NCBI GenBank assembly: GCA_937995785.1
Contig: CALKJQ010000145.1
Location: forward strand, 1 to 39,247
Length of the DNA: 39,247 nt
Source: Candidatus Kapaibacterium sp.
GTDB taxonomy: Bacteria > Bacteroidota > Ignavibacteria > Kapaibacteriales > UBA2268
Direction of reading: 5' to 3'
Below are positions 1-39,247 of this stretch, one piece after another (the stretch's first letter is position 1; every line of letters starts with the position of its first letter). A program made the position numbers and the translations under genes. The notes beneath the pieces were generated by a model that ran no database searches, was not told the DNA's origin, and saw only the letters and a program-made list of their open reading frames with translations.

Positions 1-142
1 CGTGAAAGCCGATTTGGTTGTCTGAGCCGTAATCCTTGAGTTGCCAATAGGGTGGCGAAGTGATAGCCAGATGCACCGAATTGTCAGGCAATTCAGCCAT
101 TTGTCTACTGTCTCCGTTTATTATTTTATGATGAGTTTTCAT
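1..142 (-). CDS. DNA modification methyltransferase, N-terminal fragment (CDS runs off the left edge)
   Basis: Manual minus-strand translation from ATG at 142: MKTHHKIINGDSRQMAELPDNSVHLAITSPPYWQLKDYGSDNQIGFH. Contains the TSPPY catalytic motif IV and an N-terminal NGDS...LPDNSVHLAITSPPYW block typical of N4-cytosine/N6-adenine MTases. Missing from the ORF track because it has no stop in the window. Confidence 0.85.
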   Translation of the reverse strand, partial: MKTHHKIINGDSRQMAELPDNSVHLAITSPPYWQLKDYGSDNQIGFH

Positions 143-325
143 TCCAATTTCATTTTATGCAAAGTTACTCAAATTATTCGACTTTTTTCAGACTTTGAAA
201 GTAACTTTGTCATTCCTTCAATTCCAGCCTATGTTTATTTAATATTCAAATGTCAATACATCCCCAAAATATTAAATTTTAATCAAACAATTCGTATTCG
301 TCTTGGTTAAAAAAAGTATTGGTAA

Positions 326-1120
326 CTACTTTTTCCACTTCAACCAAATAGTTTTGTTAATATCAGTAGTTTCGGCGCCCATTTCGTATTTTCCAACTTC
401 TAGGTTATCTAACCAATCGAGGAATTTTGTAACATTAGCACCTGCAAAAATTGCTCCGTGTTGAGGCGCAATTACCTCGGGATTAATTGCTCTCACTCGG
501 CGTACCCAAGAGCGTAGATGTTGAGTAGAAGGCATCCATCTAAGATGGAATTTTTCCATATACTTAATATGAGATGCAAAATCATCAACATAAAGTGGAT
601 AATCTATTGGTATAAGTGCCGCACCTATATCGCCCGAGAAGAGAATTCGGGATTTTGGGTCATAAATCGAATAATTACCTGAAGAATGGCAATAATGAGC
701 GGGCACTGCAAAGACCGAGGACCCTTGATTGCCAATTTTTATTTCCATACCTTCGTCGGGAATACCATTTAAAGTAAAATTAACTCCCATTCCAAAATGA
801 CTTAGGAATCCTGTCCACAACCAGGGGCAGTAAATTTTTATATCGGGAATCAAATCTAACCACATTGCCAGAGAAGATGCTATATCGGGATCTTGGTGAG
901 ATGCAAATATTGTTTTGATTTGTTCTAAAGAAACATATTTTGTTATTTCGGAAAGCACTTGCGGAAAGATTTCAATTCCACCTGGATCCAAAATCATTGC
1001 TTCGCCATTGTTGATGATAACAAATTCATTTGTATCGATTACTTCGTTTTTCTTTTGGGGATCTCGCCCAAAGACGACCCATTTATGGTCACCGCTTTCG
1101 AATATTATTTCACTTTTCAT
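326..1120 (-). CDS. MBL-fold di-iron protein of the ODP / flavodiiron-like type (stand-alone, no flavodoxin domain)
   Basis: 264 aa. Putative metal ligands H75-x-D77-x-D79 (SHQDPDIAS), H145, D164 (FSGDIG), H221 (APQHG). The H145-x18-D164 spacing matches the flavodiiron-type arrangement. Confidence 0.8.
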   Translation of the reverse strand: MKSEIIFESGDHKWVVFGRDPQKKNEVIDTNEFVIINNGEAMILDPGGIEIFPQVLSEITKYVSLEQIKTIFASHQDPDIASSLAMWLDLIPDIKIYCPWLWTGFLSHFGMGVNFTLNGIPDEGMEIKIGNQGSSVFAVPAHYCHSSGNYSIYDPKSRILFSGDIGAALIPIDYPLYVDDFASHIKYMEKFHLRWMPSTQHLRSWVRRVRAINPEVIAPQHGAIFAGANVTKFLDWLDNLEVGKYEMGAETTDINKTIWLKWKK

Positions 1121-1129
1121 ATATTTACA

Positions 1130-1906
1130 CTAATTAGAAATTGACATAATTATATATTTAAGATAATTTTGAGCAGCTTTGATATCATTATTCATTTCGT
1201 CCAAATTGGTGTTTAATCGGTCAACAATATTTCGGATATTTGTAACTAATGCAATAAAGCTTTGCTGATCGGTGCTTAAGTATGATGATTCAATTAAAAT
1301 ATTCGACCCCATATAATTGGCAATAAAACCATTTCGTTTGAGATTTAATATTTTTTGCTCTGCTTTGCTCAACAAATCCAAGGATTTATTTAACATATCC
1401 ATTGATTTATAGGTAATATTGATATTTACTTTTGCAATAAGGTCGATGTTTTTCTTTTCTTCTTGATTGGTGCGCTCTAATAACTTATTTTTGGACAATT
1501 TGTTCAATTCTTGGGTATTTAATAAATCGAAATCAGTGGAACGGAAACTGCTTTTATTTGCAATTAAAATATCGTCCAACAAACTCGACAAAGAATTGGA
1601 ATAAAAAAGAAAACGGACTATCGAAATAGATGTTACTGTTAGCTGCCTTGCCAGATCGGACGAAACACTCTCCAAATCCTCTAACTCGGGTGCAATTTGT
1701 ATTGGCAAATCCGACAAAAATCCCGAAAGTGTTATCAATGACTGACCTTGGGCAGAACCAATTTTGCCAGCTTGAACAATTCCATTCACTGCCAATAATT
1801 TCAAGTCCAGACTGATACTTTTTAATGCACGACTAAGAACTAATATTTTGATACCTTTTTTGAAGACATTGGAGATGTCCTCTCTAAATTTATTAAGTTG
1901 ATTCAT
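1130..1906 (-). CDS. Soluble helical protein with degenerate methyl-accepting-chemotaxis signalling-tip-like motifs
   Basis: 258 aa, no obvious TM. LKSISLDLKLLAVNGIVQAGKIGSAQGQSL resembles the canonical MCP tip ([26 protein letters not shown]), with a second weaker copy at YMGSNILIESSYLSTDQQSFIALVTNIRNI. Confidence 0.6.
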   Translation of the reverse strand: MNQLNKFREDISNVFKKGIKILVLSRALKSISLDLKLLAVNGIVQAGKIGSAQGQSLITLSGFLSDLPIQIAPELEDLESVSSDLARQLTVTSISIVRFLFYSNSLSSLLDDILIANKSSFRSTDFDLLNTQELNKLSKNKLLERTNQEEKKNIDLIAKVNINITYKSMDMLNKSLDLLSKAEQKILNLKRNGFIANYMGSNILIESSYLSTDQQSFIALVTNIRNIVDRLNTNLDEMNNDIKAAQNYLKYIIMSISN

Positions 1907-1945
1907 ATTTGTATTTTCATTTTCTCTAATTTAAGAAATTTTTAT

Positions 1946-2497
1946 TTACTTTCTATGCTTTAAAAAATAAAATTTTGATTTTCCTAATTCTTTAATTTTA
2001 ATTATTTCGATTTGATTTGGTATTATTATGCTTTGCATACTTGATAGTTCATATACTATAATTCCATTATCTCGTAGGATTTTATTACGTAAAATGTGTT
2101 GAATAATTTCTTCAAAAAAATTTACATCGTAGGGAGGGTCTGCAAAAATCAAATCGTAATTCTGTTGTTCATTCTTTAAAAACTTTGCTACATCTTGCTT
2201 ATTTATTTTGTATTTGTTGAGTTCAATATTAATTTTTTCCAAATTCATTTTTATTATCGAAATAGATTGAAATGATTTATCTACAAAATTAACAAATGAG
2301 GCTCCTCGGCTTATTGCTTCAATTCCCAAAGCACCCGTACCCGCAAATAAATCCAATACACTTAAAGAATTAAAATCGAGTAAATTAGAAAGAACATTAA
2401 ATAAACTTTCACGAGACAAATCCGTTGTTGGACGGATATTCGGGGGGAGCTTAGATGCTAATTGTAGTCCACCGTAGACTCCTGAGATGATTCGCAC
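1946..2497 (-). CDS. rsmD: 16S rRNA (guanine(966)-N2)-methyltransferase RsmD
   Basis: VRIISGVYGGLQL...IRPTTDLSRESLFNVL, LDLFAGTGALGIEAISRGA, FADPPYD. GTG start at 2497 preferred over ATG 2560: AAAGG precedes it and it removes overlap with the upstream CDS. Confidence 0.9.
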   Translation of the reverse strand: MRIISGVYGGLQLASKLPPNIRPTTDLSRESLFNVLSNLLDFNSLSVLDLFAGTGALGIEAISRGASFVNFVDKSFQSISIIKMNLEKINIELNKYKINKQDVAKFLKNEQQNYDLIFADPPYDVNFFEEIIQHILRNKILRDNGIIVYELSSMQSIIIPNQIEIIKIKELGKSKFYFLKHRK

Positions 2498-2511
2498 TTG
2501 CCAACCTTTGT

Positions 2512-3441
2512 TTAAAGTATTATTGAATCGAAATAAAGCGGTATAGCAGCTCCTATGCAAGGGGCATAGTGTTGTGCAGTCTTTATTGTGTAATCAACAT
2601 CTCTTTCTTCCAAATCCGATTTCAACATTCTGAAAGAACCAAGCCTCTTTCCTTCAGCACCAAAAATCATTGCTGTTTCCCAGCAATTAATAAATGTTTG
2701 CTGGTTAATATCCTTCCCGTAATAAAAAATACCTCCAGCCAAATCATCTACAATTTCATTCATTACTTTTTCGATTTGTGATTCGAGTGCTGTTGGTATT
2801 TGATCTGGTGTGGAATAATTTTCCAAACCAAAATAAACAAAATTTCCATTTGAAATTACACAAAAATCTATATAGTTATTTTGGACTGCCACTATTGCAG
2901 CATTTTTATTGTGTAGTTCGGGGTAATTATACATAAAGCAATTGGCAGCAGCTATTTGCGAGACATAAGGAAAATTGATTTCTTTTTCGTATTTCGAAAA
3001 ATATTGCTCGAACACACTCAAATCGTTGTTCTGATATACTACTGCAATTTGTTTATTAACTTTTGATTTATTCTCACTTAATTGGAACACTTGAATTTGA
3101 AAGTTGGAAATATTCAGATTCGGAAACGCTCTTTTCAATTCAATACCAATTAAATTCATAATTTCTTCTCGGGTAATACCTTTTTTGCTTGGCATTTGTG
3201 AAATTAATAGCGAATCGGCCGGAAAAATGATGCTAATGTTATCAAAATCGTTACCACATTTTTCAATTATTAAGTCAATTTCGTCGAATGCTTGGGTCTG
3301 TTCGTCCGTGTGGAGTGAGTCCAAATCAACGGGGGTATCGGTAGCATTAAGGTATTCTAATTTTAAACCATCTGGTGCGTTCAATATTTTTGTAATGTAA
3401 GTTCGGTCGGTATTTAAGAATATACTTAGTACTCTTTTCAT
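2512..3441 (-). CDS. Actin/Hsp70-fold PilM-like protein, DUF3822-like
   Basis: 309 aa. FPADSLLISQMPSKKGITREEIMNLIGIELKRAFPNL resembles the PilM/DUF3822 N-terminal region. Directly upstream of rsmD, a synteny I recall for DUF3822 in Bacteroidota. Confidence 0.55.
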   Translation of the reverse strand: MKRVLSIFLNTDRTYITKILNAPDGLKLEYLNATDTPVDLDSLHTDEQTQAFDEIDLIIEKCGNDFDNISIIFPADSLLISQMPSKKGITREEIMNLIGIELKRAFPNLNISNFQIQVFQLSENKSKVNKQIAVVYQNNDLSVFEQYFSKYEKEINFPYVSQIAAANCFMYNYPELHNKNAAIVAVQNNYIDFCVISNGNFVYFGLENYSTPDQIPTALESQIEKVMNEIVDDLAGGIFYYGKDINQQTFINCWETAMIFGAEGKRLGSFRMLKSDLEERDVDYTIKTAQHYAPCIGAAIPLYFDSIIL

Positions 3442-3516
3442 AATTTAAATTATTGATAAAGAAAATATAATTGCAAATTAGCAATAAATAATCAATTAAT
3501 TTGAGAAAAATGTATC

Positions 3517-5550
3517 TTATTTAATGGGTTGTTCATCGATTGGTAGGGTAAAGTAAAAAGTAGTTCCTCGTTCCACCTCGCTTTCTACCCAAATTTTGCC
3601 ATAATTCTTTTCGATAAAATCCCAAACAATAAGCAAACCCAATCCTGTCCCTTTTTCTCCACCAGTTCCAACAGTAGTGAAGCTGTGTTTAATTTGGAAT
3701 AATTTATCCAATTTATCCTGTGGAATTCCTACGCCATTATCGGCAACAGATATTAGAACATAATTTGGATTAAGAGCATACTGTTCGGCTTTAACCACTA
3801 TTTTACCATTAGTCTTCGAAAATTTGATGGCATTCGTAAGCAAATTTCTCACAACAGTATTAATCATATTTGCATCAAAGAATGCTGTTGTGTTTTCGGG
3901 AACAGAATTAACAATTGTAATATTTTTGTTTTTTGCAGCAGTCGAAACAATAGCAATGTTTTGATAGACAAGTTGATAAAGGTCTTGTTTGTAGGGGTCA
4001 TACTCGATTTTATTCCTCTGACTTCGCGACCAAGTTAGCAAGCCGAGGAGTAATTCGAGCACAACATCCGACGAGGATTTAAGTTCTTGTAGAATTTCCC
4101 GCTTTTCTTCTTCCTCAAAAGAATCGTAATTGTCGGCGAGAACTGTTATCATTTCCTTTAAACCACTAATTGGATTTTTTAAATCGTGGGAGATAATCGA
4201 GAATAATTTATCTTTCGAGGCATTGCTTTCTTCAAGCTTTGCGTTCTGTTCCGAAATGATTTTATTTTGCTTGTCCAGTTCTAAATTATTTAATTCGATT
4301 TGTTCATTTTGTTCAATTAATCGCATGTTAGATTTAGCGATGTGCTTATTACGCATAAAGAGAACAACCATCATAACAGCAAAAAATAAAATAATCATTG
4401 CCGCAATAATAAGCAAGAAATTGCGCGTTTGTTGTTGTCTTTCTTGTTCTATTTCTTGGTTTCTATATTGCAACTCATTGAGAGCACTTTTTACTTTGAA
4501 GCTTGATTTATTTTCTTGCGATTTCTTGTATTCTATCATGTAGAGATTAGCATATTCATACGCTTTTTGATAATCCTTAACGTATGCATAATAGTTGGAA
4601 TAAAGTAGATAAAACAGAAATTTTGCCTCTGCCATTTCTAAGCTATCGGCAATTGCATAGCCCTCGTCAATATATTTCTTTGCACTATCCAATTCCATAT
4701 TAATCATATGACCACGGGCAATATTATAGTAAATATTGGGCATTTGGGTTGTTTTGTGATATTTCAAAGCGATATCCGCCGCTTTATGCAGTAACAATTT
4801 GGAAGTATCCAAATTGTTAAATTTATACCGATAAATTAGGGCTAATATGTTATAATTCGCTATGATATATCTAACATTGTTTAATTTTTGGCATAAGTCC
4901 AATGATAGATTTGCATAATAAATCGATGAATCTCGAGATATTTCGGGGTATAAATCTGTATTTTCGAAATAATAAACTGCAAGCCGATTGTAAATACTTG
5001 AAATTAGTATTGAGTCCTTGATTTTTGTGGCAAGTTCGAGCGAATGCATAAAGTTTTCGTATGCTAAATTATGTGCTCCCGCCACTCTGTAATTCTCGCC
5101 TAATTGACAATAAATCTCTCCGAACCATTTTTGGCTGTTAATTTCTTCATTAGCTAATAATGCATCCTTTAGTCTAAAAGTAGATTCTTGGATATCCCCA
5201 CGATAGTAATGATAGCGCGCATAAAGTATATTCAATTCAATGATTGCGGGATAATTGTTAAGCTGTTTAGCCAATAGAATTGCATCTTGCAACAATACAT
5301 TCGAGCTCGGATTAAGATTTTCTACATAAATGCGACACAAAACTAAGAAACTTTGCAAGCGTTTATTTTGATCCTTATCGTTTTTTATCGTATTGAGTAA
5401 TTGTGATTGTTCGAATTCAGATTCTACACGAAAACCGTATAATTGGTTTGAACCAATAATTAAGAATAAAACAATGACCAATCTTATCGCCAAATTTGTT
5501 TCTCTCTCAATTATTTTCTCAAAATTAATCATTTTTTTGATAATCCGCAA
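3517..5550 (-). CDS. TPR-repeat sensor histidine kinase
   Basis: N-terminal hydrophobic segment, TPR-like helical repeats, TM (FLLIIAAMIILFFAVMMVVLFM), HisKA H-box (FSIISHDLKNPISGL), HATPase N/G boxes (NLLTNAIKFS, DNGVGIP, GTGLGLLIVWDF). Confidence 0.9.
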   Translation of the reverse strand: MRIIKKMINFEKIIERETNLAIRLVIVLFLIIGSNQLYGFRVESEFEQSQLLNTIKNDKDQNKRLQSFLVLCRIYVENLNPSSNVLLQDAILLAKQLNNYPAIIELNILYARYHYYRGDIQESTFRLKDALLANEEINSQKWFGEIYCQLGENYRVAGAHNLAYENFMHSLELATKIKDSILISSIYNRLAVYYFENTDLYPEISRDSSIYYANLSLDLCQKLNNVRYIIANYNILALIYRYKFNNLDTSKLLLHKAADIALKYHKTTQMPNIYYNIARGHMINMELDSAKKYIDEGYAIADSLEMAEAKFLFYLLYSNYYAYVKDYQKAYEYANLYMIEYKKSQENKSSFKVKSALNELQYRNQEIEQERQQQTRNFLLIIAAMIILFFAVMMVVLFMRNKHIAKSNMRLIEQNEQIELNNLELDKQNKIISEQNAKLEESNASKDKLFSIISHDLKNPISGLKEMITVLADNYDSFEEEEKREILQELKSSSDVVLELLLGLLTWSRSQRNKIEYDPYKQDLYQLVYQNIAIVSTAAKNKNITIVNSVPENTTAFFDANMINTVVRNLLTNAIKFSKTNGKIVVKAEQYALNPNYVLISVADNGVGIPQDKLDKLFQIKHSFTTVGTGGEKGTGLGLLIVWDFIEKNYGKIWVESEVERGTTFYFTLPIDEQPIK

Positions 5551-5654
5551 TTGTTACCATAATTTTTACGTTAACATAAGTTAATAAAAATTACATAAAA
5601 ATTATACCAAACTTTCTTAATTTTATAACTTTTGTATCAACAAATATTAAAAAA

Positions 5655-8546
5655 ATGACAAAACCACAAAAAAAAATTAAAACATCCAACTTGGAATCCA
5701 TTTTTAAAGAAACTTCATTAGATATAATTTCGATTTTTGGGGCAAGGGAACATAATCTGAAAAATATAGATTTAACAATTCCTCGCGATAAACTTGTAGT
5801 AATCACTGGTGTTTCGGGCTCGGGCAAATCAAGTCTGGCGTTCGATACAATTTATGCCGAAGGTCAGCGACGATACTTGGAATGCCTATCCCCAAATGCT
5901 CGCCAGTTTATTGATATGTTAAAAAAGCCCGATGTGGATCGAATTGAAGGACTTTCGCCAGCAATTTCGATTGAACAAAAAACCATAAGCAAGCATCCAC
6001 GCTCTACAGTCGGCACTGTTACGGAAATTTATGATTACCTTCGTTTACTTTTCGCAAAAATTGGCGTGCAATATTGTACTGATTGCAATATTCCCGTTGT
6101 CGAAAACAATCTCGAAGGAATTGTTGCCGAAATTCTTGAAAAATATACCAATTCATCAATCCTTATATTAGCCCCTTTGGTGCGTTCCCGCAAAGGACAC
6201 TACAAGGAGCTTTTTGCACAATTATTCAAAGAAGGCTACTCAAAAGTTCGTATTGATGGCGAAATTCAATCAATTCGCGAAGGAATGCAATTGGAACGCT
6301 ACAAAATCCATAATATTGAATTAGTTGTAGATAAATTAATAATCAATGAATCCTCGAAATTTAGATTACAAAATTCACTTGAAATTGGATTGAAAATGGG
6401 CGAGGAAACAATACTAATTCAAAAAGAAAACACAAATTCCTTTCACACTTTTTCGACCAAATATAGTTGCCCGAGTTGTGGAACAGCCTACGATAAACTA
6501 TCACCCAATAATTTTTCATTTAACACGAAATATGGAGCATGCCCAACTTGCGATGGAATTGGCGAAATAGAAGAATTTGATATTGAAAAAATAATTCCCG
6601 ACACATCCAAATCGTTTGAAAACAATGCAATTATTTTTTTCGAAGATAATAAAAATTCTTATTTATTAAACCAAATAATAGCGTTTTGCAAAAAACACAG
6701 CATTCCAACCAATATACCTATATCCGAACTATCCAAAGAAAATTTACAAAAAGTATTATATGGAGATGAAGATAATGAAATTGTCGTGCAACAAAAATTT
6801 GGTTCCAAAGTTAGTAACTACAAACAAACTTTCCCCGGTTTATTTGTTATTCTACAAAATTTGATGAATAGTGATATCCAGTCTGCCGAAACACATATTC
6901 GAAAGTTTCTAATAACTAAACCCTGTCCCGATTGCAATGGGAAAAGATTGAAACCCGAAAGTTTGAATGTGAAATTAGATAAATTTAATATTTCAGATTT
7001 AACCGCAATGGATATTGAGGCATTAATTCCATTACTCAAAAAATTACCATCAAAGCTTTCGCCTCGACAAAACGAAATTGCATTTTTAATTTTCAAAGAA
7101 ATTAATTCACGCCTCGAATTCCTTAAAAATGTAGGGCTATCATATATTTCACTTTCGCGGAGTTCCAAATCGCTATCCGGAGGCGAGGCACAAAGAATAA
7201 GATTGGCATCCCAAATTGGCTCGCAACTTGTTGGAATCACCTATATTTTAGATGAACCAAGCATAGGTTTGCATCCTCACGACAATCAACTACTCATTAA
7301 TTCCTTAAAAGAATTGCGAGATATTGGCAATAGCGTGATTGTTGTTGAACACGATAAAGCGATGATTGAGCAAAGCGATTATGTTGTGGATATAGGTCCG
7401 GGGGCTGGAGTTAACGGTGGGAAAATTGTGTTGGATTTAGAAACAAAAAAATTACATAAATATAAAAAGATTGAAGATTCTCTAACTGCCCAATATTTAC
7501 AAAACAAAAAACATATACCCTTTAAATTAACTCCAAGGTTAGGTAATGGAACGTATCTAACTTTGGAAGGATGCACAGGAAATAACCTTAAAAATATCAA
7601 TTTAATACTTCCACTTGGCAAATTTATTTGCATAACAGGATTGAGTGGTTCGGGTAAATCAAGTTTGATAAACGACACACTTTATCCTATTCTTTCATCT
7701 CATTTTTACAATTCCACCGCAACTCCTCTACCCTACAAATCAATAACGGGATTGGAACATATCGACAAAGTAATTGAAATTGACCAATCACCAATAGGAA
7801 AAACAGCACGTTCCAATCCAGCCACATACACAGGAGTTTTCACTCCTATCCGCGATCTATTTGCAATGTTACCCGAAGCAAAAATACGTGGTTACCGCTC
7901 AAGTAGATTTTCGTTCAATGTTTCTGGCGGACGATGCGAAGATTGCCAAGGTGCGGGAATAAAAAAAATAGAAATGAATTTCTTGCCCGATATCTATGTG
8001 CCATGCGATACTTGCCAGGGAAAGCGTTATAACGACGAAACTCTACAAGTAAAGTTCAAGGGACATTCTATCGCTGATGTGTTGGAAATGACCATAGAAG
8101 AAGCCGTTGGTGTTTTTCAGGATTTACCTGCAGTCAAGCGAAAATTGAAAGTTTTGAAAGATGTTGGTTTAGGATACATAAAACTTGGGCAGCAATCTCC
8201 AACTTTATCCGGAGGCGAAGCTCAAAGAGTGAAATTAGCAACTGAATTGGCAAAGAAAAGTACCGGCAAAACGCTATATCTATTGGACGAACCCACCACT
8301 GGATTACATTTCGAAGATGTGAAACTATTGGTAAATATGCTCGATGATTTGGTAGAAAAAGGTAATACCGTTTTGGTAATAGAGCATAACTTAGATGTGA
8401 TTAAATTCGCTGATTGGATTATCGATTTGGGACCCCAAGGTGGAAAAAAAGGCGGAGAAATAGTTGCCGAAGGTACACCTTTCGACATTATGGAAAATCC
8501 AAACAGCCTTACGGGAAAATATTTAAAGAAGGAATATAAACCTTGA
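5655..8546 (+). CDS. uvrA: Excinuclease ABC subunit A
   Basis: Two ABC ATPase modules ([42 protein letters not shown]), [13 protein letters not shown] and [13 protein letters not shown] signatures, CxxC zinc motifs. Confidence 0.97.
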
Positions 8547-8706
8547 TTTAATAACCCAAAACTCAACTTATTGCCTTTGGCAAAGTTTAAAATCCACCAA
8601 ACCGGTCGTCGTTGATTAGCTCGCAAGAGAGTATTGAAACAACCGCACGAGAACCCCAATTGCGCCTCTGTGAGGGGAGATTGAAAATAGAAAAATTTGC
8701 AAAAAC

Positions 8707-11700
8707 CTATTCACAAACCTGTTCGTTTATGCTTTCTTCCAATTTTTCGGGCTTATATCTTTTGTCCATCCAATGGTAAAGGGTTGGCAATAGCAACAAA
8801 GTGAGTAATGTTGAAGTAATCAAACCACCTATCACCACTGTTGCCAACGGTCGCTGTACCTCCGAACCTGGTCCAGTATTGAATGCCATTGGAATAAAAC
8901 CTAAACTTGCAACCAATGCTGTCATCAATACAGGTCGTAACCTATTTGCCGAGCCACGAATTACGGATTGCTTGAAATCTGGATTAGTTTTGCGTAGCTC
9001 ATTTAAATGGGCAATTAACACTATGCCATTCAACACAGCAACACCAAAAAGAGCCACAAATCCAATACTTGCCGATACTGATAAATACATCCCTCGTATC
9101 CAAAGCAAAAACACTCCGCCCGTCATTGCAAATGGAATGTTGAGTAATATCAATAAAGCATAGCGAATCTGACCAAACATAATATACATTAAGCCAATAA
9201 TTATTAAAATCGACAAAGGAAGCACAATCATCAAATGGTTCATTGCCCTTTGCTGATTTTCGAATGAACCACCATAGGTTATGAAGTACCCAGCGGGCAA
9301 TTTAATTTCGGTTTCAATTGATTTTTGAAGATTGGCAACATAAGTTCCAATGTCGATATCTTTGATGTTGATAGCGACAATGGTGCGTCGCCAGCCTTCT
9401 TCGCGAGCAATTTCGCGAGGACCCTCTTGTGCAGATATTTTAACCACACGCTTCAAGGGTATAAATTCACCATTTGGTAGGTGTATGGGAATATCGGCTA
9501 ACTTGTCGATAGTATTGCGGATTTCTTCGGGAAAACGAACAACTATATCGAACCGACGCTGACCTTCGAAAATTTGGCTTGCGGGCTGTCCACCAATTCC
9601 TGCTTCTACTATTGTTTGCACATCATCAACATTTAACCCGAATTGTGCAGTGGCTTCGCGGTCAATTTCTATTGTTATATAGGGTTGACCGGCGGATTGC
9701 TCTAAATAAAAATTATCTGTTCCTTGGGCTTGCGCAACTATTTCGGCAATCTTTTCGCCAATTCTTTGCAATTCGTCCAAATCTTCGCCAAAAATTTTAA
9801 CAGCTAAATCGCTTTTCACTCCACTTGTTAATTCATCTACCCTCATAGCAATTGGTTGAGTAAAGTTGTATGCCAATCCAGGTTCGGTTTGCAGGTAGGG
9901 TTCGATTTGTTTTATTATATCCTCTTTCGTAATTCCGGGTCGCCATTCTTCGCGTGGTTTGAGTATTATCCAAACATCGGTTTGATGGATACCCATCCAA
10001 TCATTTGCCAAATCTGAACGACCTGTTTTTGGAACAACGGTTTTAATTTCGGGTATATTTTCGATTAATTTACCAGCAAACCAATTGGCATTCTCGACAG
10101 ATTCTTTCAATGTTACGCTTGGCATTCTAACTTGCTCTACTAATATCGACCCCTCGTCCAACTCGGGCAGGAACTCCGTACCGAGATTGAACATTAGGAT
10201 AAGAGAGAAAACAAATACAACAATTGTTGGAATTAATATAAAAAACTTTTTTTCTAAATACTTATTTAAAAATCTTTCGTAAATAGGTTTCAACCAATTA
10301 ATTAGGTAATTCTTGCGAACTTTAATTCCTTTGCGGAAGAAAATAAATGATAGCGCGGGAATCAAAATCAACGCCAAAATAAGTGAACCCAAAACAGCAG
10401 CGGCAACCGTTATAGCCATCGGACGATACATTATGCCCTCGATACCTTCGAATGTCATTATAGGAACGTAAACCATCAAAATTATCAATACGCCGAAAAA
10501 TATTGGACGAGCTACCTCGTGGGCAGCTTCGCGAATGGTGCAAAATATCTTTTGGTTTTTGTTTTCTTGTAATTTATGCACTATGTTTTCGACCATTACC
10601 ACCGAGCCATCCACAATCATCCCAAAATCGATTGCTCCCAAACTCATCAGATTTGCAGCCAAGCCAAATTCCCTCATCCCGATGAATGCAAAAAGCATAG
10701 ATAATGGGATTACACTCGCAACAATTAAAGCTCCTTTTATTTCGCCCAAAAGCAACAACAGAACTGCTATCACCAAAAAACCACCTTCGATTAAGTTGGT
10801 GGTTACCGTATGGGTTGTGCGATTTATCAAATCAGATTGGTCGTAGAATTTCTCGATTTTCACGCCTTTGGGCAACGATTTATTTACTTGTTCGATGCGT
10901 TTTCCGATTTCTTGGATAACTTCGCGACCATTTCCTCCTCGCAACATCATCACAATTCCTGTAACTACTTCGCCTTTGCCATCTTGGGTTACTGCGCCTT
11001 GACGTAATTGTTCGCTAATTTCCACCTGTGCTATATCGCGTATAAAAATCGGGGTATTTTCTAATTTTTTAACAATAATGTTTTCGATATCGGCGTTATT
11101 TGTTATCTGACCAAAGCCTCGTATGATATATTGTTCTCGGTTGTGCTCCAAGTAATTACCGCCCGATACACTGTTGTTGCGGCTTATTGCATCAATTACA
11201 TCTATTAAACTTATTCCATATAATCTTAATTTCCCGGGCAAGACCACAACTTCGTATTGCTTAACGAAACCACCGAATGAATTTATTTCCGTAACGCCCT
11301 TGATTGTTTTGAGTTGAGGGGCAATTATCCAATCCTGAATTGTTCTTAATTCTGTTAAATTATAACCATCGCCGTGAACAACATACTGAAAAATTTCGCC
11401 CAATGCAGTAGAAATTGGTCCCAACTGCGGTGCCGATACTCCCGGCGGCAATTCACTTGCGATTGATTGGATTCGCTGACTTACCAATTGACGAGCGAAG
11501 TAGATGTCGGTGCCTTCTTCGAACTCTATTGTTACTGCCGATAGAGCGAATTGCGATATAGAGCGTACTTGCTTCACTTTTGGTAAGCCGTTCATCGCCG
11601 TTTCGATTGGGTAGCTAACTAATTTTTCTACATCATACGGCGAATACCGACCAGCTTTGGTTATCACCAAAACTTGAACAGGGGTAACATCGGGAATTGA

Positions 11701-11811
11701 ATTTATTGGTATGGTGGTTAATGCTTGGTAACCCGCAAATGCCATCAAAATAACTATCGAAATAGCAACAAATCGTTGCTTTAAACTAAAATCAACTATT
11801 TTGGTTAACAT
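8707..11811 (-). CDS. czcA: HME-RND heavy-metal efflux permease, CzcA/CusA family
   Basis: 1034 aa RND permease. Carries the TM4 motif GAIDFGMIVDGSVVMVEN, the DFGxxxDG signature associated with divalent-cation HME-RND pumps. Confidence 0.85.
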   Translation of the reverse strand: MLTKIVDFSLKQRFVAISIVILMAFAGYQALTTIPINSIPDVTPVQVLVITKAGRYSPYDVEKLVSYPIETAMNGLPKVKQVRSISQFALSAVTIEFEEGTDIYFARQLVSQRIQSIASELPPGVSAPQLGPISTALGEIFQYVVHGDGYNLTELRTIQDWIIAPQLKTIKGVTEINSFGGFVKQYEVVVLPGKLRLYGISLIDVIDAISRNNSVSGGNYLEHNREQYIIRGFGQITNNADIENIIVKKLENTPIFIRDIAQVEISEQLRQGAVTQDGKGEVVTGIVMMLRGGNGREVIQEIGKRIEQVNKSLPKGVKIEKFYDQSDLINRTTHTVTTNLIEGGFLVIAVLLLLLGEIKGALIVASVIPLSMLFAFIGMREFGLAANLMSLGAIDFGMIVDGSVVMVENIVHKLQENKNQKIFCTIREAAHEVARPIFFGVLIILMVYVPIMTFEGIEGIMYRPMAITVAAAVLGSLILALILIPALSFIFFRKGIKVRKNYLINWLKPIYERFLNKYLEKKFFILIPTIVVFVFSLILMFNLGTEFLPELDEGSILVEQVRMPSVTLKESVENANWFAGKLIENIPEIKTVVPKTGRSDLANDWMGIHQTDVWIILKPREEWRPGITKEDIIKQIEPYLQTEPGLAYNFTQPIAMRVDELTSGVKSDLAVKIFGEDLDELQRIGEKIAEIVAQAQGTDNFYLEQSAGQPYITIEIDREATAQFGLNVDDVQTIVEAGIGGQPASQIFEGQRRFDIVVRFPEEIRNTIDKLADIPIHLPNGEFIPLKRVVKISAQEGPREIAREEGWRRTIVAINIKDIDIGTYVANLQKSIETEIKLPAGYFITYGGSFENQQRAMNHLMIVLPLSILIIIGLMYIMFGQIRYALLILLNIPFAMTGGVFLLWIRGMYLSVSASIGFVALFGVAVLNGIVLIAHLNELRKTNPDFKQSVIRGSANRLRPVLMTALVASLGFIPMAFNTGPGSEVQRPLATVVIGGLITSTLLTLLLLPTLYHWMDKRYKPEKLEESINEQVCE

Positions 11812-11825
11812 AAGTTTTTCCCTGA

Positions 11826-13007
11826 TTATTCAGCAAATTGTTCAAATCTTCCCAATGCTTTCAAGCTAAATACTTGTGTGGTGGCTATTTGTTCCCCATC
11901 CTTTAATCCTGTGCTTATGATAGCAAATTTTTCGATGGTTTTATAGATTTCTATAAATCTTTTTTCGAATTTGTTGTTATCAATTTTGACGAAAACAGTT
12001 GGTTCGTTGCCTTCGTAAGAAATAGCACTCACAGGAATTTTAATCATCGGTTTTGGAGTTCGTACCGAGATTTCCAATCGAACATTTAACCCGGGTTTCG
12101 GGAAATTATTTTTTGTTTTGGTCAATATGTTGATTACAATTGATTTGTTACCTTCGTCCAATGCGGGATTAATAGATGTGATTGGAACATCGCATATTTG
12201 ATTGTCGCTCAACTTATGGATGATGCAAACTTTGGCTGATGGCGAAATTAAATCGGACTCTTCGGGAGCAAGATAACCTTTTACTTTCACCCGAGATAAA
12301 TCTATTATGCTCATTAAATTTTCCAATGAATTGACCGCTTTGCCTAAATCCACTAAATGTTTATCGATTGCACCGCTTATTGGTGAATAGATTTTTAGAT
12401 GAGGGTCTGTTTCCCGTCCATTCAAAATATTTTCGATTTGTTTATCGCTTACTCCAATAGCCATTAGCCGCGACTTTGCAGCTTTGTGATTTGCTTCGGC
12501 TTTGCTATATTCCGACCTTACTTTTTCCAATTCACTTTTGGAACTTATTTGTTTTTCTGTCAGTTTGTTCATCCTATCCAATTGGCTTGCTTGGTAATCC
12601 AATTCTGCTTTGGATTGCAATAATTCCGACAATAGAGTTCCATATTCCAAACTTTCTATTTCGAGTAACAATTGACCTTTGCGAACGTTCTCGCCTTCGT
12701 GCGCATAAATTGCCACAACTCGTCCGCTTATTGGAGCCGCTACATAAGCTATATTTTCGGGTGCGGGTTCCACCAATCCAGGTGCGGTGAGATTGAATTC
12801 AACTATTTCGCTTTTTACGGGTTCATAACTAATATTTAGTAGTTTGGCTTTTGCTTCGTCGATTGTAACAACTATGTTTCTTTTGTTTTGTTTATCTTCT
12901 TGTATGGATGGTGGGGGTTCCTTTATATCTTTTGTTTTGTTGTCTTGTTGGGAATCGCATCCGGCTAAGGCAACAATGATTGCTATTGTAATTATTAAAA
13001 ACTTCAT
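11826..13007 (-). CDS. RND efflux periplasmic adaptor (CzcB/CusB-like lipoprotein)
   Basis: Lipobox VALAGC; barrel-sandwich/lipoyl motif (APISGRVVAIYAHEGENVRKGQLLLEIES); second half APISGAIDKHLVDLGKAV; adjacent to the RND permease. Confidence 0.88.
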   Translation of the reverse strand: MKFLIITIAIIVALAGCDSQQDNKTKDIKEPPPSIQEDKQNKRNIVVTIDEAKAKLLNISYEPVKSEIVEFNLTAPGLVEPAPENIAYVAAPISGRVVAIYAHEGENVRKGQLLLEIESLEYGTLLSELLQSKAELDYQASQLDRMNKLTEKQISSKSELEKVRSEYSKAEANHKAAKSRLMAIGVSDKQIENILNGRETDPHLKIYSPISGAIDKHLVDLGKAVNSLENLMSIIDLSRVKVKGYLAPEESDLISPSAKVCIIHKLSDNQICDVPITSINPALDEGNKSIVINILTKTKNNFPKPGLNVRLEISVRTPKPMIKIPVSAISYEGNEPTVFVKIDNNKFEKRFIEIYKTIEKFAIISTGLKDGEQIATTQVFSLKALGRFEQFAE

Positions 13008-13015
13008 TTTTTTAT

Positions 13016-14281
13016 TTATTTTGTGAATACAATTTCGTTATCTAAATATTTTTCTAAATCTATTATTTGTTTATAGTAATCAAATAAAGCGTCCAAATAT
13101 CTTATTTTACTATTTATGTAGGTTTTTTGGACATTCAATAAATTATACAAATCAGTTTGACCAAGCTGATAAGATTCAGTAGTTAATTTTAACAATTGCT
13201 GAGACTTATCCGAAATGTTGTTTTTGTAGTTGATAATAATGTCGCGGCTTATATCGAAGCTATGCCATGAATGTTCTATTTGTCGTTTAATCCGCAACCT
13301 TGTCTCGTATAAATTTATTTGCGATTCTCTTAGTTTCGACTCTGCTTGTTGTATGTCGGTTTGTCGGTCCAAGCCGAACCATAAAGGCAACTTTAAACCA
13401 ATTTCTATTCCACTATATTTGAACCCATCGGAGTAATTTTGCTTGTAAAAATTTATGTTCAATGATGGAAGCAATGTGCTCCAGGCTTGATTAACGAGAG
13501 TAGAATTCGATTTCTCGTATTTTATTGCCGATTGGTAATCGTAGGTTTTTTCTAAATTCATTAATATATCGTGCTGTGGTATGTTAAATTCGAAATATTG
13601 TAAGCTATCAAGAAAAGATATCGTGTATTGTTGCTGATCGGGTTCTAATCCCATAAGATAAAATAAATCGTAACGGGACATCATAAAATTTCGGATAGCG
13701 TCGTTGTGGTCGTTTTCGGCTTCCAATTTTGCTAATTCGGCATTCAACAAATCCAATTGACTAATTTGTCCTATTTCTACTTTGGTTTTAACAATTTCGT
13801 ATAATTTTTGTGTTATATCTTTTATTTCGTCGCGCAGTCGTATTAGTTCCACAAAATAAACGATACGAGCATAAGTTTTTTTAACTTCGGCAATTAATTC
13901 CTTTTTTTTCCATTCATATTCGTTTTGCATTGCATCTAATTGCTCATCAATATTTTTTATTCGTAAAAAACTTGTGTATGGAAAATCAATATCTTGCGAA
14001 ATTGTCCAGCGTTTTTCAGCAAATTGTGAGATATTTTCGGCTGGAATTCCCTCTTGAGTGAAAGTCAATGAAGGTGTGTAAATACCATAGGCAGAGTATT
14101 TTTCGGCTTTTTTTTGACGAATCAGCTCCAATTGCCTTTTCAATTGTGTATTTTGGGCAACTGCTATTTCGGTTGCTATTTTGGTTGTTAGAATTTGCTT
14201 TCCACCAATGATTTCTTCGGATTCATAAGTTTGTGAAAATAAATATAAGTTGGTAAAGAAAAATAATATTAAAAATTTCAT
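13016..14281 (-). CDS. TolC/CzcC-family outer-membrane efflux protein
   Basis: Signal peptide; long alpha-helical repeats (ELIRLRDEIKDITQKLYEIVKTKVEIGQISQLDLLNAELAKLEAEN; SYQLGQTDLYNLLNVQKTYINSKIRYLDALFDYYKQIIDLEKYL). First gene of the three-gene efflux operon. Confidence 0.85.
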   Translation of the reverse strand: MKFLILFFFTNLYLFSQTYESEEIIGGKQILTTKIATEIAVAQNTQLKRQLELIRQKKAEKYSAYGIYTPSLTFTQEGIPAENISQFAEKRWTISQDIDFPYTSFLRIKNIDEQLDAMQNEYEWKKKELIAEVKKTYARIVYFVELIRLRDEIKDITQKLYEIVKTKVEIGQISQLDLLNAELAKLEAENDHNDAIRNFMMSRYDLFYLMGLEPDQQQYTISFLDSLQYFEFNIPQHDILMNLEKTYDYQSAIKYEKSNSTLVNQAWSTLLPSLNINFYKQNYSDGFKYSGIEIGLKLPLWFGLDRQTDIQQAESKLRESQINLYETRLRIKRQIEHSWHSFDISRDIIINYKNNISDKSQQLLKLTTESYQLGQTDLYNLLNVQKTYINSKIRYLDALFDYYKQIIDLEKYLDNEIVFTK

Positions 14282-14364
14282 TTTATTGTTTGTATTAATA
14301 AAAATATTTCGTAATTTGACGATAAAGTTATTACAAAATTTTCCATAACTATTTGAGGTATTTT

Positions 14365-17300
14365 ATGAAAATTGGTATGAAATTAGGCATTGCTTTCGCA
14401 GCATTGACGGCTATTATTATCATTCTTGTTTATCTGGGTATAAGTACTGCGTCGACTTTGAACGATTCAGTTCAGATCCTCGCCAAAGATAGGTTCCCCA
14501 AAACTGTTTGGGCAAACAACATTATCGATGTAGTTAACGAAGGTGCTCTTTCACTCAGGAATGCTCTGTTGGCAAAAGATCCAAAAGAGCGAGATCAACA
14601 AATTGAAAGAACAAAAGCTACAACCCCAAAAGCAAGGTTAAATTTAGACTCATTAACTGCTACAATCAAATCCGAAAAAGGGATAAAGCTTTTAGCTGAG
14701 CTAAACGAAGTAAGAAATACTTATATTAAAGAAAGGAATATGCTTTTCGACTTAATTGCAGCCGATAGTAAAGATGATGCCGTAGATTTGCTTTTTGGGG
14801 ATTTTCGTAAAACTCAAAATGCCTACCTCGATAAGCTCAATGAAATTATATCATTCCAAGGCGAATTATTCAACGAATCTGCACTCGAAGCCGAAAACAC
14901 TTTTAATTCGCAGTTCAATCTACTTTTAATTTTGGGTGCAATTGCCTTAGTTCTTGCAATAACATTGTCGGTGATAGTTACCAAAGGAATCACCAAGCCT
15001 ATCAATACGGGCGTGAATGTTGCCGAAGAAATTGCACGAGGTAATACTAATGTAAATGTGGAGGTAACCACCAAAGACGAAACTGCAATATTGCTTAATG
15101 CAATGAAATCGATGGCAACCATAATCAAGAACATTATTACCGAAGTGAACACCGCTGCCCGAATGGCATCGGACGGAAAGTTGGATTACCGTGCAGATGC
15201 AACTAAATACCAAGGGGACTACAAAGAGTTGATGCTTGCTTTTAATAGTGCACTCGATGCTTTAATTAAACCAATTAACGTAACTGCCGAATATGTGGAT
15301 AGAATTTCGAAAGGCGATATGCCACCTAAAATTACAGATGAATACAAGGGCGATTTCAACGAAATTAAAAATAACTTGAATGGATGTATCGATGCAGTTA
15401 ATGCATTAATAAAGGATGCTAACTTTTTGGCAAAAGCCGCAGTCGAAGGCAAACTTGATACCCGAGCAGACGCATCCAAACACCAAGGCGATTTCCGTGC
15501 AATAGTTCAAGGCGTTAACGACACATTGGATGCAGTAATAGGACCATTGAATGTAGCCGCCGAATATGTGGATAGAATTTCGAAAGGCGATATGCCTCCA
15601 AAAATCACAAAAGAATACAATGGCGATTTCAACGAAATTAAAAATAACTTGAATGGATGTATCGATGCGATTAATGCATTGATAAAGGATGCTTTCGATT
15701 TATCTGATGCAGCAGTTGAAGGACGAATATTAACCAGAGCTGATTCAAGCAAGCACCAAGGTGACTTCCGTAAAATTATTGATGGGGTTAATGAAACAAT
15801 CAATTCGTTAGTTGGATTATTAGACAATATGCCAGCACCTTGTATGATTATTAATAAAGATTTTGAAGTGCTTTATATGAATAAAGCAGGAGCGGGATTA
15901 GACAATAAAACTGGTGAACAACTCTACAAGACTAGAACAAAGTGTTGGGATCATTTCAAGACAGGTGATTGCCATACTAACAACTGTGCATGTAAACAAG
16001 CAATGCAAATAAATGGAGAGGCAAAAAGTGCAACTGTAGCAAAACCAGGAATCCATACAATAGATATTGCATATACAGGTGTTCCAATCAAAAGTAGAAA
16101 AGGTGAAGTAATAGGTGCTTTTGAAGTTGTAATGGATCAAACAGCGATAAAGAATGCCGAAAGATTATCACAAAAAATAGCCGCCTATCAAGAAAAGGAA
16201 ACCGAAAAGGTAACTAACTATTTAATAGAAATTTCGAAGGGTAATGTATCAATCAACCCAGTTACAGAACCTGCAGATAGTGATACGGAAGATGCAAAAA
16301 GCAAATTCGACAAAATTAATGGTGCCATAAAACAAACAGTTGTTGCAATCAAAAATCTTATAGATGATTCCTTAATGTTGTCGCAAGCAGCAGCCGAAGG
16401 ACGATTGGATACCCGAGCAGATGCAGCCAAGCACCAAGGCGATTTCCGTAAAATCGTTGAAGGAGTTAACGAAACTTTGGATAATGTTATTGGACCATTG
16501 AATGTAGCCGCCGAATATGTGGATAGAATTGCCAAGGGCGACATACCTCCAAAAATTACGAAAGAATATAAGGGCGACTTTAATGAAATTAAAAATAATT
16601 TGAATATGTGTATTGATGCTGTGGATTTGTTAGTAAAAGATGCTAAATTGTTAGCCACAGCAGCAGCCGAAGGGCGATTGGATACCCGAGCAGATGCATC
16701 CAAGCACCAAGGCGATTTCCGAGCAATAGTAGAAGGTGTTAATTCGACATTGGATAATGTAATCGGTCCTATCAACGAAGCAAGCGAAGTGCTTTCGATA
16801 CTTGCTTCGGGCGATTTGAGGGCAAGGGTTAAAGGAGAATACAAAGGTGATTTATCTAAATTGAAGAACGATATAAATCAATTGGCAGACTCACTTGCGG
16901 CGTTGATTAACGAGGTGAATAACACCGTTAGCCAAGTGGCAAGTGCTGCAACCCAAATATCTGCTACTTCGGACTCGCTGGCTGCCGCCACTCAGGAACA
17001 AAGTGCCCAAACCGACGATGTAGCCTCGGCTGTCGAGGAAATGAGCCGAACAATCACCGAAAACGCAATGGGTGCAACCCGCACCGCCGAAGTTGCCCAA
17101 AAGAACGGCGAATTAGCAAACCAAGGTGGCTCGGTAGTTCAGCAAACCGTCCAAAAGATGAAAGATATAGCAAATGTAGTTGGAGAGTCTGCTTTAACAA
17201 TCCAAAAATTAGGTGAATCATCCAAACAAATCGGCGAAATTATTGCAGTTATCGACGATATAGCCGACCAAACCAACTTATTGGCACTAAACGCCGCAAT

Positions 17301-17844
17301 CGAAGCCGCTCGCGCTGGTGAGCAAGGTCGTGGATTCGCTGTTGTTGCCGACGAAGTTCGCAAACTTGCAGAACGCACAACCGATGCAACCAAGCAAATT
17401 GCAAATATGATTCGAGGAATTCAGAAAGAAACTGATATGGCTGTCGAAGCAATGAATCAGGGAAATCAAGAAGTTCAGAAAGGTATCGATTTAGCAGACC
17501 GTGCAGGGCAAGCATTGCGTGATATTTTGAACTCCACAAAAGAAGTACTAGAAATGATTAACCAAATTGCTGCCGCCAGCGAAGAGCAATCGGCAACAAG
17601 TGAGGAGATTTCGAAAAACGTTCTATCGATTTCCAAGGTAATTTCCGAATCGAGCCGCAGAGTAGAGGATGTTGCCCATGCAAGCGACGATATGGCTAAA
17701 CTAACCGAAAGATTGCGTAATTTAATGATGCAATTCAAAGTTGGCGGTGGCGATATGAACTTTGCTAATACAAACTACGACACTCGCACTTTGGGTGGCG
17801 GAGCCTCCAAACGACAATTAGCAAGTGGAAGCGTTTGGGATTAG
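14365..17844 (+). CDS. Methyl-accepting chemotaxis protein with four-helix sensor, about 11 HAMP-like modules, an internal Cys-rich PAS domain and an MCP signalling domain
   Basis: TM1 near the N-terminus and TM2 [21 protein letters not shown]; tandem modules ([28 protein letters not shown] alternating with [17 protein letters not shown]); canonical tip [43 protein letters not shown]. Start moved from TTG 14353 to ATG 14365 (AGG upstream). Confidence 0.95.
15286..16850 (+). repeat. Intragenic repeats encoding paired HAMP modules, period 273 nt (91 aa)
   Basis: GCCGAATATGTGGATAGAATT at 15286, 15559 and 16510. Equivalent Glu codons at 16513 and 16786. The 15286-15559 and 16513-16786 offsets are both 273 nt. 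Confidence 0.9.
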
Positions 17845-17870
17845 TTTAATTAGTGGTTAGGCAAAAACTT

Positions 17871-17911
17871 GCCCCATACTTTCTTGTTAAGTATGGGGCT
17901 TTTTATTTTTA
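17871..17911 (+). terminator. Intrinsic terminator after the chemoreceptor
   Basis: GCCCCATACTT-tcttgtt-AAGTATGGGGC (11-bp perfect stem) followed by TTTTTATTTTT. Confidence 0.92.
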
Positions 17912-17973
17912 AATTTGACCACCCCAAACCCCCTTTTTTTTCAAGAGAGGGGAGTGAGTTCAGTGGGATTTTT

Positions 17974-18456
17974 CTAAAAATCCGCTTTACCGATTTCTAT
18001 GATTTCGTATTTTAGAATTCCAGCGGGAACTTTAATTTCGACAATATCGCCAATCTTTTTGCCTAATAGTGCTTTGCCAACCAATGAAGACACGGAAATT
18101 TTATTTTGCAAAAAATCTGCTTCGCTATCGGACACCATTGTATATTCAATTATTTGCTGCGAGTTAATATCCTTTACTTTTACTTTGGATAAAATGTAAA
18201 CTTTGTCATCAGGGAATTGATCGGAAGAAATTACTTGTGCTTTGGATAGTAAAGCACCTAATTTTTGTATTTGTAATTCCAACATCCCTTGTTCTTCTTT
18301 GGCGGCATCGTAATCGGCATTTTCGGATAAGTCTCCGTGCGATCGAGCATCTGCGATCTTTTGAGCTACTTCTGCTCTTCTAACTGTGGTTAACACTTCT
18401 AATTCTTTTTGAAGTTCGTGCAATCTCTGCTTTGTTAAATATACAATATCCGACAT
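17974..18456 (-). CDS. greA: Transcription elongation factor GreA
   Basis: VYLTKQRLHELQKELEVLTTVRRAEVAQKIADARSHGDLSENADYDAAKEEQGMLE; C-terminal GKALLGKKIGDIVEIKVPAG. Confidence 0.96.
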   Translation of the reverse strand: MSDIVYLTKQRLHELQKELEVLTTVRRAEVAQKIADARSHGDLSENADYDAAKEEQGMLELQIQKLGALLSKAQVISSDQFPDDKVYILSKVKVKDINSQQIIEYTMVSDSEADFLQNKISVSSLVGKALLGKKIGDIVEIKVPAGILKYEIIEIGKADF

Positions 18457-18492
18457 TTATCTACTCCATTTTTTTATTTCATTTTTTTAATT

Positions 18493-19689
18493 CTAAAGAT
18501 TGTGAAGCAAATGCCCCATTTTATACTTTTTGGTTTCTAAATATTTTTGATTTGCTGGATTGGGAGTAACTTCAATAGGCATAGTTTCGGTTATTTCTAA
18601 GCCGTAACCTTCCAATCCTACTCTTTTTTGTGGATTATTTGTTAAAAGGATCATTTTTTGGACACCAAGACTTCTTAAAATTTGGGCACCAATACCATAA
18701 TCACGTGGGTCGGGGTCGAAGCCGAGAGCCAAATTTGCTTCAACGGTATCCAAGCCCATTTCTTGCAATTTATATGCTTTCAATTTGTTATGAAGCCCAA
18801 TGCCTCTACCTTCCTGCCGCATATAAAGTATCACACCTTGACCTTTTTGTTCGATTATCGACATAGCTTTATGCAATTGCGGACCACAATCGCAACGAAG
18901 CGACCCAAAAATATCTCCCGTGTGGCACTCGGAATGAACCCTAACCAAAACAGGTTCATCGGCTTTCCATTCACCCTTAATCAAGGCAGTATGCTCGGTG
19001 CCATCAATTGTATTACGAAATAATTTAATTGTGAAATCGCCGTGTTCCGTTGGGAGTTGAGCTTCTGCAAGTTCTTCCACATAAACAGTATTAGCAATTA
19101 AATAAGCAATTAAATCTTTAATAGTGCCTATTTTAAAATTGTGGATTTTTGCAAATTCTAACAAATCATCGCGGCGAGCCATAGTTCCGTCATCGTTCAT
19201 TATTTCGCACAATACCCCAACGGGTTTGAGTTTTGCCAATTTCATAAGATCTACAACTGCTTCGGTATGACCCGCACGCCTAAGGACGCCGCCTTTACGA
19301 GCAATTAACGGGAAAATATGACCGGGGCGAAGTAAGTCTTGTGGCTTTGTTTCCTTGTTAGATAATGCTCGGATTGTTAGAGCTCTATCGAATGCCGAAA
19401 TACCCGAAGAAGTGCCGTGGGCAAAATCGACCGATACGGTGAAACGAGTTTCGTGAAATGCTGAATTATCTCGAACCATAATGTCCAATTCTAATTCCTT
19501 GGCTCTTTCTTCGGTCAATGCCGCGCAAATTAATCCGCGAGCATATTTGGACATAAAGTTGATAGTTTCGGCAGTGCATAATTCGGCAGCAGCTATTATA
19601 TCGCCTTCGTTTTCGCGGTCTTCGTCGTCCATTATAATAACCATTTTTCCTAAGGATAGATCTTCGATTATTTCATCAATTCTATTCAT
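18493..19689 (-). CDS. ribBA: Bifunctional 3,4-dihydroxy-2-butanone-4-phosphate synthase / GTP cyclohydrolase II
   Basis: RibB domain ([41 protein letters not shown]) fused to RibA ([39 protein letters not shown]). ATG 19689 preferred over TTG 19701. Confidence 0.96.
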
Positions 19690-19725
19690 TATTAATCTCA
19701 ATTATGATAACATAAAATGGAATAA

Positions 19726-19759
19726 AAAATAAGCGGCTTCCCAATAAGCCCCTTATTTT
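19726..19759 (-). terminator. Terminator-like hairpin between yajC and ribBA
   Basis: Minus strand: AATAAGGGGCTT-attggg-AAGCCGCTTATT with a following T-rich stretch; 11 of 12 stem positions pair. Confidence 0.6.
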
Positions 19760-19781
19760 CAATTCCGAATGTAAATAAAAA

Positions 19782-20102
19782 CTATACTTTGTTTGCTACT
19801 GCACCACGTTCGAATTTTATTCGAGTGTTGTCGCTCACTTGTAAAGTTATTGTTGTTTCGTCGATATCTACAACCGTACCGTGAATTCCAGCACTTGTTA
19901 TAACTCTGTCTCCTCTTTGAATACTTTTAAGCATATTTTGATGTTCCTTCTGACGCTTTTGCTGTGGGCGTATCATCAAAAAATACATTATCAAAATAAC
20001 AGCTGCGAACATTACCAATGTCGATATCAAAGAGCTTGTTCCTCCGCCTTGACCACCGGGTGGAGGAGCTGCTGCATATAGCGTTTGCAAATCAAATATC
20101 AT
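19782..20102 (-). CDS. yajC: Preprotein translocase accessory subunit YajC
   Basis: Single TM followed by MIRPQQKRQKEHQNMLKSIQRGDRVITSAGIHGTVVDIDE. Confidence 0.95.
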   Translation of the reverse strand: MIFDLQTLYAAAPPPGGQGGGTSSLISTLVMFAAVILIMYFLMIRPQQKRQKEHQNMLKSIQRGDRVITSAGIHGTVVDIDETTITLQVSDNTRIKFERGAVANKV

Positions 20103-20239
20103 ATTTTTCTAATTTTTGTTAAACTTGTTTTAATAGTAACTTCAAAATTAATATATTTTGAACAATTATCATTGATATGATTAAAATTTATTAAATGTGG
20201 TTTTATTTTGCTAATTTTGTTAATTATTTGTGGCTTATT

Positions 20240-20740
20240 ATGGATTTTTTGTGGTCACCATGGCGCAAGTCGTATATCGATAAATTTAAAGACCAAAAAC
20301 TAGAAAATAATGAAGAATGCTTTTTCTGTAAAGTTTTGTCTAATCCTGAGGACGAACAAGCTAATTTATTAGTTACAACAAAACAAAGTTGTATCGTTAT
20401 GCTAAATAAATATCCTTATACAAGCGGCCATTTGTTAATTGCTCCAAAGCGTCATATAGCCAATTTTAAAGAGCTAACAGACTCCGAACTTATAGAAATT
20501 TTCCAAACAATCCGCCAATCAACTGAAATATTGGAACAAGTTCTTTCGCCATCGGGTTTTAATATTGGGGTGAACATTGGTAATGTTGCCGGTGCGGGAT
20601 TGCCCGGTCATATTCATTTTCACATCGTTCCTCGGTGGACGGGCGATAAGAACTTTATGTATGTAACGGGCGAAACCAATGTGATTTCCTTTTCGAACGA
20701 AGATATTATGAGAACTATTAAGCCATATTTTAATGAATAA
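20240..20740 (+). CDS. HIT-family hydrolase (Ap4A phosphorylase/FHIT-type)
   Basis: MDFLWSPWRKSYID...CFFCKVL...HLLIAPKRHIANFKELT...GLPGHIHFHIVPRW (HxHxH). Internal ATG 20240 preferred over 20195. Confidence 0.92.
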   Translation: MDFLWSPWRKSYIDKFKDQKLENNEECFFCKVLSNPEDEQANLLVTTKQSCIVMLNKYPYTSGHLLIAPKRHIANFKELTDSELIEIFQTIRQSTEILEQVLSPSGFNIGVNIGNVAGAGLPGHIHFHIVPRWTGDKNFMYVTGETNVISFSNEDIMRTIKPYFNE

Positions 20741-20758
20741 AAGAACACTAACTAAGTT

Positions 20759-20998
20759 GTGAAGAATAAAAGAGAAACCACCAACAAGAAACACGAATTT
20801 CAGAAAAGTATGAGTTTGCTCACATTAGGAACAGAGCTAACTATTCCAATTGTTGTGTTTGCATTGCTTGGTTATTGGGTGGATACAGAATGGGATTCCA
20901 AGCCAACCTGGATGGTAACTGGATTGTTCGTCGGTTTGATTGTTGGTGCATATAATTTTTGGAAAATCATCAGAAAGTTGACAAAAAATGATAAATAA
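20759..20998 (+). CDS. AtpZ/AtpI-like small membrane protein of the ATP synthase operon
   Basis: 79 aa, two TM segments (LTIPIVVFALLGYWVD..., WMVTGLFVGLIVGAYNFWKIIRKL), directly upstream of atpB. Probable GTG start. Confidence 0.75.
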   Translation: MKNKRETTNKKHEFQKSMSLLTLGTELTIPIVVFALLGYWVDTEWDSKPTWMVTGLFVGLIVGAYNFWKIIRKLTKNDK

Positions 20999-21284
20999 AA
21001 TTTCCCCCATCATAGCCGCTTTTTTGATTAATTTAATTCTGACATTGTATTCTCTTAAATCGTATAGCTATTTAGTTGGGATTTCTTGGGATAAATTTGT
21101 TAGGAGATTGGGTGTTACGATTGCAATAAAATTTGTTTTATTGATTATTCTGAGTTTAATTGCTAATTTAATGGTCGATATAGCAAATATATTTTTCGTT
21201 ATGTCCTTTTCGATATTTATGATAATACAAATTACGATAGAAATATGGTATTTAGTAAGATTGAGCAAACAGGTTAAAGAATAA
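20988..21284 (+). CDS. Small multi-TM protein in AtpI position
   Basis: 98 aa highly hydrophobic, overlaps the AtpZ-like CDS by 11 nt, immediately upstream of atpB. Confidence 0.55.
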   Translation: MINKISPIIAAFLINLILTLYSLKSYSYLVGISWDKFVRRLGVTIAIKFVLLIILSLIANLMVDIANIFFVMSFSIFMIIQITIEIWYLVRLSKQVKE

Positions 21285-21349
21285 CTAAAAAAAAATTTAT
21301 ATATCGTTATTTTTTCTTAATTTTGTAAATATTTTACAAGCAAATTCTT

Positions 21350-22387
21350 ATGGCGAATACAACCAATTTAGACAATACTCAATTACAACAAAACCATCAA
21401 ATTAACGAACACGCAACTCATTCTACCGATACTACTGCTCATTCTGATAATCAAGCACACGCCGAAGAAGGCAATGTGATGATTAAAATATTGAGCGAAC
21501 ATTTGTTGGATCATAACTCTTATGATTTCTATGGGGTATTCCATTTTGATTTACCGATAATTTTTTATGATAATGGTTTCCACTTTTATGCAAACAAAAA
21601 AGCAATGGAAGCCGAGGGCACATTCAAAGAAATCCATCACGAATTTGTAAAAGCAGATACGGGGAATCCACCACAGTTGAATCTATCTATAACCTCTTTA
21701 GTGATGTTCCAATGGATTGCAATGTTGCTATTGTTTTTTGGATTTTGGACTGCGGCAAAAAAATATAAAAAAAATCCCGAAAAAGCACCAAGTGGACTAC
21801 AGAATCTAATCGAGACTTTGGCTATTTACGTTCGCGACGAAATTGTTAGACCTAATGTAACCAGCGAAAGCTTAGCAAATAGACTAACCCCTTATTTTAT
21901 ATCGCTATTCTTTTTTATTTTGACAATGAATCTTATGGGATTGATCCCAGGCGGACACTCTCCAACAGGTAATTTAGCTGTAACGGCGGGATTGGCAATC
22001 ACAGCTTATTTTGTTATCAATGGTTCGTCGATACTGCATCAAGGTTTTGGTCATTGGATAAAAGAATTTACTGGGGGTGCACCTTGGGGTATTTGGTTTA
22101 TAATGATACCTATCGAAATATTATCGATGTTCACCAAGCCATTTGCATTAACCGTTCGTCTTTTTGCAAATATGACTGCGGGGCATGCCGTGATATTGAG
22201 TTTAGTAGGTTTAATCTTTTTATTGCAAACATTGGTTGTTGTGCCAATTGTAACTGGTTTCACCTTATTTATCTATAGCTTAGAATTATTAGTTGCGTTC
22301 ATCCAAGCCTATGTGTTTACTATGCTAACAGCAGTATTTGTGGGATTGGCGCAAGGGCATGGCGAACATTCAACAGAACATCATTAA
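21350..22387 (+). CDS. atpB: F0F1 ATP synthase subunit a
   Basis: Subunit a core ...IEILSMFTKPFALTVRLFANMTAGHAVILSLVG..., ...LELLVAFIQAYVFTMLTAVFVGLA; long N-terminal extension. Confidence 0.95.
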   Translation: MANTTNLDNTQLQQNHQINEHATHSTDTTAHSDNQAHAEEGNVMIKILSEHLLDHNSYDFYGVFHFDLPIIFYDNGFHFYANKKAMEAEGTFKEIHHEFVKADTGNPPQLNLSITSLVMFQWIAMLLLFFGFWTAAKKYKKNPEKAPSGLQNLIETLAIYVRDEIVRPNVTSESLANRLTPYFISLFFFILTMNLMGLIPGGHSPTGNLAVTAGLAITAYFVINGSSILHQGFGHWIKEFTGGAPWGIWFIMIPIEILSMFTKPFALTVRLFANMTAGHAVILSLVGLIFLLQTLVVVPIVTGFTLFIYSLELLVAFIQAYVFTMLTAVFVGLAQGHGEHSTEHH

Positions 22388-22419
22388 TTTTTTTATTTAA
22401 TAAATTTAAGGAGTGAATT

Positions 22420-22647
22420 ATGGATCCTAAAGCATTCGCATTTTTGGCAGCCGGTATCGGCGTTGGTTTATCAGTAATTGGTGCAGGTATTGGTATTGGT
22501 AAATTAGCTGCAGCAGCATTGGAAGCAGCTGGTCGCCAACCAGAAGCAACCGGTAAATTGCAAACAATGATGATTATCTCGGCAGCTCTTATTGAAGGTG
22601 TTGCACTTATCGCCGAAATTTTCAGTTTATTGTTCGTGATTTTATAA
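22420..22647 (+). CDS. atpE: F0F1 ATP synthase subunit c
   Basis: 75 aa, two TM, GAGIGIGKLAAAALEAAGRQPEATGKLQTMMIISAALIEGVALIAEIFSLL. Confidence 0.95.
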   Translation: MDPKAFAFLAAGIGVGLSVIGAGIGIGKLAAAALEAAGRQPEATGKLQTMMIISAALIEGVALIAEIFSLLFVIL

Positions 22648-22651
22648 CATT

Positions 22652-22675
22652 TTATTTTCGAGCAATCGAAAATAA
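22652..22675 (+). other. Perfect 10-bp hairpin with GCAA tetraloop just after the atpE stop
   Basis: TTATTTTCGA-GCAA-TCGAAAATAA; starts 5 nt after the TAA stop of atpE. Confidence 0.8.
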
Positions 22676-22694
22676 TAGATTTTTATCCAGAGTG

Positions 22695-22815
22695 ATTGGG
22701 ATAGTCTCGAAAAATCGTGGAACCCGAGTTGATTAAAAATCAATTGTTAATTTCTCAATTTTGCAGAACCGATATCGCACAAAAAAAATTTTTGAGACAT
22801 CCCAATACAACTCGG
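22695..22815 (+). repeat. Interleaved inverted repeats (A-B-A'-B') between atpE and atpF
   Basis: A attgggatagtctcgaaaaat (22695-22715) vs A' aatttttgagacatcccaat (22787-22806); B ccgagttg (22724-22731) vs B' caactcgg (22808-22815). Confidence 0.7.
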
Positions 22816-22933
22816 ATTGAATAACAACCATAAATATAATAATAATTTTGATAATCAAATATTAAATCTTAGATAATTTAATACGGGTTTATCAAAGTTA
22901 TTTATAAACTACGATAATAATAGAGTTACAATT

Positions 22934-23428
22934 ATGGATAAATTAATTTCATTAAATCCTGGTCTGCTAATCTGGACAATTTTTAATTTCCTTATTTTCT
23001 TGTTTTTAATCTTGAAATTTGGATTAAAACCAATGATGAATGCTTTGAAAGCAAGAGAAGATGCTATTTCAAATAATTTGAAAAGTGCGCAAGAAGCAAG
23101 CGAAAAAGCCCAAATTCTATTAAATGAATCCCAAGCAAAATTGCAAGAAACAGCAAAAGAAGTTAATAATTTAATTAGCAAAGGTCGCGAACAAGCAAAC
23201 GAAATCATAAACAATGCAAAAATTGAAGCCGAAAAACTAAGGCAAGAAAGGTTGGACAATGCTGTCCGAGAAATAAAAACTGCTCAGGACAATGCGTTTG
23301 TGCAATTAAAGAATCAGATTGCCGATATGGTTATCCAAGCAACCGAAAAAGTTCTCGAAGAAAAGTTGAACGAAGAAAAAGATATGGAATTAATTAAAAA
23401 GTCAGTTGAAAAATTATCCAAAAATTAA
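22934..23428 (+). CDS. atpF: F0F1 ATP synthase subunit b
   Basis: N-terminal TM (NPGLLIWTIFNFLIFLFLILKFGLKPMMNALKAREDAISNNL) followed by a long charged helix. Confidence 0.93.
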   Translation: MDKLISLNPGLLIWTIFNFLIFLFLILKFGLKPMMNALKAREDAISNNLKSAQEASEKAQILLNESQAKLQETAKEVNNLISKGREQANEIINNAKIEAEKLRQERLDNAVREIKTAQDNAFVQLKNQIADMVIQATEKVLEEKLNEEKDMELIKKSVEKLSKN

Positions 23429-23446
23429 ACCTTAAATCATAATTTT

Positions 23447-23989
23447 ATGACAGACAACAGAATTGCAACCAGATACGCAAACGCTCTAATTTTGATAGCA
23501 AACGACCAGCAACTTACCGACACAGTCTATCAAGATATGAAATTTATCTTTAACACACTCGAAGAATCAAACGATTTGCTTTTGCTTACCAAAAACCCTA
23601 TAATAAAACCCGACAAGAAAAATAAGATTTTTAATGAACTATTTAAAGATAAAGTAAATCAATTAACTTATTCTTTTTTAAGTTTATTAATCAAGAAAGG
23701 TAGAGAAAAAATATTGCATAGCATTTGTGTGAGGTTCTTTGCTCTTTATAATGATCAAAATAACAAGGTATTAGTAGAAATAGCAACTGCTCGCGAAGCT
23801 AATACTGAGATAAAACAATTGATAGAAAGCAAATTATCGGAATGGACCAGCAAAGAAGTAATTGCAAATTACAAAGTGAAACCAGATTTAATAGGCGGCT
23901 TCCAAGCTCGGTTTTCGGACTATATCTACGATGCTTCTATATATCAAAGGTTGCAGTCGTTAAAAGAAGAATTAACAATATTAAATTAG
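23447..23989 (+). CDS. atpH: F0F1 ATP synthase subunit delta
   Basis: [13 protein letters not shown]...; C-terminal [34 protein letters not shown]. Confidence 0.93.
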
Positions 23990-24011
23990 ACAATTAATAA
24001 AGGAAATAAAA

Positions 24012-25556
24012 ATGTACGAATTAAAACCCGAAGAAATTTCGTCGATTTTAAGAAGACAATTATCTGGCTTCGAAAAAGAAGCTGATATTTACGAAGTTGG
24101 CACCGTTCTTCAAGTTGGCGATGGTGTTGCTCAGGTTTATGGTTTACAAAAGGTAATGGCATCCGAATTGGTTGAGTTTCCAAACGACGTAATGGGAATT
24201 ACTCTCAACTTGGAAGAAGATAACGTTGGTGTGATTCTTTTTGGCGAAGACAAGTTGGTGAAGGAAGGCGACACAGTGAAACGAACCGGCCGAATTGCTT
24301 CAGTACCTGTTGGAAATGAATTGCTTGGGCGCGTTGTGAACCCATTGGGCGAACCAATTGATGGCAAAGGCGCGATTAACCACCAACAATACTACCCAAT
24401 CGAAAGAAAAGCTCCGGGCGTTATATTGCGTCAGCCCGTTAAGGAACCACTCCAAACAGGTATTAAGGCTGTTGATGCTATGATACCAATTGGTCGGGGC
24501 CAACGCGAGTTGATTATTGGCGACCGCCAAACTGGTAAAACTGCAATCGCAGTCGATACAATTATTAATCAAAAATTCACCCACACACCCGAAGCAAAAG
24601 AAAATGGTATAGACCCTGTTTATTGTATTTATGTTGCTGTTGGCCAGAAAGCATCGACTGTTGCCCAATTAGTTGCAACATTAGAAGAATATGGAGCAAT
24701 GCAATATACCACTGTTGTTGCGGCAAATGCTTCGGACCCCGCACCATTGCAGTTTCTTGCACCTTACTGCGGATGTTCTATGGGCGAATATTTTCGCGAT
24801 AATGGAAAGCACGCTTTGATTATTTATGATGATTTATCCAAGCATGCCGCTGCTTATCGTCAAGTTTCTTTATTGCTACGTCGTCCTCCTGGACGCGAAG
24901 CTTATCCAGGCGACATTTTTTATCTTCACAGCAGATTATTGGAAAGAGCTGCTAAAATGTCGAACGAAAAAGGATCTGGTTCACTTACGGCTTTACCCGT
25001 TATCGAAACTCAAGCTGGCGACGTTTCGGCTTATATTCCAACTAATGTTATTTCTATTACTGATGGTCAAATTTATCTAGAACCAAACTTGTTCAACGCG
25101 GGGGTTCGTCCTGCAATGAATGTTGGTATTTCGGTGTCGCGCGTTGGCGGTAACGCTCAAATTAAAATTATGAAAAAAATTGCAGGTAAGTTAAAACTCG
25201 AGCACGCTTTATTCCGCGAATTAGAAGCCTTTGCTAAATTTGGTTCGGATTTAGATAAATCCACTCAACAAAAACTTCGACGAGGGTATGTTATTACTGA
25301 AATTTTGAAGCAACCCGTACTTGTTCCCAAACCAGTTGAAGAGCAAATTATTGTATTCTATGCTGCTACTAATGGTTATATGGATAATTTACCGGTAAAT
25401 CAGATTCGTAGATTCGAATCGGAATTAATTGAATTTGTTCGTAACCAAAAAAGTGATTTATTAAAGTCAATACTCAAGATTAAAGAATTGACTAAGGAAA
25501 TTGAAGAAGGAATGAATAACGCTTGCCAAGAATTTTCGAATATTTTCAAGGTATAA
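24012..25556 (+). CDS. atpA: F0F1 ATP synthase subunit alpha
   Basis: Walker [24 protein letters not shown] equivalent, [48 protein letters not shown]. Confidence 0.98.
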
Positions 25557-25562
25557 TCCGGT

Positions 25563-26522
25563 ATGTACCTACTAACAGGTGGAGCTGGCTTTATTGGCTC
25601 GTGCTTTCTGAAACTTCTTAACGACAAAGGTATCGAAGATGTTATTATTGTCGATAATTTAGGAAGTTCAGAAAAGTGGAAAAATTTATTAGGGAAGAAA
25701 TTTATTAACTATGTTCACAAAAGCAAGTTCTTTGATAAGTTATCTTCATATAAATCCGATACCATTAAAGCAATTTTCCATTTTGGTGCATGCTCGAACA
25801 CAACCGAAAAAAATGCTGACTATCTGATTGATAACAACTATCATTTTAGTTGGGAATTAGCCAAGTACGCAAGGAATAACAATATCCGATTTGTTTATGC
25901 AAGTAGCGCCGCAACCTATGGGCTTGGCGAGAATGGATGTAAGGAAGACAACACTTTTTCTCTTCGTCCATTAAATCCTTACGGTTATTCTAAACTAATA
26001 TTCGACCAAAGAGTGGTTAAAAACAATTTTGATGAAATATTTTTGGGTATTCGGTTCTTTAATGTGTTCGGTCCGAACGAGTATCATAAAGGCGATATGG
26101 CGTCGATGGTTTACAAAGCCTACAACCAAGTTTTATCGCACGGCAAAGTCAGACTTTTCAAATCGCAAAATCCCAATTACAAAGATGGTGATTCAGTTCG
26201 AGATTTTATATATGTCAAAGATGCAATTGAAGCCGTTTGGAGGTTATACGAATCCGAGCAAAATGGAATATATAATTTAGGCACCGGGAAATCACGCTCT
26301 TGGAATGATTTAGCCAAAGCAGTTTTTAATGCAATGAATAAAACCCTAAATATCGAATATTTTGATATGCCACCGCAATTAGCCGACCAATATCAATATT
26401 TTACTCAAGCAGATATGTCCAAATTCCACTCTGCAATACCCGATTTTCAATTTACAAGTTTGGAAGACAGCGTTAGTGATTACATTAATAATTATTTAAA
26501 ACAATCAAATAAATATTTTTAA
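25563..26522 (+). CDS. hldD: ADP-L-glycero-D-manno-heptose-6-epimerase-like NAD(P)-dependent SDR
   Basis: TGGAGFIGS Rossmann motif; IFHFGACSNTTEKNADYLIDNNYHFS; YASSAATYG; YxxxK in PYGYSKLIFDQ; FFNVFGPNEYHKGDMASM. Confidence 0.85.
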   Translation: MYLLTGGAGFIGSCFLKLLNDKGIEDVIIVDNLGSSEKWKNLLGKKFINYVHKSKFFDKLSSYKSDTIKAIFHFGACSNTTEKNADYLIDNNYHFSWELAKYARNNNIRFVYASSAATYGLGENGCKEDNTFSLRPLNPYGYSKLIFDQRVVKNNFDEIFLGIRFFNVFGPNEYHKGDMASMVYKAYNQVLSHGKVRLFKSQNPNYKDGDSVRDFIYVKDAIEAVWRLYESEQNGIYNLGTGKSRSWNDLAKAVFNAMNKTLNIEYFDMPPQLADQYQYFTQADMSKFHSAIPDFQFTSLEDSVSDYINNYLKQSNKYF

Positions 26523-26534
26523 TTAAGGTGAAAA

Positions 26535-27428
26535 ATGGCTACATTAAGAGATATTAAAAGAAGAATAGGTTCGATTATAAGCATCCAAAAGATTACACAA
26601 GCTATGAAAATGGTTGCTACTGCAAAGTTGCGAAAAGCCCAAACCAAAGTTGAAAACGCCCGTCCCTATTTCAACAAATTAGAATCTAGTATCTCTACTA
26701 TTTTATCATCATTAGAAATGGATTTTACTCATCCTTTAATTACTGCCAAGACCGATATTAATAGCTTAGCCTTGATAGTAATTTCTTCGGACAGAGGTAT
26801 GTGCGGTAGCTTCAACACCCACCTGCTTAAAGATGTAACGGCAACAATTGAAAACAAATACAAAGCGGAGTATCCAAATGCAAGGATACAAATAATTCCA
26901 ATTGGAAAAAAAGCCTTATCTTTCTTTAGTAAAACTTCTTATCAAATAATTGACCAATATACTAATATCAACGATAATACCGATTTTACAACAATCAAAT
27001 CAATCATCAGCAAAATTAAAGATGGGTTTATCAACAATCAATTCGACTTGGTTTTTGTTCATAATATGGAATTTTTGAATATTATAAAACAATTGCCGCA
27101 AAGTTACCAATTATTGCCATTCCCATCAACTAATATAAAAAAGACTTCAAGTAGTTTCAATTTAAGTTATATTTTCGAACCCGACAAAAAAGCAATCTTG
27201 AATGAATTAATACCCAAATTAATCGACACTAAGCTATGGAGTTCCATACTCAACTCGATCGCTGCGGAACACGCCGCCCGCCGCGTAGCAATGGACAACG
27301 CTACATCGAATGCTACCGACTTAATAAAGAATCTTAACCTTGTTTATAACAAAGTTCGCCAAGCAAGCATTACCAAAGAAATAATCGAAATTGTATCAGG
27401 AGCAAATGCCTTAAAAGGAAACAGATAA
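26535..27428 (+). CDS. atpG: F0F1 ATP synthase subunit gamma
   Basis: MATLRDIKRRIGSIISIQKITQAMKMVATAKLRKAQ; C-terminal EHAARRVAMDNATSNATDLIKNLNLVYNKVRQASITKEIIEIVSGANAL. Confidence 0.97.
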   Translation: MATLRDIKRRIGSIISIQKITQAMKMVATAKLRKAQTKVENARPYFNKLESSISTILSSLEMDFTHPLITAKTDINSLALIVISSDRGMCGSFNTHLLKDVTATIENKYKAEYPNARIQIIPIGKKALSFFSKTSYQIIDQYTNINDNTDFTTIKSIISKIKDGFINNQFDLVFVHNMEFLNIIKQLPQSYQLLPFPSTNIKKTSSSFNLSYIFEPDKKAILNELIPKLIDTKLWSSILNSIAAEHAARRVAMDNATSNATDLIKNLNLVYNKVRQASITKEIIEIVSGANALKGNR

Positions 27429-27432
27429 ATTA

Positions 27433-27499
27433 TTAAGAATGTGTTAAGAGATTAACAGAAACTTAACATAACTAATATAATTTTGCTTTGTTAAGTTTC
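27433..27499 (+). promoter_or_regulatory. Promoter with Pho-box-like direct repeats and a flanking inverted repeat, upstream of the porin
   Basis: TTAAGA at 27433 and 27444, TTAACA at 27452 and 27463 (11-bp period within each pair); TATAAT at 27476-27481, 18 bp after TTAACA 27452-27457; IR gaaacttaac (27458-27467)/gttaagtttc (27490-27499). Confidence 0.65.
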
Positions 27500-27505
27500 T
27501 TTATT

Positions 27506-28477
27506 ATGAGAAAAGCATTATATTTTATTTATCTATCTGTATTATTGCCATCAATTTTGTATTCACATCCTGAAATCAACGAATTGCCAAACATCGCACT
27601 TACTTTACGAACAAAAGTAGAACAAAATTTAAACAAATCCGATTTGCTTTTTTATGTCAGAAATGCCCGATTTGCATTGCGAGGCAAATTAAACGATTTA
27701 TTTTCCTATAAAGTAGAAATGGATTGGCAAGACGAAGACGAAATAACGATGCTCGATGCATTTATCAGTTTTAAACCATTCAATAATTTTTCGATTACTT
27801 TAGGTCAGCAAAAACAACCTTTTTCGAATGAGTACCAAAAAAACCCATACGACTACGATTTTGCAAATAGAACTTTCATAAATAAAAGGTTATGCAAGGG
27901 ACTTAGGGATATAGGAATAATTGCCGAGTACCGCACAGACTTGGGTATACCAGTTTCCCTACTTGTTGCAGCTTTCAATGGAAATGGAATTAATACTTTA
28001 GAAACAGATTACTCAAAAACCATTAGTTCGAGGATAGATCTTTACCCGTTTGAAGGATATAGACTTTCGTTGTCGGGATTGAAAGGTCGATTAGTAAAAG
28101 ATGAAATCGAGATGTTAAATATATCTACTGAACACAATAGTAAGTATTGGCATTTCGATACAGAAATTGCACAAAAGACATATATTGATAATTCAATTCA
28201 ATATTATGGTTTCTTTACTGTTCTTGGTTATCATTCTTACCACGACAATAAATATTTCGATAAGATAACTTATGCTGTTCGTTGGGAAATGTATAATCGC
28301 GATCCCGATTTGGGAAAGGAGTCACCTCGACGTTTATCGGCTGGTCTAACATTTAATTTGCCAACTAATAAGTTCCAATCTAATATAAGATTCGACTACG
28401 AAAAGTATTTTTATCGAAACAATTCTCCTTCGGGCGAGGATAAGTTCACAATTGAATTTTCGCTAAGAATTAAGTAA
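27506..28477 (+). CDS. Phosphate-selective porin O/P-family outer-membrane protein
   Basis: Signal peptide; RNARFALRGKLNDLFSYKVEMDWQDEDEITMLDAFISFKPFNNFSITLGQQKQPFSNEY; beta-barrel alternation and terminal strand FTIEFSLRIK. ATG 27506 preferred over TTG 27488. Confidence 0.8.
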   Translation: MRKALYFIYLSVLLPSILYSHPEINELPNIALTLRTKVEQNLNKSDLLFYVRNARFALRGKLNDLFSYKVEMDWQDEDEITMLDAFISFKPFNNFSITLGQQKQPFSNEYQKNPYDYDFANRTFINKRLCKGLRDIGIIAEYRTDLGIPVSLLVAAFNGNGINTLETDYSKTISSRIDLYPFEGYRLSLSGLKGRLVKDEIEMLNISTEHNSKYWHFDTEIAQKTYIDNSIQYYGFFTVLGYHSYHDNKYFDKITYAVRWEMYNRDPDLGKESPRRLSAGLTFNLPTNKFQSNIRFDYEKYFYRNNSPSGEDKFTIEFSLRIK

Positions 28478-28660
28478 GCAATCAAACAACAATAACTAAT
28501 ACCACAAAAAGGATTTTTATAGTTTTTCGTCTATATCGCTGTATGAATATTTGGGTATTAAAAAATGATTAGAAAGTCCGGAAATATTGCGAAGGATATT
28601 AAAGATACATATGTGAAACATAGCAATATAGATACTAAAACAGAAAAACAAGGAGAATTA

Positions 28661-29239
28661 ATGATTGACCTGCATACCGATAATGAAGATCTTAACAAAA
28701 GTGAAACCTCGGAAATTAATTCGCAGCAACTAAGTGAATTGAATTTAGAGCTAGAATCATTGAGAAAAGAGAATGAAGAATTAATATCACAATTAAGTTC
28801 TATAACCAATGAACGTGATAACTTTAAAGATCAGCTACTTAGAAAAGTTGCTGAGTTCGAAAATTTTAAAAATCGCACTCTTAAAGAAAAAGAAGACCTA
28901 ATATTTTATGCAAATGCCTCACTTATTAGAAATTTTTTAGACATATTGGACAATTTAGAAAAAGCAAACGAAAGTGTTAAAAAATCCAAAGATTACGATG
29001 CTTTTGTTAAAGGCTTGGAAATGATTGAACAACAATTTAAAAATCTGTTAAAAGACGAAGGCTTAACAGAAATAGAGACCAACATTGGAGATGATTTTGA
29101 TGTTGATTTACACGATGCATTAATGGCAGTGGAATCGGATTTGGAACCAGGAAAGATTGCGCAAGTTTTCCAAAAAGGTTACCAAATCAAAAATAAAATA
29201 ATACGGCACGCAAAAGTTGCTACATCAAAAGAAAAGTAG
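28661..29239 (+). CDS. grpE: Co-chaperone GrpE
   Basis: LLRKVAEFENFKNRTLKEKEDLIFYANASLIRNFLDILDNLEKA; DLHDALMAVESDLEPGKIAQVFQKGYQIKNKIIRHAKVAT. AGGAGAATTA precedes ATG 28661; the in-frame ORF extends to 28565. Confidence 0.93.
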   Translation: MIDLHTDNEDLNKSETSEINSQQLSELNLELESLRKENEELISQLSSITNERDNFKDQLLRKVAEFENFKNRTLKEKEDLIFYANASLIRNFLDILDNLEKANESVKKSKDYDAFVKGLEMIEQQFKNLLKDEGLTEIETNIGDDFDVDLHDALMAVESDLEPGKIAQVFQKGYQIKNKIIRHAKVATSKEK

Positions 29240-29251
29240 TGTGAGGTAAAT

Positions 29252-30409
29252 ATGGAAAAGAGAGATTATTACGAGTTGTTAGGAGTGGAACGCAATGCCT
29301 CACTCGACGAAATAAAATCTGCATACCGCAAAAAGGCAATGCAATATCATCCCGACCGAAATCCAGGAAACAAAGAAGCCGAAGAATTGTTCAAACAAGC
29401 AGCAGAAGCCTACGAAGTTCTGAGCGACCAAGATAAGCGCGCCCGCTATGACCGATTTGGGTTTGATGGAGTTCGTGGTAATTCGGGTTCTGCGGGATTC
29501 AATGATATTTCGGATATATTCTCCCATTTTGGCGATATTTTTGGCGGAGGAGGAAGCATTTTCGACGATTTTTTTGGTCATACCCGTCGCTCGTCACGTG
29601 GTGCTCGTCGACCTATCGGTGAACAAGGCTCTGATATTAAAATAAGATTACCTCTAACTTTGGGCGAAATAGCACTTGGAGCAAAAAAGAAAATCAAAGT
29701 TCGTTCCTATCAGCAATGTAGTGGCTGCCAAGGTACGGGTAGTAAAGAAGGAATTGGCTACACAACTTGCTCCCATTGCAATGGTACGGGCGAAATCCGA
29801 CAAGTAACTCGGACTTTTTTAGGACAAGTGGTAAATGTAACATCCTGCTATGCTTGCAATGGCAGCGGGCAAGTTGTTAAAGAAAAATGCCCAAAATGCA
29901 ACGGCGAAGGGAGAGTGGAAGGGGAACATACCGTCGATATCGAAGTCCCCGCCGGAGTGGAGGCGAACCAATACATAGTTTTAGAAAATCAGGGAAATGC
30001 TGGACGAAGGGGCGGTCCAAATGGTGATTTAATAGTAATATTCGAAGAAAAACCCCACCCATTTTTCAAAAAGGTTGGAAACGATATCGTTTATGAACTG
30101 AAAATTCCTTTTACTACTGCAGCATTGGGCGACGAGGTGGAAATCCCTACCATCGAAGGTAGCAAAAAAATTAAAATAGAACCCGGCACCCAACCTAACG
30201 ACCAAATTGTGATTGAAAACGAAGGTATCCCCTTTTTGAACAAGAAAAAAAAAGGAAATCTAATTGCCGTTGTCAATATTAATGTTCCGAAAAAATTGAA
30301 TTCCAAGGAAAAGGATTTACTTAGGCAACTTGCCGATAGTGAACATTTTTCGACAACAAACAAGAAAGGAAAGGACTTCTTCGAAAAAGTGAAAGATACT
30401 TTTTTATGA
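29252..30409 (+). CDS. dnaJ: Chaperone DnaJ
   Basis: J-domain with HPD (YHPDRNPGN), G/F region, four CxxCxGxG zinc motifs ([32 protein letters not shown]). Confidence 0.98.
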
Positions 30410-30417
30410 GATAACTT

Positions 30418-30975
30418 ATGATAAATTTTTCCAATTTAATCAATAAAATTAAAACAAACTTTGCGATAAACACCACCGAGTTATACGCAGTTGTTTTATT
30501 AAGCGTCGGAGCCATAGTTGGGTTTGCAGTAGATCCTAATTCTCAGAATAAAGATCTTTTAATTGCCACATTAAATCAAATTGAAACAAATGATAAACAA
30601 CTGAAGCAAGATGAAAAAATAACAAAAAAATCGCCAAATGCAACAGACTCACTAATTTCAACAAATCAATTGAATTCCGAAGAAGTAGATGAAAGTTCAA
30701 ATCAGCAGGACGAACAATACTTTTTGTCCTTGAATTCCAGAAGTCAACATAATAAGAAAAAAGCAGCATTATCCTCATTAAGTAAAAAGATTGACATTAA
30801 TACTGCTTCGAAAACGGAATTGATGAAACTACCCGGAATTGGCGAAAAAACTGCAGAAACAATAATCAATTACAGAAAAGAGCGAAGATTCAATTCAATA
30901 CAAGATATAATGAAAGTGAAAGGTATCGGACCAAAGAAATTCGAAAAAATGAAAGAATATATAGAAATTAAGTAG
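30418..30975 (+). CDS. ComEA-like helix-hairpin-helix protein with N-terminal TM
   Basis: TM LYAVVLLSVGAIVGFAV; C-terminal KIDINTASKTELMKLPGIGEKTAETIINYRKERRFNSIQDIMKVKGIGPKKFEKMKEYI. Confidence 0.88.
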   Translation: MINFSNLINKIKTNFAINTTELYAVVLLSVGAIVGFAVDPNSQNKDLLIATLNQIETNDKQLKQDEKITKKSPNATDSLISTNQLNSEEVDESSNQQDEQYFLSLNSRSQHNKKKAALSSLSKKIDINTASKTELMKLPGIGEKTAETIINYRKERRFNSIQDIMKVKGIGPKKFEKMKEYIEIK

Positions 30976-30989
30976 AAAATTTTGCTAAT

Positions 30990-31244
30990 TTATTCAATAA
31001 CTTCGTCGAAATCTTCGTCGTCGAAATCTAAATCCTCGTAATCATCCTCGTCAACCAATTCATCCTCATCATAGTCAATGTCTTCGAAATCCTCATCGTC
31101 GAAATCTTCGTCGTCGAAGTCATCATCGTCGAAATCTTCATCATCGAATTCGTCGAAATCTTCATCATCAAATTCATCAAAATCTTCGTCTTGTGGCGAA
31201 AGCAACATTTTTAATTCTTCTTTTAATAATTCATCGAAAAACAT
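30990..31244 (-). CDS. Extremely acidic low-complexity 84-aa protein
   Basis: 52 of 84 residues Asp/Glu (my count), [D/E]n-[F/Y/I/L] repeats after a short N-terminal helix-like segment. AAGGTG ribosome-binding-site-like motif just upstream of ATG (minus strand). Confidence 0.65.
   Translation of the reverse strand: MFFDELLKEELKMLLSPQDEDFDEFDDEDFDEFDDEDFDDDDFDDEDFDDEDFEDIDYDEDELVDEDDYEDLDFDDEDFDEVIE
31000..31195. repeat. Imperfect GAY/GAR/TTC codon-based tandem repeat
   Basis: Reiterated tcgtcgaaatcttcg / tcatcgaattcgtcgaaatcttca units on the + strand. Confidence 0.8.
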
Positions 31245-31334
31245 ATATCACCTTAAAAATTATTTGATTTTCTTTCTTGTTAAATTCCAAATTTCAAAAT
31301 TATTCAAAAAATAATAATAACAATCGAAACAAAA

Positions 31335-32087
31335 TTAAAAATATTTTTGTTTATATAAATTCACAATTTCCTTCAAAATTCTACTTGCTTTTCCTTCAAT
31401 AAAAATATCCACGAGCGAGTTAGTATAATTACTTGGCTTAGTGTTAATTTCGATTATTTTTGCACCATAGAATTTAGCATTTTCGGGAATTAAAGCAGCG
31501 GGAAATACCTCGCCGCTTGTGCCAACAATAATCATCAAATCGCATAATTGTGCTTCGCGCGCTGCTAAATTGTGAATTTTTTGATCAATGCTTTCCCCAA
31601 AAAACACAAAATCTGGTTTTAATATTCCGAAGCATTTAGGACATCTTGGTATATCCTTATTCAAGTCAATCTCGCCAATTGCATATCCTTGATGGCAATT
31701 TGTGCAAACCAATTTATTGGAATTACCGTGGAATTCTATAACATTTTTACTGCCCGATTTTTGATGGAGATTGTCGATATTTTGTGTTATGATTGATCGC
31801 AACTTCCCCATCCTTTCGAGTTCCATAAATGCATAGTGAGCATCATTTGGGTTGGCATTGGCAAATTTATCATAGAAAATTTGTTTAATCACTTTCCAAG
31901 AATCGGCGGGATTAGCCATAAAATGGTTAATTTCGAGTAATTGCGGATTATATTTTTGCCAAATTCCATCATCATCTCGGAAAGTGGGTATATTGCTTTC
32001 GGCGGACACCCCAGCACCGGTGAAAGCAACGATTACTTTTGATTTATTTATATAATCAACTGATTGATTAATCAAGTCATTTTTCAT
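31335..32087 (-). CDS. SIR2-family NAD-dependent protein deacylase
   Basis: VAFTGAGVSAESNIPTFRDDDGIW; ITQNIDNLHQKSGSKNVIEFHGN; CxxC pairs CTNC/CPKC; IIVGTSGEVFPAALIP. Confidence 0.95.
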   Translation of the reverse strand: MKNDLINQSVDYINKSKVIVAFTGAGVSAESNIPTFRDDDGIWQKYNPQLLEINHFMANPADSWKVIKQIFYDKFANANPNDAHYAFMELERMGKLRSIITQNIDNLHQKSGSKNVIEFHGNSNKLVCTNCHQGYAIGEIDLNKDIPRCPKCFGILKPDFVFFGESIDQKIHNLAAREAQLCDLMIIVGTSGEVFPAALIPENAKFYGAKIIEINTKPSNYTNSLVDIFIEGKASRILKEIVNLYKQKYF

Positions 32088-32271
32088 AAAGCAAAAATAG
32101 AAAAAAAATATTAAAGAAAATAAAAAATTAACATCGACCCTGTTTATGATTAAATTTTAATACATTAACCTTAACTAAAAAATAAATCATTTATTTATTT
32201 GAAAATTATGGACAATAGAAGAATAATTTTCATAATTTTGAAGTTTATATTATTACCATTTAAGAAAAATT

Positions 32272-34110
32272 ATGGAAAAACGAATCGAAATTATCGAAGA
32301 AGTAACAGTGCGATTTGCCGGGGATTCTGGCGATGGAATGCAAATGACTGGAACTTTGTTTGCCAAAAACTGCGGTGCAGTTGGCGACGACGTAAATACT
32401 TTTCCAGATTATCCATCCGAGATTAGACCACCAGCAGATACTCTTTACGGAGTAAGCGCCTATCAGGTTCACTTTGGTTCCAAAAAAATGAACACGATGG
32501 GTGATAAAATTGATGTTCTTTTTGCAATGAATGCAGCATCGGTTAAAGTTAATATACCTTACCTGCGTAAAGGCGCATTGATTATTGCAAATTCATCGGG
32601 TTTTGGACCAAGCAACTTAAAACTCGCCAAATACGACTCTAACCCCTTAGAAGATGGTTCTTATTCAGATTTCAATGTAATAAGTATCGACATTCCATCA
32701 ATTATGAAGGAAGAACTGAAGGATTTAAGTTTGCAAATGAAGCAAATCGACCGCACTAAAAACTTTTTTACATTAGGAATTGCATTCTGGTTATTTTCGG
32801 AACCATTGGATATTACAATCCAATGGCTTAAGAGTAAATTTGGTAAAAAAATCGAAATATTTGAATCAAATGTTCGCGCTCTCAAAGCCGGATATAGGTT
32901 TGCCGAACAAAGTCCAGAGTTTAAATATCGTTACGAAGTGCCAAAAGCAAATATGAAACCAGGATATTACCGCAACATAACGGGCAATGAAGCCGCTGCA
33001 CTTGGATTGGTTGCCGCCTCCAAAAAATCTGGTTTGCCATTGTATTTGGGTTCCTATCCAATTACTCCAGCAACCGAAATATTGCATCACCTTTCGGGTT
33101 ATAAGCAATATGGAGTAAAAATATTGCAAGCCGAGGACGAAATTGCCGGCATTGCTTCGGCTATCGGAGCATCATTTGCGGGTAATTTGGCAACTACTAC
33201 CACAAGCGGTCCTGGTTTGTCGTTAAAAGTCGAGTCGTTGGGATTAGCAGTGATAATGGAACTTCCATTAGTGGTTATCGACGTTCAAAGAGCAGGTCCC
33301 AGCACCGGGATGCCCACCAAACCCGAGCAATCAGATTTGTTCCTTGCAATGTTTGGTCGCCATGGCGAAGCCCCAATCCCCATTATTGCAGCTCGAAGTG
33401 CCAATGACTGCTTTTATGCTGCCTACGAAGGTGCTCAGATTGCATTAAAATATATGACGCCTGTTTTTGTTTTGAGCGATGGCTATCTTGCCCAAGGAAC
33501 AGAGCCTTGGTTAGTGCCCACACTCGACGAATTACCCGATTTTGAATTCGAATTTGCAAAAGATCCAAATGATTACAAACCATATAAACGAAATCCCGAA
33601 ACTCTTGCCCGTATGTGGAGCATCCCCGGAATGAAGGGTTTCGAACATCAAATAGGTGGATTGGAAAAAGAAAATATAACAGGAATAGTAACTCAAGATC
33701 CAAAAAATCATCAGTTAATGACCGAAATTCGTGCCGAAAAAGTTGCAAAAATAGTTCAAGATGTGCCCGATGCTATAATCGAGGGAGAACAATCAGGTGA
33801 TTTGTTGATTATTGGTTGGGGTAGCACTTATGGAGCAATAAAAAATGCTTTCGATAAATTGCGCAACGAGGGACATAAACTTTCCTTTGTCCACCTCAGG
33901 TGGCTTAATCCATTTCCGGCTAACCTTGGCGAAATAATTAACAAATTCGACAGAATATTTATCCCCGAAGGAAATATGGGGCAATTAGGATTTATAATAC
34001 AAGCTAAGTTCTTAAGATCAGTTTTGGGCTACCACAAAGTGCAGGGTAAACCTTTCACTGCTTTAGAAATAGAGCAAGAGTTGATTAAATTATTAAAGGA
34101 GGGAAAATAA
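32272..34110 (+). CDS. korA: 2-oxoacid (2-oxoglutarate):ferredoxin oxidoreductase alpha subunit with fused gamma domain
   Basis: Gamma domain (VRFAGDSGDGMQMTGTLFAKNCGAVGDDVNTFPDYPSEIRPPADT) followed by alpha pyrimidine domain (GSYPITPATEILHHLS, AEDEIAGIASAIGASFAGNLATTTTSGPGLSLK). Confidence 0.92.
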   Translation: MEKRIEIIEEVTVRFAGDSGDGMQMTGTLFAKNCGAVGDDVNTFPDYPSEIRPPADTLYGVSAYQVHFGSKKMNTMGDKIDVLFAMNAASVKVNIPYLRKGALIIANSSGFGPSNLKLAKYDSNPLEDGSYSDFNVISIDIPSIMKEELKDLSLQMKQIDRTKNFFTLGIAFWLFSEPLDITIQWLKSKFGKKIEIFESNVRALKAGYRFAEQSPEFKYRYEVPKANMKPGYYRNITGNEAAALGLVAASKKSGLPLYLGSYPITPATEILHHLSGYKQYGVKILQAEDEIAGIASAIGASFAGNLATTTTSGPGLSLKVESLGLAVIMELPLVVIDVQRAGPSTGMPTKPEQSDLFLAMFGRHGEAPIPIIAARSANDCFYAAYEGAQIALKYMTPVFVLSDGYLAQGTEPWLVPTLDELPDFEFEFAKDPNDYKPYKRNPETLARMWSIPGMKGFEHQIGGLEKENITGIVTQDPKNHQLMTEIRAEKVAKIVQDVPDAIIEGEQSGDLLIIGWGSTYGAIKNAFDKLRNEGHKLSFVHLRWLNPFPANLGEIINKFDRIFIPEGNMGQLGFIIQAKFLRSVLGYHKVQGKPFTALEIEQELIKLLKEGK

Positions 34111-34111
34111 G

Positions 34112-35146
34112 ATGACAAATATAATAGATAAACCTGTCGTACCTGTCGGCGAATTAACCGCAAAAGACTTTAAAACCCCAATTGATGTGCGTTGGTGTGC
34201 TGGTTGCGGCGATTATTCTGTTTTGGCTCAATTACAAAAGATTATGCCCACTCTGGGGATACCACGAGAAAACTTTTGTGTAGTTTCCGGAATTGGTTGC
34301 TCATCTCGATTTCCTTACTATGTTAATGTATATGGGTTCCATACAATGCACGGTAGAGCCCTGCCAGTAGCATCGGGAATTAAAATTGCAAATCCTGATT
34401 TATCAGTATGGGTTATTACCGGAGATGGTGATGGTATGGCTATTGGGGGTAACCACTTTATCCATGCTATTCGGCGTAATATGGATATTAAGATAATGCT
34501 TCTTAATAACGAAATTTATTCGATGACCAAAGGTCAGTATTCACCAACAACCCAGCAATACTCAAAAACCAAATCTTCGCCTTTTGGAGCAGTGGATTAT
34601 CCGTTCAACCCAATTGCTTTGGCTTTGGGTAGTGGAGCAACCTTTGTGGCTCGTTCCTCTGCAAGCAATCCAAAACACCTTAGCTATGTTATGCAACGAG
34701 CCGCCCAACACAAAGGCGTTTCTTTTGTGGAAATTTATTCCAATTGCGTAATTTTTACTGATGGTATTTTCGATAAATGGACAGATAAGCATTTTGTGGA
34801 CGAGAACGCTATATTTTTAGAAGAAAACAAGCCTCTTATTTATGGATTAAACCGCGATAAGGGTATAGTGATCGATAACCTTGCTCCTATGCAAGTACAA
34901 TTAGGAGAAAAATATTCCGAAAACGATTTAATTTTATATAACGAAAAGAACCTCGCATTAGCCCAAATGATTGCTACTATGTCGTACGACAACGAATTGC
35001 CTCGACCATTTGGTGTGTTCTACGATGTGGAAAAACCAAGTTACGACGAGCTTATCAATAAACAAATCACCGATACAATAAACCGAATGGGACCGGGCAA
35101 TATTGATGATTTGATGCGAGGCGATGATTATTGGGAAATTAAATGA
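34112..35146 (+). CDS. korB: 2-oxoacid (2-oxoglutarate):ferredoxin oxidoreductase beta subunit
   Basis: RWCAGCGDYSVLAQLQK; TPP-binding GDGDGMAIGGNHFIHAIRRN; MLLNNEIYSMTKGQYSPTT. Starts directly after korA. Confidence 0.93.
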   Translation: MTNIIDKPVVPVGELTAKDFKTPIDVRWCAGCGDYSVLAQLQKIMPTLGIPRENFCVVSGIGCSSRFPYYVNVYGFHTMHGRALPVASGIKIANPDLSVWVITGDGDGMAIGGNHFIHAIRRNMDIKIMLLNNEIYSMTKGQYSPTTQQYSKTKSSPFGAVDYPFNPIALALGSGATFVARSSASNPKHLSYVMQRAAQHKGVSFVEIYSNCVIFTDGIFDKWTDKHFVDENAIFLEENKPLIYGLNRDKGIVIDNLAPMQVQLGEKYSENDLILYNEKNLALAQMIATMSYDNELPRPFGVFYDVEKPSYDELINKQITDTINRMGPGNIDDLMRGDDYWEIK

Positions 35147-35176
35147 TTTATAATCAAATATAATATGGAGGTTTTT

Positions 35177-35788
35177 ATGACAAAATTTAATAATCACACA
35201 GCAATTGTTTTGGCAATTGCATTTATTCTAACATTTTTTTCTTGTTCAAAAACTATGAGTGATAACAAAAAAAATTCAAATACAGCAACAGCCAAACCAC
35301 AGTACGAAATTACTGTTGTCCAAAAAGGTGAAGAATTAGGCAAAATCGTCCTCGAACTATTTCCGGATGTTGCACCGAAACACGTAGCGAATTTTGATAG
35401 TTTGGTTAGCGTAAAATTCTATGATGGTTGTGCTTTCCATCGCGTTATTCCTGGATTTATGATTCAAGGAGGCGACCCAAATTCCAAGACTGAACCTCGC
35501 GAAAAATGGGGTTACGGAAGTCCCGACCAAACACGAGTTCCTGCCGAGTTTAGCAATTTGCAACACAAACGCGGTATTCTTTCGGCTGCCCGCTCCAACG
35601 ACCCCAATAGCGCTACTTCGCAATTCTTTATTTGCGTTGCCGATGCTACTTTCTTAGATGGTAAATATACTATCTATGGTCAAGTTCTTTCGGGAATGGA
35701 AGTTGCAGATAAAGTGGTGAATGCACCTCGCGACCAACGCGACAATCCTTATGATAAAATTGAAATGTTTATCAAGAAGATTAAGTAA
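35177..35788 (+). CDS. Cyclophilin-type peptidyl-prolyl cis-trans isomerase, predicted lipoprotein
   Basis: Lipobox FFSC; FHRVIPGFMIQGGDP, SAARSNDPNSATSQFFICVADATFLDGKYTIYGQV. GGAGG upstream of ATG 35177; the ORF-track ATG 35165 sits on the SD itself. Confidence 0.93.
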   Translation: MTKFNNHTAIVLAIAFILTFFSCSKTMSDNKKNSNTATAKPQYEITVVQKGEELGKIVLELFPDVAPKHVANFDSLVSVKFYDGCAFHRVIPGFMIQGGDPNSKTEPREKWGYGSPDQTRVPAEFSNLQHKRGILSAARSNDPNSATSQFFICVADATFLDGKYTIYGQVLSGMEVADKVVNAPRDQRDNPYDKIEMFIKKIK

Positions 35789-35806
35789 ATAAACCAAACG
35801 AATTAT

Positions 35807-35845
35807 AAAAAAGTCCAACTTCTCGTTTTAGTTGGACTTTTTTTT
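35807..35845 (+). terminator. Intrinsic terminator after the cyclophilin gene
   Basis: AAAAAAGTCCAACT-tctcgtttt-AGTTGGACTTTTTTTT stem-loop with U-tract; could also serve the convergent pyrG. Confidence 0.92.
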
Positions 35846-35900
35846 ATGATTTTTTCGTATTATTATCTTTTCATATTATTGTTGAATTAAATAATTATTT

Positions 35901-37526
35901 TTATTTTTCCTTGCGTTTGTGTTCTTTTAATGCCGCTTTTATGAAACCGATAAATAGGGGATGGCCAGAAATTACTCTCGATTTCAATTCCGGATGGAAC
36001 TGAACACCGACAAAAAATGGATGAAGCGGGTATTCAATTATTTCGACCAATTCTCCATCGGGCGATGTGCCACTACAAACTAATCCATTATCAATTAATA
36101 GTTGACGAAATTGATTATTAACTTCGTATCGATGGCGATGGCGTTCGGATATTTCGTGGGTCTGATATGCTTTGTAAGCTAATGTATTATCTGCAATAAT
36201 TGCGGGATAGGCACCCAATCGCATAGTGCCACCTTTGTTTTTAACAGATTTTTGTGATTCCATCAAATCGATAACATTTTGATTGGTTTTTTCGAATTCG
36301 GCAGAATGGGCTTTTTCTAAACCACATATATTGCGAGCAAATTCGATAACAGCACATTGAAGACCAAGGCATATTCCGAGAAATGGCAAATTATTCTCGC
36401 GTGCATACTTAATAGCAGCTATTTTCCCTTCAATTCCCCTACGCCCAAATCCCGGACCGACCAAGATCCCATCTAAATTACCAATTTTGGCTTCTGCTCC
36501 TACTTCTTCTATCTCTTCGCTGTTTACCATTTCGATATTCACTCGAGTGTTATTAATCGAACCCGCATGGATAAATGCTTCGATTATGCTTTTGTAGGAA
36601 TCGCGGTATTGTGTGTATTTCCCCACCAATCCCACCGTAACTTCGTTTGCGGGACGCTTAATTTTGTCGACAAATTTTTTGAATTCATCTAAATTGGGTT
36701 CCACGGGATCCATTACTAATTTTTCGAGTAATATATTGTGCAATCCCTGCTGTTTAAAAGTAAGTGGGACTTCGTAGATAGTGTGTGTGGCGTCGGGGAC
36801 ATCGATAACAGAGTTTTCTTCGACGCTACAAAATAGTGCAATTTTGGATTTTATATCCTTTGTTAATTTATTTTCACTACGGCAAAGAAGTATTTCGGGC
36901 CGAATTCCATATTCCATCAATGTTTTTACGGAGTGTTGGGTAGGCTTGGTTTTAACTTCACCCGAAGATTTGATGTAAGGGACATAAGTTAAATGGATAT
37001 TCATTACTCTTCTGCGTCCTAATTCCAAATACATTTGTCTTTGGGATTCCAAAAAAGGCAAGGACTCTATATCGCCAACGGTTCCACCAATTTCGATAAT
37101 CACAAAATCTTTTTTTCCCTCGAACGATTTCATTCTTAATTTAATTGCGTCGGTTATGTGAGGTATAACTTGAACGGTTTTGCCCAAATACTCGCCCCGT
37201 CGTTCTTTTTCAATAACTTCGAAATAAACTTGACCCGTGGTGTGGTTATTTTTTTTGGACAGCGATTCTCCCAAATACCTTTCGTAATGTCCTAAATCCA
37301 GATCTGTCTCGGCGCCATCATCGGTTACGTATACTTCGCCATGTTGGAATGGATTCATTGTACCGGGATCGACATTAATATAGGGATCGAATTTCATGAT
37401 TGTAACCGAAAATCCACTTTGTTTTAACAATAATCCAATAGATGCAGATGCTATGCCTTTGCCCAACGAGGACAGCACGCCACCTGTGATAAAAATGTAG
37501 CGAGTGAGCGTTTTTGTTTCTTTCAT
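35901..37526 (-). CDS. pyrG: CTP synthase
   Basis: [31 protein letters not shown]; class-I glutamine amidotransferase domain [29 protein letters not shown] 37526 preferred over 37583. Confidence 0.97.
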
Positions 37527-37681
37527 TTTATAATTTTTAGAAAATAAAAAATGCAAATTATGAAATTGTTTGTTTTTATTCACTTGTGTGGAAAATTGCT
37601 TTTTTTCCTTAGAAATTCCCTATAAAGCAATCTTTCAAATAATTTTGAATTAAAATAAACAATAAATTTTCTTAGATTCTT

Positions 37682-39247
37682 TTATTTACCCGTTTTTACT
37701 ATTGGAATTGAAAAGTAGAATGTGGAACCAACGTCAATTTCGGATTCCAGCCAAATTCGTCCTCCCAACATTTCCACATAAGCCTTGGCGATGGACAAAC
37801 CCAGTCCCGATCCTTCGTGGTCTCTTGCAAGGTTGGTATCTACTTGATAGAATGGTTTAAAAATATCCTCAAAATGTTCTTCTGCAATACCTTTGCCGGT
37901 ATCTTTAACATAAAATACTACTTCGTGATTATCCAGATAATTGCCAATTTCAATACTGCCTTTTTTCGTAAATTTCAGAGCATTCTGAATTAATCTCAAC
38001 AAAATTGAATCCAATTTTGCGACGTCAGTTTCGACCAATGCTATTGTGTTTGGCAAATTTTCTTTCAATACAAATTCAAGTCCTAATTCTTTAATCTGAT
38101 TTTTGAATATTGTATAGTGGGATTTTAGGACGGCTCGTATGTTAACCATTTCATTGACTAATCTTACTTCGTTTGCTTGGATACGCGAAATTTCTATTAT
38201 ATCATTAATAGTTGCTATAAGCCGTTCACTGCCACGATTGACTAATTGAACATACTCTTGTATTTCTTCCTTACTTAAATCAGGTTCTTCGAGTAAATTA
38301 AGGAATCCAAGAATTCCATTCAAAGGGGTTCTGATTTCGTGAGATAAGTTCAATAAAAATGCTGACTTTAACCTATCGCTTTCTTCGGCTTTATTTTTTG
38401 CAAATATCAGTTCTTTTTCGATATTTTTCCTTTCGGTAATGTCCTGAAAGGCTCCGTATAATTTGGTTGGTTCACCTTTTTCATTAAATATTGCTTTTCC
38501 TTGTGCCCGCACCTGCAAAATTTTACCTTTTGCTGTCAAAATTTCCAAATCTGCTTCGAATGGCTTGCCAGTAGCGATTGCATTATTCACTAATTCAGTA
38601 ATGATATGCTTCGAATCACCATAATAGAAACTTATCCCTTCTTCAATTGTTGGTTCGTAATCATAGGAAACTTCGTGAATGTTATAAACTTCTTTTGTCC
38701 AAGTAAGCTTTTGGGTTGCCAAGTCGTAGCTCCAACCTCCAATTTTGGCAATTTCGCCCATCTCGTTCAACAGCAACTCGCTTTGTTCGGCTTTTTCTTT
38801 TGCTTCGAGTATTTCTATTTCTTTTAATTTTTTTTCAGTAATATTTTTCCCAAAAAAACTTACTCCAATAATTTCATCATTTATGTAAATTGGATTGATA
38901 GAAACTTGAATGTATTCATTCCCACGATTCGTTTGAATTTGATTTTCAATGGTAAATCGTTCGCCATTGTAAGCACGATGATAATATCCTCGCCATAAAT
39001 CTCGAGCCTCTCCTTGCATTAAATCAATCAGTTTAGTTCCAATTTCTAATTTAACCCCATACGCAAATTCAAATTCACGGAGGAACACCTGGTTGGCATA
39101 CATTAAATTTTGGTTTTTGTCGATAGCCCATATACTTTCGTTTGTATTTTCGATGAGAGCCTGCAAATTTGCTTTGCTTTTTTGCAATTCTTCAATTGTT
39201 TTCCGTAAATCTTCGGCATACTTGGTTTCGTCTGTTATGTCATTGAA
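37682..39247 (-). CDS. Multi-PAS sensor histidine kinase, truncated by the right window edge
   Basis: PAS/PAC repeats (GVSFFGKNITEKK, LYGAFQDITERKN), HisKA (LNLSHEIRTPLNGILGFLNLL), HATPase (DTGKGIAEEHFEDIFKPF, GSGLGLSIAKAYVEMLGG). Frame stays open to 39247 (FNDITDETKYAEDLRKTIEELQKSKANL). Confidence 0.93.
   Translation of the reverse strand, partial: FNDITDETKYAEDLRKTIEELQKSKANLQALIENTNESIWAIDKNQNLMYANQVFLREFEFAYGVKLEIGTKLIDLMQGEARDLWRGYYHRAYNGERFTIENQIQTNRGNEYIQVSINPIYINDEIIGVSFFGKNITEKKLKEIEILEAKEKAEQSELLLNEMGEIAKIGGWSYDLATQKLTWTKEVYNIHEVSYDYEPTIEEGISFYYGDSKHIITELVNNAIATGKPFEADLEILTAKGKILQVRAQGKAIFNEKGEPTKLYGAFQDITERKNIEKELIFAKNKAEESDRLKSAFLLNLSHEIRTPLNGILGFLNLLEEPDLSKEEIQEYVQLVNRGSERLIATINDIIEISRIQANEVRLVNEMVNIRAVLKSHYTIFKNQIKELGLEFVLKENLPNTIALVETDVAKLDSILLRLIQNALKFTKKGSIEIGNYLDNHEVVFYVKDTGKGIAEEHFEDIFKPFYQVDTNLARDHEGSGLGLSIAKAYVEMLGGRIWLESEIDVGSTFYFSIPIVKTGK

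Follow-up and report, generated by a model that had tools for sequence, protein, structure and literature searches.

The ODP gene and its neighbour

The window analysed here, a stretch of 39,247 nucleotides from Candidatus Kapaibacterium sp. (genome G000, a 2.25 Mb draft in 153 contigs), carries close to its first position two minus-strand genes that are the subject of this study. The gene transcribed first (1130-1906) encodes a protein of 258 aa, hereafter the partner, and its stop codon is separated by 9 nt from the start of the second gene (326-1120), which encodes a stand-alone oxygen-binding di-iron protein (ODP) of 264 aa. The original prediction, made from the letters of the sequence, had placed a small protein gene 9 nt upstream of an MBL-fold gene; both open reading frames are real and have the boundaries that it had given them. 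The window also holds an N-terminal fragment, with a TSPPYW motif, of a DNA methyltransferase gene that is cut by the end of the contig (2-142, minus strand), and a gene for a 309-aa protein that matches no family and is conserved beside rsmD in five genomes (2512-3441, minus strand).

The assignment of the 264-aa protein is straightforward. It matches the Pfam ODP family (PF19583) with 244.5 bits (E 1e-72; curated cut-off 27.2) and, in a phmmer search, the solved ODPs 6qrq and 6qnm (E about 5e-67), with which it aligns at the di-iron ligand set H-x-D/E-x-D, H, D, H. The predicted di-iron site comprises a first ligand cluster, H75-x-D77-x-D79 (884-898), followed by H145 (686-688), D164 (629-631) and H221 (458-460), all of them encoded on the minus strand and invariant in 11 orthologs of 58-80% identity. 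H145 and D164 are separated by 18 residues. Pfam detects a single domain in the protein and no C-terminal flavodoxin domain of the kind found in flavodiiron proteins; a separate flavodiiron protein with a flavodoxin domain is encoded elsewhere in the same genome (locus L002). A stand-alone MBL-fold protein with these six residues, an H-x18-D spacing and no flavodoxin domain is what had originally been described, and the description holds in every respect. Its author had also considered that the protein might cluster with ordinary hydrolases lacking the di-iron ligands; the Pfam score and the matches to the solved structures place it with the di-iron ODPs instead. Judged by its sequence, the protein is thus a safe member of the ODP family, and presumably binds Fe(II) and O2 at the predicted di-iron site, which would make it a candidate O2/Fe(II) sensor.

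Predicted fold of the partner protein

Contrary to the ODP, the partner is not recognizable when searched alone: it matched no Pfam family, no NCBIfam family and, in a single-sequence search of the PDB, no solved structure. Sub-threshold Pfam matches to HeLo, MA-Mit, DUF5424 and DUF948 were discarded as helical noise. The AlphaFold2 model of the partner, built with 15 homologs, is all-helical (pLDDT 90.5, pTM 0.81), with helices at residues 2-49, 52-116, 148-207 and 214-257. These are arranged as two hairpins, which turn near residues 50 and 210 and have both tips at one end of the molecule; the hairpins are joined at the opposite end by a poorly conserved linker of 31 residues (117-147; positions 1466-1558, minus strand). 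The same four-helix layout was predicted by AlphaFold (pLDDT 84) for a distant homolog from the genome G020, which is 22% identical to the window protein. In these models the partner looks like an MCP dimer built from one polypeptide, with two hairpins whose tips lie at the same end, that is, like a single-chain degenerate cytoplasmic chemoreceptor made of two fused helical hairpins. Foldseek searches of the PDB with the window partner and the G020 homolog returned generic helix bundles only, an expected outcome because the MCP chains in the structural library hold one hairpin each. A profile comparison between the N-terminal and C-terminal halves of the partner gave no detectable duplication signal. 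The window partner contains neither Cys nor His and is therefore unlikely to be a redox partner.

One possibility is that the partner is indeed MCP-like but forms a domain-swapped or two-chain dimer, a variant that would be compatible with the same signalling role. Subunit swapping occurs in engineered single-chain Tsr (PMC4692393), and the predictions made here cover the monomer only. Nevertheless, the monomer is modelled with high confidence, its 31-residue linker included, and the distant homolog from G020 models similarly. Such a dimer is possible, if rather unlikely, and a single chain that carries both hairpins is the arrangement retained in what follows.

MCP-like tips in both halves of the partner

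The similarity of the partner to MCPs was measured with a position profile derived from 21 distinct Kapaibacterial MCP tips, for which four window sizes were tried. With all four sizes, N41 and N202 were the two best positions of the partner family (ranks 1 and 2 of 217-245). Each of them precedes a predicted turn by about nine residues, like the conserved Asn of MCPs. Both motifs had been spotted by eye before the profile was applied, so the ranking measures the resemblance rather than discovers it. The first tip (residues 35-75; 1682-1804, minus strand; mean conservation about 0.9) is the clearer one: in the window protein, N41 scores 14.6, whereas the maximum among 128,715 positions of 339 background proteins is 8.7, in agreement with the original view that the N-terminus resembles an MCP signalling tip. 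The second tip (residues 191-232; 1211-1336, minus strand), weaker and overlooked in the original prediction, surrounds N202 in the C-terminal half; taken alone in the window protein, N202 has a score that is unexceptional against the same background positions. The order is reversed in the homolog from G020, whose second tip (VNMLIEAASLG) is stronger than the first.

Profile searches lead in the same direction. When the profile of the partner family was compared with all PDB sequences, the top match was the soluble Thermotoga chemoreceptor 3g67 (E 2e-5, or 2.9e-4 when the G020 homolog was left out of the profile), and the further natural matches were mostly MCPs, with tip matched to tip in alignments that run through the C-terminal half of the partner. 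The second tip could be aligned in this way to both Tm14 (3g67) and Tsr (1qu7). Designed helical bundles reach similar E-values (3e-4 to 6e-4) in the profile searches of the PDB, and the match of the C-terminal tip is therefore not decisive. In hhalign comparisons with Kapaibacterial MCPs, evaluated by heptad-preserving block shuffles, the N-terminal half was significant (p about 1/150 or less) and the score of the C-terminal half fell inside the range of the shuffles. Each half matches MCP tips at the place set by its predicted turn, though the halves do not match each other. The cut-off of the MCPsignal family (PF00015) is passed by none of the 16 partner members (best E 0.18). On sequence evidence, the case for an MCP-like tip is strong for the first tip and moderate for the second, and the partner is likely MCP-derived; it is kept outside PF00015 because its MCPsignal matches are below the cut-off, its halves do not match each other and the hhalign score of its C-terminal half lies within the range of shuffled sequences. 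The original prediction was thus correct in stating that the effector is not a canonical MCP, but its picture of a protein with one tip gives way to that of a predicted single-chain double hairpin.

Conservation in the partner family is highest at the tips (0.87-0.90 in the first; 0.90 in one arm of the second and 0.67 in its other arm), against values close to 0.5 over most of the remaining protein. The conservation of MCPs likewise peaks at the tip, which is the site of CheA/CheW binding. In the first tip, N41 and K48 occupy what we take to be the positions of Tsr N381 and R388, and Q45 presumably replaces E385; N41 is kept in 16/16 members and K48 in all 15 members that have a residue there. 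In the second tip, N202, E206 and F217 would correspond, under the same assumption, to Tsr N381, E385 and F396, with a Tyr in place of R388; E206 and F217 are kept in 16/16 members each and N202 in 14/16. Each tip therefore carries part of the canonical N, E, R contact set of MCPs (N and K in the first, N, E and F in the second), and since E385 has become Q in the first tip and R388 has become Y in the second, the binding of CheA/CheW is not assured.

This partial loss could be interpreted differently: the partner might be an MCP-derived, ODP-binding antagonist whose degraded tips enter or cap the arrays, so that CheA control would be lowered in an O2-dependent manner. The residues that each tip keeps (N, K and a Q for E385 in the N-terminal half; N, E, F and a Y for R388 in the C-terminal half) would suit such a role. 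The loss of ODP in Treponema denticola, which makes CheA more ordered in the arrays (PMC7666581), would suit it as well. Yet conservation in the partner peaks at the tips, which suggests that a binding surface has been preserved, and capping looks the same as normal docking at the level of sequence; an antagonist seems improbable. Still less probable is that the partner has no kinship with MCPs and is a four-helix bundle with affinity for ODP, in which case its likeness to MCPs would be convergent and its co-occurrence with CheA (see below) would reflect lifestyle. The sub-threshold Pfam match, the designed bundles that score close to MCPs and a Foldseek support limited to generic bundles could be read in this way, but the score of the N-terminal tip is above all background, both tips line up with the predicted turns, an unbiased profile search of the PDB puts MCPs ahead of every other natural family and the known ODPs pair with MCP homologs. 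A degenerate receptor derived from MCPs accordingly remains the preferred identity of the partner.

Distribution of the pair

Relatives of the partner are present in 15 of the 54 genomes of the Kapaibacteria family, and the family profile detected a diverged partner directly upstream of the ODP gene in an additional one (G020). ODP orthologs occur in 16 of these 54 genomes, namely in all 15 partner genomes and in G020, which is the only one of the other 39 to have it. The two genes are adjacent in 15 of the 16 genomes (14 of the 15 partner genomes and G020), always in the order partner then ODP and, where the gap was measured, -4 to 28 nt apart. Most other neighbours of the pair differ between genera. 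The exception is G014, where the partner and ODP genes are on different contigs and have other genes beside them. In G020, a gene near the pair (L103:5236-5802, minus strand) resembles, with a weak score below the cut-off, an iron-containing haem-oxygenase-like redox enzyme. The lack of conserved adjacency in any relative would have spoken against the original proposal of a functional pair; instead, the two genes keep their adjacency and order across many gene contexts.

Beyond the family, the partner is hardly found: a profile scan of 396 genomes of the phylum yielded only three weak matches to fragments (E about 1e-4 to 1e-3), and among 84,980 species genomes a pattern scan recovered 13 partner loci only, all from the Kapaibacterial group as far as titles show. 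The divergences of the partner and of ODP are correlated (Mantel r 0.925), a value that can also be obtained from shared ancestry alone. The joint distribution and the arrangement of the genes point to a genetic coupling between ODP and what its sequence suggests to be a cytoplasmic receptor without a sensor domain.

A probable link to the chemotaxis machinery

The original prediction had noted that no cheA or cheW gene lies in the window. This is correct, but the window does hold a full MCP gene, and G000 carries CheA, CheW, CheR, CheB, FliG and MCPs outside the pair. The MCP gene of the window, missed in the original prediction, is located about 12 kb from the pair (14353-17844, plus strand) and encodes a canonical full-length receptor in which Pfam recognizes a 4HB sensor module, a PAS domain, five HAMP_2 matches and MCPsignal. 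The genome has CheA proteins of two types, about 680 and 785 aa long. Elsewhere in G000, a gene for a CheA of 783 aa is followed by CheW, CheR and CheB genes (L047:1830-6679, minus strand). On the contig C89 of the same genome, the halves of a CheW flank an inserted CZB zinc-binding domain (L046:359-1168, minus strand), and this two-piece CheW recurs in about ten relatives.

CheA was found in 14 of the 15 partner genomes and in 18 of the 39 others (Fisher p 0.0017), and a longer CheA type of about 780-800 aa, assigned by frame length and not by phylogeny, in 12 of 15 versus 4 of 39 (p 2e-6). These tests ignore relatedness, and the contrasts within genera therefore weigh more. Three genomes (G004, G034 and G007, of genera g1, g15 and g4) whose congeners have the pair yielded no matches to the partner, ODP, CheA, CheW or MCPs. 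The joint loss of the pair and of CheA, CheW and MCPs in three genera fits a chemosensory role and, together with the conserved adjacency, supports the compact sensory module of two genes that had been proposed originally. CheW is present in all 12 partner genomes tested and in 10 of 17 others. CheA was not found in one partner genome (G017, 85% complete), in which CheW is present, and some relatives that bear CheA have no pair, for example G434 (76% complete). FliG occurs in 13 of the 15 partner genomes, G000 included, and the output of the system could therefore be flagellar.

It is very unlikely that the ODP is an O2- or NO-scavenging enzyme, with the partner as a structural or regulatory helper and no link to chemotaxis, for although its fold and ligands are common to flavodiiron reductases and a host enzyme of the pyruvate:ferredoxin oxidoreductase type fits a low-oxygen life, the window ODP has neither a flavodoxin domain nor a redox partner, the window partner lacks Cys and His, the genome already encodes a separate flavodiiron protein with flavodoxin (L002), and the loss of the pair coincides with the loss of chemotaxis in three genera.

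A candidate input to the chemosensory array

It thus seems fairly likely that the ODP reports O2/Fe(II) to CheA/CheW through a single-chain, degenerate cytoplasmic receptor. The ODP would bind Fe(II) and O2 at its di-iron site, change state and act on the partner encoded upstream. The partner would be a degenerate MCP signalling domain, with the hairpin pair of the usual homodimer fused into a single polypeptide, and its tips would dock into the CheA/CheW complexes encoded elsewhere in the genome. The O2/Fe(II) state would then alter CheA activity and, through it, flagellar switching. We infer the binding of metal and O2, the contact between ODP and partner, that between partner and CheA/CheW and the behavioural output. 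By this route, the pair probably enables the cell to orient its movement by oxygen or iron.

A more speculative extension, to which we give rather little credence, is that the partner is an asymmetric receptor whose tips diverged to hold different contact sets (N and K versus N, E and F), in which case one half might face the receptor trimer and the other CheA/CheW. If this were true, the partner and ODP would constitute a minimal O2/Fe(II) input to the array in which the roles of the subunits are genetically separated. Were the tips to divide the roles of the dimer subunits in this manner, the partner would be a simple tool to dissect them in the CheA/CheW core complex.

Comparison with known systems

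The coupling of an ODP to a cytoplasmic receptor without a sensor is already known from Treponema. In T. denticola, the ODP is coupled to an MCP homolog that has no transmembrane or sensing modules and modulates CheA, and the deletion of ODP changes the ordering of CheA in the arrays (PMC7666581). ODP binds iron and oxygen, and its interaction with cognate receptors depends on its conformation (reviewed in PMC6978683). Several types of operon that combine ODP and MCP genes have been described (TREND case study, PMC7319448). CheO of Campylobacter was considered for comparison and dropped, as its authors report no known sensory domain.

The Kapaibacterial ODP belongs to the same family as the T. 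denticola ODP (TDE2498) and that of Thermotoga maritima and shares their ligand set. As in T. denticola, where the receptor TDE2496 lacks a transmembrane or sensing module (PMC7666581), the gene of the presumed receptor is near the ODP gene; unlike TDE2496, the Kapaibacterial partner is below MCP recognition, has two predicted hairpins per chain and is known only from Kapaibacteria. The best solved match, Tm14 of T. maritima (3g67, 3g6b), is like the partner a soluble and short protein without a sensor domain, but its 213 aa form one hairpin per chain with a canonical tip, whereas each partner chain carries two degenerate tips. The flavodiiron proteins, such as that encoded at L002, have the MBL di-iron core of the window ODP together with a flavodoxin domain that the latter lacks.

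Engineered single-chain Tsr is functional when its linker has at least 22 residues, and natural single-chain soluble MCP signalling domains are known, with no role assigned (PMC4692393). Compared by their description, these natural proteins resemble the partner in joining two signalling hairpins in one soluble chain, and are set apart from it by its degenerate tips and by the link of its gene to an O2/Fe sensor. We found no description in the open-licence literature of a degenerate single-chain receptor tied to ODP or of a receptor so diverged. The pair would extend ODP-based sensing of O2 and iron to a group for which no earlier description was found, and would link a particular sensor to a single-chain MCP-like protein. 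The case further suggests that chemoreceptors can diverge beyond the reach of profile searches without losing their genetic partner, and the receptor counts derived from genomes may therefore be too low.
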